The position numbers and the translations under genes were made by a program. From positions 2,790,001 through 2,854,000 of the forward strand of contig NZ_CP022187.1 in assembly GCF_003111645.1 (NCBI RefSeq): a stretch of 64,000 bases of DNA, given 5' to 3'. Positions within the stretch are counted from its first letter, which is position 1, and each line of letters opens with the position of its first letter. Below, piece after piece: positions 1-64,000 of this stretch. The DNA is from Parazoarcus communis (lineage in GTDB: Bacteria > Pseudomonadota > Gammaproteobacteria > Burkholderiales > Rhodocyclaceae). The notes under the pieces are model-generated. The model had not been told where the DNA came from. It saw only the letters and a list, made by a program, of their open reading frames with translations, and did not search any database.

Positions 1-1137
1 GATCTTGAGGTCAGGCATGAAGCCGGCGGCACCCAGAGCGGCGAGGCGCTTGGTATCGAGGTTGAGGTTCTCGAAGCCCCAGCGCATCTGCTCACCGGTC
101 ATCGGCTTGCCCTTGCCGAATTTCTCCTGGGCAGTGCGGATGGCCTCGACGGTGATGATGCCGTGCACCACACCACGGTTGTAGAGCACACTGCCGACGC
201 GCTCCTTGTCTTCCATGTTGCCGGCGTTCTTGGCGTAGACGTTGGTCTGGATGTCCTTGATCACGGGATAGTTGGCGCCTGCCACGTTGAAACCGGCAGC
301 CACGAAGCCCTTGGCGGCATCGCCCGCCGGGATCGCGTCTTCTTCCGAGCCCGCCCACCACACACCGATGACCTTGTCGCGCGAATAGCCGGTCTTGGCA
401 GCGGTGCGCAGTGCGGTCGCGTTCATCACGCCCCAGCCCCACAGGATCACGTAGTCGGGCTTCTGCTGGCGAATCTGCAGCCACTGGGCCTGCTGCTCGT
501 TACCCGGGTGGGCAACGGCCACCTTCTGCACTTCGAAGCCATGCTTTTCGGCGAGCTTGTCCATGATGGCGTGCGACTCCTTGCCATAGGCCGAGTCGTG
601 ATACAGCAGGCCGATCTTCTTGCCCTTGAGCTTGTCCATGCCACCGGCCTTGGTGCCGATGTAGTTCACGATGGCCGAAGCCTGCGACCAGTAGGTCGTG
701 ACCATCGGGAACACCCACGGGAACACGCTGCCGTCGGCAGCGTCGGTGCGGCCGTAGCCGATGGTGACCATCGGAATCTTGTCCTGCTCGACCTTCTCCA
801 GCACCGAGTACGTGATGCCGGTCGACAGCGGCTGGAACACCGAGTTACCGGTCGGCCCCTTGTTCTTCAGGCGCTCGTAGCACTCGACGCCACGGGCGTT
901 GTTGTATTCGGTTTCGCATTCTTCCCAGGTCAGCTTGACGCCGTTTACACCGCCGTCACGGGCGTTGACCATGGCCATGTAATCGATCCAGCCGCCATAC
1001 AGCGAGGCGCCGTTGGAACCATAGGGGCCGACGCGATAGCTCGGCAGACCGATGAACTGTTCCTGCGCGGCGGCATAGCCGCTCACGAGCAGACCTGCGA
1101 TGGCGGCGCCGATGAGTGCGGATTGCTTCAGTTTCAT
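1..1137 (-). CDS. ABC transporter substrate-binding protein, Liv/branched-chain amino acid type (partial, runs off left edge)
   Basis: This is a periplasmic binding protein of the type I fold used by high-affinity branched-chain amino acid, amide and aromatic-acid ABC importers. The start is well supported: GAGGAG lies upstream of an ATG at 1137, followed by a Sec signal peptide (basic MKLKQ, a hydrophobic stretch, AAAQ cleavage region at about residues 23-26). The mature part carries the usual Liv-family pattern, with an early GPYGSNG substrate-loop region and a later GLLYHDSAYGKE segment. The frame is open to base 1, so the C-terminus and probably a livF ATPase gene lie outside the window. 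It is the last visible gene of the operon that starts at 6123. The ligand cannot be read from sequence; co-location with an acyl-CoA synthetase suggests an organic acid rather than an amino acid. Confidence 0.9.
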   Translation of the reverse strand, partial: MKLKQSALIGAAIAGLLVSGYAAAQEQFIGLPSYRVGPYGSNGASLYGGWIDYMAMVNARDGGVNGVKLTWEECETEYNNARGVECYERLKNKGPTGNSVFQPLSTGITYSVLEKVEQDKIPMVTIGYGRTDAADGSVFPWVFPMVTTYWSQASAIVNYIGTKAGGMDKLKGKKIGLLYHDSAYGKESHAIMDKLAEKHGFEVQKVAVAHPGNEQQAQWLQIRQQKPDYVILWGWGVMNATALRTAAKTGYSRDKVIGVWWAGSEEDAIPAGDAAKGFVAAGFNVAGANYPVIKDIQTNVYAKNAGNMEDKERVGSVLYNRGVVHGIITVEAIRTAQEKFGKGKPMTGEQMRWGFENLNLDTKRLAALGAAGFMPDLKI

Positions 1138-1226
1138 GAGTGTCTCCTCTCTTATGTGTGTGGTGCTGCTTGGTACTGCCTTGAAACCGGCCGACGCGGC
1201 AGCGTCGGCCTGATGCTCGAATATGC

Positions 1227-2294
1227 TCAGTGCGGGAACGGCCACAGGCGCAACTTGTCCTTGGCCAGGGTCCACAAACGCGCCAGGCCGTGCGGTTCGA
1301 CGATCAGGAAGAAGATGATCAGTCCGCCGAAGACGATCAGCTCAAGGTTCGAGCCGAGGCCGGCAGGCAGGTTTCCCGCAAAGATCGTGTGCATGAAGAC
1401 GTTCAGGAAAATCGGCAGCAGCACGATGAACGCGGCGCCCAGGAAAGAACCCAGAATCGAGCCCACGCCTCCGATGATGATCATGAACAGGATCTTGAAC
1501 GACAGGTCGAGGTTAAAGCCTTCGGGCTCCACCGTCCCCAGATAGGTGTAGGCGTAGAGAGCGCCGGCCACACCGCAGTAGAACGACGACACGGCAAAGG
1601 CACTGAGCTTGGCGCGCATCGGACGGATGCCGATCACTTCGGCAGCCACGTCCATGTCGCGCACCGCCATCCAGCGCCGGCCCGTCGCAGACCTCACCAG
1701 ATTCTTGGCCAGCAGCGCCAGCACGACGACGATGGAAAGCGTCAGCAGATACTTGAGGATCGGTGTATTGAAGGCGACGCCGAGGATATTCACTTCCTGT
1801 GCGGAGATCACGCCCGAGGACGAGTAGTTGGAGAACCACGAGAACTTCACCAGCGCCCAGACGATGAAGAACTGCGCAGCAAGCGTCGCCACTGCCAGGT
1901 AGAAGCCCTTGATGCGCAGACTGGGCAGGCCGAACGCGACGCCGACCAGTGCCGCACACAGACCACCGAGGATAAGTGCCACGATGAAGGGCATGCCGTC
2001 GATACGCAGCATGAAGTTGTACGCACCGAACGCCCCTACCGCCATGAACGCAGCCGAGCCCAGCGACAGCTGCCCGGCATAGCCGGTGAGGATGTTGAGA
2101 CCGATCGCGGCAAGCGAGAAGATCAGCACCGGGATCAGGATGGCCTGCAACCAGTACTCGCTGGCGAACATCGGCACTGCGAGAAAGAAGATGGCGAGGA
2201 TCACCGCCATGCCGATCCTGTCCTGACGGATCGGCAGGATCTGCTGATCTTCCTTGTAACTGGCCTTGAACTGGCCGGCTTCACGATAAAGCAT
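1227..2294 (-). CDS. livM: Branched-chain amino acid-type ABC transporter permease (LivM family)
   Basis: Inner-membrane permease of 355 residues, the usual LivM length. After a short cytosolic N-terminus it has about eight to ten hydrophobic segments, including the family-typical stretch GLNILTGYAGQLSLGSAAF at about residues 85-105. It pairs with the LivH-type permease encoded just upstream to form the transmembrane channel. It sits between livH and the binding-protein gene on the same strand with gaps of about 70-90 bases, so it is part of one transcription unit. Assignment to the family is firm; the transported substrate is not known. Confidence 0.92.
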   Translation of the reverse strand: MLYREAGQFKASYKEDQQILPIRQDRIGMAVILAIFFLAVPMFASEYWLQAILIPVLIFSLAAIGLNILTGYAGQLSLGSAAFMAVGAFGAYNFMLRIDGMPFIVALILGGLCAALVGVAFGLPSLRIKGFYLAVATLAAQFFIVWALVKFSWFSNYSSSGVISAQEVNILGVAFNTPILKYLLTLSIVVVLALLAKNLVRSATGRRWMAVRDMDVAAEVIGIRPMRAKLSAFAVSSFYCGVAGALYAYTYLGTVEPEGFNLDLSFKILFMIIIGGVGSILGSFLGAAFIVLLPIFLNVFMHTIFAGNLPAGLGSNLELIVFGGLIIFFLIVEPHGLARLWTLAKDKLRLWPFPH

Positions 2295-2366
2295 GTGTTG
2301 TCTCCGAAAACCTTGTCGTTATGACAGCCTGCCTGGGCGCTCGCGGGCGCCGGCAGGCTTTCGCGG

Positions 2367-3293
2367 TCAGACCCTGTCGATGTGCTTCTCGCCGAACAGA
2401 CCTTCCGGGCGCACCAGCAGGAAGAACAGCGCAAGCATGTAAGGGAACCAGCCCTCGATACCGCCGCCGACGAAGGGGCCGATATAGACTTCGGCCAGTT
2501 TCTCCGACGCGCCGATGATCAGACCGCCGACGATCGCACCCGGCACCGACGTGAAGCCGCCCAGGATCAGCACCGGCAAGGCCTTGAGCGCGGTGAAGGT
2601 CAGTGCGAACTGAACCCCGCTGCGAGCGCCCCAGATCAGGCCGGCGACCAGGGCGACGAAGCCCGCCACACCCCAGACGATCGCCCAGATGTGCTGCAGC
2701 GGAATGCCGATCGACAATGCCGCCTGGTGATCATCGGCCACGGCACGCAGGGCGCGTCCGACCTTGGTGTATTGGAAGAACAGGGCCAGCGCCGCCACCA
2801 GGATGCCCGCCAGCGCTGCCGCGAACACGTCGAACTTGGACACGATCATGTCCGCGCTGTCGAGAATCCATTCAATCGGCTCATCGGTGATGCCGAGGTC
2901 CAGGGCACGGACGTTGGCACCCCAGATCGCCTGGGCGATGCCCTCGACGAGAAAGGTGAGGCCGATGGTGGCCATGAACAGCGTGATGTGCGGCTGGTTG
3001 ACCAACGGCCGCAGCACCACTTTCTCGGTCAGGATGCCGAGCACGATCATCGAGGCCAGGGCAAGGATGAAGGCGAGCCAGAACACCACCGCGCTGCCCT
3101 CTTCCAGCCCAGTCCAGCCGGGCAGCAGCTCCTGAAAGCCGACAAACGTGAGTGCGGCAAAGAACACCATCGCCCCCTGGGCGAAGTTGAACACGCCCGA
3201 GGCCTTGTAGATCAGCACGAAGCCGAGGGCGACGAGGGCGTAGAGCACCCCCGAGAGCAGTCCGCCGATCAGCACTTCGAAAAAGAAACCCAT
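2367..3293 (-). CDS. livH: Branched-chain amino acid-type ABC transporter permease (LivH family)
   Basis: Inner-membrane permease of 308 residues. It begins MGFFFEVLIGGLLSGVLYAL, and the motif GFVLIYKASGVFNFAQGAM follows at about residues 24-42, which is characteristic of LivH. About eight hydrophobic segments are visible. An AAGGAGA ribosome site stands upstream of the ATG. The gene lies between livG and livM, all on the minus strand with short gaps, so it should be co-transcribed and form the heterodimeric channel with LivM. Confidence 0.93.
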   Translation of the reverse strand: MGFFFEVLIGGLLSGVLYALVALGFVLIYKASGVFNFAQGAMVFFAALTFVGFQELLPGWTGLEEGSAVVFWLAFILALASMIVLGILTEKVVLRPLVNQPHITLFMATIGLTFLVEGIAQAIWGANVRALDLGITDEPIEWILDSADMIVSKFDVFAAALAGILVAALALFFQYTKVGRALRAVADDHQAALSIGIPLQHIWAIVWGVAGFVALVAGLIWGARSGVQFALTFTALKALPVLILGGFTSVPGAIVGGLIIGASEKLAEVYIGPFVGGGIEGWFPYMLALFFLLVRPEGLFGEKHIDRV

Positions 3294-3326
3294 TGTTGTC
3301 TCCTTGTCCTTCTTGTTCTGGCGGGC

Positions 3327-4148
3327 TCAGTGCGAGGTGCCGAGGTAGGCCGCGATCACATCCGCGTTGTTCTTGACTTCGTCCGGAGGCCCATCGCCGA
3401 TCTTCTTGCCGTAATCGAGCACCACGACGCGGTCGGAGATGTCCATCACCACGCCCATGTCGTGCTCGATCAGCACGATGGTGGTACCGAACTGGTCGTT
3501 TACATCGAGAATGAAGCGGCACATGTCCTGCTTTTCCTCGACGTTCATGCCGGCCATCGGCTCATCGAGCAGCAGCAGCGTGGGCTCGGCTGCCAGTGCG
3601 CGGCCCAGCTCGACCCGCTTCTGCAGGCCATAGGGGAGGCGCCCAACCGGCGTCTTGCGGATGCTCTGGATTTCGAGGAAGTCGATGACTTCCTCGACCT
3701 TCCTGCGGTGCTCGATCTCTTCGCGCTGGGCCCGGCCCCAGAACAGCGCATGTTCGAGCAGGCTGCACTTCATCTTCAGATTGCGCCCGGTCATGATGTT
3801 GTCGAGCACACTCATGCCCTTGAACAGCGCGATGTTCTGGAAGGTGCGGGCAATGCCCTGTGCCGCAGCGGTGTGCGGGTCCATCTTCTGCCGCGGCTCG
3901 CCGCGGAACAGGATGTTGCCCTTCTGCGGATGGTAGACGCCGTTCATCACGTTCAGCATCGAGCTCTTGCCAGCCCCGTTGGGGCCGATGATCGAGCGGA
4001 TTTCGTGCTCGCGCACATCGAAACTGATATCGGTCAGCGCGTTCACCCCGCCGAAGCTCAGCGAGATGTGCTGCAGATCGAGAATCACCTCTCCGATCCG
4101 GCGACCGTCCCCGGTCGCAGCGTCCTGCGCCATGTCATTCATCATCAT
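3327..4148 (-). CDS. livG: Liv-type ABC transporter ATP-binding protein (LivG family)
   Basis: Cytoplasmic ATPase that drives the LivHM importer. The Walker A motif GPNGAGKS is at residues 55-62, the ABC signature region is the variant YGLQKRVELGRAL, and Walker B with the catalytic Glu is LLLLDEPMAGMN. The 273-residue length fits LivG. The start has a GAGGAGACAGGG ribosome site; three consecutive Met codons make the exact first residue uncertain by two codons. It follows the acyl-CoA synthetase gene with a gap of only 10 bases, so the two are almost certainly co-expressed. The second ATPase (livF) is not in the window and is expected downstream of the left edge. Confidence 0.93.
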   Translation of the reverse strand: MMMNDMAQDAATGDGRRIGEVILDLQHISLSFGGVNALTDISFDVREHEIRSIIGPNGAGKSSMLNVMNGVYHPQKGNILFRGEPRQKMDPHTAAAQGIARTFQNIALFKGMSVLDNIMTGRNLKMKCSLLEHALFWGRAQREEIEHRRKVEEVIDFLEIQSIRKTPVGRLPYGLQKRVELGRALAAEPTLLLLDEPMAGMNVEEKQDMCRFILDVNDQFGTTIVLIEHDMGVVMDISDRVVVLDYGKKIGDGPPDEVKNNADVIAAYLGTSH

Positions 4149-4158
4149 CCCTGTCTCC

Positions 4159-6123
4159 TCAAGCGGCCTGCTTCGCGGCCTGCGGCGTGAAAGTCTTCAC
4201 GTCCTCGATGCGCAGGTCGGCACTGACCTTGCCGGTGCGGCCGTCTTCGTACTTCACCTGGGTCTCGATGTACTGCGACTTCTTGCCGGCATAGAGCCCA
4301 TCGATCAGCACCTCATAGCGCTCCGCCACGAAATTGCGGCGTACCTTGCGCGTGCGCGTCAGCTCGCCATCGTCGGCATCGAGTTCCTTGTGCAGGATGA
4401 GGAAGCGCTTGATCTGCGAGCCGCTCATCTTGGGGTCGGCCGCGAGGTCGGCATTCACCGCTTCAATGCCCTCCCTGATCAGCTCGTACACAGCGTCCTG
4501 TGCGGCCAGGTCGGTATAGCCCGAATAGCCCATGCCTTTTCTTTCGGCCCAGTTGCCCACCGCTTCGAGGTCGATGTTGATGAAGGCAGTGACGAAATCG
4601 CGACCGTTGCCGAAGGTGACGGCTTCCTTGATGTGCTGGAAGAACTTGAGCTTGTTCTCGACATAGTTCGGCGCAAACATCGAACCATCGTTGAGCTTGC
4701 CCACATCCTTGGCGCGATCGATGATCTTCAGGTGGCCGTCTTCATCGAAGAAGCCCGCATCGCCGGTCATGAAGTAGCCGTCGGCGTTGATCGACTCGGC
4801 CGTGGCATCCGGACGCTTGTAATAGGTCTTGAGCAGCATCGGCCCCTTGACCAGAATCTCGCCGTTGTCGGCGAGCTTGACCTCGACGAAGGGTGCCGGC
4901 TTGCCGACGGAGTCGAGCTTGATCTCGCCATCGGGCTGCAGGCAGACATAGGCGCAGGTTTCGGTCTGGCCGTAGAGCTGCTTCAGGTTCACTCCGATCG
5001 AGCGATAGAAGCGGAAAAGGTCGGGCCCGATGGCCGCGCCTGCGGTATAGGCCACGCGGATGCGGCTGAAGCCGAGTACGTTCTTCAACGGACCGTACAC
5101 CAGCAGATTGCCGAGCCAGTACTGAAAGCGGTCGCCTGCGGAGACCTGCTTGCCGTCGAGGATGTCGGCGCCGCAGCGGCGGGAAACGTCCATGAAGTGA
5201 TGGAAGATCCTGCGCTTGAAAGCGCCCGCATCCTCCATCCGGATCATGACCTGGGTGAGCAGGTTCTCGAACACGCGCGGCGGCGCAAAGTAGTAAGTCG
5301 GCCCGATCTCGCGCAAGTCGGTCATCACCGTTTCGCCCGACTCCGGGCAGTTGATGGTGAAGCCAGCCAGCATGGCCTGGGCAAACGAGAACAGGTGGTC
5401 GCCCACCCACGCCATCGGCAGGTAGGACAGGATGTCTTCCTGATCCGTCAGCTTGTCGAACTGCACCCCGCCACGGGCGGCCGCGATGAAGGCGCCGTGT
5501 GTCTGGCACACGCCCTTGGGCTTGCCGGTGGTCCCTGAGGTGTAGAGCATGATGGAGATGTCGTCCGACGCCCCCTTGGCGACTTCACCGTCGAGGAAGT
5601 CGCCCTGGTTGCGGTCATGGATGCGACCCATTTCCTGCAACTCGTCCAGGCCCATCAGCAGGGTCTGGGTGTAGTGACGCATGCCGCGCGCATCGTCGTA
5701 GATCACACGCTCGAGCAGCGGCACCTCGGACTGGATCTCGAGCATCTTGTCGACCTGCTCCTGATCCTCGACCACCGCAAAGCGGATCTCGGCATCCTGC
5801 AGCACATAGGCCATTTCCTGTGCCACCGCATCCTGGTAAAGCATCACGGGAATGCCGCCGAGGCACTGGCAGGCTGCGACCGACCAGTACAGGCGGGGGC
5901 GGTTGTCGCCGATGATGGCAAGACGGTCGCCACGCTTGAAGCCGAGTTCGGCGAGACCGCAGGCAATGGCCCTCACACTCTCGGCCACCTGCGCCCAGGT
6001 ATAGGTTTGCCAGATGCCGTACGCCTTTTCCCGCATCGCCGGCCGGTTCGGCCTCAGCTTTGCGTGCTGCATCAGCAGCCGTGGAAACGTGTCGAGCCCC
6101 GTCTGCCCGTGAGTATCGGACAT
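4159..6123 (-). CDS. Long-chain acyl-CoA synthetase-like AMP-forming ligase
   Basis: Adenylate-forming ligase of 654 residues in the long-chain acyl-CoA synthetase group (COG1022 type). It would activate a carboxylic acid to its CoA thioester through an acyl-AMP. The AMP-binding P-loop YTSGTTGKPKG is clear, followed by the QLYGQTE motif and the TGD and KIIDRAKD motifs of the C-terminal domain. The chosen start (MSDT) has a consensus AAGGAGG six bases upstream; the longer open frame to 6318 lacks such a site. It is the first gene of the liv operon, an arrangement that suggests uptake and activation of the same acid. The substrate (fatty, aromatic or branched acid) cannot be read from sequence. 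Confidence 0.9.
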   Translation of the reverse strand: MSDTHGQTGLDTFPRLLMQHAKLRPNRPAMREKAYGIWQTYTWAQVAESVRAIACGLAELGFKRGDRLAIIGDNRPRLYWSVAACQCLGGIPVMLYQDAVAQEMAYVLQDAEIRFAVVEDQEQVDKMLEIQSEVPLLERVIYDDARGMRHYTQTLLMGLDELQEMGRIHDRNQGDFLDGEVAKGASDDISIMLYTSGTTGKPKGVCQTHGAFIAAARGGVQFDKLTDQEDILSYLPMAWVGDHLFSFAQAMLAGFTINCPESGETVMTDLREIGPTYYFAPPRVFENLLTQVMIRMEDAGAFKRRIFHHFMDVSRRCGADILDGKQVSAGDRFQYWLGNLLVYGPLKNVLGFSRIRVAYTAGAAIGPDLFRFYRSIGVNLKQLYGQTETCAYVCLQPDGEIKLDSVGKPAPFVEVKLADNGEILVKGPMLLKTYYKRPDATAESINADGYFMTGDAGFFDEDGHLKIIDRAKDVGKLNDGSMFAPNYVENKLKFFQHIKEAVTFGNGRDFVTAFINIDLEAVGNWAERKGMGYSGYTDLAAQDAVYELIREGIEAVNADLAADPKMSGSQIKRFLILHKELDADDGELTRTRKVRRNFVAERYEVLIDGLYAGKKSQYIETQVKYEDGRTGKVSADLRIEDVKTFTPQAAKQAA

Positions 6124-6246
6124 GCCCATCCTCCTTCGGTTGATCCTGCCTGTCTCCGCACCCGGAATTCGCAGCGTTTCCGCTTGTCCGGATGTGGCGC
6201 ACTGTTGGCGCCTTGGTCTTTTGTCAGGTCTTAGTGTCGCAGGGCA

Positions 6247-6288
6247 TGTTTGCGCAACTGTTTGCGCAATGTACTGAATTGTTGCAAC
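6247..6288. promoter_or_regulatory. Tandem TGTTTGCGCAA repeats in the promoter region of the acyl-CoA synthetase operon
   Basis: Two exact 11-base copies of TGTTTGCGCAA at 6247-6257 and 6259-6269 are spaced 12 bases apart, and each contains the palindrome TTGCGCAA. A related palindrome GTTGCAAC follows at 6281-6288. They lie 120-165 bases upstream of the acyl-CoA synthetase start, where an operator would be expected. The repeat is seen directly; the regulatory role is inferred and the regulator is unknown. Confidence 0.4.
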
Positions 6289-6324
6289 AGGCGGAATTCC
6301 GCATTGGCAGCCAGTCATGGCAAA

Positions 6325-6349
6325 GAAAAACGGCGCCGAAGCGCCGTTT
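6325..6349 (-). terminator. Rho-independent terminator of icmF
   Basis: On the minus strand a 9-bp stem (AAACGGCGC with GCGCCGTTT, four-base loop) is followed directly by a T-rich run. It lies 36 bases beyond the icmF stop codon and separates icmF from the acyl-CoA synthetase operon on the same strand. Confidence 0.85.
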
Positions 6350-6384
6350 CACTGTTACCCCTTCGTGCGAAGGCGCACCGTGGC

Positions 6385-9300
6385 TTACATGCTGCGCCGG
6401 TACTGGCCGCCCACCTTGTACAGGGCTTCGGTGATCTGCCCCAGCGAGCAGTAGCGCACGGCATCGACCAGCACCGCGAACACGTTGCCGTTTTCGATCA
6501 CGGTCTGCTGCAGCTTGGCCTGCCACTTCGGCGCCTCGGCCTTGTTGCGGGCATGGAAGTCCTGCAGGCGCTTGAGCTGGCCCTGCTTCTCGTCCTCGGT
6601 CGAGCGCGCAAGTTCGATTTCCTGCTGCGCCTGACCCTTGGGGTTGAGAAAGGTATTCACGCCGATGATCGGGTAGGAGCCGTCGTGCTTCTTGTGCTCG
6701 TAGTACAGCGACTCTTCCTGGATCTTGCCGCGCTGGTAGCCGGTTTCCATGGCACCAAGCACGCCGCCACGCGAGGCGATGGCCTCGAACTCCTTGAGCA
6801 CGGCTTCTTCGACGAGATCGGTGAGTTCGTCGATGATGAAGGCGCCCTGGTTGGGGTTTTCGTTCTTGGCCAGGCCCCACTCGCGGTTGATGATGAGCTG
6901 GATCGCCATCGCACGACGTACCGAATCGTCGGTCGGCGTGGTGATCGCCTCGTCGTAGGCGTTGGTGTGCAGGCTGTTGCAGTTGTCGTAGATCGCGATC
7001 AGTGCCTGCAGCGTGGTGCGGATGTCGTTGAAGTCCATCTCCTGCGCATGCAGCGAACGGCCCGAGGTCTGCACGTGGTACTTCAGCTTCTGGCTGCGCT
7101 CGTTGGCACCGTACTTGTTCTTCATCGCCACCGCCCAGATGCGGCGGGCGACGCGGCCGATCACCGAGTATTCCGGATCCATGCCGTTGCTGAAGAAGAA
7201 GGACAGGTTGGGCGCAAAGTCGTCGATCTGCATGCCGCGCGCCAGATAGCTCTCGACGTAGGTGAAGCCGTTCGACAGCGTGAAGGCGAGCTGGCTGATC
7301 GGGTTCGCACCAGCCTCGGCAATGTGATAGCCGGAGATCGACACCGAGTAGAAGTTCTGCACCTGGTGATGAACGAAGTACTCCTGGATGTCGCCCATCA
7401 TCTTGAGTGCGAACTCGGTGGAGAAGATGCAGGTGTTCTGACCCTGATCTTCCTTCAGGATGTCGGCCTGCACCGTGCCGCGCACCGACGACAGCGTCCA
7501 TGCACGGATCTTGGCGTACTCGTCTTCGGTCGGCTCGCGGCCGTTATCGACCTTGAACTTGGCAATCTGCTGATCGAGCGCGGTATTGAAGAAGAAGGCC
7601 AGAATGATCGGCGCCGGACCGTTGATCGTCATCGACACCGAGGTGGTCGGCGCGCACAGGTCGAAGCCGTCGTACAACACCTTCATGTCGTCGAGCGTGG
7701 CAATGGACACGCCGGAGTTGCCGATCTTGCCGTAGATGTCGGGGCGCAGGTCGGGGTCGCAGCCGTACAGGGTGACCGAGTCAAAAGCGGTCGACAGCCG
7801 GTGCGCCGGCATGCCTTCGGACACGCGCTTGAAGCGGCGGTTGGTGCGGAAGGCATCGCCTTCGCCGGCAAACATCCGGGTCGGATCCTCGCCCTCGCGC
7901 TTGAACGCAAACACGCCAGCGGTGAAGGGGAAGGAGCCGGGAACATTCTCCTTCATCAGGAATTTCAGCGTCTCGCCTTCGTCGTCGAAGCTCGGCAGGG
8001 CGACCTTGCGGATCTTGCTGCCCGACAACGATTGCGACGTGAGCTGGGTGCGGATCTCCTTGTCGCGGATCTTCACCACGTATTCGTCGGCCGCATACAG
8101 CGCCTTGGTGGTCGGCCACTGTTCGAGCAGCTTCTGCGCAGCCGGCGTGAGTTCGCCGTTCTTCCAGTTGATCAGCTCGTCAAAGTGCTCACCCGGTTTG
8201 CCGCATTCCGCGAACAGTGACTTGGCAATCTTCAGCGACTGGCGCTCGCGGGCGACACGTGCCTGCTGCTCGACATGCTTGTGGTAGCCGCGCACGGTAT
8301 CGGCGATCTCGGCCAGATAACGGATGCGCTCAGCCGGCACGATTGCACGCCCCTGGCTGGAGGCGCGGATGGTGACCACCGGCAGCTTGCCTGGCTTGGC
8401 CTTGAGGCCGGCCTTGATCAGCTCGGGCAGCATCGCCTGATACAGCGCGGTCACGCCGTCATCGTTGAAGCGCGCGGCCATGGTGCCGAATACCGGCATC
8501 TCTTCGGTCGGGCTGGTGAACAGTTCGCGGTTGCGCTGGTACTGCTTGCGCACATCGCGCAGCGCGTCTTCGGAACCCTTGCGGTCGAACTTGTTGATGG
8601 CGACAAAATCGGCGAAGTCGAGCATGTCGATCTTCTCGAGCTGGCTGGCGGCACCGAACTCCGGCGTCATCACGTACAGCGACTTGTCGACAAAGGGCAC
8701 GATCGCAGCATTGCCCTGGCCGATACCCGAGGTTTCGACGACAACGAGATCGAAGCCGGCGAGCTTGCACGCGGCGATCACTTCGGGCAGCGCCGCGGAC
8801 ACTTCAGAGCCGGTGTCGCGGGTGGCGAGCGAGCGCATGAAGATGTTCTCGTGCTCGATCGCGTTCATGCGGATGCGGTCTCCCAGCAGCGCGCCGCCGG
8901 TGCGCTTGCGCGAGGGGTCGATGGAGACGATGGCGAGCTTGAGCCTGTCGTCCTGGTCGAGACGGAAGCGGCGCACGAGTTCGTCGGTGAGCGAGGACTT
9001 GCCCGCACCGCCGGTACCGGTGATGCCAAGCGTGGGCACCTTGGTCTTCGCCGCCGCGTCGACGATCGCCTTGCGAACGTCGTCGCCGTAGCCGCCGTTC
9101 TCGAGCGCGGTGATGATCTGGGCCAGCGCACGGCGGTCACCCTTGGCCAGCGCCTTGAGCACCTCGTCCGCCTTCTTCGGCGCAGCGTTCGTCAGATCGA
9201 CATCCGAGCGCTCGACCACGCTGTTGATCATGCCCTGCAGACCGAACTTGGCGCCGTCCTCGGGCGAGAACACATGGGTCACGCCGTAGTCGTGCAGTTC

Positions 9301-9651
9301 CTTGATCTCGGACGGAACGATCACCCCGCCGCCGCCGCCGAAGACCTTGATGTTCTCGCCACCGTTGGCCTTGAGCAGGTCGATCATGTACTTGAAGAAT
9401 TCGACGTGACCGCCCTGGTAGCTGGTGATCGCGATGCCCTGCACATCCTCCTGCAGCGCCGCATTGACGATCTCGCCGACCGAGCGGTTATGACCCATGT
9501 GGATCACTTCGGCACCGGTCGATTGCAGAATGCGCCGCATGATGTTGATCGAGGCGTCATGGCCGTCGAACAAGGCCGCCGCCGTCACGAAACGCACCTT
9601 GTTTTTCGGCTTGTAGGGCTGCAGCTTCTGGGCCACGCTCAGATCGGTCAT
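6385..9651 (-). CDS. icmF: Fused isobutyryl-CoA mutase (IcmF): B12-binding, G-protein chaperone and mutase domains
   Basis: Adenosylcobalamin-dependent isobutyryl-CoA/n-butyryl-CoA mutase with its G-protein chaperone in one 1088-residue chain. Order: B12-binding domain at about 20-150 with DGHDAS and His31 as probable lower ligand; MeaB/MeaI-like GTPase with Walker A GTGGAGKS ending near Lys218 and the base motif NKFD; then the catalytic barrel. Substrate-selecting positions read Phe594 (in RMFAGEG) and Gln738 (in GQNTCIF), where methylmalonyl-CoA mutases have Tyr and Arg. As I recall, these match Phe598 and Gln742 of the Geobacillus enzyme. This supports isobutyryl- (or pivalyl/isovaleryl-) CoA rather than methylmalonyl-CoA. 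The gene stands alone with its own terminator and is divergent from an AraC-type regulator. Confidence 0.96.
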
Positions 9652-9786
9652 GTTGGTCTCCCCCGCTTATAGAGTCTGATGATGGCATCTTAGAAGCCAG
9701 CTGGCCGGAATGCCATTGCCGCAGCCGACGTCCATCGTGCAAAATCCGCCAATCATCCGAATGCACTCCGAACCCACGGTGAGGCC

Positions 9787-10896
9787 ATGAACGAAGCCCC
9801 CCCAAACCCTGCCCACGCATCCCCGCGCCGCAGTCGGGCCAGAGCATCCGTCGCAATGGGCTTTGTGACCGGCATGCTTTCCGGGCTGCGTCAGCGCGGC
9901 CGCGACGAGACCCCCTTGTTGAGTGCGGCAGGAATCGATCTTGCAGATGCCGCCAGTCGCATCCCGGTCGAGCGCTACGCGCGGCTGTACAACCTGATCG
10001 TGACCGAACTCGACGACGAAGGCTTCGGCCTGTTCTCGCGCGCAATGGCGCCAGGGAGCTTCGAGTTCCTGTGCCGCGGCATGATGGGGGCGACCGACCT
10101 CGCCGAAGCGCTGGCGCGCGCGCGACGCTTTCTTCATATCGTCCTGCCCGACCTGGACATCCGCATCGAGCGCGACGGACAGCGCGCCGAACTGCGCATC
10201 ATCGAAGTCACGCCGGTCTCGACCGAACGCGATGCCCCGGCGCGGGTGTTCGCGCTTGAATGGCTGCTGCGCCTGCTGCACGGCGTGGCGTGCTGGTTCG
10301 TCGGCCGCGGCATCGCGCTCGACGAAGTGAGTTTCCCCTACGCCCGTCCGGCACACGCAGACGACTACGCCCTGGTCTATACCGAGCACTCCAGCTTTGA
10401 TGCGACGGCGCTCTGCGCCCGATTTCAGGCCAACCTGCTCGACCTGCCGATCCGCCGTGACGAGGCCGCGCTGGAAAGCTTCCTCGAAGGTGCGCCGGGC
10501 AAGATCAGCATGCTCTACCGCCGTGACCGCGAGATGGTGTTCCGGGTTCGCGACCTGGTGCGCGATGCCTTGCCGGACAACCTCTCGCTCGAAGCGGTCT
10601 CCGCGCGCCTGCACGTGTCGCCCCGCACCCTCGCCCGCCGACTCGAGGAGGAAGGCTCGAGCTTTCGCGCGATCAAGGACGCGACCCGGCGCGACATCGC
10701 ATTCGCCCGCCTGACCAAGACGCGACAGCCGATTGCCCGGCTAGCCGCAGACCTTGGCTATGCCGACCCGTCGGCCTTTTACCGCGCTTTCGTCGCCTGG
10801 TCCGGCATCTCACCCGAACAGTTTCGCAACCGCCTCGCTGCGGGCGCAGCGCGAAAAGCGGCCCGCGACCACACGGTGCGCGGCAGCGCAAACTGA
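9787..10896 (+). CDS. AraC-family transcriptional regulator
   Basis: DNA-binding regulator of 369 residues. The N-terminal two thirds resemble the Arabinose_bd-like ligand domain found in OruR/ArgR-type AraC proteins. The C-terminal 100 residues form the double helix-turn-helix domain, with LSLEAVSARLHVSPRTLARRL as the first recognition unit and IARLAADLGYADPSAFYRAF as the second. It starts 135 bases from icmF and points away from it, so it is a candidate regulator of icmF. The effector is unknown. An in-frame Met at residue 24 is a possible later start. Confidence 0.85.
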   Translation: MNEAPPNPAHASPRRSRARASVAMGFVTGMLSGLRQRGRDETPLLSAAGIDLADAASRIPVERYARLYNLIVTELDDEGFGLFSRAMAPGSFEFLCRGMMGATDLAEALARARRFLHIVLPDLDIRIERDGQRAELRIIEVTPVSTERDAPARVFALEWLLRLLHGVACWFVGRGIALDEVSFPYARPAHADDYALVYTEHSSFDATALCARFQANLLDLPIRRDEAALESFLEGAPGKISMLYRRDREMVFRVRDLVRDALPDNLSLEAVSARLHVSPRTLARRLEEEGSSFRAIKDATRRDIAFARLTKTRQPIARLAADLGYADPSAFYRAFVAWSGISPEQFRNRLAAGAARKAARDHTVRGSAN

Positions 10897-10925
10897 GCAC
10901 AAATTCTCGTTTTCGGACCGGATTG

Positions 10926-10960
10926 GTTAACGTCGACGTCAACTTCGGGCACACTATTAT
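10926..10960 (+). promoter_or_regulatory. Probable promoter with 18-bp near-palindrome upstream of the histidine kinase gene
   Basis: GTTAACGTCGACGTCAAC (10926-10943) is a near-perfect inverted repeat centred on GTCGAC. A TATTAT hexamer at 10955-10960 could be the -10 element, and the palindrome then covers the -35 position. This is consistent with an operator, but no regulator is identified. Confidence 0.35.
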
Positions 10961-11055
10961 GCTCAAAAGGAAGCAGCCCCTGATTCCGTTCACGTGTCGG
11001 GAGTGCTCGCCCTCCGCACAATAAGTACCGACTCGCAAGAGGAGACAGGCCGCAC

Positions 11056-13086
11056 ATGGTGCAAGCCGGCAACACCTCACTGACGCCGGAACAACGCCGG
11101 CGCTACGACCTGCTGCTGGCCGGGCTGGATCTGCTCGACCAGGCAATCGCCGTGTTCGACGCCACCCCCAAGCTGGTGACCTGGAACAAGGCCATGCTGC
11201 GCCTGCTCGACTTCCCCGAGTCCATGGTGCGGGTCGGCACGCCCTTCGAGGACTTCGTCCGCTTCAACGCAGAGCGCGGCGAGTACGGTACCGGCGACAT
11301 CGAGACCCTGGTGCTTGAGCGCGTTGCCTCCGCCCGCGCCTTCCAGCCCCACTACATTGAGCGCGCACGCCCCAACGGCAAAGTGCTGGCGGTACGCGGC
11401 GTGCCCATCCCCAACCTCGGCTTTGTCACGCTGTGGACCGACATCACCGAGCAGCGCCGCTACGAGTCGGTCATCCAGCAGCAGAACGCGCAGCTCGAAG
11501 CGCGGGTGCAGGCACGTACCGCCGAACTGGAACGCGCAAACCACGAGGTGGATCAGATCGCGGGCGCACTGCGTCAGAGCGAAGAGCGCCTGCGCCTCAT
11601 CCTCGACGCCATCCCCGCGCTCATCGCCCATGTCGATGCAGGGCAGCGCTACCGCTTCGCCAACCGCAGCTACGCCGAATGGTTCGGCCTGAGCAAGGAG
11701 AGCATCGTCGGGCGCAGCGTCGAGGAGGTGTTCGGCCCCGACGCCTACGCGGCGGTCAGCCCCTACCTCGACGAAGCCGCTGGCGGCGAGCGCGTCAGCT
11801 ACGAATATTCGCGCACCACCGCGGACGGACGCACAGTGCATGCCCGCAGTGTCGTGGTGCCCGACGTCTCGGTGGAGGGCGGCTTCCAGGGCTACTTCGT
11901 GCTGTCCATCGACATCACCGAACAGAAGGCCAACCAGGCGGCGCTGATCCAGGCCCAGAAGATGGAAGCGGTCGGCCAGCTCACCGGTGGCCTGGCCCAC
12001 GACTTCAACAACCTGCTCACCATCATCATCGGCAACCTGTCGGCGCTGCAGACCCAGCTCGGCCCGGCGCAATCGGCCGATCATGTCGACCCGGCGATGC
12101 AGGCTGCGCGTCGTGGCGCCGAACTGATCCGGCGCCTGCTCACCTACTCCCGCCGGCAACCGCTCGAACCCACCAGTGTCGAGGTTGGCGCACTGGTGCA
12201 CAACATGACGCACCTGCTGGTGCGCTCGCTCACGGAAGCCATCAAGGTCCGCCTGCGTCTGCCCGGCGAGCCCCTGTTCGCGCTCGTCGATCCGCATCAG
12301 CTCGAAAACGCGCTGCTCAACCTCGCCCTCAACGCACGCGACGCGATGCCCGAAGGCGGCGAACTGACCATCACCGTCTCCGAACGCGACCTCGATAGCT
12401 ACGTCTCGCGCCTGGTGGAGGTGCCGCCCGGCAAGTACGTGCAGATCGACGTCACCGACACCGGGAGCGGCATCGAGCCGGAACTGCTGCAGCGTGTGTT
12501 CGAGCCTTTCTTCACCACCAAGCCCTTCGGCAGCGGCAGCGGTCTCGGCCTGTCGATGGTCTACGGTTTTGTCCGCCAGTCCGGCGGCAACATCCGGGTG
12601 GTGAGCACTCAGGGCAAGGGCACCAATGTGCGCTTCGTGCTGCCGCGCTCGGCACCGCCCGACACGAGCGCGGTACAGGTGGAACGCACCGTGGTGTCAC
12701 CGCGGCTGAGTCAGGGGCCGGTGCTGCTGGTCGAAGACGAGCCCGACGTGCGCAAGATCATCCGTCTTCAGCTGACCGCGCTCGGGCATGTCGTAATCGA
12801 AGCCGAGAACGGCATGGAAGCCCTGCCGCTGCTGGAAAACGTCGAGGACATCGCACTGCTGATCAGCGACACGGTGATGCCAGGCGGCCTGGGCGGGCGC
12901 GCACTCGCCGCGCGGGCGCTGGCCTTGCGCCCCAACCTGCCCGTTCTGCTGATCACCGGCTACGCCAGCGCTGAAGACGAAGACGAATCGCTCGGTGCCG
13001 GCATTCCGGTGCTGCGCAAACCTTTCGACCAGACGGCGCTTGCCGCCGCACTGAACGAACTTGATCCGCCCGAGGAGACCCGCTGA
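11056..13086 (+). CDS. PAS-containing hybrid sensor histidine kinase
   Basis: Signal-transduction kinase of 676 residues with no clear membrane segment, so probably cytoplasmic. Order: PAS-7-like domain at about 10-130; coiled coil at about 135-180; second PAS domain at about 180-295; HisKA domain with phospho-acceptor His315 in GGLAHDFNN; HATPase domain with the N-box [14 protein letters not shown] and a G-box ([11 protein letters not shown]); and a C-terminal receiver domain with Asp605 in ISDTVMPGG. It overlaps tightly with the response regulator that follows (one base between stop and start), so the pair forms a phosphorelay operon. The signal is unknown; nearby icmF and the AraC gene may or may not be targets. 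Confidence 0.92.
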
Positions 13087-13087
13087 G

Positions 13088-13813
13088 ATGAGCAGCCCCC
13101 ACCCCGAGTCTGGCCCCCCCCGCATCTTCGTCCTTGAAGACGAGGCCGAGATTGCCCGCCTGATCTGTGCCAGCCTCGCCGAATATGGCTTCCGCTGCGA
13201 ACACCTGTCCACCGGTCGCCAGCTTCTGGCGCGCGCGCGCCAGGCGACGCCCGATCTGTGCATCGTCGATCTCGGCCTGCCCGACATGGATGGCATGCAG
13301 GTGGTGCGCGAACTTCAGGAAGGCAGCCCGTGTGCAGTGCTGATCCTGACCGGACGCAACGATGTAACCGACCGTGTGCTCGGCCTCGAGCTGGGCGCCG
13401 ACGACTATATCGTCAAGCCATTCGAACCCCGCGAACTGGTGGCCCGCGTGCGCTCCATCCTGCGCCGTTACCAGCGTGCCGCGCCGGTCGAACCGGTAGA
13501 GCGCAGCCTGGCGCGTTTCGGCACCTGGGTGTTCGACAGCGGGCAGCACACCCTGACCGCTGCCGATGGCCGTGAAGTCGGTCTCTCGGCCGCCGAAGCA
13601 GGCCTGCTGACCACCCTGCTGCAGCGTCCGAACAAGATCCTCTCGCGCGAACAGTTGCTCGGCGAGCGCGACGTCGATCCCTTCGATCGCAGCATCGATG
13701 TGCGCATCTCGCGCCTGCGTCGCAAACTCGACGACGACCCGCACAACCCGAAGCTGATCAAGACCGTGTATGGCGCGGGCTATCTGTTCTCGACCCAGGT
13801 CAGCTGGGAGTAG
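13088..13813 (+). CDS. OmpR/PhoB-family response regulator
   Basis: Two-domain response regulator of 241 residues. The receiver domain has acidic residues in LEDEAE, the phospho-acceptor Asp61 in VDLGLPDMDG, and the switch Lys in VKPFEPREL. The C-terminal winged helix has the RSIDVRISRLRRKL and TVYGAGYLF motifs of the OmpR class. The start chosen has GAGGAG 10 bases upstream and lies immediately after the kinase stop codon; an upstream in-frame GTG/ATT-type extension overlapping the kinase is less likely. It is the natural partner of the hybrid kinase. Confidence 0.93.
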   Translation: MSSPHPESGPPRIFVLEDEAEIARLICASLAEYGFRCEHLSTGRQLLARARQATPDLCIVDLGLPDMDGMQVVRELQEGSPCAVLILTGRNDVTDRVLGLELGADDYIVKPFEPRELVARVRSILRRYQRAAPVEPVERSLARFGTWVFDSGQHTLTAADGREVGLSAAEAGLLTTLLQRPNKILSREQLLGERDVDPFDRSIDVRISRLRRKLDDDPHNPKLIKTVYGAGYLFSTQVSWE

Positions 13814-13869
13814 GAAAGCGTGCCCGCACGCCGGGTACGGCCATGCCGCGTCATGAGCGATTCCGCTCT

Positions 13870-13881
13870 ATAATTATGAAT
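13870..13881. promoter_or_regulatory. ATAATTATGAAT motif in the putative epimerase promoter
   Basis: This 12-base sequence overlaps a perfect TATAAT hexamer (13869-13874) 39 bases upstream of the putative methylmalonyl-CoA epimerase start. The identical 12 bases occur at 26812-26823 between scpA and the GntR regulator gene. An operator for that GntR protein is inferred. Confidence 0.45.
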
Positions 13882-13913
13882 TCTTAATCCATACCATGAC
13901 AGGAGGCTCAGCC

Positions 13914-14393
13914 ATGTCCCAGCGCCCGTTCAAGACCCTCGGCATCCAGCAGATCGCCATTGGCGGCCCGAGCAAGGAAAAGCTCAAGACGCTGTGGGTC
14001 GACATGCTCGGCCTCGAGGTCACCGGCAACTTCGTGTCCGAGCGCGAGAACGTCGACGAGGACATCTGCGCGATGGGCGCCGGCGCGTTCAAGGTCGAAG
14101 TCGATCTGATGCAGCCGCTCGACCCGGAAAAGAAGCCTGCGGTACACACCACGCCGCTGAATCATGTCGGCGTGTGGATCGACGATCTGCCCAAGGCCGT
14201 GGAGTGGCTCAGCGCACAGGGCGTGCGCTTTGCACCCGGCGGCATCCGTCGCGGTGCAGCGGGTTTCGACATCACCTTCCTGCATCCGAAGGGCAATGAG
14301 GAATTCCCCATCGGCGGCGAAGGCGTGCTGATCGAACTGGTGCAGGCACCGCCCGAAGTCGTTGACGCCTTCGCCCGCCTGGCAGCGGCCTGA
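13914..14393 (+). CDS. VOC (glyoxalase-fold) family protein, possible methylmalonyl-CoA epimerase
   Basis: A 159-residue vicinal-oxygen-chelate protein with two repeated beta-alpha-beta-beta-beta units. Metal-ligand candidates are His/Gln in GIQQIAIGG near the N-terminus, Glu in FKVEVDLM, His in [10 protein letters not shown], and Glu in GVLIELVQ near the end. Epimerases of this size interconvert (2S)- and (2R)-methylmalonyl-CoA, the step needed between propionyl-CoA carboxylase and the mutase encoded at 24-26 kb. The start (MSQRP) has AGGAGG seven bases upstream; an ATG six codons earlier lacks this. The N-terminal His is replaced by Gln, so a lactoylglutathione lyase-like or dioxygenase-like role is not excluded. 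Sharing a promoter motif with scpA supports the epimerase reading. Confidence 0.7.
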
Positions 14394-14414
14394 TCCTGTT
14401 TCCCCCCTGATGTC

Positions 14415-15287
14415 TCAGCGCGTGGCGACACTGAAGGTGTCGCACGCGCGCAAGGTGCCTGCGTTCAGGCCGGTGCGAAACCACTGCGCACGTTGCGCAG
14501 CGGTGCCATGTGTGAAGCTGTCGGGCACGGCGTAGCCGCGCGCCTGTTTCTGCAGGTGATCGTCACCGGTTGCGGCCGCCGCGGCCAGCGCCTCTTCCAC
14601 GTCCCCGGCTTCGAGCACCTGACGGCTGCGGTCGGCGTGATGCGCCCACACCCCGGCCAGGCAGTCGGCCTGCAGTTCGAGCTTCACCGATAGCCGGTTG
14701 GCTTCGCGCTCCGAGAGACGCTGCCGCGCCTCCTGCACCTTTGCCGACACCCCGAGCTGGTTCTGCACATGGTGACCGACCTCGTGCGCGATGACATAAG
14801 CCTGGGCAAAGTCTCCGGGCGCGCGGAAGCGATCACGCAGTTCGTTGAAGAAATTCAGGTCGAGGTAGATCTTGCCGTCAGCCGGGCAGTAAAAGGGCCC
14901 CATCGCGGCCTGCCCAAGCCCGCACGCGCTCTGGGTCGCACCACTGAACAGCACCAGCCGGGGCTCCTGATAGCGTCGCCCACCGGCACTGAACACTGCG
15001 CGCCAGGTGTCCTCGGTATCGGCCAGCACCATCGACACGAAGCGCGCCGTATCGTCCGCCCCAGGTCCGCTAGAGATGCGCGGGCGACTCGTTTCCTGCG
15101 CCGGCGGATTCATCACGCCAGCCCCGTTGAGCACCACACTGGGATCGACGCCAAAGTACATGGCGACCAGCGCGAGCACGATGGTACCGAGCCCGATCCG
15201 GCCGCGACCGCCGAGGCCACGCCGCGGCGCCTGCTGTCCGCGCCGGTCCTCGATATTGCTGCTTTCCCTGCCATTGTCGAAACGCAT
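14415..15287 (-). CDS. YpfJ-type neutral zinc metallopeptidase, membrane-anchored
   Basis: A 290-residue protein of the putative neutral zinc metallopeptidase family. A positively charged N-terminus is followed by one membrane segment (IGLGTIVLALVAMYFG, about residues 32-47) and a periplasmic catalytic domain with the zincin motif HEVGHH and a downstream Glu in LELQADCLAG, which fits a third ligand. The start chosen (MRFDNGR) has GGAGAG upstream; the open frame reaches further but that part resembles no protein. The physiological substrate is unknown. It converges with the putative epimerase gene, 21 bases apart. Confidence 0.85.
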   Translation of the reverse strand: MRFDNGRESSNIEDRRGQQAPRRGLGGRGRIGLGTIVLALVAMYFGVDPSVVLNGAGVMNPPAQETSRPRISSGPGADDTARFVSMVLADTEDTWRAVFSAGGRRYQEPRLVLFSGATQSACGLGQAAMGPFYCPADGKIYLDLNFFNELRDRFRAPGDFAQAYVIAHEVGHHVQNQLGVSAKVQEARQRLSEREANRLSVKLELQADCLAGVWAHHADRSRQVLEAGDVEEALAAAAATGDDHLQKQARGYAVPDSFTHGTAAQRAQWFRTGLNAGTLRACDTFSVATR

Positions 15288-15346
15288 CGTGGCTCTCCGC
15301 CTGCCTGCCTGTGTGCGTATCATCCCGCGATCGGGCGTGGCGTCAA

Positions 15347-15377
15347 CAGAAAACGGGCCCGACAATGCGGACCCGTT
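15347..15377 (-). terminator. Probable terminator of the kamA-family gene
   Basis: On the minus strand, AACGGGTCCG pairs with CGGGCCCGTT across a six-base loop with one mismatch, and TTTTC follows. It begins 29 bases after the stop codon at 15406. Confidence 0.65.
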
Positions 15378-15405
15378 CTGTTGATGCCTCCCTGTACTGA
15401 TGCGA

Positions 15406-16797
15406 TCAGGCTTCGGCACCCACCTTGTCGTCGCGGATGGCGTTGTATTCGTCTTCCCAGAACCACTTCTCCTCGCCAAATGCGGGCTTGAGGTGATGCA
15501 GCCAGGTCGCCTGGTCGTCGTACTTTGCGAAGAAGGGCCGCTGCACCCAGTCCGGATTGCGACCCTGGATGAAGCGCAGCACGAACACCTTCTCGCCGTT
15601 GATTTCGGACACACCCTGCACCTCGACCTTGCCCGGGCTGGCGCTCATGCTCGGACCACGCGCGGTACGGGCCAGGCCGGACACCTGCTGGATGGCTTCG
15701 CGATAGATCTCCCACGCCCGTGCCAGCGGCACCTCGAAGTAGTTGCGCGCACCGGTATCGCGCTCGACGAAGAAATAGTAGGGAATGATGCCGAGGCTGA
15801 CCTGCGTCTTCCACATCCGCGCCCACACTGCGGGATCGTCGTTGATGTGCTTGATCAGGGGGCCCTGCGCACGGATGACCGCACCGGTCGAGCGGATACG
15901 CCGGATTGCCGCACGTGCGGCCGGCGTTTCCATTTCGCGCCAGTGGTTGTAATGCGCCATCAGGGCCACATGCTTGCCGGCCTTGACCATGCGTTCGAGC
16001 AGATCGATGAGTTCGTCTGCATCCGAAGCACCAAGGAAACGGTGGGGCCAGAAGCTGAGCGCCTTGGTGCCGATACGGACGGTCTGGATGTGGTCGAACT
16101 CCGGCGCCAGCAGGGGCTCCAGATAGCCTTGCAGATGCTTGGTCTTCATCACCATCGGATCGCCGCCGGTAAACAGCAGGTCGGTCACCTCGTGATGCTC
16201 GCGCAGGTAGCCGTGCAGCATCCGCGCTTCGGACGCCGCAATGCGCAGCGTCTTGTCACCGACAAACTGCGCCCAGCGGAAACAGAAGGTGCAGTAACTG
16301 TGGCAGGTCTGGCCCTGGCTGGGGAAGAACAGCACGGTCTCGCGATACTTGTGCTGGATGCCTTCGATGCGGTTGCCCTCGGCATCGCGTGGCATGTTCA
16401 TCTCCATCTGGTCCGCAGGATGGGGATTGAGCTCCAGCCGCACCTCGTGCGCAGCAGCCTCGATCACGGCCTTGTCTGCACCGTTGCGATAGAGCTGGGC
16501 GATACGCTCGAAGTGCGCGTCGGTCAGCATGCCGCGCTGCGGGAAGGTCAGCTGGTAGATCGGATCGTCTGGCACACGGTCCCAGTCGATCAGTTCGTCG
16601 ACAACGTACTGGTTCACCCGGAAAGGCAACACGGTAGACACCACCTTCATCTCGAAGCGGGCTTCTTCCGACATGCGAGTGAGCGGCTCGATGCGATCAA
16701 GGTCGCGCTGGGTGAACACACGGAAGGGTCGATCTTCAACCTCATCAACACGAGCGATGGGCCAGGAACGAGCCAAGGTCGGCGTTTGTTGTCTCAT
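15406..16797 (-). CDS. KamA-family radical SAM aminomutase (lysine 2,3-aminomutase-like)
   Basis: A 463-residue radical SAM enzyme of the lysine 2,3-aminomutase family. The cluster motif CxxxCxxC is Cys165, Cys169, Cys172 (CHSYCTFC), followed by the FTGGDPM region that binds SAM. The classical PLP-lysine motif of KamA (PGGGGK) is not present; the best equivalent is SASPGK with Lys390. The start (MRQQ) has AGGAGA upstream, whereas the longer open frame does not. At 463 residues it is longer than EpmB (about 340), so elongation-factor P modification is unlikely. It could make a beta-amino acid as an osmolyte or act on another amino acid. No acetyltransferase partner (AblB) is adjacent. Confidence 0.75.
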   Translation of the reverse strand: MRQQTPTLARSWPIARVDEVEDRPFRVFTQRDLDRIEPLTRMSEEARFEMKVVSTVLPFRVNQYVVDELIDWDRVPDDPIYQLTFPQRGMLTDAHFERIAQLYRNGADKAVIEAAAHEVRLELNPHPADQMEMNMPRDAEGNRIEGIQHKYRETVLFFPSQGQTCHSYCTFCFRWAQFVGDKTLRIAASEARMLHGYLREHHEVTDLLFTGGDPMVMKTKHLQGYLEPLLAPEFDHIQTVRIGTKALSFWPHRFLGASDADELIDLLERMVKAGKHVALMAHYNHWREMETPAARAAIRRIRSTGAVIRAQGPLIKHINDDPAVWARMWKTQVSLGIIPYYFFVERDTGARNYFEVPLARAWEIYREAIQQVSGLARTARGPSMSASPGKVEVQGVSEINGEKVFVLRFIQGRNPDWVQRPFFAKYDDQATWLHHLKPAFGEEKWFWEDEYNAIRDDKVGAEA

Positions 16798-16987
16798 TAT
16801 CGATCTCCTCTTTGCGTCGGACACCACCCCCTGAGGCGACAGGATCGTCAGGTTTTCTGTAACCGGAAACGGGTGGGGACCGGGGGCTGCGTGGCCAGTG
16901 GGCGAATGCCTCAATGCCGGTCCGGGTGAAGCCGACGAGTGAAGAAGCCGTCGGCGCTGAGTCGAACCATTATATGCAGCCGGTTAG

Positions 16988-16999
16988 TTTTGCGCAAAT
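16988..16999. promoter_or_regulatory. TTTTGCGCAAA palindrome between kamA-like and GGDEF-EAL genes
   Basis: TTTTGCGCAAA followed by ATATATA lies in the intergenic stretch upstream of the kamA-like gene, about 190 bases from its start. Its core TTGCGCAA is the same as in the tandem repeats at 6247-6269. Function is not established. Confidence 0.25.
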
Positions 17000-17030
17000 A
17001 TATACAGCGAGAACACACTGATAAGATGCG

Positions 17031-19472
17031 TCAGCCGAAGTCGAGTTCCCCGGCCTCGAGCGGGTGCCCGAACAGATAGCCCTGACATGCGGAGCACCCG
17101 AGCCGGGTCAGGAAAGCCAGTTGCTCGGCAGTCTCAACGCCCTCGGCGATCACGCTGAGCTGCAGTTGTCGCGCCATCGCCACCACCGTCGACACGATCA
17201 TACGATCGTTCTCGTCGTCGACGATATCGGCCACGAAACTGCGGTCGATCTTGAGCGCATCGACCGGGAAACGCTTGAGATAGGCCAGCGACGAATAGCC
17301 TGTGCCGAAGTCGTCGATGGAGAACTTCACCCCGATCGCCTTCAGCTCTTCCAGTACCCGGACGGCCTGGTCGGGCTTGTGCATGATCGCGCTCTCGGTC
17401 AGCTCCAGGGTCAGCATGCTCGCCGGAAAGCCACTTCGATCCAGCACACGACGCACGGTATCGACCAGCGCGCCGTCCGCAAACTGGCGTGACGAGATAT
17501 TGACCGCAATCGGCATGACCCGCCCCCCGTCGAGCCAGGCCCGTCCCTGTCTGCACGCCTCCTCCAGCACCCAGATGCCGAGCGGCACGATCAGCCCGGT
17601 CTCTTCTGCCATCGGGATGAAGCGCAGGGGCGAAACCAGTCCGTCGGCCGGATGGCGCCAGCGCACCAGCGCCTCGACCCCTGTCGTGTAGCCGGACGCC
17701 ACTGCAACCACAGGCTGGTAGTGCAGCACGAGCTCATTGCGCTCCAGCGCCCTGCGCAAGGCGGTTTCCAGCGCCAGGCGCTCCTGCGCAGCAATCGTGA
17801 GCGCCTCGGTGTAGAAGCGATAGACGTTCCGTCCGGCCGCCTTGGCCTCGTACAGGGCCGCATCTGCATTGCGGATCAGCTGCTGATAGTCATCATTGTC
17901 GTCCGGATAGATGCTGATGCCGATACTCGCACCGACGAACACCTCCTCCCCGCTGCGCAGCTGGAACGGCTGGTTCATCAGTTCGATCATCTCGAGCGCA
18001 AAGCTGGCAACGTCGTCGACCCGGTCGATGCGATCGAGCAGGATCACGAACTCGTCTCCACCGAGCCGGGCGAGCGTATCTTCCGCCCGCATCCGCCCGT
18101 TCAGCCGGCGTGCGATCTCGACCAGCAACTCGTCACCCACAGGATGGCCAAGACTGTCGTTGACGTTCTTGAAGCGGTCGATGTCCATGAACAGCGCCGC
18201 CATGATCTTGCCGCCGCGCCGGACCCGTTCCGCGCTGTGCTCGAGGCGAAGGTTGAGCAGCACCCGGTTCGGAAGGTCGGTCAGCGCATCGTAGTGCGCC
18301 AGATGCTGGAGCTGGGCCTCCGCGTGCTTCATGCGGCTGATATCGGAGAACACGCCGACGAAATGGGTGATGAAACCTTCCTCGTCACGCACCACCGACA
18401 GGGTCAGCAGCTCGGGGAAGATCTCGCCATTCTTCCGCCGGTTCCAGATCTCGCCTTGCCAGTGGCCGGTGACGCTCACTTCGCGCCACATCTCGCGGTA
18501 GAAGCGCGCACTCTGCCGTCCCGAGCTCAACATGGTCGGCCGCTGACCGATGGCCTCCTCCTCGGTAAAGCCGGTGATCACGGTAAACGCCCGGTTGACC
18601 GCCACGATGCGCTGGTCGACATCGGTGATGAGCACCGCTTCCGCGGTATTCTCGAACACGGCTGCAGCCTGCTTCAGTTTTCCTTCGGCATGCTTCTGTT
18701 CGGTAATGTCCTGAGCTGTGCCGAGACCCGCGACCAGGCGCCCCTCATCGTCGTATTGCAGCTCGGCACGCTCATGCACCCATCTCACGCAGCCATCGAC
18801 AATGACCCGGTGCTGCACGTCGAGCCCGGCCCCCGCCCGCGCCGCCCGCCACGCGGCGTCGACCCGGAGGCGGTCCTCGGGATGCACCGCGTTGAGGAAG
18901 CTCTCGTAGCTCACCGGCGTGCCCACCGGCAGCCCGAAAATGCGATAGGTCTCCGCCGACCAGATCAGTTGCCGTTCGACGAGACTGATCTGCCAGCTTC
19001 CTGTTCGCGCCACCGCCTGGGCCCGCTCCAGCGAAGCCTGGCTTGCACGCAGGGCTGCTTCGGCCTGCTTGAGCGAAGTGATGTCACGGATGACCCCCAT
19101 CAGGCCGGAGAAGCCCTGGGCACCAAAGAACGGCGTTTTCAGGGTGTCGAGCAAGACCTCGCGACCATCGGGATAGACAATCCGTTCTTCCTGGCGAAGG
19201 GCCACGCCCGACTCTCTTACGCGCCGGTCCAGCTCCTGGTAGGAAGCTGCAAGCTCTGCGGCGAAGAGGTCGCCATCGGTACGTCCGATGATCTCCGCTT
19301 CCGCCTTGTTGACGTAGGCTTCGAACGCACGATTGCAGCCGAGATAGCGCCCCTCTTCATCCTTGAAAAAAACCAGATCGGGAAGCGCATCGATGAACAC
19401 GCGCAGCAAGCCCTCGTCCCGGTCGAGGAGCGAGCACGCTGCCGAAATTTCGTTCAGGGATGCGGGCTTCAT
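17031..19472 (-). CDS. PAS-GGDEF-EAL cyclic-di-GMP signalling protein
   Basis: An 813-residue regulator with three PAS units and both cyclic-di-GMP domains. PAS domains lie at about 20-145, 155-265 and 280-395; the first has a DLVFFKDEEGRYLG motif and the second a PAS-3 type fold. The diguanylate cyclase domain has an intact GGDEF motif near residue 472, and the phosphodiesterase domain an intact EALVRW near residue 600 with the DDFGTGYSSL loop. Both activities are therefore possible. No transmembrane segment is seen, so the sensor is cytosolic. The start at 19472 is preferred over an upstream in-frame ATG at 19517; neither has a strong ribosome site. The input signal and target are unknown. 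Confidence 0.92.
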   Translation of the reverse strand: MKPASLNEISAACSLLDRDEGLLRVFIDALPDLVFFKDEEGRYLGCNRAFEAYVNKAEAEIIGRTDGDLFAAELAASYQELDRRVRESGVALRQEERIVYPDGREVLLDTLKTPFFGAQGFSGLMGVIRDITSLKQAEAALRASQASLERAQAVARTGSWQISLVERQLIWSAETYRIFGLPVGTPVSYESFLNAVHPEDRLRVDAAWRAARAGAGLDVQHRVIVDGCVRWVHERAELQYDDEGRLVAGLGTAQDITEQKHAEGKLKQAAAVFENTAEAVLITDVDQRIVAVNRAFTVITGFTEEEAIGQRPTMLSSGRQSARFYREMWREVSVTGHWQGEIWNRRKNGEIFPELLTLSVVRDEEGFITHFVGVFSDISRMKHAEAQLQHLAHYDALTDLPNRVLLNLRLEHSAERVRRGGKIMAALFMDIDRFKNVNDSLGHPVGDELLVEIARRLNGRMRAEDTLARLGGDEFVILLDRIDRVDDVASFALEMIELMNQPFQLRSGEEVFVGASIGISIYPDDNDDYQQLIRNADAALYEAKAAGRNVYRFYTEALTIAAQERLALETALRRALERNELVLHYQPVVAVASGYTTGVEALVRWRHPADGLVSPLRFIPMAEETGLIVPLGIWVLEEACRQGRAWLDGGRVMPIAVNISSRQFADGALVDTVRRVLDRSGFPASMLTLELTESAIMHKPDQAVRVLEELKAIGVKFSIDDFGTGYSSLAYLKRFPVDALKIDRSFVADIVDDENDRMIVSTVVAMARQLQLSVIAEGVETAEQLAFLTRLGCSACQGYLFGHPLEAGELDFG

Positions 19473-19574
19473 CGAACATCCACGCCTTCTGACTATATCA
19501 ACGTCATTTTGACCCATCGCCGACGTTTTGCGAAATTCATTTTCAGAGCCCGCAATGAATCGACCAAGTTAACG

Positions 19575-19599
19575 AAAAAGGGCCCGCTTGCGCGGGCCC
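19575..19599 (-). terminator. Rho-independent terminator of the scpA-meaB-pccBA operon
   Basis: On the minus strand GGGCCCGC pairs with GCGGGCCC across a four-base loop, followed by TTTTTCG. It starts 86 bases after the pccA stop codon and marks the end of the propionyl-CoA operon. Confidence 0.88.
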
Positions 19600-19684
19600 A
19601 CCCTCCGACGGGCACCCCGCCGGACAAGCCGGCGACGTCTCCCTCCCCATCGAACGAAACAAGGATCGGCCTGACAGCCGCCGA

Positions 19685-21676
19685 TCAGACGAACTCGATG
19701 ATCACCTCATCCACCGACAGGCTTGCACCCGGTGCGACCACGATCTTCTTGACCGTCACGTCGCTGTCGGCCTTGAGCACGTTCTCCATCTTCATGGCTT
19801 CGATGACCGCAAGCTTCTCGCCAGCCTTCACTTCCTGACCTTCGACCACCGAAACCTCACGCAGCAGGCCGGGCATCGGCGACAGCAGGAACTTCGACAG
19901 ATCGGGCGGCAGCTTCTCGGGCATCAGCGACAGCAGATGGGCCGCGTGCACCGTCATCACCATCGGCTCGACCTGCAGACCGAAGTGCGAGATGTAGTAG
20001 CGCAGGCCGCGGCGCTCGATCTGCAGGCAGATCGGCTTGCCATTGGCCGAGCCCTTGAACAGCAGGTCGCCAAAGCGCCAGTCGGAGACGATGTCGTAGG
20101 TCGTGTCGCCATGGGTCAGCGACAAACCGCCCTCGATCTCCCGGATGGACATCGGGTACTGCTTGCCCCCCATCACCACCACCCAGTTGGTGGCAACCTT
20201 GCGGCCGTGACCGGCAAGCTGACCGTCGATCTGCACCGCACGGTCGATGTAGCGCTTGCGGGCAAAGGTGGCCACCGCGGCGAGCAGCGCGGGATCGTCG
20301 TGCGGCACCATCGACGCATCGAAGCCCTGCGGGTACTCCTCGGCGATGAAGCCGGTGTTGAAGTTGCCCGAGCAGAAACGCGGATGCTGCAGCAGTGCGG
20401 CCTGGAACGGGATGTTCGAGCTGATGCCACGGATCACGAAGGCGTTGAGCGCGTCACGCATGCGCTCGATGGCTTCGTTGCGGTCCTTGCCGTGCACGAT
20501 GAGCTTGGCGATCATCGAGTCGTAGAACATCGAGATCTCACCACCTTCGTACACGCCGGTATCGACGCGCACCTGACCATCGACCTCGGCCGGGGGCTGG
20601 AACTTCACCAGACGGCCCGTCGAAGGCAGGAAGCCGCGGAAGGGATCCTCAGCGTTGATGCGGCACTCCATGGACCAGCCGTTGATGCCGACATCGGCCT
20701 GGCTCAGCGGCAGCTTCTCGCCGTAGGCGACGCGGATCATCTGCTCGACGAGGTCGAGCCCGGTGATGAGTTCGGTGACCGGGTGCTCGACCTGCAGACG
20801 GGTGTTCATCTCGAGGAAGTAGAACTCCTTTGTCGCGCCGCTCACCACGAACTCGACCGTACCGGCCGACTCGTAGTTCACCGCACGCGCCAGCGCCACC
20901 GCCTGCTCGCCCATGGCCTTGCGCATCTCGGGGTCGACGAAGGGGCTGGGCGCTTCCTCGATGACCTTCTGATGGCGGCGCTGAATCGAGCAATCGCGCT
21001 CGTTCAGATAGACGTAGTTGCCGTGCCCATCGCCCAGCACCTGGATCTCGATGTGGCGCGGCTCGAGCACGTATTTCTCGATGAAGACGCGGTCGTCGCC
21101 GAACGCGTTACGCGCTTCGTTGACGCAGGAGGCGAAACCTTCATGCGCCTCCTTGTCGTTGAAGGCCACGCGCAGGCCCTTGCCGCCACCGCCGGCCGAG
21201 GCCTTGATCATGACCGGATAGCCGATGTTCTTCGCGATCTCGACCGCCTCGTCGGGACCGGCAATCGCATCGTTGTAGCCCGGGATGGTGTTCACACCGG
21301 CTTCGATCGCGAGCTTCTTGGACTCGATCTTGTCGCCCATCTTGGCAACCGAGTAGTGCTTCGGGCCGATGAACTTGATGCCCTCTTCTTCCAGACGGCG
21401 CGAGAACTCGGCGTTCTCGGACAGGAAGCCATAGCCCGGATGCACCGCTTCGGCACCGGTCTGCTTGCAGGCAGCGATGATCTTGTCCATCGCCAGATAG
21501 GACTCTTTCGACGCGGCGGGGCCGATACACACACCTTCATCCGCCAGCTCGACAAACAGGGCGTCCTTGTCGGCCTCGGAATAGACCGCAACGGTGGCGA
21601 TGCCCATCTTGCGGGCCGTCTTGATGACGCGGCAGGCGATTTCACCGCGGTTTGCAATCAGAATCTTCTTAAACAT
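19685..21676 (-). CDS. pccA: Propionyl-CoA carboxylase biotin-containing alpha subunit
   Basis: A 663-residue acyl-CoA carboxylase subunit with three parts: biotin carboxylase (about residues 1-450) with the ATP-grasp glycine-rich loop KASAGGGGKG and the active-site region EMNTRLQVEHPVTE; a BT linker domain (about 450-590) typical of propionyl-CoA carboxylase; and a C-terminal biotinyl domain with EAMKMEN, the biotinylated residue being Lys629. With PccB it converts propionyl-CoA, ATP and bicarbonate to (S)-methylmalonyl-CoA. It follows pccB by 22 bases and ends the operon. Length and linker favour propionyl-CoA over acetyl-CoA carboxylase. Confidence 0.95.
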   Translation of the reverse strand: MFKKILIANRGEIACRVIKTARKMGIATVAVYSEADKDALFVELADEGVCIGPAASKESYLAMDKIIAACKQTGAEAVHPGYGFLSENAEFSRRLEEEGIKFIGPKHYSVAKMGDKIESKKLAIEAGVNTIPGYNDAIAGPDEAVEIAKNIGYPVMIKASAGGGGKGLRVAFNDKEAHEGFASCVNEARNAFGDDRVFIEKYVLEPRHIEIQVLGDGHGNYVYLNERDCSIQRRHQKVIEEAPSPFVDPEMRKAMGEQAVALARAVNYESAGTVEFVVSGATKEFYFLEMNTRLQVEHPVTELITGLDLVEQMIRVAYGEKLPLSQADVGINGWSMECRINAEDPFRGFLPSTGRLVKFQPPAEVDGQVRVDTGVYEGGEISMFYDSMIAKLIVHGKDRNEAIERMRDALNAFVIRGISSNIPFQAALLQHPRFCSGNFNTGFIAEEYPQGFDASMVPHDDPALLAAVATFARKRYIDRAVQIDGQLAGHGRKVATNWVVVMGGKQYPMSIREIEGGLSLTHGDTTYDIVSDWRFGDLLFKGSANGKPICLQIERRGLRYYISHFGLQVEPMVMTVHAAHLLSLMPEKLPPDLSKFLLSPMPGLLREVSVVEGQEVKAGEKLAVIEAMKMENVLKADSDVTVKKIVVAPGASLSVDEVIIEFV

Positions 21677-21698
21677 GTCTTTTGTCCTCGTGCGGCAA

Positions 21699-23231
21699 TC
21701 AGAGCGGAATGTTGCCGTGCTTGCGCCACGGGTTCTCGAGTTCCTTGTCCTTGAGCATGGCCAGCGAACGGCACACGCGCTTGCGCGTTTCGTGCGGCAT
21801 GATCACGTCGTCGATGAAGCCACGCGCACCGGCCACGAACGGGTTGGCGAAACGGGACTTGTACTCGGCCTCGCGCTCGGCGATCTTGGCGGGATCGTTC
21901 TTCTCTTCACGGAAGATGATCTCCACCGCGCCCTTCGGGCCCATCACCGCGATCTCGGCAGACGGCCAGGCGAAGTTGACGTCGCCACGCAGGTGCTTGG
22001 AGCTCATCACGTCATACGCACCGCCGTAGGCCTTGCGCGTGATCAGGGTGACCTTGGGCACGGTGCACTCAGCGTAGGCGTAGAGCAGCTTGGCGCCATG
22101 CTTGATGATGCCGCCGTACTCCTGGCTGGTGCCAGGCATGAAGCCGGGCACGTCGACCAGGGTCACGACCGGGATGTTGAACGCATCGCAGAAGCGTACG
22201 AAACGCGCCGCCTTGATCGAGCTCTTGATGTCGAGGCAGCCGGCCAGCACCAGCGGCTGGTTGGCGACGATCCCGACCGGAGAGCCTTCCATGCGGGCGA
22301 AGCCGATGATGATGTTCTTGGCGTAGTCGGGCTGCAGCTCGAAGAAGTCGCCGTCGTCGACCATCTTGACGATCAGTTCCTTCATGTCATACGGCTGGTT
22401 CGGGTTCGCCGGCACCAGCGTGTCGAGCGAGAAATCAAGGCGATCGGCCGCATCCACCGCCGGAATCGCAGGCGGCTTCTCGCGGTTGCTCGAGGGCAGG
22501 AAGCCGACCAGACGGCGGGTCATCATCAGCGCTTCGACGTCGTTCTCGAAGGCGAGGTCGGCGACACCGGACTTGGTGTTGTGGGTGATCGCGCCGCCCA
22601 GTTCTTCGGCGGTGACTTCCTCGTGGGTCACGGTCTTGACCACTTCGGGACCGGTGACGAACATGTAGGAGGAGTCCTTCACCATGAAGATGAAGTCGGT
22701 CATGGCCGGGCTGTACACCGCGCCACCGGCACACGGCCCCATGATCAGCGAAATCTGCGGCACCACGCCGGAGGCCATCACGTTGCGCTGGAACACGTCG
22801 GCGTAGCCGCCGAGCGAATCCACGCCTTCCTGAATGCGTGCGCCACCCGAGTCGTTGAGGCCGATCACCGGCGCACCGACCTTCATTGCATGGTCCATGA
22901 CCTTGCAGATCTTCTCGGCGTGGGTTTCCGACAGCGAACCGCCGAACACGGTGAAGTCCTGCGAGAACACGAACACCAGACGACCATTCACGGTGCCATA
23001 CCCGGTGACGACACCGTCGCCCGGGATATGGTCGGCATTCATGCCGAAATCGTTGCAGCGGTGCTCCTTGAACATGTCCCACTCTTCGAAGCTGCCGTCG
23101 TCGAGGAACAGTTCGATACGCTCGCGTGCAGTGAGCTTGCCCTTGGCATGCTGGGCGTCGATGCGCTTCTGGCCACCGCCCAGACGGGCTTTGGCGCGCT
23201 TCTCGTCCAGCTGACGAATGATGTCTTGCAT
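21699..23231 (-). CDS. pccB: Propionyl-CoA carboxylase beta subunit (carboxyltransferase)
   Basis: A 510-residue carboxyltransferase with two crotonase-like halves. Diagnostic segments include [15 protein letters not shown], the oxyanion-forming GGARIQEGV in the N-terminal half and [13 protein letters not shown] in the C-terminal half. The chosen start (MQDII) has a consensus AAGGAGG seven bases upstream. It lies between meaB and pccA on the same strand. It transfers carboxyl from biotin on PccA to propionyl-CoA; family length and context support propionyl-CoA as the substrate. Confidence 0.95.
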
Positions 23232-23325
23232 TGATAACCTCCTTGGCGGGTTTCCTGTGTGCGCGTTCGCTACTTCAGTGCGGACGCGCAATCCTTTGCT
23301 GCGTGTTTCAGTTGATTCGGGTGAT

Positions 23326-24336
23326 TCAATTCAGGTAGCTCAGAAGCGTCAGCGCCGCAGCCGACGGCGTCGTCGTCCCCTGCTCGACCGCGCTCGCCAG
23401 ATCCGGCAGATCCCGCCTCACCTGCGGGTGACTGCGGAAGCGGCTGCGCAGGCCGTTGTCGATCATGTCCCACATCCAGGCCAGGGCCTGGTGACGACGC
23501 TTGGCATCGAACTCACCGGTTCTGGTCAGGGTGTCGCGGTATCGCGTCACCTGCTCCCAGAATTCGGCGACCCCTTCATTCCTGAGCGCTGACAGGGTGA
23601 TGACCGGCACGATCCAGTTCTGACTCATCGGGCGCAGCATGTGCAGCGCGGTCTTGATCTGCGACTTCGCCCGCATCGCGGCGGAAGGGTCGATGTCGGC
23701 CTTGTTGATGACGATCAGATCGGCGATTTCCATGATGCCTTTCTTGATCGCCTGCAGGTCGTCACCGGCATTGGGCAGCTGCAGCAGACAGAAGATGTCG
23801 GTCATGCCGGCGACCGCGGTTTCCGACTGCCCCACGCCAACGGTCTCGACAATGATCACATCGAAACCGGACGCCTCACAGACCAGCATGGTCTCCCGCG
23901 TTTTCTCCGCCACGCCACCGAGGCTGCAGGCCGAGGGACTGGGGCGGATATAGGCGCCAGGATTCTGGCTCAGGTGCTCCATGCGGGTCTTGTCACCGAG
24001 AATCGAGCCGCCGCTGACCGACGAGGACGGGTCGACCGCCAGCACCGCCACCCGAAAACCCTGCTCGATCAGGTACAGCCCAAGGCCTTCAATGAAGGTC
24101 GACTTCCCCACGCCCGGCACACCTGAGATACCCACCCGGATCGACTTGCCGGTATGCGGCAGCAGGGCCTCGAGTACGGCGCGCGCGCGGGCCTTGTGAT
24201 CCTCGCGCTGAGATTCGATCAGGGTAATGGTCTTGGCAAGCGGGCGCAGTTTGCGCGCAAGCACGCCGTCGACCAGTGCCTGGTCGGCGGCGTCGATTGC
24301 CGGCAGCGGAGGGGACACGGAATCGGAAGCGGTCAT
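23326..24336 (-). CDS. meaB: MeaB/ArgK-type G-protein chaperone of methylmalonyl-CoA mutase
   Basis: A 336-residue P-loop GTPase of the MeaB (formerly ArgK) family, which loads and protects adenosylcobalamin on methylmalonyl-CoA mutase. Walker A is GVPGVGKST, the switch region contains [18 protein letters not shown], and the base-recognition motif is NKAD. The start MTASDS was chosen because it matches the family start and follows the scpA stop by about 80 bases; the longer frame overlaps scpA with unrelated sequence. Its presence directly downstream of scpA is the usual arrangement. It works separately from the chaperone domain fused into IcmF. Confidence 0.95.
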
Positions 24337-24415
24337 CGGTCTCGGGGCAAAGACGAAGGTAACGAACTCAGGCGCGGCGAAACGGAGATACGGCCACCCG
24401 CCGCACCTTCCGCAA

Positions 24416-26581
24416 TCAGGCCTTGGCCCGTGCGGCGCGAATCTGCTTGAGCACTTCGCGCGCAGACTTCTGGATCGGCGTGCCCGGCCCGAAGATGCCC
24501 TTGGCACCGGCAGCGTACAGCGTGTCATAGTCCTGCGCCGGAATCACGCCGCCGACGAAAACCACGATGTCGTCCGCACCCTGCGCCTTGAGGCCGTTGA
24601 TGACCGCAGGCACCAGCGTCTTGTGTCCTGCCGCGAGGCTGGAGCAGCCGACCGCATGAACGTCGTTCTCCACCGCGTGACGCGCGACCTCTTCCGGGGT
24701 CTGGAACAGCGGACCGACGTCGATATCGAAGCCGAGGTCGGCAAAGGCCGATGCCACCACCTTGGCGCCGCGGTCGTGACCGTCCTGGCCGAGCTTGGCG
24801 ATCATGATGCGCGGACGGCGACCCTCTTCGGCCACGAAGGCTTCGATGTCGGCCTTGAGTTCTTTCCAGTCGCTGTCGTTTTCCACCACGGCTCCATACA
24901 CGCCGGACACGGCTTGCGGGTTGGCACGATAACGGCCAAAGACCTTCTCCAGCGCGTCAGAGATCTCGCCCACGGTTGCGCGCAGACGCACGGCCTTGAC
25001 CGCGAGATCGAGCAGATTGCCTTCGCTCGTCTCGGCACAGCGGGTCAGCGCATCGAGTGCGGCCTGCACCGCAGCGCTGTCGCGACTTGCGCGGATCTTC
25101 GCCAGACGCGCCACCTGCGACTCACGCACCGCGTGGTTGTCGATGTCGAGAATGTCGATCGGGTCTTCCTTGTCGAGCTTGTACTTGTTGACGCCGACAA
25201 TCACGTCCTTGCCCGAATCGATGCGGGCCTGCTTGTCGGCTGCGCACTCCTCGACCTTCATCTTCGCCCAGCCTGACTCGACCGCCTTGGTCATGCCGCC
25301 CATGGACTCGATCTCCTCGATCAGTTCCCAGGCCTTGTCGGCCATGTCCTGAGTGAGCTTTTCCATCATGTAGGAACCGGCCCAGGGGTCGACCACGTTA
25401 CAGATGTGGGTCTCTTCCTGGATGATGATCTGGGTGTTCCGTGCGATACGGGCCGAGAACTCGGTGGGCAGCGCAATCGCTTCGTCGAGTGCGTTGGTGT
25501 GCAGCGACTGGGTGCCGCCGAACACGGCCGCCATGGCCTCGATCGTGGTGCGCACCACGTTGTTGTACGGATCCTGTTCGGTCAGCGACCAGCCGGAGGT
25601 CTGGCTGTGCGTGCGCAGCATCATCGACTTCGGGCTCTTGGGATCGAACTGCTTCATGATCCGCCACCACAGCAGACGCGCCGCGCGCATCTTGGCGATC
25701 TCGAGGTAGAAGTTCATGCCCACCGCCCAGAAGAAGGACAGGCGGCCGGCGAACTTGTCTACGTCCATGCCGCTGGCGATACCGGTACGCACATACTCCA
25801 GGCCATCGGCCAGCGTGAAGGCGAGCTCGATGGCCTGGTTCGCGCCGGCTTCCTGGATGTGGTAACCCGAAATCGAGATCGAGTTGAACTTCGGCATGTG
25901 CTGCGCGGTGTAGCCAAAGATGTCGGCGATGATCTTCATCGACGGCGTCGGCGGGTAGATATAGGTGTTGCGGACCATGAACTCCTTGAGGATGTCGTTC
26001 TGGATGGTCCCCGACAGCTTTTCCTGCGACACGCCCTGCTCTTCGGCAGCGACGATGTAGCCGGCAAGAATCGGCAGCACCGCACCGTTCATGGTCATCG
26101 ACACCGAGACCTTGTCCAGCGGAATGCTGTCGAACAGGATCTTCATGTCTTCGACCGAGTCGATTGCCACGCCGGCCTTGCCGACGTCACCGAGCACACG
26201 CGGATTGTCCGAATCGTAGCCGCGGTGCGTGGCCAGATCGAAGGCCACCGACACGCCCTGGGCGCCGGCAGCGAGCGCCTTGCGGTAGAAGGCGTTGGAC
26301 GCTTCGGCCGTGGAGAAGCCTGCGTACTGCCGGATCGTCCACGGCTTGACTGCATACATGGTGGGCTGCGGACCGCGCAGGTAGGGCTCGAAACCCGGCA
26401 GGGTGTCGGCATGCGGCAGATCGGCAACGTCAGCGGCAGTGTAGAGCGGCTTTACCGTGAGCCCTTCCGGCGTCGTCCAGTTCAGCTTGGTCACATCGCC
26501 TTCGGGGGCATGCTTGGAAGCGGCTTTGTTCCAGGCATCCAGACCAGGCTGGGAATAAGTGGGCTCTTTTGCATTCGACAT
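24416..26581 (-). CDS. scpA: Methylmalonyl-CoA mutase, single-chain form
   Basis: A 721-residue adenosylcobalamin-dependent mutase converting (R)-methylmalonyl-CoA to succinyl-CoA. The barrel carries the substrate-selecting residues Tyr86 (in IRQYAGF) and Arg204 (in VRNTYIY). They are 118 residues apart, the same spacing as Tyr89 and Arg207 of the Propionibacterium enzyme as I recall it, so this is a true methylmalonyl-CoA mutase and not an isobutyryl-CoA mutase. The C-terminal B12 domain has DGHDRG with His602 as the lower cobalt ligand. The start (MSNAKEP) has AGAGAGG upstream. It is first in the operon scpA-meaB-pccB-pccA and divergent from a GntR regulator. Confidence 0.96.
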
Positions 26582-26890
26582 GAAAAACCTCTCTGACACA
26601 TTGGCCGCAATGGCGGCGTTGCGTTGCTTGGCGGATTTGCCGCGACTTCCACACGACGACGAGACCGCCCGCAATCATTCGCGGGCGGTCGCCGACGCTT
26701 CGCTACGCGGCGTAGTCCCTCTCATGTTCTTCGGGTTTTCACCCGAAGCCTCCCATGCTACGCCGCGCCAAGGAAGTTGACTTGTTCAACAGCACGAATA
26801 ATACTTTATCCATAATTATGAATGCAATGGGTCGAGGACATCTCCTTGAATAAGCTATGATCTGCGACCCTTCGGAGATCCACTCTCGCC
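26582..26890. other. 309-bp intergenic region between scpA and gntR with strong hairpins
   Basis: On the scpA side this stretch holds two strong foldable elements. GACCGCCCGC (26663-26672) pairs with GCGGGCGGTC (26681-26690) around an eight-base loop. Further upstream, CGCGGCGTAG (26706-26715) pairs with CTACGCCGCG (26758-26767), enclosing a second hairpin CTTCGGGT/ACCCGAAG (26729-26736 with 26741-26748). No T-run follows in either direction, so these are not simple terminators. If the scpA promoter is near 26800, all of this is scpA 5' leader RNA. The cobalamin riboswitch B12 box was searched for and not found. Confidence 0.55.
26798..26827 (-). promoter_or_regulatory. Probable scpA promoter with CATAATTATG palindrome
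   Basis: On the minus strand TATTAT (26798-26803) and TTGCAT (26822-26827) stand 18 bases apart and could be -10 and -35 elements. Between them lies CATAATTATG (26811-26820), a perfect 10-bp palindrome. The 12 bases ATAATTATGAAT (26812-26823) also occur at 13870-13881 before the putative epimerase gene. Binding by the adjacent GntR protein is inferred. Confidence 0.45.
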
Positions 26891-27562
26891 ATGACCGAAA
26901 CCCGCATCGCCCCGCTTGCGCTGTACCAGGAAGTCGCAGAACGCCTGCGTCAGCGCATCTTTGCGCACGAACTCAAGCCGGGCACCTGGGTGGACGAGCA
27001 GGCACTGGCCGAGGATTACGGCATTTCCCGCACGCCGCTGCGCGAAGCGCTCAAGGTGCTGGCATCCGAGGGGCTGGTAACGCTCAAGCCGCGCCGGGGC
27101 TGTTATGTGACCGAGATCTCCGAGCGCGACCTGGATGAAGTGTTCAAGGTCATGGCCATGCTCGAGGGAGAGTGCGCACGAAGCTCGGCGGGTCGCGCCA
27201 CCGAGGCCGAACTCGGCACCCTGAAAGCCATTCACGCCGACCTCGAGAAAGCGGCCAGCGCGCAGGACATCGACGCCTTTTTCGAGGCCAACCAGGCCTT
27301 CCACCACGAACTGCAACGTATTGCGGACAACCGCTGGCTGCTGCACGTGATCGAAGACCTGCGCAAGGTCATCAAGCTGTCGCGCCACCACTCGCTGTTC
27401 TCCGAAGGCCGGCTCGAGCAGTCACTGGCCGAGCACCGCGCTCTGCTCGACGCCCTGCTGGCGCGCGACGCCGACGCCGCCGACCAGCTCATGCGCGAGC
27501 ACATCCGCGGCGGCCGCGAGGCCCTCGCCCGCATCGCCGAGGCGCGCAACCGCGTCGCCTGA
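26891..27562 (+). CDS. GntR-family (FCD domain) transcriptional regulator
   Basis: A 223-residue regulator with an N-terminal winged helix-turn-helix (EQALAEDYGISRTPLREAL at about residues 36-54) and an all-helical FCD ligand domain. The FCD domain shows the usual acidic and His positions, for example FHHEL and the late LAEHRALLDAL, which bind a metal and an organic acid in this family. It is divergent from the scpA-meaB-pccBA operon, with the palindrome CATAATTATG between them. It probably senses a propionyl-CoA pathway intermediate or related acid. The start has no strong ribosome site but gives the standard N-terminus. Confidence 0.88.
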   Translation: MTETRIAPLALYQEVAERLRQRIFAHELKPGTWVDEQALAEDYGISRTPLREALKVLASEGLVTLKPRRGCYVTEISERDLDEVFKVMAMLEGECARSSAGRATEAELGTLKAIHADLEKAASAQDIDAFFEANQAFHHELQRIADNRWLLHVIEDLRKVIKLSRHHSLFSEGRLEQSLAEHRALLDALLARDADAADQLMREHIRGGREALARIAEARNRVA

Positions 27563-27591
27563 CCCAGTCGGCAGCGCCGCAACGCCGACCT

Positions 27592-28881
27592 TCAGCCAGC
27601 GTCCTTGGTCACCAGCACCTGATCGATGCGGTAATTGTCGATGTCGACCACTTCGAACTTGTACCCGGCGTAGATCACATGATCGGTGCGCTTGGGCACC
27701 TTGCGCAGCCGGTACATCAGAAAGCCCGCGATCGTCTCGTAGTTCTCGAAGCCCTCGAACACACGGATCTGCAGCGCCTGCATCACGTCCTCGATCGGCG
27801 TCACGCCGTCGATGAGCCAGGACTGATCGTCACGACGCACGATGAGCTCTTCCTGAAACGGACTGCCGAGATCGCCCATCACCGTGTTCATCACGTCCTG
27901 CAAGGAAAGCAGGCCGACGACCAGCGCGTACTCATTGACGATCAGCGCGAAATCCTCCTTGGCCGCGCGAAACTGCTCCAGCGCCTCGAACAGTGTCAGC
28001 GTATCGGGCAGCACCAGCACCTTGCGCACGATCGGCTGCGTACGCAGTGACAGTTCCAGCCCCTGCAGAATGCGGGGCAGAATGTCCTTGGAGTCGACAT
28101 AGCCGATCACGCTGTCGATCGAGTTCTCGCACACCGGAAACTTGCCGTGCGGATGCTCGGCGATCTTGCGCCGGATACTGTCTTCGGTCTCGCCCAGGCT
28201 CAGAAAGACAATGCTCTCGCGCGCGGTCATCGCCGACGGCACAAAGCGGGAATCCAGTTCGAACACGTTCCTGATCAGGTGCTGCTCCTGACGCAGCACG
28301 CCGCCGGCCTGCGCACCGGCATCGGCCATGGCCACGATATCGGCGGCGGTAATGCTCTCGATGCGTTCGCCCGACACGCCGAAGAAGCGAAACAGGCGGT
28401 TGGCAAGTCCGTTGAATATCCACACCAGCGGGGCGAACACCCTCATGCACAGCAGCATCGGCCGCACGATGATCAACGCGATGCGTTCAGGCTCGACCAT
28501 GGCCAGCCGCTTGGGCATCAGATCGGCAAACAGCACGAAACACGAAGTCACGAAGGCAAAGGACAGGGCAAAACTGATGGAGCCGAGCATCGGCCCGTCG
28601 TACGCAGGACGCAGCATCGCCTCCAGATGCGGCGACAGGGCCTTCTCGCCGACGATGCCGCCGAGAATGGCGACCGCATTGAGGCCGATCTGAACCACGG
28701 TAAAGAAGTTGCCGGGGCTGCTTTGCAGCAGCAGCACGCGCTGCGCATTGGGGTCGCCGCCGTCAGCCATCAGGCGCAGCTTGATCTTGCGCGCGGCAGC
28801 CAGTGAAATTTCGGAAATGGAGAAAAATGCGCTGATCGCAATCAGCAGGGAAATGACGAATATATTGTTCAGCAGGCTCAC
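27592..28881 (-). CDS. HlyC/CorC (CNNM) family transporter-like protein
   Basis: A 429-residue inner-membrane protein with an N-terminal CNNM domain of about four membrane segments (residues 1-200), a pair of CBS domains (about 215-340, containing GYVDSKDILP and SLQDVMNTVMGDL) and a C-terminal CorC_HlyC domain. Family members are linked to magnesium or cobalt homeostasis; the name hemolysin is historical. The start is taken as a GTG at 28881 with GGAG five bases upstream, which gives the family-typical short N-terminus; the open frame reaches 28929. It follows fumC by 63 bases on the same strand and converges with gntR. Confidence 0.85.
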   Translation of the reverse strand: MSLLNNIFVISLLIAISAFFSISEISLAAARKIKLRLMADGGDPNAQRVLLLQSSPGNFFTVVQIGLNAVAILGGIVGEKALSPHLEAMLRPAYDGPMLGSISFALSFAFVTSCFVLFADLMPKRLAMVEPERIALIIVRPMLLCMRVFAPLVWIFNGLANRLFRFFGVSGERIESITAADIVAMADAGAQAGGVLRQEQHLIRNVFELDSRFVPSAMTARESIVFLSLGETEDSIRRKIAEHPHGKFPVCENSIDSVIGYVDSKDILPRILQGLELSLRTQPIVRKVLVLPDTLTLFEALEQFRAAKEDFALIVNEYALVVGLLSLQDVMNTVMGDLGSPFQEELIVRRDDQSWLIDGVTPIEDVMQALQIRVFEGFENYETIAGFLMYRLRKVPKRTDHVIYAGYKFEVVDIDNYRIDQVLVTKDAG

Positions 28882-28944
28882 GATGACTCCAGGCCCGACA
28901 GCTGGCGCCATCTGCACCAGCCGGAGCACCTGCTGTCGAGTCTA

Positions 28945-30366
<1,422 letters not shown>

Positions 30367-30431
30367 GATGCTCTCCGGATTGGCTTCGTGAATCTTTGAT
30401 CATCGCTGAGCGGATTTGATCCGGAAAAAGC

Positions 30432-30468
30432 AAAAAACCCCGCAGGGCGACGAGCACCATGCGGGGTT
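30432..30468 (-). terminator. Rho-independent terminator of the DUF485-actP operon
   Basis: On the minus strand AACCCCGCA pairs with TGCGGGGTT (9 bp, 15-base loop), followed by a run of six T. It lies 42 bases past the actP stop codon. Confidence 0.9.
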
Positions 30469-30509
30469 GAGTCCGGTTTCGGGGCATGCCCCGAAAGATC
30501 ACCCGTGAA

Positions 30510-32186
30510 TCAGTGTGCAGCTGCAGTCGCCGCACCCACGCCGGTTTGCGCGCGCACGTACTGGTCGCCGAAGGCTTCACGTTCGTTCTGCGCTTCGCCA
30601 CTGTTGTCGAGCAGCGAAACGATGATCGTGGCAAGGAAGGCCAGCGGCATCGAGAACAGTGCGGGCTGAGTGTAGGGGAAGATCGGCGAGGCATAGCCCA
30701 GCACATCCACCCACACCGACTTCGACAGCACGACGAAGGCCACCGCGCTGAACAGGCCGAGGTAGCCGCCCGCGAGGGCGCCGCGCGTGGTCAGGCCCTT
30801 CCAGTACATGGACATGATCAGCACCGGGAAGTTGGCCGACGCCGCCACGCCGAAGGCAAGCGCGACCATGAAGGCCACGTTCATCTTCTCGAACACCATG
30901 CCGAGCAGCACCGCAACCACGCCCAGACCGATGGTGGCGAACTTCGACACGCGCAGTTCGGTGGACTCCGACGCCTTGCCCTTCATGATCACGCGCGAGT
31001 AGATGTCGTGCGAGATCGCCGAGGCACCTGCCAGCGCAAGCCCTGAAACCACGGCCAGGATGGTGGCGAAGGCCACTGCCGACAGGAAGCCGAGCAGCAG
31101 GTTGCCACCCACGGCCTGCGCAAGGTGCATCGCGACCATGTTGTTGCCACCGACGATCTTGCCGCCAATCTCGCCGCCCTCGAAGTACTCCGGGCTCTGA
31201 CCGACGATCAGGATTGCAGCGAGGCCCATCAGTGCGATGACGTTGAAGAAGTAGGCCACGATCCCGGATGCGTACAGCACCGACTTGCGCGCTTCCTTGG
31301 CGTCAGTCACGGTGAAGAAGCGCATCAGGATGTGCGGCAGGCCGGCAGTGCCGAACATCAGGCCGATGCCGAGCGAGATCGCAGTGACCGGATCGGCCAG
31401 CAGGCTGCCCGGGGCCAGCAGCTTGGCGCCCAGACGATGCACTTCCATTGCACGCGTGGTGAGCTCGTCAAAGCTGAAGCCGAACTGGCTGAAAGCGAGC
31501 AGCATCACCGTGGTACCGCCGATCAGCAGCAGGCAGGCCTTGATGATCTGCACCCAGGTGGTGGCAACCATGCCGCCGAAGGTGACGTACACCATCATCA
31601 GCGCACCGACCACGAACAGCGCAACGTTGTACTCCAGCCCGAACAGCAGCTTGATCAGCTGACCGGCACCCACCATCTGCGCCACCAGATAGAAGCACAC
31701 CACGGTGAGCGAACTGACCGCAGCCATGGTCCGCACCTTGCCCTGGTTGAGGCGATAGGAGGTGATGTCGGCGAAGGTGAACTTGCCCAGATTGCGCAGG
31801 CGTTCCGCCATCAGGAACAGGATGATCGGCCAGCCCACGAAGAAGGCGATCATGTAGATGTAGGCGTCGACGCCCTGCATGTACATCATCGCGGTCAGGC
31901 CTAGCAGCGTGGCCGCGGACATGTAGTCGCCCGCGATCGCCAGACCGTTCTGGAAGCCGGTGATGCCACCGCCGGCGGTGTAGAAGTCTGCGGTCGTCTT
32001 GGTGCGACTTGCGGCCCAGTAGGTAATGGCCAGCGTCATCACGACGAACACAAAGAACATGCCGATCGCGTGCAGGTTGAGCGGCTGCTGAACAGTGGCT
32101 TCAACCGCAGGCCCTGCCAGCGCGACAGCCGAGCCGGCGAGTGCGCCGGAAGCGACACCCAGACGGGAAACGATGGAGGCGCGCAT
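30510..32186 (-). CDS. actP: Acetate/monocarboxylate:cation symporter ActP
   Basis: A 558-residue solute:sodium symporter family permease with about 13 membrane segments. It begins with a hydrophobic leader (about residues 12-25), as in other ActP proteins. Family motifs include [25 protein letters not shown] and [22 protein letters not shown]. It would import acetate, propionate or similar short acids by cation symport. The start codon overlaps the stop of the DUF485 gene (TAATG), so translation is coupled. The longer open frame upstream passes through the DUF485 gene in another frame and is spurious. A propionate role would fit the neighbouring operon but is not shown. Confidence 0.93.
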
Positions 32187-32506
32187 TATTTTTCTTCCTT
32201 CCACGCCGCACGGACGATTTCGTTGTTGATGTCGTCGAATTCGCCGTTGGCCCGACGCACATACACGAGCGTCAGCACCCAGAACAGCGCGAACTGGAAC
32301 AGGCCGAGCGCGATACCGAGCGTGAGGTTGCTGCCCTCGAAGAGGCGCATTGCGATCACGTCGGGTGCGAAGGCCACCGTCAGCACGAAACCATAGAAAA
32401 TCACCAGCACCACTGCGGAAAGCCTTGTAGCAAACCGCGTACGCTTGGCCACGAGTTCCGCGAATCGCGGATTGCGCCTGATGTGCGCATACATTGATAT
32501 CGACAC
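32186..32506 (-). CDS. DUF485 membrane protein (ActP partner, YjcH-like)
   Basis: A small inner-membrane protein of 106 residues with two membrane segments (about residues 30-50 and 65-85), of the DUF485 family nearly always found upstream of actP. A GTG start at 32506 is preferred because GGGGGAG stands five bases upstream; an ATG four codons later is possible. The stop overlaps the actP start. It is inferred to aid ActP folding or activity. Confidence 0.85.
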
Positions 32507-32603
32507 GTCTACTCCCCCTCCAAGAAAACAACGAAAAAATCGTCGCTTCCTCCACCCTCCTCCATGTGGCTGTGCCGTCTTCCGCGGCGCATGCCAAACG
32601 GGC

Positions 32604-32645
32604 GAATGATATATCATTCACAAGAGTCCATACTATTCCGTATGG
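32604..32645. promoter_or_regulatory. Two palindromes in the actP/crotonase divergent promoter region
   Basis: GAATGATATATCATTC (32604-32619) is a perfect 16-bp palindrome. CCATAC-N6-GTATGG (32628-32645) is a perfect inverted repeat eight bases away. Both lie in an AT-rich patch between the divergent DUF485-actP operon and the crotonase gene, roughly 100-160 bases from either start. Operator function is inferred; the binding proteins are unknown. Confidence 0.5.
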
Positions 32646-32764
32646 AAAAATAAATAATTTTTTTGCTCGTGGGACAATCGTGGTTTTCCACACTCAGGCG
32701 CGGCACGCTTTGCCGTGCATTTTCAGCCCCTTTCGCGCCCACCTTCGACCGGAGTCAACACAAG

Positions 32765-33547
32765 ATGGATAGTCAGATCATTGTCGATCGCGCCGACGGC
32801 ATCGCCACCGTTTCACTCTCCAATCCGGACCGGCTGAACGCGGTCAACGCTGCGATGTGGCGGGATCTGCGCACGGCAATGGAACACTGCGGACGCGATG
32901 CAGAGGTACGCTGCGTCATCCTGCGCGGGGCAGGCGACAAGGCTTTCGCCGCGGGTGGCGACATCGAGGAATTCCTGACCGTCCGCGCCACCGTGGATGA
33001 CGCCCTGCACTACCACGAGGAACTCGTGGCCGCGGCGCTGGACGCGATCCGCAACTGCCCGGTACCCACGGTCGCCGCGATTCAGGGCGCCTGTGTCGGG
33101 GGCGGACTGGAGATCGCAGGCTGCTGCGACATCCGGATTGCGGGTGCGTCCGCCCGCTTCGGCGCGCCGATCAACAAGCTCGGCTTCTCGATGTATCCGG
33201 GCGAAATGGCCGGCCTGCTGGCGCTGGTCGGCCCCGCCGTCGTGCTTGAGATCCTGCTCGAAGGCCGCATTCTGGATGCTCAGGAAGCCCTCGCAAAAGG
33301 ACTGCTGACGCGGGTTGTCGACGACGAGCGCGTCATCGACGAAGCGCTCGGCGCCGCCGGACGGATTGCCGCCGGCGCACCACTGGTTGCGCGCTGGCAC
33401 AAGCAATGGGTGCGCCGCCTGATGACGGGCGCGCCGTTGAGCGAGGACGAACGCCGCAGCGCATTCGACTTCCTCGCCACCGACGATTACCGCGAGGGCA
33501 TCGACGCCTTCCTCAGCAAACGCAAGCCGGTGTTCAAGGGGCACTGA
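32765..33547 (+). CDS. Enoyl-CoA hydratase/isomerase (crotonase) family protein
   Basis: A 260-residue crotonase-fold protein. Both oxyanion-hole segments are recognisable: AAGGDIEEF and GACVGGGLEIAG. The first catalytic Glu (equivalent to rat Glu144, in GGGLEIA) is kept, but the second (Glu164, normally in FGQPE) is replaced: the sequence reads FGAPINKLG. Hydratase activity is therefore doubtful, and isomerase, decarboxylase or another thioester reaction is possible. The start (MDSQ) follows a CGGAG site. It is divergent from the acetate permease operon and convergent with cobQ. The substrate is unknown. Confidence 0.8.
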   Translation: MDSQIIVDRADGIATVSLSNPDRLNAVNAAMWRDLRTAMEHCGRDAEVRCVILRGAGDKAFAAGGDIEEFLTVRATVDDALHYHEELVAAALDAIRNCPVPTVAAIQGACVGGGLEIAGCCDIRIAGASARFGAPINKLGFSMYPGEMAGLLALVGPAVVLEILLEGRILDAQEALAKGLLTRVVDDERVIDEALGAAGRIAAGAPLVARWHKQWVRRLMTGAPLSEDERRSAFDFLATDDYREGIDAFLSKRKPVFKGH

Positions 33548-33562
33548 GCGCCCGCGGGGGCC

Positions 33563-35041
33563 TCAGCTGGCAGCAGCACGCATCAGGGCATCGATGTCGA
33601 TGGCCGACTCGATCGAGTCGGCGAGTCGGTCGAGATCTGCTTCGCGGCGCGCGGCGAGGTCGACGCGGTCCAGCGCCCCTTCCGCGCCCGCCCAGCGCAG
33701 CAGCGCATCAAGGGCGGCGGGCGAGTCAAACAGCCCGTGCACATAGCTTCCCATCACCTGCCCGTCGGCCGACAGGGCGCCGTCAGGGCGGTCGCCGGCC
33801 AACATCAGCGCCGGACGCTGCAGGGCGGGGCCGCTGGATACCCCCATGTGAATCTCGTAGCCGCTGACGACAGGATCGCCCCCGAAACAGAGCGTCCCGT
33901 GGACGTTCTCTAGCTGCTTCTCGCGCTCGAGCACGGTCGCCATGTCGAGCACACCGAGGCCGGACACGGTGTCTGCCCGCCCCTCCACGCCATGGGGATC
34001 GCCGAGCGAGCGCCCGAGCATCTGGAAGCCGCCGCAGATCCCCACCACCTTGCCGCCGTAGCGCAGGTGCTTCAGGATCGCCTGGTCCCAGCCCTGTTCG
34101 CGCAGCCATGCGAGGTCCGACTGCACGCTCTTGGAACCGGGCATCACGATCAGGTCGGCGGGCGGCATCTCCTGCCCCGGCCCGACCCAGCGAAAATCGA
34201 CCTGGGGATGGAGACGCAGCGCATCGAGATCGGTGTGATTCGAGATGCGCGGATACACCGGCGCCACCACGCGCAACACCGGCACCTCGCCGCCGCCATC
34301 CACGGTCGCATCCGCAAGCGCATCCTCGGCGTCCAGAAACAGTCCGTGCAGATAGGGCAGCACGCCAAACACCGGACGGCCGGTGCGGGCTTCGAGCCAG
34401 TCGAGCCCCGACTGCAGCAGGCCGATATCGCCGCGGAAGCGGTTGATCACGAAACCCTTCACCCGCGCCTGCTCCGAGGGCGACAGCAGGTCGAGCGTTC
34501 CCACCAGATGTGCGAACACCCCGCCACGATCGATGTCGGCTACCAGGATGACCGGCACATCGGCCGCCTCCGCAAAACCCATGTTGGCGATATCACGGTC
34601 GCGCAGATTGATTTCCGCCGGGCTTCCGGCACCTTCGACGAGAACGCATTCGTAGGCATCGGTCAGACGCTTCCACGACTGCATCACCGCAGCCATCGCA
34701 GTGGGCTTGTAGTTGTGATAGTCCCGCGCCGAAAGGTTCGCCGCCGGCCGTCCATGGATGATCACCTGCGCACCGATGTCGGAAGAGGGCTTGAGCAGGA
34801 CCGGATTGAAGTCGGTATGCGGCGCCACCCGCGCCGCCACCGCCTGCAGCGCCTGCGCCCGGCCGATCTCGCCACCGTCGGCCGTGACCGCCGAATTGAG
34901 CGCCATGTTCTGTGGCTTGAACGGTGCCACCCGCAGTCCGCGGCGTACCAGCGCACGCGCCAGACCGGCAACCAGCGTGCTCTTGCCCGCATCGGAGGTG
35001 GTGCCCTGCACCATCAGCGTGAAGACCTTGGTCAGGCTCAT
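33563..35041 (-). CDS. cobQ: Cobyric acid synthase (adenosylcobyric acid synthase)
   Basis: A 492-residue glutamine-dependent amidotransferase that amidates four side chains of adenosylcobyrinic acid a,c-diamide in cobalamin synthesis. The N-terminal synthetase domain has the P-loop-like [11 protein letters not shown] and [12 protein letters not shown]; the C-terminal class I glutaminase has the nucleophile Cys in [10 protein letters not shown] and the catalytic His in SYVHGLFDS. No other cob genes are adjacent, so the rest of the pathway lies elsewhere. Its product serves the two mutases and probably the CarH-like regulator in this window. Confidence 0.95.
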
Positions 35042-35167
35042 GCGTGCCCCCCATCCGGAGCCCGCGCCATCACCGCGCCAGAGTCAGTCAACGGGACAAC
35101 GCGTGCCCCCAGTTCCAGCAATCCTATTTCCACGCAAAGACGCCCCACAAAGTTTGATGAATGAGCG

Positions 35168-36016
35168 TTACCAGACGCCACGATTCGATATTGTTTCGAG
35201 CAGATGAGGCCACTCCCGAGCCCAGCAGCACCGATGATCCGCAGCATCCACGATCCGCACCTGGATATCTGCCTCCTCACGAAAGCGGGACCGATACGCA
35301 CGATAGACCGTGATCGGTACGGTCTGATCCAGTGCCCCAACGAAATGAGTCTGCGGGATGCCCTCCAGCCCTGGCCAAAAATCAGGCGGATTCAGCGACC
35401 CCTCAAGCGGGGAAAGACCGTGCAAACGGCTCCAGACAGCGTGATCGAGATTTCCCGCCACCGTGATCAGATGCACGACATCCGATCGCTGCGCAGCAAG
35501 CAGCGCTGCAACGGCCCCGCCCCCCGAATAGCCCACGAGCACCAGTGCGTTCGCGCCCGACTGCAGCTTTACCTGATTCAGGGCCACATTCAAGGCATCA
35601 ATCACCGCTGGAGCGAAACGCTCCGAGGTCCAGTAGCGGGCATCACACTCCGGGGAAACGACGCGGCTGTACTGGCACGGCCGTGCGATGTAGGCCACAT
35701 TCCCGCCGTCGGCGACAGCCAGACGCAGCGCGACCGGATCAACCGGCGTAGGGTCTCTTGAAGGACGGTGCCGGGTAACCCAGGCAAAACCATCTCCCTC
35801 GATGTAGACACTCAGGACATCTCCCTTCCCCGGTTTCACGAAGCCTGTCAGCCGAAACGTGCCGGTCTCGAAGGTCCCGCGGGTCAAATGGCTGCCTGCG
35901 GCAATCTCCTCCGCACGCCGAAGTCGTTCTTCCGGATCAAGCGCACCCGCCGCACACGCTGCCAGCATTAGCGCGCTGACGACGATCCAGCAGGCTCGAA
36001 GGCCATCCATCCCCAC
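35168..36016 (-). CDS. Alpha/beta-hydrolase-like lipoprotein
   Basis: A 282-residue protein with a lipoprotein signal peptide (lipobox LAAC, lipidated Cys21) and an alpha/beta-hydrolase fold. The nucleophile elbow is GYSGGG with Ser164; a candidate acid is Asp in GALDQTVP and a candidate His is in DAADHRCC near the C-terminus. It would sit on the periplasmic side of a membrane. The start is a GTG that directly follows the stop of the upstream gene, or an ATG two codons later. It is the last gene of the four-gene module beginning at 39406. Esterase or lipase activity is inferred and the substrate is unknown. Confidence 0.72.
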   Translation of the reverse strand: MGMDGLRACWIVVSALMLAACAAGALDPEERLRRAEEIAAGSHLTRGTFETGTFRLTGFVKPGKGDVLSVYIEGDGFAWVTRHRPSRDPTPVDPVALRLAVADGGNVAYIARPCQYSRVVSPECDARYWTSERFAPAVIDALNVALNQVKLQSGANALVLVGYSGGGAVAALLAAQRSDVVHLITVAGNLDHAVWSRLHGLSPLEGSLNPPDFWPGLEGIPQTHFVGALDQTVPITVYRAYRSRFREEADIQVRIVDAADHRCCWAREWPHLLETISNRGVW

Positions 36017-37144
36017 TCAGGCATTCCCCGGTGCGAGATGCGCAAAAAGGCCTTTGCGGACACTCGGGTCACGAACCCGCCAGATGCAGCTGTCCACAAA
36101 GTAATGGTGAATGCTGACTGCACTCGCCACCGCAAGCGCAAACGTATATGCGCCCGACAGGTCGGAAAAATACTCCGGCAGATGGAAGACGAACAGCCCG
36201 ATCAGGACGAGCACTATGTAATAACGCCCACTCCAGAACAGGAGACGCGTGCGGTTTGACGCCCCTGCGAACAAGCCCGCCCGGTTCAACTCCATCCTCA
36301 ACGGAAACACCAGGTACTGCAGGGAGTGTGAGAATTGCACTATCAGATACGCCGCCGGTTCGAAGAACAGCAGCAGGTACCACATGTAGATTGCCAGCCA
36401 GGAAGCCAGAATCCTGCGGTCAGGTGCCCGCCCAGTGCGTGCTCCAATCCTGAACCAGATCACCACACCGACCAGGAAGGCACAGCAACAGACAAGATTC
36501 ATGAACCGAAGTGCGGCTGGAATCATTGAATGCAGCGCGCCCAGCCAATGAGCAGGAAGATCCTGAGCCCCCCACACAACATGCCACACCAGCAAGGTAC
36601 GCAAGCCCACCCGAAGTAGCCGACGCTCTCCTGGGGACAGCTCCAGGCCGGTCAGCTTCGAGAAACACGCCACCATGCCCCACGCCTGGCCGGTGTAATG
36701 CCACGCCAGGTAGAAGGCCGCACCGAGCCAGAGTACATAGACCAAGTCTTGATGCACGGCGATTCCGCCGTTCGGACCGGGCGTTCCCAGGAAGACCGCT
36801 GCTGCAACGATCAGGATCAGCGCAAGCGGTACATATATCGTTGCGAGCGGGTACTTCTTGAGGTTCGTGCGCGGCCGGTACAGCAGACTGTACGCACCAA
36901 TGAAATGAGGCCAGTTGATCAGGACCTGAAAAATGATTGCGCTGCCCATCAGTCCGCCAACGCTCGCCGCGGGCAAGGACGACGATATGCTCCCTGCCCA
37001 CCACAGGTAAACCAGCATGACGCTGACGACCACAATGGAAACACCGCCAGTCACCCAGAAATCAAAAGCCGGCGAAATGATGTAACCATTCCGGAACGAG
37101 GCTGCAGTGCGTTTTTCGGCCTTGCGCCTGGGGATGTTCTTCAT
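36017..37144 (-). CDS. Uncharacterised multi-pass membrane protein with conserved-looking His residues
   Basis: I do not recognise a named family. The 375-residue protein has about nine hydrophobic segments (near 28-50, 63-87, 100-120, 133-158, 180-193, 212-231, 246-272, 308-322 and 333-350). His residues lie at or near membrane segments in motif-like settings: NWPHF (His80), WHYTGQ (His149), HSLQYL (His273) and IHHYFVD (His346, His347). This pattern suggests heme or metal binding in the membrane, which is speculation. The start (MKNIP) has GGAAG six bases upstream. It sits between the GMC flavoprotein and the lipoprotein hydrolase, so it could pass electrons to quinone in place of the usual cytochrome c subunit. 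Confidence 0.7.
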   Translation of the reverse strand: MKNIPRRKAEKRTAASFRNGYIISPAFDFWVTGGVSIVVVSVMLVYLWWAGSISSSLPAASVGGLMGSAIIFQVLINWPHFIGAYSLLYRPRTNLKKYPLATIYVPLALILIVAAAVFLGTPGPNGGIAVHQDLVYVLWLGAAFYLAWHYTGQAWGMVACFSKLTGLELSPGERRLLRVGLRTLLVWHVVWGAQDLPAHWLGALHSMIPAALRFMNLVCCCAFLVGVVIWFRIGARTGRAPDRRILASWLAIYMWYLLLFFEPAAYLIVQFSHSLQYLVFPLRMELNRAGLFAGASNRTRLLFWSGRYYIVLVLIGLFVFHLPEYFSDLSGAYTFALAVASAVSIHHYFVDSCIWRVRDPSVRKGLFAHLAPGNA

Positions 37145-37230
37145 ACGTTCTTCCAACGCCCGGACACCCCAGGCTCAAGATTCGATTTTCCAGTTCCGAG
37201 GGATCCGACAACCCCATTCTGCCCCGTCGT

Positions 37231-38886
37231 TCAGGTGGCCGGAGCCATGGCGCCCATCGCACGCAGCGCCAGCGCCTGGATCGTCAATCCGGGAGACTCT
37301 CCGCCTCCCGTGCTCGGAAACACGCTGGCGTCGACGATGTAGAGATTGTTCCAGCGATGGCTGCGGCACCATGCATCGACAACCGAGTTGCGCGGATCAG
37401 TTCCCATGCGGCAAGTACCGAATACATGCGTCGAACTGAAAATATCGTAGGAGCTGAACTCCTCGAATATCGGCCCGGCTCCGGACGCCTTGAGAATCTC
37501 CCTGCAGGTCTTGGCCATGAAGGCGATACGCTTCATCGCCATGTCGTCGACATGACTGTGAATGCGTGCCACGGCCACGCCGGTTGAATCCTTCACCGAC
37601 GGGTCGAGTGCGACATATGACTCTGGGTGAGGGAGACTCTCGCAGATACCGGACAAGGAAAGCACTCTCCCAAATGACGTCCTCATGGCCTGCTTGTGCG
37701 CACGCCCCCAACCCTTCACGACTCTTTTCGCATAGTTTATCGGCCCCAGGAGATCCGACTCGGCAACCGAGGGCGAGAAGCGACATCCGCCAACGACACC
37801 CGGAATCGAATCCGGAGCATTGTAAGTCCAGCAGATGCTATCTACTGGCAAACCGCGATGGCTGCCAAGGTTCTCCGGACACAGCGCATTGCTGGTCCAG
37901 AGCAGTGTCTCCATGAAATTCCGCCCGACCTGTCCGGACTCGTTGGCGAGCCCCTTGGGCGAGCGCATGTCTTTTGAGGCAAGCAACAGCCGCGGGGTTT
38001 CGATGGCACCGGCGGCGAGCACGAGTTTCGGCGTTTCAACGAACCCGGCGCCATTGCGATCACGGTAATGAACTCCCACGACCTTCCCTTCCGCACCGGT
38101 CTCGATCCGCACGACCGTGGTATCCGTGCGGATATCGCACAAGCCGCTGGCTTCGGCCGCCCTCAGGTAAGTCACGTCGATCGTACCTTTGTCCGTTCTC
38201 GGGCAACCCTTGAGGCAGCAACCACAATAATTGCAGGCAGGGCGATTTTCGCGTGCCTCCGGGAGCACGGCGAGCGGGTTCGCCACCAACTGCATACCCT
38301 TGGCCGCAAAACCTTTCTGCAGGAAGCGGGTGCTGTAGGCAAATGGGTGTGCTTCGTAGGGGAGCGGGGCCGAGCGAGGCCGATAGGGATCTGCCGCTGG
38401 GCCAGCGACCCCGACAAACCGCTCGGCCTCCAGGTAGTGCGGTTCAAGGTCCTGATAGGACAGAGGCCAGTCGGCGCCGACCCCGAAGCGACTGTGCAAG
38501 CGCATGGACTGCTGATTCAGGCGGTGCGCCTCACCGGTAAAGTGCAGTGAGCTCCCCCCCACGGCCCTCACGTGGTGATAGCCGAAGGAAGCGCGCCTGT
38601 CACCCGGATTGAGCAGACCGGATACATGGTTCCATGACCGGAGCTGAGACCACTGCCCGGACAAGGCCTGCATTTCACCGTAGGTATACCGCCCCTGGCT
38701 GCCCGCCTTGACCGGGAAGCCCTCCTCCCAGTCCCGTGTGCTCGCCTTGTAATCCTTGAAAGGGTCATAACGCGGCCCAGCCTCAAGGATCAGCACCCTC
38801 AAGCCCTTGCGGGTCAGTGCCCATGCCGCTGCACCGCCGCCCGCCCCCGAGCCGACGATCACAGTGTCATACACCCGCTTGGCCAT
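37231..38886 (-). CDS. GMC-family flavoprotein oxidoreductase with ferredoxin-type Cys motif
   Basis: A 551-residue GMC oxidoreductase (gluconate/fructose dehydrogenase large-subunit type). The N-terminal FAD Rossmann motif is VGSGAGGGAAAW, and the C-terminal catalytic region has the family motif THVFGTCRMG and a GGGESPGLT stretch. In the middle, Cys218, Cys221, Cys224 and Cys228 followed by Pro229 match CxxCxxCxxxCP, the usual 4Fe-4S ligand spacing. The start (MAKRV) has AAGGAGG upstream. It overlaps by 20 bases with the Tat-exported subunit gene before it and is probably carried across the membrane as a complex. It should oxidise an alcohol, sugar or similar CH-OH donor; the substrate is unknown. 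Confidence 0.85.
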   Translation of the reverse strand: MAKRVYDTVIVGSGAGGGAAAWALTRKGLRVLILEAGPRYDPFKDYKASTRDWEEGFPVKAGSQGRYTYGEMQALSGQWSQLRSWNHVSGLLNPGDRRASFGYHHVRAVGGSSLHFTGEAHRLNQQSMRLHSRFGVGADWPLSYQDLEPHYLEAERFVGVAGPAADPYRPRSAPLPYEAHPFAYSTRFLQKGFAAKGMQLVANPLAVLPEARENRPACNYCGCCLKGCPRTDKGTIDVTYLRAAEASGLCDIRTDTTVVRIETGAEGKVVGVHYRDRNGAGFVETPKLVLAAGAIETPRLLLASKDMRSPKGLANESGQVGRNFMETLLWTSNALCPENLGSHRGLPVDSICWTYNAPDSIPGVVGGCRFSPSVAESDLLGPINYAKRVVKGWGRAHKQAMRTSFGRVLSLSGICESLPHPESYVALDPSVKDSTGVAVARIHSHVDDMAMKRIAFMAKTCREILKASGAGPIFEEFSSYDIFSSTHVFGTCRMGTDPRNSVVDAWCRSHRWNNLYIVDASVFPSTGGGESPGLTIQALALRAMGAMAPAT

Positions 38887-39406
38887 TCGCCCTCCTTGCC
38901 GGTGCGAGCGTGTAATCGGGATATCCCCTGGGCTGAGGCGGCGATTCAAAACCCATTCCAACCCAACTTGCCGGCTCTGCGTAATAGAAGCTCATCAGAT
39001 CTGCCAGCACTCGGTCGAAAAACATCTTCGGAATGCCGTTCCTGGGGCTTGCCTCAGCCTGCGCCACGATACGATCGCGCTGCTCCGGCCGCAAGGCTTC
39101 GAACGCCAGTCCGTATTGCGCGGACGCCTGGGCATCGAGCCACTGTGCTCCGAGCTCCAGCAACTGCGGATAGTTCACAATCCTGGCCGCATGCGCAACG
39201 AGGCGCCGATCAAGCTTCAACTGTGAGGCTGAAGGCGTCAAGTCCATTGGAATCAAGGTATCCACAAAGGCAGCAAGCAGTTTTCCCCGCCTTTGAGCCG
39301 CCCCCCCGGCAGCACGCAAAGGCACCATGCGCGTCAGCGTCCCGAAAAATACCGCAGCCCGCACCCCATGCCTGAGGAACCGGCGCCTGCTGTTGTGCAC
39401 ATTCAT
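38867..39406 (-). CDS. Gluconate 2-dehydrogenase subunit 3-like protein with Tat signal
   Basis: A 179-residue small subunit resembling the Gluconate_2-dh3 family. The N-terminus carries a twin-arginine signal (SRRRFLR at about residues 6-12, then a hydrophobic stretch). Family members form a tight complex with a GMC flavoprotein and export it, already folded, through Tat. The gene overlaps the GMC gene by 20 bases, which supports that partnership. The start (MNVHNS) is an ATG placed to give a normal Tat leader; GTG/TTG codons just upstream are alternatives. No cytochrome c gene, the usual third subunit, is present. Confidence 0.8.
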   Translation of the reverse strand: MNVHNSRRRFLRHGVRAAVFFGTLTRMVPLRAAGGAAQRRGKLLAAFVDTLIPMDLTPSASQLKLDRRLVAHAARIVNYPQLLELGAQWLDAQASAQYGLAFEALRPEQRDRIVAQAEASPRNGIPKMFFDRVLADLMSFYYAEPASWVGMGFESPPQPRGYPDYTLAPARRANGQAGV

Positions 39407-39528
39407 CACATTCAACTCGTACCAAGGACCGTGATGGGCTCCCGGATTCAGGGCCAACGCCCACCCGCCCGACGCCCCGTCGGACTATAACGTAAGCCTG
39501 AGCAGCCGACAGTGCGATCCAAGGTTGC

Positions 39529-39561
39529 AAAAAAAGGGGGCGCCCTGAGGCGCCCCCTTTT
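39529..39561 (-). terminator. Rho-independent terminator of the autotransporter gene
   Basis: On the minus strand GGGGGCGCC pairs with GGCGCCCCC around a four-base loop, flanked by A-run and a run of seven T. It lies just beyond the stop codon at 39575. The A-rich 5' side could let it act weakly in the other direction. Confidence 0.88.
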
Positions 39562-39574
39562 ACGCAAACCAAGC

Positions 39575-41302
39575 TCAGAAACGCCAGCGACCAAACACCT
39601 GGCCATTAAGACTTTGATATTTCTCGCCTGCTTCCGCGCCGAGCTCAAGTGCCAACTCGAAACGATCGCTCATTTCCCAGTTCAAGCGCCCGGACAATGC
39701 ATAGACGTCGCGGATGGCCTTCTGGCCTGTCGTCTCGAACTGGCCACCACCGCCAACAAATGCGCTGTTCGCCGTCGCGCCGTCGTTCTCGAACTCGTGG
39801 CGCCACAGCAGCTTGACTGCCGGACTCAGCACACTGCTGTCCGCGAGCTTCATGCTGGAGCTCAGCTCGACCCCCAGCAGCGAACGCAAACGACTCACAT
39901 CATCGCTTTTCACTGCCAGCGAAAGGACGCCTGCGCCAGATTCGGTATAGCCACCCTGCTCTACGCGAAAGGTTTCGAAACCGAGCAGCGGCGTGAGTCG
40001 AAGCTTGTCGCTCAGTGCAAAGGGCATGCCCGCGATCACACGCATACCGTACAGCTGGCCGTCGAAATCGCCCTTGGCAACGCCGGTCAGGTGGGTATTC
40101 CGCTTGGTCGAGTAATCCTGATAGGCATACGCGACCATACCGTCGATATACCAGCGTTCAAACGAACGTCCAAAATAACCCGTCAACTGATAGGACGAAA
40201 TGTCCGCGGCATCACCACTGCGGAAATCGTTCATGTCGACATCGGTCTTGGCATACGAGAACGCGCCACCCAGCAGCCAGCCGTTGCTCATCTGCGTATC
40301 GAATCCGGCCATCATGCCGTAAACATCGCTCTCCGAACCGGCAAAGCCACTCTTGGCACCCACCTTGGACTTGCTGCCAAACGCCTTCAGCCAGAAGCTG
40401 CGATTGAGTGCTTCGTCACCGGAGGACATGCCTTCCTGATGATCGCCCGCATGGGCGTTGTGCGCCGTCCTGAAACCGGACTGGACGCCGACACCGGTGC
40501 GTAGCGCATCAAGCCGCACCTGAACCGTGTCGAGCGCGGACGACGAAGTGCTCAATGCGGCCCCGCCCAGCACCACACTGCTTTCTGGAGAGATCAACTT
40601 CATCGCCAGACGCTGGCTATCGGGCGTCATCGACGAGATCGCCGCAATGACGGCCCCCATCTGCCCTGTCGACGTTCCATTGAGGGCATCGAGCACCCGT
40701 GCGACATCCTTCTCGCCCTGCTCGGCCACCGGCACGAAACCGCCGCTCCCGCCCAGTTGCGATGCACTCACTACCTGCGTCTGGTTGATGGGACCTGCGC
40801 CCGTGCCGTTGTAGGTGTCCCCTGCTGTGCCACCTACCGTATAGATGCGATAGCCTTCGAACGTAAACTGACCGGCGGTGGCGATAACTGTCCACGTCGC
40901 CTGTCCGGTCGGCGAAATGCCCGCAGCAGCCAGGCTGGTACTGTTGATACTGAAATAGGAACCGTCCTGCGATCCCCCAGCGGCAACCATGCCGTCGTAC
41001 GTGAAGGTCTGAGTCCATGACCCGATGGTAAGCTGGATTGCATCACCGGCAGACCACGCGGTCGCGGTCGCGCCGCCACTGAAATTGACACTGACATCGC
41101 CATTACACGAGCCACCGCAGTTATTCTCAAACGTGAGCTGCGTAATCTGGATACCCTGCCCGCTGTTCAACGCAACGGGGGTGTTCGAACTTGCCTGTGT
41201 AAACAGGTGACCCGCACTCGCGGTCAAGGGCAGCAGCATGGCCGCAACGAAGAGCAGCGCTCCGCCCCACCACGCTCTAAGAATCTGAAAATATCGGATC
41301 AC
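39575..41302 (-). CDS. Outer-membrane autotransporter beta-barrel protein
   Basis: A 575-residue exported protein with a signal peptide (to about residue 30, PLTASAG), a Gly/Ser/Thr-rich segment of about 270 residues and a C-terminal domain of about 290 residues rich in alternating aromatic and polar residues. The last residue is Phe (GRWRF), the typical end of an autotransporter or porin-type barrel. Sequences such as VYGMMAGFDTQMSNGWLLGG match the Autotransporter domain (PF03797 type). The start appears to be GTG with GAGG six bases upstream. The short N-terminal region matches no passenger domain I recognise; its role (adhesin, matrix protein) is unknown. Confidence 0.82.
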   Translation of the reverse strand: MIRYFQILRAWWGGALLFVAAMLLPLTASAGHLFTQASSNTPVALNSGQGIQITQLTFENNCGGSCNGDVSVNFSGGATATAWSAGDAIQLTIGSWTQTFTYDGMVAAGGSQDGSYFSINSTSLAAAGISPTGQATWTVIATAGQFTFEGYRIYTVGGTAGDTYNGTGAGPINQTQVVSASQLGGSGGFVPVAEQGEKDVARVLDALNGTSTGQMGAVIAAISSMTPDSQRLAMKLISPESSVVLGGAALSTSSSALDTVQVRLDALRTGVGVQSGFRTAHNAHAGDHQEGMSSGDEALNRSFWLKAFGSKSKVGAKSGFAGSESDVYGMMAGFDTQMSNGWLLGGAFSYAKTDVDMNDFRSGDAADISSYQLTGYFGRSFERWYIDGMVAYAYQDYSTKRNTHLTGVAKGDFDGQLYGMRVIAGMPFALSDKLRLTPLLGFETFRVEQGGYTESGAGVLSLAVKSDDVSRLRSLLGVELSSSMKLADSSVLSPAVKLLWRHEFENDGATANSAFVGGGGQFETTGQKAIRDVYALSGRLNWEMSDRFELALELGAEAGEKYQSLNGQVFGRWRF

Positions 41303-41741
41303 ATTGAACCTCGGTTATTGTTTGTTACAAAACCCCTGAGTTTTCATTGTCTTTAGGCATAAAGCACGCGTCAAGACAATTCAGGCACTTATCAGGTATC
41401 TGCTACCCGCTTAATCTCTAAAATGCTACAAACCGCCAAATATATAGAACCTCTTATATTCGCGAACTCTTATTCGCGAGCGCAATTTGTACCAAATCAG
41501 CCCGAGAATCACAGATCAACCCAGATCCATCAAACGCCGCATCACGGTTTATTTCGCGCCGTATGCGAGTACTGCAAAGTCGGTCGATATCAGGCATTCT
41601 TTCGCACCTGACTGAATCAGCCCGAATATTCAGCGCCCCCAGGCGATTGCCAGGACCTGAAACGCCAGCGGGTTATCGCGCCAGCCTGATCCACTCAAAC
41701 CTGAATCAGCAGTATTTCCACCATTGAATTCGAGTGTCACC
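41303..41741. other. 439-bp AT-rich intergenic region
   Basis: No convincing gene lies here between the divergent autotransporter and Sel1-repeat genes. It is clearly richer in A and T than its surroundings and should hold both promoters. TATTCGCGA occurs twice (41457-41465 and 41471-41479), 14 bases apart. AATCAGCCCGA occurs near 41497 and again near 41616. A 62-codon open frame at 41423-41611 has no ribosome site and no recognisable features. Confidence 0.6.
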
Positions 41742-42797
41742 ATGAAAAAGTTCAGCCATTTCCTGCTTTGCCTTCTGCTTGCGAGCGGAATGAGCACCTC
41801 GGCGGTCGCCGACTTCAAGGCTGGGTCGGACGCTGCAAGCAAGGGCGACTTCGCAACAGCACAAAAGGAGTGGCAAACCGCAGCGACCGCCGGAAATGCC
41901 GACGCTCAGTTCAATCTGGGCGCATTGCTTCTTTCAGGACGGGCAGGCAAGGCCGATATCAGGAATGGCGTGAAATGGCTAGAAAAAGCGAGCGCCAATG
42001 GGCACACGGAGGCCTCATACGCGTTGGGCATGATTTATTTCAACGGCTCGGGCAATGAGTTGAAGATGGATCACCAGCGCGCGTTCAAGGCTTTTGAGCT
42101 TGCAGCGGCAAAGGGGCACCCCCCCTCACAGTTCAGCGCCGGCATGCTGCTTCTCAATGGCCAGGGAATGAAACACGATCCGTCGGCTGCGGTCGCATGG
42201 CTGACCAAGGCAGCGGATCAGGGTTACGTCATGGCCCAATACAATCTGGGCTTGTTTCATGCAGGCCAGCAGGGCGCCAAGGGCAAAGCCTTCAAGTGGT
42301 TCCTCAAGGCCGCCGAACAGGGGCTCCCGCAGGCTCAGCACACTGTTGCACGCATGTATATGGAAGGTCAGGGTACCCCGCGCGATCTCGCGCAGGCCAA
42401 GTCGTGGTTTCTTCGCGCAGCAGACAAGGGAAGCGTCGAGTCTCAGTACGGCGCAGGATTTCTGCTGTATGCCGGGATGGGCGAACAGAGGAACCCTGCC
42501 GAGGCGCTCAAGTGGTTTGAACGCGCTGCGAAGAACTGGGACAGAAACGCGCAGTTCCGGCTGGGGCAGATGTACCTGGAAGGCGATGGCGTTGCGAAGA
42601 ACCTGACTGAAGCATACAAATGGCTGGACCTGGCCGCCTCTGGCGGACATGAAGACGCCCACTACCTCCGGGCCGCGGCCGGCCTCCAGATGCCGGACGC
42701 TGACACTGAACGCGCTCACCGACTGGCTCAGGAATGGTTCGATGCCAATCACAAGACCCCGCACAAGCATCAGGACCTGAAGCCCCACGGCCACTGA
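41742..42797 (+). CDS. Exported Sel1-repeat (TPR-like) protein
   Basis: A 351-residue protein with a signal peptide (MKKFSHFLLCLLLASG, cleavage near SAVAD) followed by about eight Sel1-like repeats. Repeats are recognisable by the recurring pattern ExxYxLGxxYxxGxG...A..W..KAA..G, for example at about 55-90, 130-160, 200-235 and 270-300. Such proteins act as scaffolds for periplasmic or envelope complexes. The ATG at 41742 gives the normal signal peptide; the frame is open upstream but from a TTG. The partner is unknown; the divergent autotransporter-type gene is a candidate by position only. Confidence 0.85.
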   Translation: MKKFSHFLLCLLLASGMSTSAVADFKAGSDAASKGDFATAQKEWQTAATAGNADAQFNLGALLLSGRAGKADIRNGVKWLEKASANGHTEASYALGMIYFNGSGNELKMDHQRAFKAFELAAAKGHPPSQFSAGMLLLNGQGMKHDPSAAVAWLTKAADQGYVMAQYNLGLFHAGQQGAKGKAFKWFLKAAEQGLPQAQHTVARMYMEGQGTPRDLAQAKSWFLRAADKGSVESQYGAGFLLYAGMGEQRNPAEALKWFERAAKNWDRNAQFRLGQMYLEGDGVAKNLTEAYKWLDLAASGGHEDAHYLRAAAGLQMPDADTERAHRLAQEWFDANHKTPHKHQDLKPHGH

Positions 42798-42799
42798 CG

Positions 42800-42841
42800 C
42801 CCCCAGCACTCCATGAAGGGACTCCTGGGGGGGAACTCTTC
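42800..42841 (+). terminator. Possible weak terminator after the Sel1-repeat gene
   Basis: CCCCCAG (42800-42806) can pair with CTGGGGG (42835-42841) just past the stop codon, but no T-run follows, so termination efficiency is uncertain. Confidence 0.4.
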
Positions 42842-42847
42842 CGCCCG

Positions 42848-42874
42848 TTAGCACTCAGACGCATCGAGTGCTAA
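42848..42874. promoter_or_regulatory. CIRCE element (HrcA operator) upstream of rpoH
   Basis: TTAGCACTC (42848-42856), nine bases, then GAGTGCTAA (42866-42874): a perfect match to the CIRCE consensus. It ends 27 bases before the rpoH start codon. CIRCE is the binding site of the heat-shock repressor HrcA, so rpoH transcription is expected to rise when HrcA is inactivated by heat. CIRCE control of rpoH has been described for betaproteobacteria. Confidence 0.93.
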
Positions 42875-42901
42875 CATGCAGCTTGAGGAGGACCTGAATC
42901 A

Positions 42902-43756
<855 letters not shown>

Positions 43757-43783
43757 GCAAGGTCTCCCGGCAACACACCCGAC

Positions 43784-43809
43784 AAACGGCAGCGGCAACG
43801 CTGCCGTTT
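43784..43809. terminator. Bidirectional terminator between rpoH and the SCO gene
   Basis: An 11-bp perfect stem AAACGGCAGCG/CGCTGCCGTTT with loop GCAA stands between the converging rpoH and SCO1/SenC genes, with T-rich sequence on the rpoH side. It can serve both directions. Confidence 0.8.
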
Positions 43810-43814
43810 GCGTT

Positions 43815-44396
43815 TCAGCGTCCGGCGAGCAGCCTGCCGATGTCTTCGCTGATGTTGTCTGCGGTTTCGCCGTGCTTCACATACAGCCGCAACTTGCCTG
43901 ACGGGTCGAAGACATAGGTCCCGGCCGAATGGTCGACCGTGTAGTTGCCACCCTCGGTATCGCCACTCTTGCGATAGAACACGCGGAAATCCTTCGCCAC
44001 CGCCGCGGTGGCATCGAGATCGCCCACCAGCCCCAGGAAGCGCTTGTCGAACACCGGCACATACTGCGCGAGCAGCTCTGCCGTGTCGCGTTCGGGGTCG
44101 ACGGTGACGAACAGCACCTGCACCTTGTCCGCCTCCGGGCCAAGCTTGCGCATCACCTCGCTCATGGTCGACAGATTGGTCGGACACACATCCGGACACT
44201 GCGTGTAGCCAAAGAAGATCGTCACCACCTTGCCGCTGAAATCGGCCAGCGTTCGAGGCGTGCCGTTGTGGTCGTCTAGCGCAAGCGTCTTGCCGTAATC
44301 GGCACCAGTAATGTCGGTAGCATGAAACGAAGGCGGGGGCTCGGCGCATGCGCCGACCAGCAGCACGGTGGCTGCCACAATCAGGGAACGAAGCAT
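43815..44396 (-). CDS. SCO1/SenC/PrrC-family copper chaperone
   Basis: A 193-residue lipid-anchored thioredoxin-fold protein that helps deliver copper to the CuA site of cytochrome oxidase subunit II. The lipobox is LVGAC near residue 15. Copper ligands are the CxxxC motif CPDVC and the His in VDHSAG. The start MLRSLIV fits the lipoprotein leader and follows ctaB by 10 bases. It is the last gene of the oxidase cluster on the minus strand. Confidence 0.93.
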   Translation of the reverse strand: MLRSLIVAATVLLVGACAEPPPSFHATDITGADYGKTLALDDHNGTPRTLADFSGKVVTIFFGYTQCPDVCPTNLSTMSEVMRKLGPEADKVQVLFVTVDPERDTAELLAQYVPVFDKRFLGLVGDLDATAAVAKDFRVFYRKSGDTEGGNYTVDHSAGTYVFDPSGKLRLYVKHGETADNISEDIGRLLAGR

Positions 44397-44406
44397 CAGG
44401 AAGGGG

Positions 44407-45306
44407 TCAGAAGCGAAGATAGTGGTCCGCAAGCAACGCGGCGAAGAGCAATGATAGATACAGGATGGAGAAGCGGAAAGTCCTGCGTGCCAGTGCGTCG
44501 CTGTAATCGCGATACAGGCGCCATGCGTAATGGATGAAACGGGCGCCGAGCGCAACGGCCGAGGCCAGATAGATCAGCCCGCTCATCTGCGTGGCAAAAG
44601 GCAGCAAGGTGACGCCGAACAGGATCAGCGTGTACAGCAGCACCGACAGCCGGGTGTACTCCGACCCGTGGGTGACCGGCAACATCGGCAGGCCGGCGCG
44701 CGCATAGTCGGCCGTGCGATAGAGCGCCAGCGCCCAGAAATGCGGCGGCGTCCACGCGAAGATGATCAGAAAGAGCAGGAGCGCGTCCCCACTCACGTCG
44801 CCGGTGACGGCGGCCCAGCCAAGTACCGGCGGCATCGCACCCGAGGCCCCGCCGATCACGATGTTCTGCGGGGTTCTGGGCTTCAGAAACACCGTGTAGA
44901 CCACGGCGTAGCCGACAAACGTGGCGAGGGTGAGCCACATGGTGAGCGGATTCACCGCCTGATGCAGCACGAACAGCCCGCTGCCTCCGAGCACCGCCGC
45001 AAAGCCGGCGACCTCGCGCGGCGCCAGCTCGCCACGCGGCAGTGGGCGCGCCCGCGTGCGTGCCATTCGCGCATCGATCCCCTGCTCGATCAGACAGTTC
45101 ATCGCGGCCGCAGCGCCCGCAACACATGCGATCCCGATGGTTGCGGCAAACACCGTCGCGGCGGATGGCAAACCGTCCGGAACGGCGAGGAACATGCCGA
45201 TCACGGCACAGAAGACGATCAGCGCATTGACGCGTGGCTTGGTCAGCACGTAGAAGGCACGAAGCCGGCCACTGCCGAGTGCATGCCCCAGGGTGAGGGT
45301 TTTCAT
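44407..45306 (-). CDS. ctaB: Protoheme IX farnesyltransferase (heme o synthase)
   Basis: A 299-residue UbiA-superfamily prenyltransferase with about nine membrane segments that attaches a farnesyl group to heme b. The first Asp-rich motif is within [21 protein letters not shown], and the second region contains [13 protein letters not shown]. The C-terminal part reads [14 protein letters not shown]. It supplies heme o to the heme A synthase encoded immediately upstream. It is 30 bases downstream of ctaA. Confidence 0.95.
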
Positions 45307-45336
45307 GAACGCACTCCTTTGTTTGGTTTAACCGTC

Positions 45337-46383
45337 TCAGGCCCGGCGCTGCGAACGCGGCGAAAGCGGCAGCAGACGCCCGAGCCCGGCCGGCGCCGGC
45401 CGCGCGATCCCGCGGGCCTGCAGACGGAAGTTGATCCACACCATCAAACCCACCAGCACTGCGGCGCCGGCGTTGTGCATCGCCGCCAGCGGCAGGGGCA
45501 GTGAAAGCGCGACGTTGGCGACACCGAGACAGATCTGCATCAGCACCGCAGCAATCAGCGCTACGCCTGCGCCCGCAGTAGGCACCCGCCGCGCCAGCGC
45601 CCAGCCCAGCATCAGCAACACCCCGCCGGCAACCAGCGCCCCCAGGCGGTGCGACCAGTGAATGGCGGTCAGTGCGGACAGTGAGAGCAGCTCGCCATCT
45701 GCCGTCATCCCCAGTTCACGCACGACGTGAAAGGCGTTCGCATAGTCGGCCACGGGCCACAGGCTGCCGTGGCAGGTCGGAAAATCGGTGCACGCCAGCG
45801 CGGCGTAATTGGTGCTGGTCCAGCCGCCCAGCGCAACCTGTACGGCCAGCACCAGCAAACCGGCCCGGGCAGCCCACAGAAGCCGGGGCGGCACGACCTC
45901 GCGCCGCGCGCCGGCAACCCGTGCGGCAAGCCACGTCAACAGAGCCAGCGTCGTCAGCCCACCCAGCAGATGGCCGGTGACGATGGCGGGCTTGAGCAGC
46001 AGGGTCACCGTCCACTTCCCGAGCAGGCCCTGAAAGATCACCACCCCCACCAGCAGCGTCGCCACCCACGGTGCGGCGCCCTTGTGACTGCGGTGTCGCC
46101 ACGCCAGCACCGCAATGCCGATGATCATCAGGCCGAGACTTGCCGCCAGATAGCGATGCACCATTTCCTTCCATGCCTTGGGCAGACTCACCGGCCCATG
46201 GGGATCGGCGGCGTGTGCCCCCAGGATGTCTTCCGCCGCATGGTGAGGCGTGATCTTGCCGTAGCAGCCGGGCCAGTCCGGACACCCGAGGCCGGCATCG
46301 GCCAGACGCACGTAGGCGCCGAACACCACAACCACCGCAGTCAGCATCAGCGCCGCGAAGATGAGGCGGCGATATGCGTTCAT
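45337..46383 (-). CDS. ctaA: Heme A synthase (COX15/CtaA family)
   Basis: A 348-residue membrane protein with about eight segments that oxidises the C8 methyl of heme o to give heme a. Family hallmarks are the early GAYVRLADAGLGCPDWPGCYG motif with a Cys pair, the HRYLAASLG His motif, and the second-half motifs HLLGGLTTL, HWSHRLGAL and HNAGA with heme-ligand His residues. Its start overlaps the stop of the upstream SCO-like gene (ATGA), so the genes are translationally coupled. Confidence 0.95.
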   Translation of the reverse strand: MNAYRRLIFAALMLTAVVVVFGAYVRLADAGLGCPDWPGCYGKITPHHAAEDILGAHAADPHGPVSLPKAWKEMVHRYLAASLGLMIIGIAVLAWRHRSHKGAAPWVATLLVGVVIFQGLLGKWTVTLLLKPAIVTGHLLGGLTTLALLTWLAARVAGARREVVPPRLLWAARAGLLVLAVQVALGGWTSTNYAALACTDFPTCHGSLWPVADYANAFHVVRELGMTADGELLSLSALTAIHWSHRLGALVAGGVLLMLGWALARRVPTAGAGVALIAAVLMQICLGVANVALSLPLPLAAMHNAGAAVLVGLMVWINFRLQARGIARPAPAGLGRLLPLSPRSQRRA

Positions 46384-47024
46384 TCGCGCCCTCCCCGGCC
46401 CAGCGCGGAGTACTTCAGCAGACGCTGCAGGTCCTTGTTCATTGCACGCGCGGCAGTTGTCGTATCCGCCTCATCGGCAAAATGCATCATCACGTTGCCC
46501 AGCGGATCGACCATCCACACCGAGCCCGGCGCAGCCGCAGGCAGTGCAGCCAGCCAGGCACTGTCGGCCCGCGCCAGTCGCAGGTCCTCGTGTGTCGCGA
46601 GCAGGGCCGAATCGGGCTCAGCTGCATCGGCGAGCAGCCAGACCCGCCCTACCCGGTCCATTTCCTTCGCCTGCGCCACCCGCGCCTGACGCGACACGTA
46701 GAGCGCGCGCGCGCAGGCCTCGTCGCATGCTGCGGGGGCAACAAGGAGCAAGGTCCATTTGCCCTCGAGTTCGCTGCGCTGCAGGGGCGCCTGTCCGCCC
46801 GCGCCCTGCAGCACCGTTGCCGGCAGCGCGGCGGGTGTCAGCAGGTCGCCGTGATTGACCCGTCCCTGAGGCGGCCACACATAGAACATGAGGTAGGACG
46901 CGATCACCGGCAGGACGCACACGAAGGCCAGCAGCAGCAGGGTGCGACGCCCCTTGCGCCGGTCGGCGGCCGTCACCGGCGGGCGGGCTTCAGCCACGGG
47001 CGAGTCGAGTTGAGCGGTCGTCAT
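46380..47024 (-). CDS. Membrane-anchored SCO-like cytochrome oxidase assembly protein
   Basis: A 214-residue protein with one N-terminal membrane segment (about residues 27-49, TLLLLAFVCVLPVIASYLMF) and a periplasmic thioredoxin-like domain. It has a CxxxC motif, CDEAC, in the position of the SCO copper site, but an evident partner His is less clear than in the true SCO gene at 43815. Proteins of this type are regular members of betaproteobacterial cox clusters. The gene overlaps surf1 by 35 bases and ctaA by four, which supports a shared role in oxidase assembly; copper transfer or thiol reduction is inferred. Confidence 0.7.
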   Translation of the reverse strand: MTTAQLDSPVAEARPPVTAADRRKGRRTLLLLAFVCVLPVIASYLMFYVWPPQGRVNHGDLLTPAALPATVLQGAGGQAPLQRSELEGKWTLLLVAPAACDEACARALYVSRQARVAQAKEMDRVGRVWLLADAAEPDSALLATHEDLRLARADSAWLAALPAAAPGSVWMVDPLGNVMMHFADEADTTTAARAMNKDLQRLLKYSALGRGGRE

Positions 47025-47730
47025 CGGATCTCCGTGTAATCAGGCGCCAGGCGGACCAGGCGCTCAGGCAGCCGGCGAGGCCGGCCAGGGCGTACCACTG
47101 AAATGCATAGGCATGGTGGCGATCGATGCCAGCGGCCGGCTGCGGCCAGTCGCGCACCAGTCCGTCGGCAGCCGGCGAGCGCTGCTGCAGCACCCACGCG
47201 GCCAGCAGGGCAGGTGCGACCAGCGCTGCATGGCGGCCCGGGTCGACCTGCTGCCATACCGGCGCCGCCGCCCCGCCACTGTCGGCCGCAAGCATGAACG
47301 GCGCGCGCTCGGGCAACCTGAGCACGCCTTCGAGCTGCTGTTCGCCTGCCGGCGTCGGCACCTGGGGCAACTGCCGGCGGTCGCCCACGGCCACCCAGCC
47401 GCGGTTCACCAGGACCGCCCCCGAGCCGTCGCTCAGCAGCAAGGGCGTCAGCACGTGATAGCCAGCCTGGCCCTGATGCGTGCGGTTGTCGATCAGCCGC
47501 GTGGCATCCTTGAGCCACACGCCCGAAAGCTTCACCGGCTGCCATTCCTCCAGCGTCGCGGCATCCGCGCGCAGCGGCCGCGCCGGTGCCTGCAGGAGGA
47601 CATCGATGCGCGCCTGCAGCACTTCCTTCTCTGCGGCACGGCGCTGCTGCCAATTGCCCAGTTGCACGGTGAGCACCATCAGCGCCACGCCGGCAAGCAG
47701 GGGCAGGATTCGCAGCAGCTGGCGCTTCAT
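46990..47730 (-). CDS. SURF1-family cytochrome oxidase assembly protein
   Basis: A 246-residue protein with membrane segments at both ends (about residues 7-24 and 213-230) and a periplasmic middle domain, the standard SURF1 topology. Conserved pieces include LGNWQQRRAAEK after the first segment, GYHVLTPLLL, VLVNRGWV and the C-terminal YAFQWYALA. SURF1 aids heme a insertion into subunit I. It overlaps the SCO-like gene downstream and is divergent from a small DUF2909 gene. Confidence 0.93.
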   Translation of the reverse strand: MKRQLLRILPLLAGVALMVLTVQLGNWQQRRAAEKEVLQARIDVLLQAPARPLRADAATLEEWQPVKLSGVWLKDATRLIDNRTHQGQAGYHVLTPLLLSDGSGAVLVNRGWVAVGDRRQLPQVPTPAGEQQLEGVLRLPERAPFMLAADSGGAAAPVWQQVDPGRHAALVAPALLAAWVLQQRSPAADGLVRDWPQPAAGIDRHHAYAFQWYALAGLAGCLSAWSAWRLITRRSDDDRSTRLARG

Positions 47731-47817
47731 TGCACGCCCCCTGCACAGAAAACAGGGGACAGCCGCGACGTTTCGGGCAAAAATGCGCCATCAGCCTTCT
47801 GCATCCGGAGTGCCGAC

Positions 47818-48012
47818 ATGCGTATCGTCGTAATCGTCTTCCTCGTCCTGATCCTCGTCAGCCTTGGCAGCGCGCTGGCTTCCATGTTGCGTGAAAAGGG
47901 CAGCAGCACTCGCACCGCGCGCGCACTGGCCATCCGGGTCGGGCTGTCGATTACCCTTTTCCTGATGCTGATGGCCGGATTCGCCACCGGCCTCATAGAC
48001 GGCAAGCTCTGA
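47818..48012 (+). CDS. DUF2909 twin-transmembrane protein
   Basis: A 64-residue protein with two membrane segments (about residues 2-21 and 41-58) joined by a basic loop (MLREKGSSTRTAR). It belongs to the DUF2909 twin-transmembrane family, which I recall as regularly placed between coxC and surf1 in betaproteobacteria. Here it is the only plus-strand gene inside the minus-strand cox cluster. CGGAG stands eight bases before the ATG. Function unknown. Confidence 0.78.
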   Translation: MRIVVIVFLVLILVSLGSALASMLREKGSSTRTARALAIRVGLSITLFLMLMAGFATGLIDGKL

Positions 48013-48047
48013 TCACGCATCCTCTGCCATCCTTGCCCCTGCCTCCG

Positions 48048-48899
48048 TCACAGCCAGTACACGACGACGAAGAGGAAGAGCCACACCACGTCAACGAAGT
48101 GCCAGTACCAGGCCGCGGCCTCGAACGCGAAATGATGCTCGGCACTGAAATGCCCCGCGATCGCGCGAAACAGCATCACCGTCAGCATGATCGCGCCCAC
48201 CGTCACATGCAGGCCGTGAAAGCCGGTGAGCAGGTAGAAGGTCGAACCGTAGATGCCGCTGTCGAGACGCAGATTGAGCTCGGAGTAGGCGTGGGTATAT
48301 TCGTAGATCTGCAGCGACAGGAAGATCGCCCCCAGCACCACGGTCGCCAGCAGGCCGAGCTTGAGCTGTCCGCGCGCGCCCTTGAGCAGGCCATAGTGCG
48401 CCCACGTCAGGGTTGCCCCTGAAGTCAGCAGGATCAGGGTGTTGATTGCGGGGATGCCCCACGCGCCCATCGGCGTGAAGGCATCTCCTGCACGCGGCCC
48501 GCTGCTCGGCCAGGCGCCGGTAAAGCCCTCCCACAGCAGCGCCTCATTGTCTCCGGTGGCCAGAGACGGCAGGGCAAGCACCCGCACGTAGAACAGTGCG
48601 CCGAAGAAGGCGGCGAAGAACATCACCTCGGAAAAGATGAACCAGCCCATCGACCAGCGGAAGGACTTGTCCACATTCTTGCCGTAGAGCCCGCTCTCGG
48701 ATTCGCGCACCACCTGGCCGAACCAGCCGAAGAGCATGTAGATCAGGATGGCGATGCCACCGAAGAAGATCCAGGGACCGGCGCCGACCTTGTTCAGCCA
48801 CATCGCTGCACCACTGCCGAACAGGAGCAGCGCGATCGCGCCAATGATCGGAAACTTCGACGGCTCGGGTACGAAATAGCGTTCCAGTGCTTCGGTCAT
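48048..48899 (-). CDS. coxC: Cytochrome c oxidase subunit III
   Basis: A 283-residue subunit with seven membrane segments. Family motifs are FFGGIAILIYMLFGWFG early and, in the C-terminal half, FYLLTGFHGLHVTVGAIML and AWYWHFVDVVWLFLF. Subunit III stabilises the catalytic core and proton uptake of the aa3 oxidase. It follows the DUF2970 gene by 16 bases and precedes surf1, from which it is separated by the plus-strand DUF2909 gene. Confidence 0.96.
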   Translation of the reverse strand: MTEALERYFVPEPSKFPIIGAIALLLFGSGAAMWLNKVGAGPWIFFGGIAILIYMLFGWFGQVVRESESGLYGKNVDKSFRWSMGWFIFSEVMFFAAFFGALFYVRVLALPSLATGDNEALLWEGFTGAWPSSGPRAGDAFTPMGAWGIPAINTLILLTSGATLTWAHYGLLKGARGQLKLGLLATVVLGAIFLSLQIYEYTHAYSELNLRLDSGIYGSTFYLLTGFHGLHVTVGAIMLTVMLFRAIAGHFSAEHHFAFEAAAWYWHFVDVVWLFLFVVVYWL

Positions 48900-48915
48900 T
48901 GCCGCTTCTCCATGA

Positions 48916-49116
48916 CTAGCTCACCACCCAATTCACCACCGCCACGATGGTGAGCACGAAAATCAGGCCGCCCAGCACGCCGGCGACGATCACCGCCTTC
49001 GGGTCCAGCGACGACGCGTCGTCGTGGTAGTCCTTGCGCTTGCGAATGCCCACGAAGGACCACAGGACCGCCTTCACGGTGCCGATGAAGCCGGCACGCG
49101 GCTGCTGACCGCTCAT
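48916..49116 (-). CDS. DUF2970 small membrane protein of the cox cluster
   Basis: A 66-residue protein with one C-terminal membrane segment (about residues 45-65, VIVAGVLGGLIFVLTIVAVV) and a soluble N-terminus containing AVLWSFVGIRKR. It matches the DUF2970 family found beside ctaG in many betaproteobacteria. Its ATG overlaps the ctaG stop codon (ATGA), so it is translationally coupled. A role in oxidase assembly is inferred only from position. Confidence 0.82.
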   Translation of the reverse strand: MSGQQPRAGFIGTVKAVLWSFVGIRKRKDYHDDASSLDPKAVIVAGVLGGLIFVLTIVAVVNWVVS

Positions 49117-49691
49117 GACTTGTCCGCAACCGAAGCTTTTGCTGCGTTGCGCCCCTGAATCTCGAAGAAGGTGTAGGACAGCGTGATCGTGGTCACGTCC
49201 GCAGGCAGCTTTGGATCGAGCACGAACACCAGCGGCATCGTGCGTTGCTCGCCCGGCGCCAGGGTCTGCTGCGTGAAGCAGAAGCAGTCGAGCTTGCGGA
49301 AATACTGCCCCGCCACCTGCGGCCCGTAGCTCGGCACCGCCTGCCCGGTAATCGGGCGGTCGCGCTTGTTGCCGACCTCGTATGCGACATGCACCATCTC
49401 GCCCGGATGCACCGTCACCGAGCGCTGCTGCGGCTGGAAGCGCCACGGCAGGTCATGCAGATTGGCATCGAACTGGACGAGCACCGTGCGGGAACGGTCG
49501 ACCTGGGTGTTCTCCACACTCACCTTGTCCGGCTGCAGCAGATTGTTGATCCCGGTTGCCTCGCAGATCTGCTCGTAGAAGGGCACGAGCAGAAAGCCGA
49601 AGCCGAACATCACCACCGCAGAGACCCCGAGACGCACGAGCAGGCGACGGTTCTCACCTGCAATCCGGTTGGCACGACGCTCGCTGCTCAT
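49113..49691 (-). CDS. ctaG: Cytochrome oxidase assembly protein CtaG/COX11
   Basis: A 192-residue copper chaperone for the CuB site of subunit I. It has one N-terminal membrane segment (about residues 19-39) and a periplasmic immunoglobulin-like domain with the copper-binding CFCF motif (KLDCFCFTQQ) and the conserved VPFYEQICEATG segment after the membrane helix. Start and stop overlap the adjoining small genes by ATGA junctions. Confidence 0.95.
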   Translation of the reverse strand: MSSERRANRIAGENRRLLVRLGVSAVVMFGFGFLLVPFYEQICEATGINNLLQPDKVSVENTQVDRSRTVLVQFDANLHDLPWRFQPQQRSVTVHPGEMVHVAYEVGNKRDRPITGQAVPSYGPQVAGQYFRKLDCFCFTQQTLAPGEQRTMPLVFVLDPKLPADVTTITLSYTFFEIQGRNAAKASVADKS

Positions 49692-49801
49692 TGCCCGAAC
49701 ACCTTGTACTTGATGATGACAATGGCGAAAAAGACGAACGCCACCCCGGCCAGGATGAGCCCGGTCCGCAGGTTTGCATTACGTCGATCGTCTCGTGTCA
49801 T
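49688..49801 (-). CDS. 37-residue single-pass cytochrome oxidase small assembly protein
   Basis: A very small gene: 37 residues beginning MTRDDRRNANLRTG, then one membrane segment (about residues 14-31, LILAGVAFVFFAIVIIKY) and a short KVFGQ tail. Its stop overlaps the ctaG start (ATGA), and it lies between coxA and ctaG, where betaproteobacteria often encode a protein of this shape. A preceding in-frame ATG at 49804 is also possible. The function is unproven; a part in oxidase assembly is inferred from conserved position and coupling. Confidence 0.7.
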   Translation of the reverse strand: MTRDDRRNANLRTGLILAGVAFVFFAIVIIKYKVFGQ

Positions 49802-49903
49802 CAGCTCATCCATACACATTGCGCAGCCACATGAATGAGAGTTTGGGGCGGAGCCTGCCCTCTCCCGACTCTCCGCTCCGCCCCCCTCTCACGACAACGC
49901 TGT

Positions 49904-51502
49904 TCATGCCTTGGCCAGCACCGGTGCGTCCTCGAAGGTGTGATGCGGTGCGGGCGACGGCACCGTCCACTCCAGGCCTTCCGCACCTTCCCACGACTGC
50001 GCTTCCGCCTTCTTGCCGCCACGGACGCACTTCACGACGGCGACCAGGAAGATCAGCTGCGACAGGCCGAAACCAAAGGCACCAATCGAAGCCATCGCGT
50101 TGAAATCGGCAAACTGCAGGGCGTAATCCGGAATCCGCCGCGGCATGCCTGCCAGGCCGAGGAAGTGCATCGGGAAGAAGGTGATGTTGAAGAACACGAT
50201 CGAGCACCAGAAATGCAGCTTGCCGAGAAACTCGCTGGGCATGTGCCCGGTCCATTTCGGCAGCCAGTAATAGGCACCGGCGAAAAGGGCGAACAGCGAG
50301 CCTGCGACCAGCACGTAGTGAAAGTGCGCAACGACGTAATAGGTGTCCTGCAGCTGGATGTCGATCGGGGCAATGGCGCAGATCAGGCCGGTGAAGCCGC
50401 CCATTGTGAACACGAAGATGAAGCCTGTGGCCCACAGCATCGGCGTCTCGAAACTGAGCGAACCGCGCCACATGGTCGCCACCCAGTTGAACACCTTCAC
50501 CCCGGTGGGCACCGCGATCAGCATCGTCGCGTACATGAAGAACAGCTGCCCGATTGCCGGCATGCCGGTGGTGAACATGTGGTGTGCCCACACGGTGAAG
50601 GACAGGATCGCAATCGACGAGGTCGCGTACACCATCGAGGCATAGCCAAACAGCGGCTTGCGCGAGAAGGTCGGAATGATCTGGCTGACGATCCCGAAGG
50701 CCGGCAGGATCATGATGTAGACCTCGGGGTGACCGAAGAACCAGAAGATGTGCTGGTACATCACCGGGTCACCGCCACCGGCGGCATTGAAGAAGCTGGT
50801 GCCGAAGTGGCGATCGGTCAGGATCATCGTGACCGCACCGGCCAGCACCGGCATCACCGCGATCAGCAGATAGGCGGTGATCAGCCAGGTCCAGCAGAAC
50901 AGCGGCATGCGCATCATGTTCATGCCGGGCGCGCGCATGTTGAGCACGGTGACGACGATGTTGATCGCGCCCATGATCGAGCTCACGCCCATGATGTGGA
51001 TGGCGAAGATCGCCAGATCCATGCCCATGCCCATCTGCACCGAAAGCGGTGCGTACAGCGTCCACCCCGCAGCGGTTGCGCCGCCGGGCACGAAGAACGA
51101 ACCCAGCAGCAGGATGGCCGCGGGCGGCAGGAGCCAGAAGCTCCAGTTGTTCATGCGCGCGAAGGCCATGTCGCTGGCCCCGATCATCAGCGGGATCATC
51201 CAGTTGGCGAAGCCGACGAAGGCCGGCATGATCGCGCCGAACACCATCACCAGACCGTGCATGGTCGTGAGCTGGTTGAAGAACTCGGGCTCCACCACCT
51301 GCAGACCGGGCTGGAACAGTTCGGCCCGGATCGTCAGCGCCATCACCCCCCCGGAGAGGAACATGATGAAACTGAAGATCATGTACATCGTGCCGATGTC
51401 TTTGTGATTGGTGGTGGTCACCCAGCGCATCAGGCCGGTGGGACCATGCGCATGACCGTGCGGGGGGTGAACGCCGGGCCGATCGTGAGTCAGTGTATTC
51501 AT
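49904..51502 (-). CDS. coxA: Cytochrome c oxidase subunit I (aa3 type)
   Basis: A 532-residue catalytic subunit with 12 membrane segments. Heme and CuB ligands are visible: the heme a His in TTMHGLVMVFG, the His-Tyr cross-link motif in GHPEVYIMILP, the CuB pair in WAHHMF, and the heme a3/heme a His residues in VAHFHYVLVAGS. The D-channel Asn/Asp region and HPEVY with Tyr mark it as an A-type oxidase. The start has GGAGG seven bases upstream. It is second in the operon, after coxB. Confidence 0.97.
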   Translation of the reverse strand: MNTLTHDRPGVHPPHGHAHGPTGLMRWVTTTNHKDIGTMYMIFSFIMFLSGGVMALTIRAELFQPGLQVVEPEFFNQLTTMHGLVMVFGAIMPAFVGFANWMIPLMIGASDMAFARMNNWSFWLLPPAAILLLGSFFVPGGATAAGWTLYAPLSVQMGMGMDLAIFAIHIMGVSSIMGAINIVVTVLNMRAPGMNMMRMPLFCWTWLITAYLLIAVMPVLAGAVTMILTDRHFGTSFFNAAGGGDPVMYQHIFWFFGHPEVYIMILPAFGIVSQIIPTFSRKPLFGYASMVYATSSIAILSFTVWAHHMFTTGMPAIGQLFFMYATMLIAVPTGVKVFNWVATMWRGSLSFETPMLWATGFIFVFTMGGFTGLICAIAPIDIQLQDTYYVVAHFHYVLVAGSLFALFAGAYYWLPKWTGHMPSEFLGKLHFWCSIVFFNITFFPMHFLGLAGMPRRIPDYALQFADFNAMASIGAFGFGLSQLIFLVAVVKCVRGGKKAEAQSWEGAEGLEWTVPSPAPHHTFEDAPVLAKA

Positions 51503-51605
51503 GCACACGCCTCCATTGTCGCGCCCACGCGCGACAGAACCTTGCCATCGGGACCGGGACGGCCCCTACAATCACACCGCAGCAAAACCCGCTTCGACCT
51601 CAGCC

Positions 51606-52736
51606 TCAGCGCGCGGCGACAACGTCTGCCGGCTGCACCGCCTCGCCCGACTGGTTACCCCAGGCGTTACGGGTATAGGTGATCACCGCAGCGAGCTCGG
51701 CGTCCGACAACTGCCCGCCGAATGCGGCCATCGCGGTCCCCGCCTTGCCCTTCAACACCAGTTCGATCTGGCCGCTTGCATCGCCCGTCACCACGGGCGA
51801 GCCATCAAGCGCAGGAAATACCGGCGGCAGCCCCTTGCCATCGGCCTGGTGGCAGGCCGCACAATTGGCCGCGAAAACCTTCTCGCCGCGCTCGACCAGC
51901 TCGGCCAGTGCCCACTCCCGGGCGTCGTCCGCAGAGGCTGTCGTGGCCTGGGCCTGCTGCGATGCGACCCATTCGGTGTATTTCTCTGCCGAGACCACAT
52001 GCACCTCGATCGGCATGAAGCCGTGATCCTTGCCGCAGAGTTCGGCACAGTTGCCGCGATAGATGCCTTCCTTGTCTGCGGTGAACCACGTGTCGCGGAT
52101 GAAGCCGGGAATCGCATCCTGCTTCACGCCGAAAGCCGGCATCCACCACGAATGGATCACGTCGGCGGCGGTCACGAGCACGCGGACCTTCTTGCCCACC
52201 GGCACCACAACCGGATTGTCCACCTCAAGCAGATAGGTATCGCCTTTCTGTTCGCCACCGCTGATCTGGGCGCGCGGTGTGGATGAACCGGACAGGAAGC
52301 GGATGCCCTCCCCTTCGCCCTGCAGATAGTCGTAACCCCACTTCCACTGATAGCCCGTGGCCTTGATGGTGATGTCGGGGTTGGAGGTGTCCTTCATCGC
52401 AATCACGGTCTTGGTGGCGGGCCACGCCATGCCAAGCAGAATCAGCACCGGGATCACCGTCCACGCGATCTCGACCGCCGTGTTTTCATGGAAATTGGCC
52501 GCAACCGCGCCGCGGGACTTGCGATGGTGAATGACAGACCAGAACATGACGCCGAACACCGCGATGAAGATCACCAGGCAGATGATCAGCATCAGGGTAT
52601 GCATGCTGTAGATCTCTGAGGCGATCCGCGTCACCGGCTGCTGGAGGTTGTAACGGCTCGGCGCATCCTGTGCGAGTACGCCGGAGACGTACCCGAGAAG
52701 AAGCGAAGATCCTGCGATACGACCGGCAAAACCCAT
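51606..52736 (-). CDS. coxB: Cytochrome c oxidase subunit II with fused cytochrome c domain
   Basis: A 376-residue subunit II with a signal sequence, two membrane helices (about residues 45-67 and 86-106), a cupredoxin domain with the CuA motif CAELCGKDHGFM, and a C-terminal cytochrome c domain with heme motif CAACH and a distal Met candidate in GTAMAAFGG. The fused heme domain is of the caa3 kind and lets the oxidase take electrons through a tethered cytochrome. It is the first gene of the cox operon; FNR-type boxes lie 79-124 bases upstream. Confidence 0.96.
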   Translation of the reverse strand: MGFAGRIAGSSLLLGYVSGVLAQDAPSRYNLQQPVTRIASEIYSMHTLMLIICLVIFIAVFGVMFWSVIHHRKSRGAVAANFHENTAVEIAWTVIPVLILLGMAWPATKTVIAMKDTSNPDITIKATGYQWKWGYDYLQGEGEGIRFLSGSSTPRAQISGGEQKGDTYLLEVDNPVVVPVGKKVRVLVTAADVIHSWWMPAFGVKQDAIPGFIRDTWFTADKEGIYRGNCAELCGKDHGFMPIEVHVVSAEKYTEWVASQQAQATTASADDAREWALAELVERGEKVFAANCAACHQADGKGLPPVFPALDGSPVVTGDASGQIELVLKGKAGTAMAAFGGQLSDAELAAVITYTRNAWGNQSGEAVQPADVVAAR

Positions 52737-52814
52737 GTCGACCCCCAGCAAAGAACACGATGAGCAGGTGGATCGATGTTGCCACAGTGAAAATCAGGGT
52801 CGCAACATACTTAT

Positions 52815-52828
52815 TTGATAAAAATCAA
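52815..52828. promoter_or_regulatory. Perfect FNR/Anr box upstream of coxB
   Basis: TTGAT-AAAA-ATCAA is an exact match to the FNR-family consensus TTGAT-N4-ATCAA. It lies 79 bases upstream of the coxB start codon. Oxygen-dependent control of the aa3 oxidase, probably repression without oxygen, is inferred. Confidence 0.8.
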
Positions 52829-52846
52829 TATGCTGCGGCGCGGTAT

Positions 52847-52860
52847 CTGATAACCATCAA
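52847..52860. promoter_or_regulatory. Near-consensus second FNR box upstream of coxB
   Basis: CTGAT-AACC-ATCAA differs from the FNR consensus at one base and lies 32 bases (about three helical turns) from the perfect box at 52815. Two in-phase sites suggest cooperative control. Confidence 0.55.
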
Positions 52861-52934
52861 GCCGCATAAAGCCCTGTGACGAGTACTCGGGGTTTTCCCG
52901 CAGGCATGTTTGCTGCATGACAACAAACTGCGTT

Positions 52935-53375
52935 TCAGCCCTCTGTTGCCGACAGCTTGCGCCTCAGCAGGCGCATCAGCGCACCAATCAGGGGCAATCG
53001 GGCATACAGCTCCTCAGCCGCATCCCAGTAATCGCGATGGACTTCGACGCGCCCTGCTTCGTCGAAGGACAGGTGACTGACGCCGCGAATGACGATCGCC
53101 CGGTTACGCAGATTGAGGTGAAAGTCCCAGGCAAGCATCGCCTGCTGTCCCTCGGCAATGATGCTCGTGATCACGAAGCGGGGAGACTCCACGGTCTCGA
53201 ACATGTGCTCGAAGATGCGGGTGATCGCCTTCAGGCCCGCAACATCGTTGAACGGGTCCTTGAAACGGGCATTCTCGGCATAGAAGGCGTCGATTTTCCC
53301 AAGCAGCAGGGGCGTGAGGTTCTCGTAGAACCGCGCCACGTTCTCGGCAGCCGCGCGACAGTCGAAGGAGGTCAT
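52935..53375 (-). CDS. SnoaL-like (NTF2-fold) protein, last gene of the light/photo-oxidative stress operon
   Basis: A 146-residue cone-fold protein of the SnoaL/NTF2 type. Features are the opening helix RFYENL, FKDPFNDVAG, and the strand-rich second half with FHLNLRNR and VSHLSFDEAGRVEVHRDYWDAAEEL. Related proteins are regular members of ChrR-controlled photo-oxidative stress operons. The start overlaps the SDR stop (TAATG). Function (binding or isomerising a small lipid-derived ligand) is unknown. Confidence 0.78.
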   Translation of the reverse strand: MTSFDCRAAAENVARFYENLTPLLLGKIDAFYAENARFKDPFNDVAGLKAITRIFEHMFETVESPRFVITSIIAEGQQAMLAWDFHLNLRNRAIVIRGVSHLSFDEAGRVEVHRDYWDAAEELYARLPLIGALMRLLRRKLSATEG

Positions 53376-54160
53376 TACAGGCCCGTTGCCCGCCGGATGA
53401 GCGGAAAGTAGAGGCGCCGCGGCAGGCACTGCAGCAGCTTGAGAAAGCGGGTGAAACGCTTCGGGAAGTGGGTCTCGAACTCACCGCGGGCAAAGCCGGC
53501 CATGATCTCGTCGGCCGCCTGCTCGGCGGTGATCAGGGCGGGCATGTGGAAATCGTTCTGCGCCGTCAGTGGCGTCGCCACGAAACCGGGACAGATCAGG
53601 TGCACGCCCAGTCCGCGCGGCGCCAGATCCATGTAGAGCGTCTCGGAAAAGTTGATCAGCGCCGCCTTCGATGGCCCGTAGGTGGCGGCATTGGGCAAGC
53701 CGCCGTAGCCTGCGACCGAGGCCACGATGGCAATCGCCCCCCGCCCGCGTTCGAGCATCCCGGGCACCACCGCGGCCACCCCATCCATGACCCCGAGCAG
53801 GTTGATGTTCAGCGTCTTCCGAATGCGCTCCGGTGTCAGCTCCCACGCCCGCAGCGGCTGATAGGTACCCGCATTCAGTATCACGAGATCGAGCCCGCCC
53901 CACTGGGCAAGCAGACGGTCGCGCACACGCTCGAGTTCGCCTGGTCGGGTCACGTCCATGGCCGCGACGACCGCGCCCTCGCACTGTGCTGCCAGCGCAT
54001 CCAGGCGATCGAGACCGCGTGCGGACAGCGCCACCCGCGCGCCACCTGCCGCCAGCTTGCGCGCCAGCGCCGCGCCGATGCCGGTCGAGGCGCCGACCAG
54101 CCAGACCCGCTGCCCGCGCCAGTCGGTGATCGGCGGATTGAGGGGTGCGAACAAGGCCAT
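53375..54160 (-). CDS. Short-chain dehydrogenase/reductase
   Basis: A 261-residue classical SDR with the nucleotide-binding motif GASTGIG (about residues 23-29), NAG in ILNAGTY, the catalytic Ser in VASVAGYGG and the YxxxK pair in TYGPSKAALINF. It would reduce a carbonyl or oxidise an alcohol with NAD(P). Starts and stops overlap neighbouring genes (ATGA and TAATG). The family match to the SDR in ChrR-type operons, which I recall, suggests a role in modified fatty acid or lipid metabolism. Confidence 0.85.
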   Translation of the reverse strand: MALFAPLNPPITDWRGQRVWLVGASTGIGAALARKLAAGGARVALSARGLDRLDALAAQCEGAVVAAMDVTRPGELERVRDRLLAQWGGLDLVILNAGTYQPLRAWELTPERIRKTLNINLLGVMDGVAAVVPGMLERGRGAIAIVASVAGYGGLPNAATYGPSKAALINFSETLYMDLAPRGLGVHLICPGFVATPLTAQNDFHMPALITAEQAADEIMAGFARGEFETHFPKRFTRFLKLLQCLPRRLYFPLIRRATGL

Positions 54161-54693
54161 CAGGGCGCCCGTTTGTAAAAGGACAGCGTGACCTCGCCGA
54201 GGTGCACGCCCCACTTGCTCATCGCCGAGCGGTTCAGCATCACCTTGTCGTCCATCAGGAACATCCAGTCGTCAAAGTCTACGTTGTAGACCTTCCCATC
54301 CACGGGTAGTGCCATTACATAGCGCCAGCGCAGTGCGTTTCCGCGCGCCTCGCCGTGTGCCTGGCCGACAACGTCATCTGCCGTGCCGATGTACGACTCG
54401 GGGCCGCTGCGGGTGATGGTCCATACGCGGCGCTGGGTGCTTCCATCCGAGTAGGTGAAGCGCTCGTCCAGAGTCCCCACGTCGCCCTCCCAGTTGGCCT
54501 CGATCACCACCTGGAAGCGCTTGACCACTTCGCCGGAGCGATCCTGGAAGACGCCGTGGGCGTCGATCGTACCGTTGAAGTAGTCGCGCAGATCCAGCAC
54601 GGGCGTGGTGCCCCGGTACTTTTCGATATCCACGGACGAGCACCCCGCCAGACTCATCAGGCCGGCGAGCAACAGAACCAGTTTTCGCATCAT
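54160..54693 (-). CDS. DUF3833 lipoprotein
   Basis: A 177-residue lipoprotein with lipobox LAGC near residue 18, followed by a mostly beta domain. Conserved pieces of the DUF3833 family are FQDRSGEVVKRF, SYIGTADDVVGQA and DWMFLMDDKVMLNRSAMSKWG. It is probably attached to the membrane facing the periplasm, possibly binding a lipid. It overlaps the MFS and SDR genes at both ends (ATGA junctions). Members occur in photo-oxidative stress operons of other proteobacteria. Confidence 0.85.
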   Translation of the reverse strand: MMRKLVLLLAGLMSLAGCSSVDIEKYRGTTPVLDLRDYFNGTIDAHGVFQDRSGEVVKRFQVVIEANWEGDVGTLDERFTYSDGSTQRRVWTITRSGPESYIGTADDVVGQAHGEARGNALRWRYVMALPVDGKVYNVDFDDWMFLMDDKVMLNRSAMSKWGVHLGEVTLSFYKRAP

Positions 54694-55982
54694 GCTGTTT
54701 CTCCATTTTTGGGGGCAGGCTCAATGGCGCTGCGCCAGTGCCACAGCAGCCCGATGGCGACGAACTTGAGCGCCACCGGCAGCAGGGCATACACCGTCGC
54801 CAGACCCGACAGCGCGTCGGCGCTGCGCACGCCCGGTGCATAGCCGAGCCAGCCAAGCAGCGGCAGCGAAAGGCCGGCCGCCAGCGCCAGATTGGCCTTG
54901 GTCACGAAATTCCACCAACCGAACCACGACCCGGCACGTGCATCGCCGGAATCGCCCTCGCCGGCCAGCAGATCGGCGAGCATGGACGGCGGCATCGCCA
55001 GATCGGCGCCAAGTGCCATGCCGGAAAGAATGCAGATTGCCGCGTAGGCCGTGGTCTCGCCGGCGCCGAGCAGGCTTGCCCACGCAAACACCAGCACTGC
55101 AAGCACCATGCCGGCGAGCCAGGTCTGCAGTTTGCCGATACGCCGCGACAGGCTCGCCCACGCCGGCAGGCTGAGCGCGGCGCTGAGGAAATAGAGCACC
55201 AGGAAGAGCCCGGCCAGCTGAGGGGCCTGCAGCACGTCGGCAACGAAGAACAGGACCGTTGCCGACGGGATGGCCGCCGCGATTCCGTTGGCAGCGAACA
55301 CCAGCAGCAGCTTCCTGAAGGGCCGGCATGACACCGCTGCCAGCAGGCCGGCCAGTACAGGCTGGCGCATGTGCCGCCGCGGTGGCGCAAGCGGGGCGGC
55401 GAGCAGGGTCCATCCGCCACAGAGCATGAGCAGCGGAATGAACAGCCACGCCATGCGTGACAGGCCCTGCGCCTCTCCTCCTTCGGCCGCGAGCAGCCCG
55501 GGCAGTGCCGCCGCCATCACCACGCCGAACAGGGCAAAAGCCTCGCGGCTGGCCACGACCCGGGTGCGCAGCGCACGCGTGGGCGCGACTTCCGCCCCCC
55601 ACGCGTTGTAGGCGATGGTGGCCACCGAATAGGCGAGCGACACCAGCGTGACCAGCACCGCCAGCCACAGCGCCCCTGCGCCTTGCGGCGGTACCAGCAG
55701 GCCGACCATGCCCGCTGCGAGCAAGGGCAGCGCCGACAGCACCAGCAGGCGACGCCCCGCGAGCCGGTCGCTGAGCCAGCCGATCAGCGGGTCGGAGACC
55801 GCATCGAAGACTCTCACCCCGAGCAGCACGAAGCCGACAGTCGCCAGCGACAGGCCGAGGCTGTCCGCATAGAGTCGCGGCACATACACGTAAATGGGCA
55901 GTGCGGCGAAGGCCAGCGGCAAGCCCAGCGCACCATAGGCGAGAATGGCGGAACGACCGAATCCCGCGTCGGCGGCGCTCAT
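54690..55982 (-). CDS. MFS transporter, GPH (MFS_2) type
   Basis: A 430-residue inner-membrane transporter with 12 hydrophobic segments. The loop between segments 2 and 3 has DAVSDPLIGWLSDRL, a hallmark of the glycoside-pentoside-hexuronide or MFS_2 (MFSD2-like) group, some of which carry lysophospholipids. In this operon a lipid or flippase-type role is more likely than sugar transport, but this is inference. The start overlaps the stop of the chalcone isomerase-like gene and the stop overlaps the DUF3833 gene. Confidence 0.85.
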   Translation of the reverse strand: MSAADAGFGRSAILAYGALGLPLAFAALPIYVYVPRLYADSLGLSLATVGFVLLGVRVFDAVSDPLIGWLSDRLAGRRLLVLSALPLLAAGMVGLLVPPQGAGALWLAVLVTLVSLAYSVATIAYNAWGAEVAPTRALRTRVVASREAFALFGVVMAAALPGLLAAEGGEAQGLSRMAWLFIPLLMLCGGWTLLAAPLAPPRRHMRQPVLAGLLAAVSCRPFRKLLLVFAANGIAAAIPSATVLFFVADVLQAPQLAGLFLVLYFLSAALSLPAWASLSRRIGKLQTWLAGMVLAVLVFAWASLLGAGETTAYAAICILSGMALGADLAMPPSMLADLLAGEGDSGDARAGSWFGWWNFVTKANLALAAGLSLPLLGWLGYAPGVRSADALSGLATVYALLPVALKFVAIGLLWHWRSAIEPAPKNGETA

Positions 55983-56557
55983 TTTGCAGCGCCCGTGCTT
56001 CCCAGCAGACGCTCACGCAAGCCGGGCTCGCGCGTGCGGTGATCCAGCCAGATGGCGAAGAAGGCGCGCGCGAGGTCGGGGTCGGCAAACGCGGCGGTGG
56101 CCTGCCCCTCATGCCAGAAGCGCGCCCCCGCGCCCGGCAGCCGCAGGCCGACCAGTGTTTCGCCCGCCGCGACCGAGGGCAGTGCGCGCGCAAGCATCTC
56201 GCGCCAGGTCGCCAGCCGCGCCTCGTCTGCAAACCCCATCCTGCGCATCTCGTCGATACTGGTGTCGACCAGTCGCTCGCCCTCGATGTCGCGCGCATAG
56301 CGGATGGCGAGCGCAAACATGCCGTCTTCCGACCAGCCTGCACCCGTCGGCACCCACAGCGCAGCGTCGTACACCTTGAAGCCGAACCAGCGCATCTCTC
56401 CGCCCCCGAGCGGACGCATGCCCCCCGCCAGCGGCTGCACATGGGACACCACCGCTTCCGGCAGTGCGACCTGCCCTGGCAGCGCGGCATGCACGGGGGC
56501 GGCTTGCAGGCACAGCGCGAGCACGAGGACGGCGACAGGAGACATGACTGCACGCAT
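55979..56557 (-). CDS. Exported chalcone isomerase-like protein
   Basis: A 192-residue protein with a signal peptide (to about residue 24, PVHAAL) and a chalcone isomerase-like fold. Matching segments are WFGFKVYDAALWVP, YARDIEGERLVDTSIDEMRRMG and FFAIWLDHRTREPGLRERLLG. The fold binds fatty acids in several family members. It directly follows the Cfa-type gene and overlaps the MFS gene, in keeping with a role in handling modified fatty acids in the periplasm. Confidence 0.82.
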   Translation of the reverse strand: MRAVMSPVAVLVLALCLQAAPVHAALPGQVALPEAVVSHVQPLAGGMRPLGGGEMRWFGFKVYDAALWVPTGAGWSEDGMFALAIRYARDIEGERLVDTSIDEMRRMGFADEARLATWREMLARALPSVAAGETLVGLRLPGAGARFWHEGQATAAFADPDLARAFFAIWLDHRTREPGLRERLLGSTGAAK

Positions 56558-56560
56558 GGC

Positions 56561-57790
56561 TCAGCGCGCCGCCGCGTGGGTGAAGGTGTAGTGGCGCACA
56601 CCGATGTCGCCGGTGTTGAAGCCGGCCTCGCAGTACGCCAGATAGAAGCGCCACATGCGGATGAAGCGATCGGGAAAACCCAATGCCCTGACCTCGGCGA
56701 CACGCGCCTCGAAGGTCTCGCGCCAGCGCGCCAGCGTGCGCCCGTAGTCCGGCCCGAAGGCAAAATCGTCCACCACTTCGAGCCCAACGCGTCCGGCCTG
56801 CTGCTGCACCACCGCGGGGCTGGGCAGCATGCCGCCCGGGAAGATGTGGCGCTGGATGAAATCGGTGCCGCGACGGTAGCGCGCAAACAGTTCGTCGGCG
56901 ATGGTGATCGACTGCACAACACAGCGTCCGCCAGGCTTGAGCAGCGCCGAGAGCTGCCTGAAATAGGTGGGCCAGAAGCGCTCGCCGACGGCCTCGATCA
57001 TCTCGATCGACACGATATGGTCGTACTGTCCCTTCACGTCGCGGTAATCGCACAGCTCGAGCTGCACCCGGTCGGAGAAACCGCCGCGTTCTGCGCGCTC
57101 GCGTGCATGTGCGAGCTGCGACGGCGACAGCGTCAGCCCCAGCACCCGACAGCCGAACTCGGTTGCCGCCACCTCGGCGAAACCACCCCAGCCACAACCG
57201 ATCTCGAGGATGATCTGCCCCGGGCGGACATCGAGTTGCTGCAGGATGCGGCGGTACTTGCGCTGCTGCGCCGCCTCGAGCGCCTCATCGGCGTGCTCGA
57301 AGAGCGCGGCCGAATAGGTCATACCCGGGTCGAGCCACAGTTTGTAAAAGTCGTTGCCAAGATCGTAATGGGCCTCGATGTTGCGCTTCGAGCCCGTACG
57401 CGTGTTTGCCCGCAGCAGATGGGTGAGGCGGTGCCCGATCAGACGCAGAACCCGCCCGTAGATCGCCTTCTTGAGCTGTTCGCGGTTCGACGACAGCAGC
57501 GTAAGCAGCCCCGTCAGATCCTCGGTGTCCCAGTCCCCATCCATGTAGCTTTCGGCAAAACCGATGTCACCGCGCGCCAGCGCCTCGCTGAACACTGCGT
57601 GGTCGCGAACCCGCAGATGGGCGACGAGCTGGCCGTGCCCTGCCCGCAGATGCTGGTTGTCCGGCAGCTCAAGCGCCAGCGCGCCGCCTTCGAGGCGGTC
57701 GAACATTTCAAGCGCCAGCCGCGTCGCGCGAGGCAAGTGGCCGAGGGATTCGAGCGCCAGGGGGCGCACGGCATTGTCGACGGCGTTCAT
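56561..57790 (-). CDS. Cyclopropane-fatty-acid synthase-like methyltransferase
   Basis: A 409-residue SAM-dependent methyltransferase of the Cfa family. The SAM motif is LEIGCGWGGFA at about residue 200, preceded by AHYDLGNDFYKLWLDPGMTYS and followed by SIEMIEAVG and FPGGMLPS, all Cfa signatures. It methylenates or methylates unsaturated fatty acyl chains of phospholipids. In ChrR/LitR-type operons such genes have been linked to furan fatty acid formation (UfaM/UfaO relatives, from memory), so furan fatty acid synthesis is a strong alternative to cyclopropane formation. Start overlaps the DUF1365 stop (ATGA). Confidence 0.85.
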   Translation of the reverse strand: MNAVDNAVRPLALESLGHLPRATRLALEMFDRLEGGALALELPDNQHLRAGHGQLVAHLRVRDHAVFSEALARGDIGFAESYMDGDWDTEDLTGLLTLLSSNREQLKKAIYGRVLRLIGHRLTHLLRANTRTGSKRNIEAHYDLGNDFYKLWLDPGMTYSAALFEHADEALEAAQQRKYRRILQQLDVRPGQIILEIGCGWGGFAEVAATEFGCRVLGLTLSPSQLAHARERAERGGFSDRVQLELCDYRDVKGQYDHIVSIEMIEAVGERFWPTYFRQLSALLKPGGRCVVQSITIADELFARYRRGTDFIQRHIFPGGMLPSPAVVQQQAGRVGLEVVDDFAFGPDYGRTLARWRETFEARVAEVRALGFPDRFIRMWRFYLAYCEAGFNTGDIGVRHYTFTHAAAR

Positions 57791-58584
57791 CAGGTGGTCT
57801 CCTCGATCGGCGGCAGCGGCTTGCGGTGAAAGCTCACCCGTTTCAGCGCAAGTCGCAATGCCTGCCAGTGGATACGGGCAACAATGCCCAGGGTCATGAA
57901 GGGGTAGCGCAGCAGCCATTTGCGCATCGCGCCACCGGTCAGCGCCTGTGCACGACCGCCGACGCGGGTGGTGAGCTGTTGCTCACCACCGTCCCAGTAA
58001 TCGATCGCGACCGCATGCACCGCGCCGCGGCTCTCGAAGCGGAAGCGGTATTCGCCCCGCACCGGAAAGAAGGGGGAAACATGGAACACCTTGCTGGCGC
58101 GCAACTCGTCGCCATGCTCGATCGGGCGGCAATCCGGGTGATGGACAAGGTAGTTGTGGTGCTCGCCAAAGGTATTGCTGACCTCGGCCAGCACCACGCG
58201 CAGCTTTCCGGCTGCGTCATGGCAACACCAGAAGCTGACCGGATTGAACACGTAGCCGAGGACGCGCGGCATGGTCTGCAGCACCACCTCGCCGTCGCAC
58301 ACCTCGGCCACGCCGTGATGCCGAAGGATCTCGCGCATCCAGGGCAGGAGGGGTGAGCCATCGCGGCGACCATGGTCCCGCGACAGGAAGGCGAACGCGT
58401 TGAAGCGGTCGATACCGAGCAGCGGCACGCTGAGCCGGTCGACACTGCCGAGCGGCAGTCGCAGGAAGGCCGTCGGATAGACAAAGCGGTTGCGGGCGCC
58501 AACGTGACGCTCGTGCATCACCGCACCGAAGCACACGGTGGCGTCGAGCGGACCGGCCACGCCCGGTGCGGCGGCCGCTTTCAT
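57790..58584 (-). CDS. DUF1365 protein
   Basis: A 264-residue protein of the DUF1365 family, whose members stand next to a FAD amine oxidase-like gene and a Cfa-like gene in many proteobacteria. Conserved pieces are VMHERHVGARNRFVYP, the PRVLGYVFNPVSFWCCHD segment and FHVSPFFPVRGEYRF. No enzymatic motif is known to me. Overlaps the genes on both sides by ATGA junctions. It is inferred to act together with those neighbours on membrane fatty acids. Confidence 0.88.
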   Translation of the reverse strand: MKAAAAPGVAGPLDATVCFGAVMHERHVGARNRFVYPTAFLRLPLGSVDRLSVPLLGIDRFNAFAFLSRDHGRRDGSPLLPWMREILRHHGVAEVCDGEVVLQTMPRVLGYVFNPVSFWCCHDAAGKLRVVLAEVSNTFGEHHNYLVHHPDCRPIEHGDELRASKVFHVSPFFPVRGEYRFRFESRGAVHAVAIDYWDGGEQQLTTRVGGRAQALTGGAMRKWLLRYPFMTLGIVARIHWQALRLALKRVSFHRKPLPPIEETT

Positions 58585-59918
58585 GCCCCCGCTCCGCTGT
58601 GAGCCAGCGCAGTGTCCGCATGCCACGGAATCTCGGCGCCCAGCCCTTCGGCAACGGCGACCGCCGACTTCAGCCCGTCTTCGTGAAAGCCGTAGCCCGT
58701 CCACGCGCCGGCGAACCAGCTGCGGTTCCGCCCCTGAATGCTGGGCAGCGCTGCCTGTGCGTCGATCGCAGCCTGGTCGAATACCGGGTGCGCGTAGTGG
58801 ATGGTGCGCAGAATCCTGTCCGCGCGCGGCGGCCGGAACGGGTTGAGTGACACCACCACCGGCGTATCGAAAGGCAGCGGCTGCAAGCGGTTGATCAGAT
58901 AGCTCACCGACACTGGCCGCGCGTCGACCGCGCCTGCACCGGCAAGATAGTTCCACGCCGACCACACCTTGCGCCGGCGCGGCAGCAGGGCCTCGTCGGT
59001 ATGAACCACGGCGGTGTTGGCCTGATAGCTGACGCCACCGAGAATGCGGCGCTCTTCGACGCTGGCGCGGTCGCCGAGCAGGGCGAGCGTCTGGTCGCTG
59101 TGGCAGGCAAATACCACCTCATCGAAACGTTCGGCGCCGGCACGGGAATGCACCCACACACCATCCTCGTCGCGATCGACACGCAACACCGGCGAGGCGA
59201 CACGCACGTCCTTGAGCGAGGCGACGATCTTTTCGACGTAGCTGCGTCCGCCGCAACGCACCGTCATCCACTGCGGACGATCGAGCACCTGCAGCAGCCC
59301 GTGGTTGTGGCAGAAGCGCACAAAGGTGGCGAGCGGGTAGGCAAGCATGGTGCGGGTCGGGCATGACCAGATCGCGGCCGCCATCGGCAACAGATACCAG
59401 TCGCGGAAAGCGGTGCCGTAACGTTCGCGCTGCAGGAACTCACCCAGGCTGAGTGCCGGCATCGAACCCTCTGCAGCCATCCGGGTCGTGTCGCGGTTGA
59501 ATCGCATGATGTCGCGCAACATGCCGAGGAAGGAGGGACGCAGCAGGTTGCGGCGCTGGGCAAACACGGTGCCGAGGTCGGAGCCGGCCCACTCGATGGC
59601 GGGCGACTCGAGGCTGACCCCAAAGCTCATCTCGCTCTCGACCGACTCGACCCCCAGATGCTCGAACAAGGCGCACAGGTTCGGATACGTGCGACGGTTG
59701 AACACCAGAAAGCCGGTATCCACGGGATGCGTCACCCCCTCCACCGTCACATCAATCGTGTTGGTATGGCCGCCGACATAGCTCGCGGCCTCGAACAGGG
59801 TGATCTGATTGCGTGGCGACAGCAGCCAGGCGGCACCCAGTCCGGCCACACCACCGCCCACCACCGCGATGCGACGGCTGCCACCGGTGATCACCCGTTC
59901 GATTTCACCCATGCGCAT
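58581..59918 (-). CDS. FAD-dependent amine oxidase-like oxidoreductase
   Basis: A 445-residue NAD(P)-binding Rossmann flavoprotein with the FAD motif [16 protein letters not shown] at about residues 19-34, then [12 protein letters not shown], and a C-terminal FAD segment [19 protein letters not shown]. It is related to amine oxidases and carotenoid or fatty acid desaturases. In photo-oxidative stress operons its relatives are reported to desaturate fatty acids for furan fatty acid synthesis (UfaD type, from memory). The start lies inside the end of folE2 (14-base overlap); an ATG two codons later is equally good. Confidence 0.85.
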
Positions 59919-60729
59919 GGGCAGGGCCCTCCGGGTTCTCGCCTTCGATCAGGGCATAGGCAGAGTGGTTGTGAATGGACTCGAAATTCTCGGACTCGAC
60001 CGTCCACGCCGCGATGCGCTTGTCTGCGCGCAGTCGCAGGGCGATGTCGCGAACCAGGTCCTCGACGAACTTCGGGTTGTCGTAGGCGCGCTCGGTCACC
60101 CACTTTTCGTCCGGCCGCTTGAGCAGGCCGAACACTTCGCAGGACGCCTCCTCTTCAGCCATGCGTACCAGCTCGATCACATCCACATCGGCACGCAGGC
60201 GCGCCGAAATGCTGATGTGCGAACGCTGGTTGTGGGCACCGTATTCGGAGATCTTCTTCGAGCACGGGCACAGGCTCGTGACCGGCACCACCACGGTGAG
60301 CGTGGTCTGCAACTCGCCACCGGGCGACTGCGCCACAACAACCCGGACATCGAGGTCGAGCAGACTGCCGACACCCGAAACCGGCGCGGTCTTGTGCATG
60401 AACCAGGGGAAGGCCGCCTCGATCCGCCCCGAATCTGCTTCAAGACGCACCAGCATCTCGGCGAACAGATCGCGCAGACCTGCCAGATCGAGCGCCTCGC
60501 GCTCGGCCTCCAGCAGTTCGACGAAACGCGACATGTGCGTTCCCTTGACCTCGGGAGGCAGGCCGACCGTCATCTCTATCGTGGCTACGGTGTGCTGCAC
60601 ACGGCCGTCGTCGCCCGCAAGGACGAGCGGATAGCGCAGGCCGCGAACACCGACATGCTGGATGGCAAGCGCACGCTCATCGCGGCTGGCCTGGACGTCA
60701 GGCAGAAAGAACTTGTCGGGTGCGTTCAT
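59905..60729 (-). CDS. folE2: GTP cyclohydrolase IB (FolE2)
   Basis: A 274-residue type IB GTP cyclohydrolase, making 7,8-dihydroneopterin triphosphate from GTP for folate. Family marks are the catalytic Cys in [21 protein letters not shown] and late motifs with Asn/His ([10 protein letters not shown]). Unlike FolE it does not require zinc. It is placed third in the operon opposite the CarH-like gene; the light-induced set of Pseudomonas putida likewise includes a GTP cyclohydrolase, as I recall, perhaps to make folate cofactor for photolyase or to replace oxidised folate. Confidence 0.95.
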
Positions 60730-60762
60730 GCTCGCTCCTGAAGATATGAAAACAATGAAGAA

Positions 60763-61323
60763 TCAGGGCCGCGCGTCGAGCAAACGCTCGATCGCGCCGA
60801 CCAGAATCGGGCTCTCGGGGCTGACCTGGGTGGGAAAGCTCGTCACCCTCGCTCCGCTGCGGTCGACGAGATACTTGTGAAAATTCCACCGCGGACGCTC
60901 GCCGGAAAGATCGGCCAGTTTCAGATAGAAGGGGTTGGCCTGCGGTCCGGACACCGTGCTGCGGGCAAACATCGGAAACTGAACGCCGTAAGTCGTGCGG
61001 CAGAAATCTGCAATCTCGGCGTTCTCGCCCGGCTCCTGATTGAAGTCGTTGGACGGGAAGCCGATCACAACCAGCCCGCGCGCCCCGTACTTGCGGTACA
61101 GACGTTCGAGCCCGTCGTACTGGTTGGTATAGCCGCAATAGCTCGCGGTATTGACGACCAGCAATACCTTGCCTGCGTACTGGCACAGCGACTGGCTGGC
61201 CTCGTCCTGCAGGCGCGGGAAGGCATGGTCGAGCAGTGCCGGGCAGGCCGGCGGTGCAGCCACCGCCGGCATCATGGCCGTCAGCAGAACACCCGCGACG
61301 ATCAGCTTCAGGCCGCCAGTCAC
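60763..61323 (-). CDS. Exported glutathione peroxidase-family protein
   Basis: A 186-residue thiol peroxidase with a signal peptide (MTGGLKLIVAGVLLTAMMPAVAA) and so probably periplasmic. The peroxidatic Cys is in NTASYCGYTNQY, with the conserved Gln-like region FPSNDFNQEPG and the Trp-Asn pair in RWNFHKYLV. It is a Cys-type, not selenocysteine-type, enzyme and would reduce lipid or organic peroxides. Its start overlaps the stop of the small exported protein (ATGA). Lipid peroxide removal fits a singlet oxygen response. Confidence 0.92.
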   Translation of the reverse strand: MTGGLKLIVAGVLLTAMMPAVAAPPACPALLDHAFPRLQDEASQSLCQYAGKVLLVVNTASYCGYTNQYDGLERLYRKYGARGLVVIGFPSNDFNQEPGENAEIADFCRTTYGVQFPMFARSTVSGPQANPFYLKLADLSGERPRWNFHKYLVDRSGARVTSFPTQVSPESPILVGAIERLLDARP

Positions 61324-61562
61324 TGTCCGACGCTCCGGATCGGGGCCTGCATGCCTGCATCGCCACGATGAATGAAAATCATCAGATCGAGGTCATAACC
61401 AGCCTGTTTGTCCATGACAGCGTGACTGGACAAGACTTCCGGTTCCACCGCGGGCGAGTGCCCCGAATTGCCCGCAAATGCCGCAAATGAAACGCAGACC
61501 GCAGCCGTAATCAGCGCAGGAGCCACGCGTTTCCCTGTCGTGAGGTGCGTTTTGTTGTTCAT
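61320..61562 (-). CDS. Small exported protein of unknown function, first gene of the light/photo-oxidative operon
   Basis: An 80-residue protein with a signal peptide (cleavage near residues 31-34, FAAFAGN) and a short mature part of about 47 residues (SHAVMDKQAGYDLDLMIFIHRG). I do not recognise a family. It overlaps the glutathione peroxidase gene by four bases and is the operon's first gene, next to the CarH-like operator region. An AGGA stands eight bases before the chosen ATG; an ATG two codons earlier (61568) falls inside the operator-like palindrome. Confidence 0.65.
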   Translation of the reverse strand: MNNKTHLTTGKRVAPALITAAVCVSFAAFAGNSGHSPAVEPEVLSSHAVMDKQAGYDLDLMIFIHRGDAGMQAPIRSVGQ

Positions 61563-61567
61563 GGTCA

Positions 61568-61643
61568 TTGTCCTAGACAAATGAGTTCGATGACCCTAAG
61601 ATAGATTCAACAAAACCACTTGTCAACGGTTTGTCCACGACAA
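61568..61643. promoter_or_regulatory. Operator region of the CarH/LitR-like regulator: TTGTC-N3-GACAA palindromes and 11-bp direct repeats
   Basis: TTGTC-CTA-GACAA lies at 61568-61580 and TTGTC-CAC-GACAA at 61631-61643. On the minus strand CGTGGACAA (61631-61639) and CGTTGACAA (61620-61628) repeat with an 11-base step, and CCTAGACAA (61572-61580) occurs on the plus strand. All three fit nnTnnACAn, the CarH half-site consensus as I recall it, and 11 bp is the CarH repeat period. Binding by the adjacent regulator is inferred. Confidence 0.65.
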
Positions 61644-61644
61644 A

Positions 61645-62565
61645 ATGAAAACCACACCGAACACCGAAACCGAGCTGAGCATCGCAGCGGTCGAACGCGA
61701 TACAGGACTTTCCAAGGACACCCTCAGGGTGTGGGAGCGCAGATACGGCTTCCCCACGCCAAAGCGGGACAGCAATGGCGAGCGCCTTTACCCCCAGCAT
61801 CAGGTAGACAAGCTGCGCCTGATCCGGCGCCTGCTCGACACCGGGCACAGACCGTCCCGAATCATCTCCGCCACGCCGGAGGAACTCGGCGCGCTGCTCG
61901 ATGCGCAACGTAACAAGGCGAGTTCGCCCGAACAGCAGGTGCGCGAGCAGGCACTGCTGCAGTACGTGCGCCTGCACCGCAGCAGCGAACTGGTATCGGG
62001 CCTGCATCAGGCGCTGATGAAACAGGGCCTGCAGCGTTTCGTCCTCGAAACCATCGCGCCGCTCAACGAAGCCGTGGGAGAAGGCTGGATGCGGGGCGAG
62101 ATCGACGTGCCGGAGGAGCATCTGTATACCGAGCAGGTGCAGAATGTGCTTCGCAGCGCCATTGGCGCCAATGCCGTGTCCGGGGGGCACCCGCGCGTGC
62201 TGCTGACCACCTTCCCGGACGAGCATCACATCCTCGGCCTGCTGATGGCGGAGGCCACGCTGGTTCCGGAAGGCGCATCCTGCGTCTCGCTCGGCACCCG
62301 CACGCCGCTGGCGGACATTCGGGGTGCTGCGGTCGGCGGCAATTTCGATATCGTCGGCCTGTCCTTCAGCATTGCCTACCCGGCCCGTCAGGCCATCGAA
62401 GGCCTGATCGAACTGCGCGCCGCGCTCCCCGAGCACATCACGATCTGGGCAGGTGGCGCAGCGGTCAAGGGCAAGCAGCGCCGCCTGCCAGGCATCCGGG
62501 TGATCAACGGCCTGACCGACACCGTGGCCGCCCTGCATGAGTGGCGCGCCGCCCACCCGGGCTGA
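61645..62565 (+). CDS. CarH/LitR-type MerR regulator with B12-binding photoreceptor domain
   Basis: A 306-residue regulator: MerR winged helix at about residues 12-80 (SKDTLRVWERRYGFPTPKR), a helical-bundle domain at about 95-175 and a C-terminal cobalamin-binding Rossmann domain. Both sequence marks of adenosylcobalamin photoreceptors are present: Wx9EH (Trp148, Glu158, His159) and ExHxxG (Glu193, His195, Gly198), His195 being the likely lower cobalt ligand. In the dark, CarH with adenosylcobalamin binds DNA as a tetramer; light breaks the Co-C bond and releases it. It is divergent from an 11-gene photo-oxidative stress operon with CarH-like half-sites between. Cobalamin binding is inferred from motifs. 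Confidence 0.88.
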   Translation: MKTTPNTETELSIAAVERDTGLSKDTLRVWERRYGFPTPKRDSNGERLYPQHQVDKLRLIRRLLDTGHRPSRIISATPEELGALLDAQRNKASSPEQQVREQALLQYVRLHRSSELVSGLHQALMKQGLQRFVLETIAPLNEAVGEGWMRGEIDVPEEHLYTEQVQNVLRSAIGANAVSGGHPRVLLTTFPDEHHILGLLMAEATLVPEGASCVSLGTRTPLADIRGAAVGGNFDIVGLSFSIAYPARQAIEGLIELRAALPEHITIWAGGAAVKGKQRRLPGIRVINGLTDTVAALHEWRAAHPG

Positions 62566-62767
62566 AGCCACATCCGTTGCCCGCCCCGGGCGCGGCTTTC
62601 GCCCTCACCGCGAGCGCATTTGCGCACACCGGGCACGACACGGCTCCCTCCCGCCGAAAGTGCGCCTCGTGCGACGCAACGCAGAACGCTTCGGACTGAA
62701 ACGCGGCCCGTTATAGACTGTGCATCGGAGAAGCATTCGTTGCACATAACAAGGGGAGACGACCCAC

Positions 62768-63589
62768 ATGCTTTACCCAGAACTCTTCCGCACCCTCGAG
62801 TCGGCACGCTGGAACATGGCGGAGGACATCCCCTGGTCCGACTTCGACCCCGCACTGCTGACAGACGAACAGGCGGTGACGATCAAGATGAATGCGATCA
62901 CCGAATGGTCGGCGCTTCCCGCCACCGAGATGTTTCTGCGCGACAACAGCACCGACTCCGACTTCGCCGCCTTCATGTCAATCTGGTTCTATGAAGAGCA
63001 GAAGCATTCGCTGGTGCTGATGGAATACCTGCGCCGCTTCCGCCCCGAGCTGCAGCCGACCGAAGCCGAGCTCGACGCCGTGCGCTTCGAGTTCGATCCT
63101 GCCCCGCCGCTCGAAACCCTGATGCTGCACTTCTGCGGCGAGGTCCGCCTCACCCAGTGGTACCGCCGGGCGGCCGAATGGCATACGGAGCCCGTGATCA
63201 AGAACATCTACGATCACATCTCGCGCGATGAGGCACGCCACGGCGGGGCCTACCTGAAGTACATGAAACGCGCCATCGAGCGCAGCGGCGACGAGGCCCG
63301 ACGCGCCTTTGCCAAGCTCGGTGTGCTGATGGCCAACTCCTCGCGCAGCGCCCGCCCGCTGCACCCCACCAATCTGCACGTGGCGCAGCAGTTCTTCCCG
63401 CGCGACACCGTGCAGTCCCGCGTACCCGACCCCGACTGGCTGGAGCACTGGCTCGACACCCAGATCGACTTCGACCGTGACTGCGAGGCGCGGGTGGTCG
63501 GCGGCATCCTGCGCAACCTGTCGAGTCTGTTCGGGCAGAAGTTCGACACCGTCAGCGAGCTCAACCGCTACCGCAAGTCGCTCGCCTGA
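62768..63589 (+). CDS. Ferritin-like diiron protein (acyl-ACP desaturase-like fold)
   Basis: A 273-residue ferritin-superfamily protein with a complete diiron ligand set: Glu46, Glu77 and His80 (EEQKH), Glu125, and Glu155 and His158 (DEARH). This four-helix pattern is that of acyl-ACP desaturases and related oxygenases. The N-terminus (RWNMAEDIPWSDFD) also recalls that group. It lies on the plus strand 202 bases after the CarH-like gene, with AAGGGGAG before the ATG. A lipid desaturase or oxygenase is the best guess; the substrate is unknown. Confidence 0.75.
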   Translation: MLYPELFRTLESARWNMAEDIPWSDFDPALLTDEQAVTIKMNAITEWSALPATEMFLRDNSTDSDFAAFMSIWFYEEQKHSLVLMEYLRRFRPELQPTEAELDAVRFEFDPAPPLETLMLHFCGEVRLTQWYRRAAEWHTEPVIKNIYDHISRDEARHGGAYLKYMKRAIERSGDEARRAFAKLGVLMANSSRSARPLHPTNLHVAQQFFPRDTVQSRVPDPDWLEHWLDTQIDFDRDCEARVVGGILRNLSSLFGQKFDTVSELNRYRKSLA

Positions 63590-63747
63590 GCGCCTGTCGC
63601 TTGAGCGCCCGGCCCCCTCCGGACGCCTGCCAGCGTGAGCCCACCGGCGCGCGGACTGCCACCCCCGGGGGAAGCCCGACTTGCCCGGGCACCCCGTGCT
63701 CGCACACAATCATGCACTCCTGCGCATTCTGCTGAAGGAGTCCCGTC

Positions 63748-64000
63748 CTGCCCACTGTCACTCCCACGTCATTCGAAGTCATCGGCGGCCTGATCGGCGG
63801 CCTCGGGCTGTTCCTGCTCGGCATGCACCTGCTCACTGACGGCCTCAAGCTCGCGGCCGGGCGTGCGCTCGAAGACATGCTCGAGCGCTGGACCTCGACG
63901 CCGCTGCGCGGTCTCGGCGCCGGCATGCTGATCACCACGCTGGTGCAGTCCTCAAGCGCGGTGACCGTGGCCGGCATCGGCTTCGTCAACGCCGGTCTCC
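63748..64000 (+). CDS. Na/Pi cotransporter family protein (partial, runs off right edge)
   Basis: The open frame reads a membrane segment (VIGGLIGGLGLFLLGMHLL) and then the diagnostic NptA/PNaS motif QSSSAVTVAGIGFVNAGL, so this is the N-terminus of a sodium-phosphate cotransporter or related YjbB/NptA protein. The frame has no ATG, GTG or TTG before the first membrane segment. AAGGAG stands eight bases upstream of a CTG at 63748, which is therefore the most likely start; the first ATG (63823) would cut the first helix. The rest lies outside the window. Confidence 0.75.
   Translation, partial: MPTVTPTSFEVIGGLIGGLGLFLLGMHLLTDGLKLAAGRALEDMLERWTSTPLRGLGAGMLITTLVQSSSAVTVAGIGFVNAGL

Follow-up and report, generated by a model that had tools for sequence, protein, structure and literature searches.

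The regulator gene that faces an eleven-gene operon in Parazoarcus communis probably encodes an AdoCbl-binding repressor of the CarH type, which would directly control both the divergent operon and its own gene and be released by light. The DNA studied here, which we call the window, is a stretch of 64,000 nucleotides (assembly GCF_003111645.1, contig NZ_CP022187.1, positions 2,790,001-2,854,000 of the forward strand), and the locus occupies positions 52935-62565 of it (Table 1). The eleven genes are tightly packed on the minus strand, and 82 bp of intergenic DNA separate them from the plus-strand gene of the MerR-type regulator. The operon probably serves to make protective membrane lipids and to repair oxidative damage. 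The control sites, which many related bacteria share, suggest that light switches the whole gene set on.

Table 1. Genes and putative control sites of the locus, in window positions.
Feature	Position	Strand	Family or remark
SnoaL-like protein, last of the eleven genes	52935..53375	-	SnoaL_2, PF12680
Short-chain dehydrogenase (SDR)	53375..54160	-	adh_short, PF00106
DUF3833 protein	54160..54693	-	PF12915
MFS_2 transporter	54690..55982	-	PF13347
Chalcone-isomerase-like protein	55979..56557	-	Chalcone_3, PF16036
Cfa-type SAM methyltransferase, UfaM-like	56561..57790	-	CMAS, PF02353; UfaM in Pseudomonas operon (PMC9758184)
DUF1365 protein, UfaO-like	57790..58584	-	PF07103; UfaO as in the available part of PMC7380195
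FAD amine-oxidase-like, UfaD-like	58581..59918	-	Amino_oxidase, PF01593 / NAD_binding_8; UfaD role as in the available part of PMC7380195
FolE2, GTP cyclohydrolase IB	59905..60729	-	GCHY-1, PF02649; NF010200 over cut-off
Exported glutathione-peroxidase-like protein (GPx)	60763..61323	-	GSHPx, PF00255
Small exported protein, 80 aa	61320..61562	-	no family; carries O3
Putative operator O3, TTGTCCATGACAG	61408..61420	+	10/12 match; within the first gene of the operon; distance to O1 160 bp
Putative operator O1, TTGTCCTAGACAA	61568..61580		covers putative carH -35 (TAGACA, 61574-61579)
Putative carH promoter	61574..61602	+	-35 TAGACA 61574-61579; -10 TAAGAT 61597-61602; spacer 17
Putative operon promoter	61598..61626	-	-35 TTGACA 61626-61621; -10 TATCTT 61603-61598; spacer 17
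Putative operator O2, TTGTCCACGACAA	61631..61643		minus strand TGGACA, with TTGACA 11 bp further: tandem CarH-type repeats
carH-like regulator	61645..62565	+	MerR_1, B12-binding_2, B12-binding (Pfam)

All twelve genes lie where the initial annotation had placed them, and the names it gave are backed by Pfam domains, apart from that of the first gene, which no Pfam or NCBIfam model matched at E 0.001; the C-terminal hydrophobic-H-[RQN] motif of its protein is present in many relatives. Gene coordinates and sequence also confirm the near-continuous overlaps reported there. Eight junctions overlap, by GTGA (first gene/GPx), 14 bp (FolE2/FAD), ATGA (FAD/DUF1365, chalcone/MFS_2 and MFS_2/DUF3833), TGATG (DUF1365/Cfa and DUF3833/SDR) and TAATG (SDR/SnoaL), and the only gaps measure 33 bp (GPx/FolE2) and 3 bp (Cfa/chalcone). 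By eye, the GPx-like protein has a cysteine at the catalytic place. FolE2 is not the sole cyclohydrolase, as two FolE-type matches lie elsewhere in the genome.

The arrangement of regulator and operon is not a matter of chance. The initial annotation had suggested looking for it in relatives, and we used tblastn (E up to 1e-4) to survey the 62 related loci in which the sequence reaches 9 kb or more upstream of the regulator, leaving the first gene out of the counts. Among the matches listed, the FAD, DUF1365 and Cfa genes stand divergent from the regulator in 52 of 62 loci, the complete run of eight from FAD to SnoaL is found in 46 and that of ten from GPx to SnoaL in 17, while the core is missing in 10; the least constant members are FolE2 (35/62) and GPx (26/62). 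In one genome (G013) the locus is rearranged: carH and a DUF1365-Cfa pair share a strand there, with a perfect box between them.

The intergenic region holds two palindromes of the form TTGTC-N3-GACAA, placed around overlapping sigma-70-like promoters whose -10 elements themselves overlap. The published CarH repeat is TnnACA, according to the available part of PMC9304148, and the half-sites of O1 and O2 fit it; the CarH-type arrangement of TnnACA repeats 11 bp apart, one copy being on the -35, is found in the window as GTCGTGGACAA-ACCGTTGACAA. Among the matches listed, the O1/O2 pair is kept in 63 of 77 related loci and was not found in the other 14, against a chance expectation of 0.05 per 320 bp for a box matching at least 10 of 12 positions. 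Again among the matches listed, the two boxes stand 63 bp apart in 41 loci, or in 45 if 62-64 bp is allowed, and in 15 loci the distance is larger by about one helical turn, at 72-77 bp. In the 63 segments among these matches, the centre base of O1 is T in 62, its TnnACA points to carH in 56, and the TnnACA of O2 points to the operon in 36 and is absent on the operon strand in 27; O2 and the -35 form a tandem in 26 of the 63, compared with 14 of 2863 at other offsets. These conserved CarH-type operators lend good support to the earlier proposal, made from the window, that the divergent CarH-like protein controls the operon directly.

That earlier reading had missed the operators, a third site inside a gene, and further sites in other parts of the genome. 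The third site, O3, lies within the first operon gene, and the synonymous codons around it are frozen in relatives. When first-gene frames were picked by protein motif only, a rule that mis-registered one locus (L022), the box was present in 25 of 57 among the matches listed, 21 with a V-x-D element and four without. Another count gave 29 of 32 frames with the box among the matches listed, against a mean of 8.7 on synonymous resampling; we prefer the motif-picked count, because some frames of the other one run over O1 (e.g. L028, L035-L037). Helical phasing of O3 was also considered and dropped, since among the matches listed the O3-O1 distances scatter from 131 to 182 bp and show no clear phase. 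DNA looping via O3 is hypothetical.

The regulator itself looks like a complete B12 receptor. All three of its domains score over their Pfam cut-offs (B12-binding with 33.2 against 32.1 bits), and it scores 131 bits, under the cut-off of 400, with the NCBIfam TransRegCarH equivalog NF052513. Both AdoCbl motifs that the initial annotation had pointed out are there, W148-x9-E158-H159 and E193-x-H195-x-x-G198, and alignment to 3whp/5c8d places W148, E158, H159 and H195 at W131, E141, H142 and H177 of Thermus CarH. The most surprising point is that this AdoCbl pocket is kept in every copy checked, while none has the upper histidine, H132 in Thermus, which matters for the disassembly of Thermus CarH in light. 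Among the matches listed, all 78 readable proteins from a set of 78 loci keep the four pocket residues, and position 132, Met149 in our regulator, holds M in 46, L in 17, V in 11, I in 2, G in 2 and His in 0. These counts taken alone are biased, as the search for the loci relied in part on peptide patterns containing the W-M and E-E-H residues, and its list was limited to the best 80 matches. The check was repeated on copies found by whole-protein search: all 17 copies from genomes other than that of the window keep the pocket, and position 132 has M, V, L, A, I, S, P or K in place of His.

The lack of H132 is a point against the regulator being a simple copy of Thermus CarH, and it bears on what the signal may be. 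The same boxes could serve direct repression in response not to light but to the AdoCbl level or the redox state, a reading that would suit both the absence, in every copy checked, of the His for the Thermus bis-histidine light state (PMC10442372, in part) and the adenosyltransferase and AdoCbl metabolism present in the genome. The available text of that source has the Thermus H132A variant staying mostly tetrameric in light, and also notes an earlier report of dissociation. However, other B12 light receptors do without the upper His, with Arg in CtMerR, Gln in SasPcob and Tyr in AbDPcob (from the part of PMC11796333 at hand); H132 does not define all B12 receptors, but it sets the present clade apart from Thermus CarH. 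The same box also lies before DNA photolyases in other genomes, non-orthologous ones included, and light induces an operon in Pseudomonas whose annotated content is similar (PMC9758184). We regard a signal other than light as unlikely.

Sites elsewhere are consistent with a light-released repressor of wider reach. In the window genome the motif also precedes a photolyase operon, a gene for a flavoprotein, and arcA/arcB-like pigment genes. Four genomes have the box beside photolyase genes, and two of the photolyases are only 24-29% identical to that of the window genome. The genome-wide statistics are modest. In the window genome the exact 15-mer gives 5 strand hits, while its reversed control gives 2; if two mismatches are allowed there is no enrichment (15 hits, 16 for controls), so only places with 0-1 mismatch were considered. 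The exact 15-mer occurs in 9 of 26 genomes, all nine among the 15 that have the regulator, and is absent from 6 of these 15; away from the regulator locus it has 11 exact places in the 15 genomes and 0 in the other 11, and across genomes it lies mostly at the regulator's own locus. Motif strand hits number 45 against 5 for controls in nine carH genomes, and 5 against 8 in seven genomes without carH; the carH locus accounts for most of the enrichment (17 of 24 places), leaving 7 places in the nine genomes as against 4 in the seven. The 13-mer TTGTCNNNGACAA has 12 places in the window genome, compared with 5 for the reversed pattern, and seven of the 12 were dropped as operators, having other cores and in several cases lying inside genes. 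No clear target stands beside the motif at G004:C187 (a PAS chemoreceptor), G018:C15, G003:C56 or on the other side of 3480450.

Similar light-induced operons are already known in Pseudomonas mendocina and P. putida, under the class II LitR proteins PmlR and PplR (PMC9758184; for P. putida PplR, the source in part). The likeness, drawn by annotation and not by sequence, extends to a regulator of the MerR-LitR family, an operon with UfaM, an FAD oxidoreductase, an SDR and hypothetical genes, further folate and photolyase/cryptochrome genes in the regulon, and one site overlapping the -35 with another after the start site. The Pseudomonas operator is T(G/A)TACA-N12-TGTA(C/T)A, whereas here it is TTGTCCNRGACAA; the folate gene here is folE2 inside the operon, and the third site lies inside the first gene. 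In Pseudomonas a short LOV protein drives the regulator, which has no B12 Rossmann domain; our regulator too might need a separate photoreceptor. Both B12 domains are complete here, however, including the C-terminal B12-binding domain missing in class II. The back-translated pattern G-x-N-C-R-F-L-Q, which we take to be the LOV core, has no exact match in the genome, though this is a narrow test. A separate photoreceptor seems very unlikely. What is new is the variant with complete B12 domains, in place of a B12-independent LitR with LOV; among the papers listed in searches of the PMC literature, we saw none that describes CarH with such an operon in Rhodocyclales. With the class I CarH/LitR proteins of Thermus, Bacillus megaterium and Myxococcus our regulator shares domain order, AdoCbl residues and TnnACA repeats 11 bp apart, one on the -35. 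Those proteins, however, control mainly carotenoid genes, not fatty-acid modification and repair genes; here, moreover, H132 is replaced and the sites are palindromes flanking overlapping divergent promoters.

The case for furan fatty acids, raised in the initial annotation, is stronger now, because the adjacent FAD oxidoreductase, DUF1365 and Cfa-type (CMAS) genes correspond by family and order, rather than by direct sequence comparison, to ufaD, ufaO and ufaM of R. sphaeroides and R. palustris. In R. palustris, UfaD, UfaO and UfaM are consecutive by locus number (RPA2571-2570-2569), the same order as here; in R. sphaeroides furan fatty acids rise on chrR loss (both from the available part of PMC7380195). 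This overlap with the ChrR-linked set (ufaD, ufaO) could mean that ChrR-RpoE governs the operon as part of a singlet-oxygen regulon of the kind known from alphaproteobacteria, with the CarH-like gene a mere neighbour. The initial annotation had itself named a ChrR-RpoE pair as the rival to direct control; on the ChrR side, the genome has three weak matches and none over the family cut-off. The best weak one, at 2038394, is a cupin gene, with no sigma factor by eye among the neighbouring genes read. With no ChrR match over the cut-off and a promoter that reads sigma-70-like (TTGACA-N17-TATCTT), we find ChrR-RpoE control hardly credible. In the blue-light response of Vibrio cholerae (PMC5241685) a Cfa-type gene and a photolyase are likewise induced with a MerR-like regulator (VCA0056), but ChrR is also required there and the MerR gene is reported to share a predicted operon with phr.

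Under control by a light-released CarH-type repressor, an AdoCbl-bound multimer would occupy O1, O2 and O3 in the dark. With O1 on the carH -35, O2 and the operon -35 making up tandem CarH repeats, and each box also falling within the start region of the opposite promoter, both overlapping promoters would then be closed. Light would break the Co-C bond, the protein would leave the DNA, and sigma-70 polymerase would transcribe the operon. Products of the UfaM-UfaD-UfaO type may then methylate, desaturate and oxidise acyl chains to give furan fatty acids, while the GPx would reduce peroxides and FolE2 act as an extra cyclohydrolase supplying pterin or folate; the same box would extend the regulon to photolyase, flavoprotein and pigment genes.

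More tentatively, and with doubt outweighing confidence, the regulators may form a betaproteobacterial clade of B12 photoreceptors with a non-carotenoid photoprotection regulon (furan lipids, peroxide repair, photolyases, an aryl-polyene cluster), a three-operator switch with one operator in frame in the first gene, and DNA release without the bis-histidine cobalt ligation of Thermus CarH. Light control of this operon would give B12 light sensing a target other than carotenoids, and bacterial furan fatty acids would come under direct light control. The clade-wide lack of H132 is a natural test of CarH-type switching without bis-histidine ligation. At the carH locus the operator has enough specificity for a direct test, and the intragenic copy is a clear case of a regulatory site that constrains codon choice.

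The initial annotation had placed eleven minus-strand genes (61562-52935) opposite a divergent regulator gene, carH (MerR plus B12 domain, 61645-62565); these positions were borne out, family searches backed the gene names, and the packing is as tight as claimed except for two small gaps of 33 and 3 bp. The divergent arrangement, which it had proposed seeking in other Rhodocyclales genomes, recurs among related loci (tblastn with the window proteins). The window genome is a single contig of 4.57 Mb. A contig scan gave 112 stretches encoding relatives of the regulator, and the best 80 of the 112, representing 78 distinct loci, mostly betaproteobacterial by label, were used; among these best 80, the closest named relatives are Azoarcus (84% regulator identity) and Parazoarcus (78%), by which the window genome would belong to the Rhodocyclales. 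Operon genes were counted by tblastn (E ≤ 1e-4) in the 62 loci where 9 kb or more of sequence upstream of the regulator was available. The FAD gene was found in 53, DUF1365, Cfa, DUF3833 and SDR in 52 each, MFS_2 and SnoaL in 49, the chalcone-like gene in 47, FolE2 in 35 and GPx in 26, so that the lipid part is constant while GPx and FolE2 are optional; the FAD-DUF1365-Cfa core is missing from 10/62. There is some redundancy in the locus counts, since identical tables of matches were obtained for L039 and L040, two loci from MAGs that bear the labels Porticoccus and Rhodocyclaceae; both show two carH copies on one strand, and a binning error is probably behind one of the labels. A second, diverged carH-like gene (L152, G003:C91:30481-31365; 37% identity, one in-frame TGA) is probably a pseudogene. 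COX2 also follows the operon in L015-L017, L075 and L087.

According to an excerpt of PMC7380195, UfaM, UfaD and UfaO, the last a DUF1365 protein, make a methylated furan fatty acid from cis-vaccenate, and the FAD, DUF1365 and Cfa-type genes of the window have the same order as the R. palustris locus numbers there. FolE2 is an extra GTP cyclohydrolase, as the genome has two FolE-type matches besides it, which is consistent with a conditional role; we infer a tie to the folate antenna of photolyases.

The equivalents of W131, E141, H142 and H177 (Thermus CarH numbering) are kept in all 78 readable proteins of a 79-row residue table (the 78-locus set plus the window; L028 left out). Position 132, which aligns with Met149 of the window regulator, is Met in 46, Leu in 17, Val in 11, Ile in 2 and Gly in 2. 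Because the set was partly found by peptide patterns containing W-M and E-E-H, the check was repeated on 17 further copies from a whole-protein search in relatives: the four residues were present in 17/17, and position 132 was M, V, L, A, I, S, P or K, never His. In Thermus CarH, light makes H132 the second Co ligand, and in one study the H132A protein was largely tetrameric after light, an earlier contrary report being mentioned in the same excerpt (PMC10442372). Other B12 receptors also lack this His, having Arg, Gln or Tyr, and may use other steps (passages of PMC11796333). Judged from sequence, therefore, light sensing by the window regulator is likely, and its switch step must differ from that of Thermus CarH. 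A cobalamin adenosyltransferase is encoded in the genome.

Operator boxes and neighbouring genes in the window
Feature	Position	Location	Remark
O1	61568-61580	intergenic	TTGTCCTAGACAA
O2	61631-61643	intergenic	TTGTCCACGACAA
O3	61408-61420	inside first operon gene	score 10/12
Diiron/ferritin-like gene	62768-63589	downstream of regulator	weak FA_desaturase_2; weak match to DesA2 structure 1za0
Cytochrome oxidase subunit genes	49904-52751	operon strand, after operon	COX2 by Pfam; subunit I by eye

In the region from about -260 to +50 of the 77 relatives with upstream sequence (L056 left out), at least two boxes scoring at least 10/12 occur in 60, the chance expectation being 0.05 boxes per 320 bp, and a paired search found the O1/O2 pair in 63. 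The spacing is 63 bp in 41 cases, 62-64 in 45, 72-77 in 15, 58 in 2 and 80 in 1; in the 72-77 bp class the added 10-12 bp, roughly the length of one CarH repeat, are often located between O2 and the operon -35. The putative promoters, TAGACA-N17-TAAGAT for carH and TTGACA-N17-TATCTT for the operon, have the -10 in common. CarH operators consist of 11-bp repeats (nnnnTnnACAn), one of which contains the -35 (excerpt of PMC9304148), and on the operon strand of the window GTCGTGGACAA-ACCGTTGACAA make two tandem repeats with the -35 in the second. Over 63 distinct segments, the window among them, the centre base is T at O1 in 62 and A at O2 in 45; TnnACA is directed at carH in 56 at O1, and at the operon in 36 (opposite in 16) at O2. 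The tandem pair is found in 26/63 segments as compared with 14/2863 at other offsets.

Many relatives have another box inside the first gene, 131-182 bp from O1 (160 bp in nine), which corresponds to O3. Its in-frame reading is V-x-D, often with K or N next. In relatives, with first-gene frames picked by protein motif only and the sequences being related and hence not independent events, Val is GTC in 19/21, Asp GAC in 21/21, Lys AAA in 7/7, and a Phe preceding V-x-D TTT in 8/8; the corresponding counts in four window operon genes are 38/126, 47/75, 3/25 and 14/66. The direction of this comparison is clear, and codon usage argues that selection acts on the DNA and not on the protein alone. The O1-O3 distance is variable and shows no clear helical phase; looping and a roadblock are candidate roles.

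With at most one mismatch, the 15-mer TTTGTCCWRGACAAA occurs at five places in the window genome: O1, O2 and three others. The exact 15-mer gives 5 strand hits versus 2 for the reversed control, which is modest statistics, and with two mismatches there is no excess over the control in this genome. One box precedes a DNA photolyase gene (phr) by about 0.2 kb, and a photolyase-related (DPRP) gene comes next. Between box and phr (L102, C1:4238124-4238838) stands a short frame with paired cysteines, recognised by eye, which presumably resembles DUF2256. A flavoprotein gene (Pfam: NAD_binding_8, Amino_oxidase), which we take to be renalase-like, lies 144 bp downstream of another box. The third, a perfect box (C1:3480450-3480464; L100, L157), precedes genes for a Trp_halogenase-type protein and a chorismatase, the arcA-arcB order of arcuflavin genes; these lie at the border of what looks like an aryl-polyene/arcuflavin-type cluster, whose remaining genes were recognised by eye only. 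As an excerpt of PMC3949708 has it, arcA-arcB are pigment genes of Azoarcus sp. BH72, and xanthomonadin, related to arcuflavin, protects against photo-oxidation. Light control of a carotenoid-like pigment via this box is possible. On its opposite side are a small membrane-protein frame and an MCP gene. G001, the closest relative, has an identical box; there the sequence towards arcA has diverged while most of the opposite flank is retained, which makes the gene on the non-arcA side a possible target of the box.

Among the 26 genomes compared, the exact motif occurs in nine, all of them among the 15 with the regulator, and in none of the 11 without it. It is confined to the regulator's locus in five (G002, G009, G011, G013 and G015), and is found at 11 places elsewhere in the window genome, G001, G004 and G018. 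The one-mismatch motif, counted without six regulator-bearing genomes (the window genome and G001 included), gives 45 strand hits versus 5 reversed controls in nine genomes with the regulator and 5 versus 8 in seven without. Since the regulator's locus accounts for 17 of the 24 places in the former (the other 7 compare with 4 in the seven without), this looser pattern is hardly informative on a wider regulon. Such a regulon is predicted because photolyase and renalase-like genes adjoin boxes: a photolyase gene in the window genome, in G001 (its orthologue), in G004 (confirmed by Pfam, 24% identity) and in G018 (from tblastn, 29% identity, an SDR frame separating it from the box), and the renalase-like gene in the window genome, G001 and G003. 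In the rearranged locus of G013 (L117, G013:C109), with the regulator and the DUF1365-Cfa pair on one strand, a perfect box lies between them and a further box upstream of the regulator; the box thus followed the operon. Two boxes 107 bp apart (L125/L130, G004:C187:14721 and 14828) lie upstream of a PAS-HAMP chemoreceptor gene. The chemoreceptor genes here and beside the 3480450 box hint that taxis is regulated. The diiron/ferritin-like gene may also share the carH regulon, since in 18/78 related loci it follows carH in the same orientation, at a distance of no more than 100 bp in 8 of them; no box was seen by eye in front of the window's copy.

Passages of PMC9758184 describe in Pseudomonas a nine-gene light-induced operon with UfaM, an FAD oxidoreductase and an SDR, separate folate and cryptochrome operons, and control by a class II LitR with a short LOV protein; of the two sites, one overlaps the -35 and the second is located past the start site, a layout with the same logic as that of the window. 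In V. cholerae, a MerR-like protein works together with ChrR (excerpt of PMC5241685). In view of these systems, the gene set and its light control are not new in kind. Our searches of open-licence PMC papers gave no report of the carH-operon arrangement. What is new is a complete B12 sensor before such a gene set, with a different operator and an intragenic third site, together with the missing H132 and the wider regulon, which is predicted.
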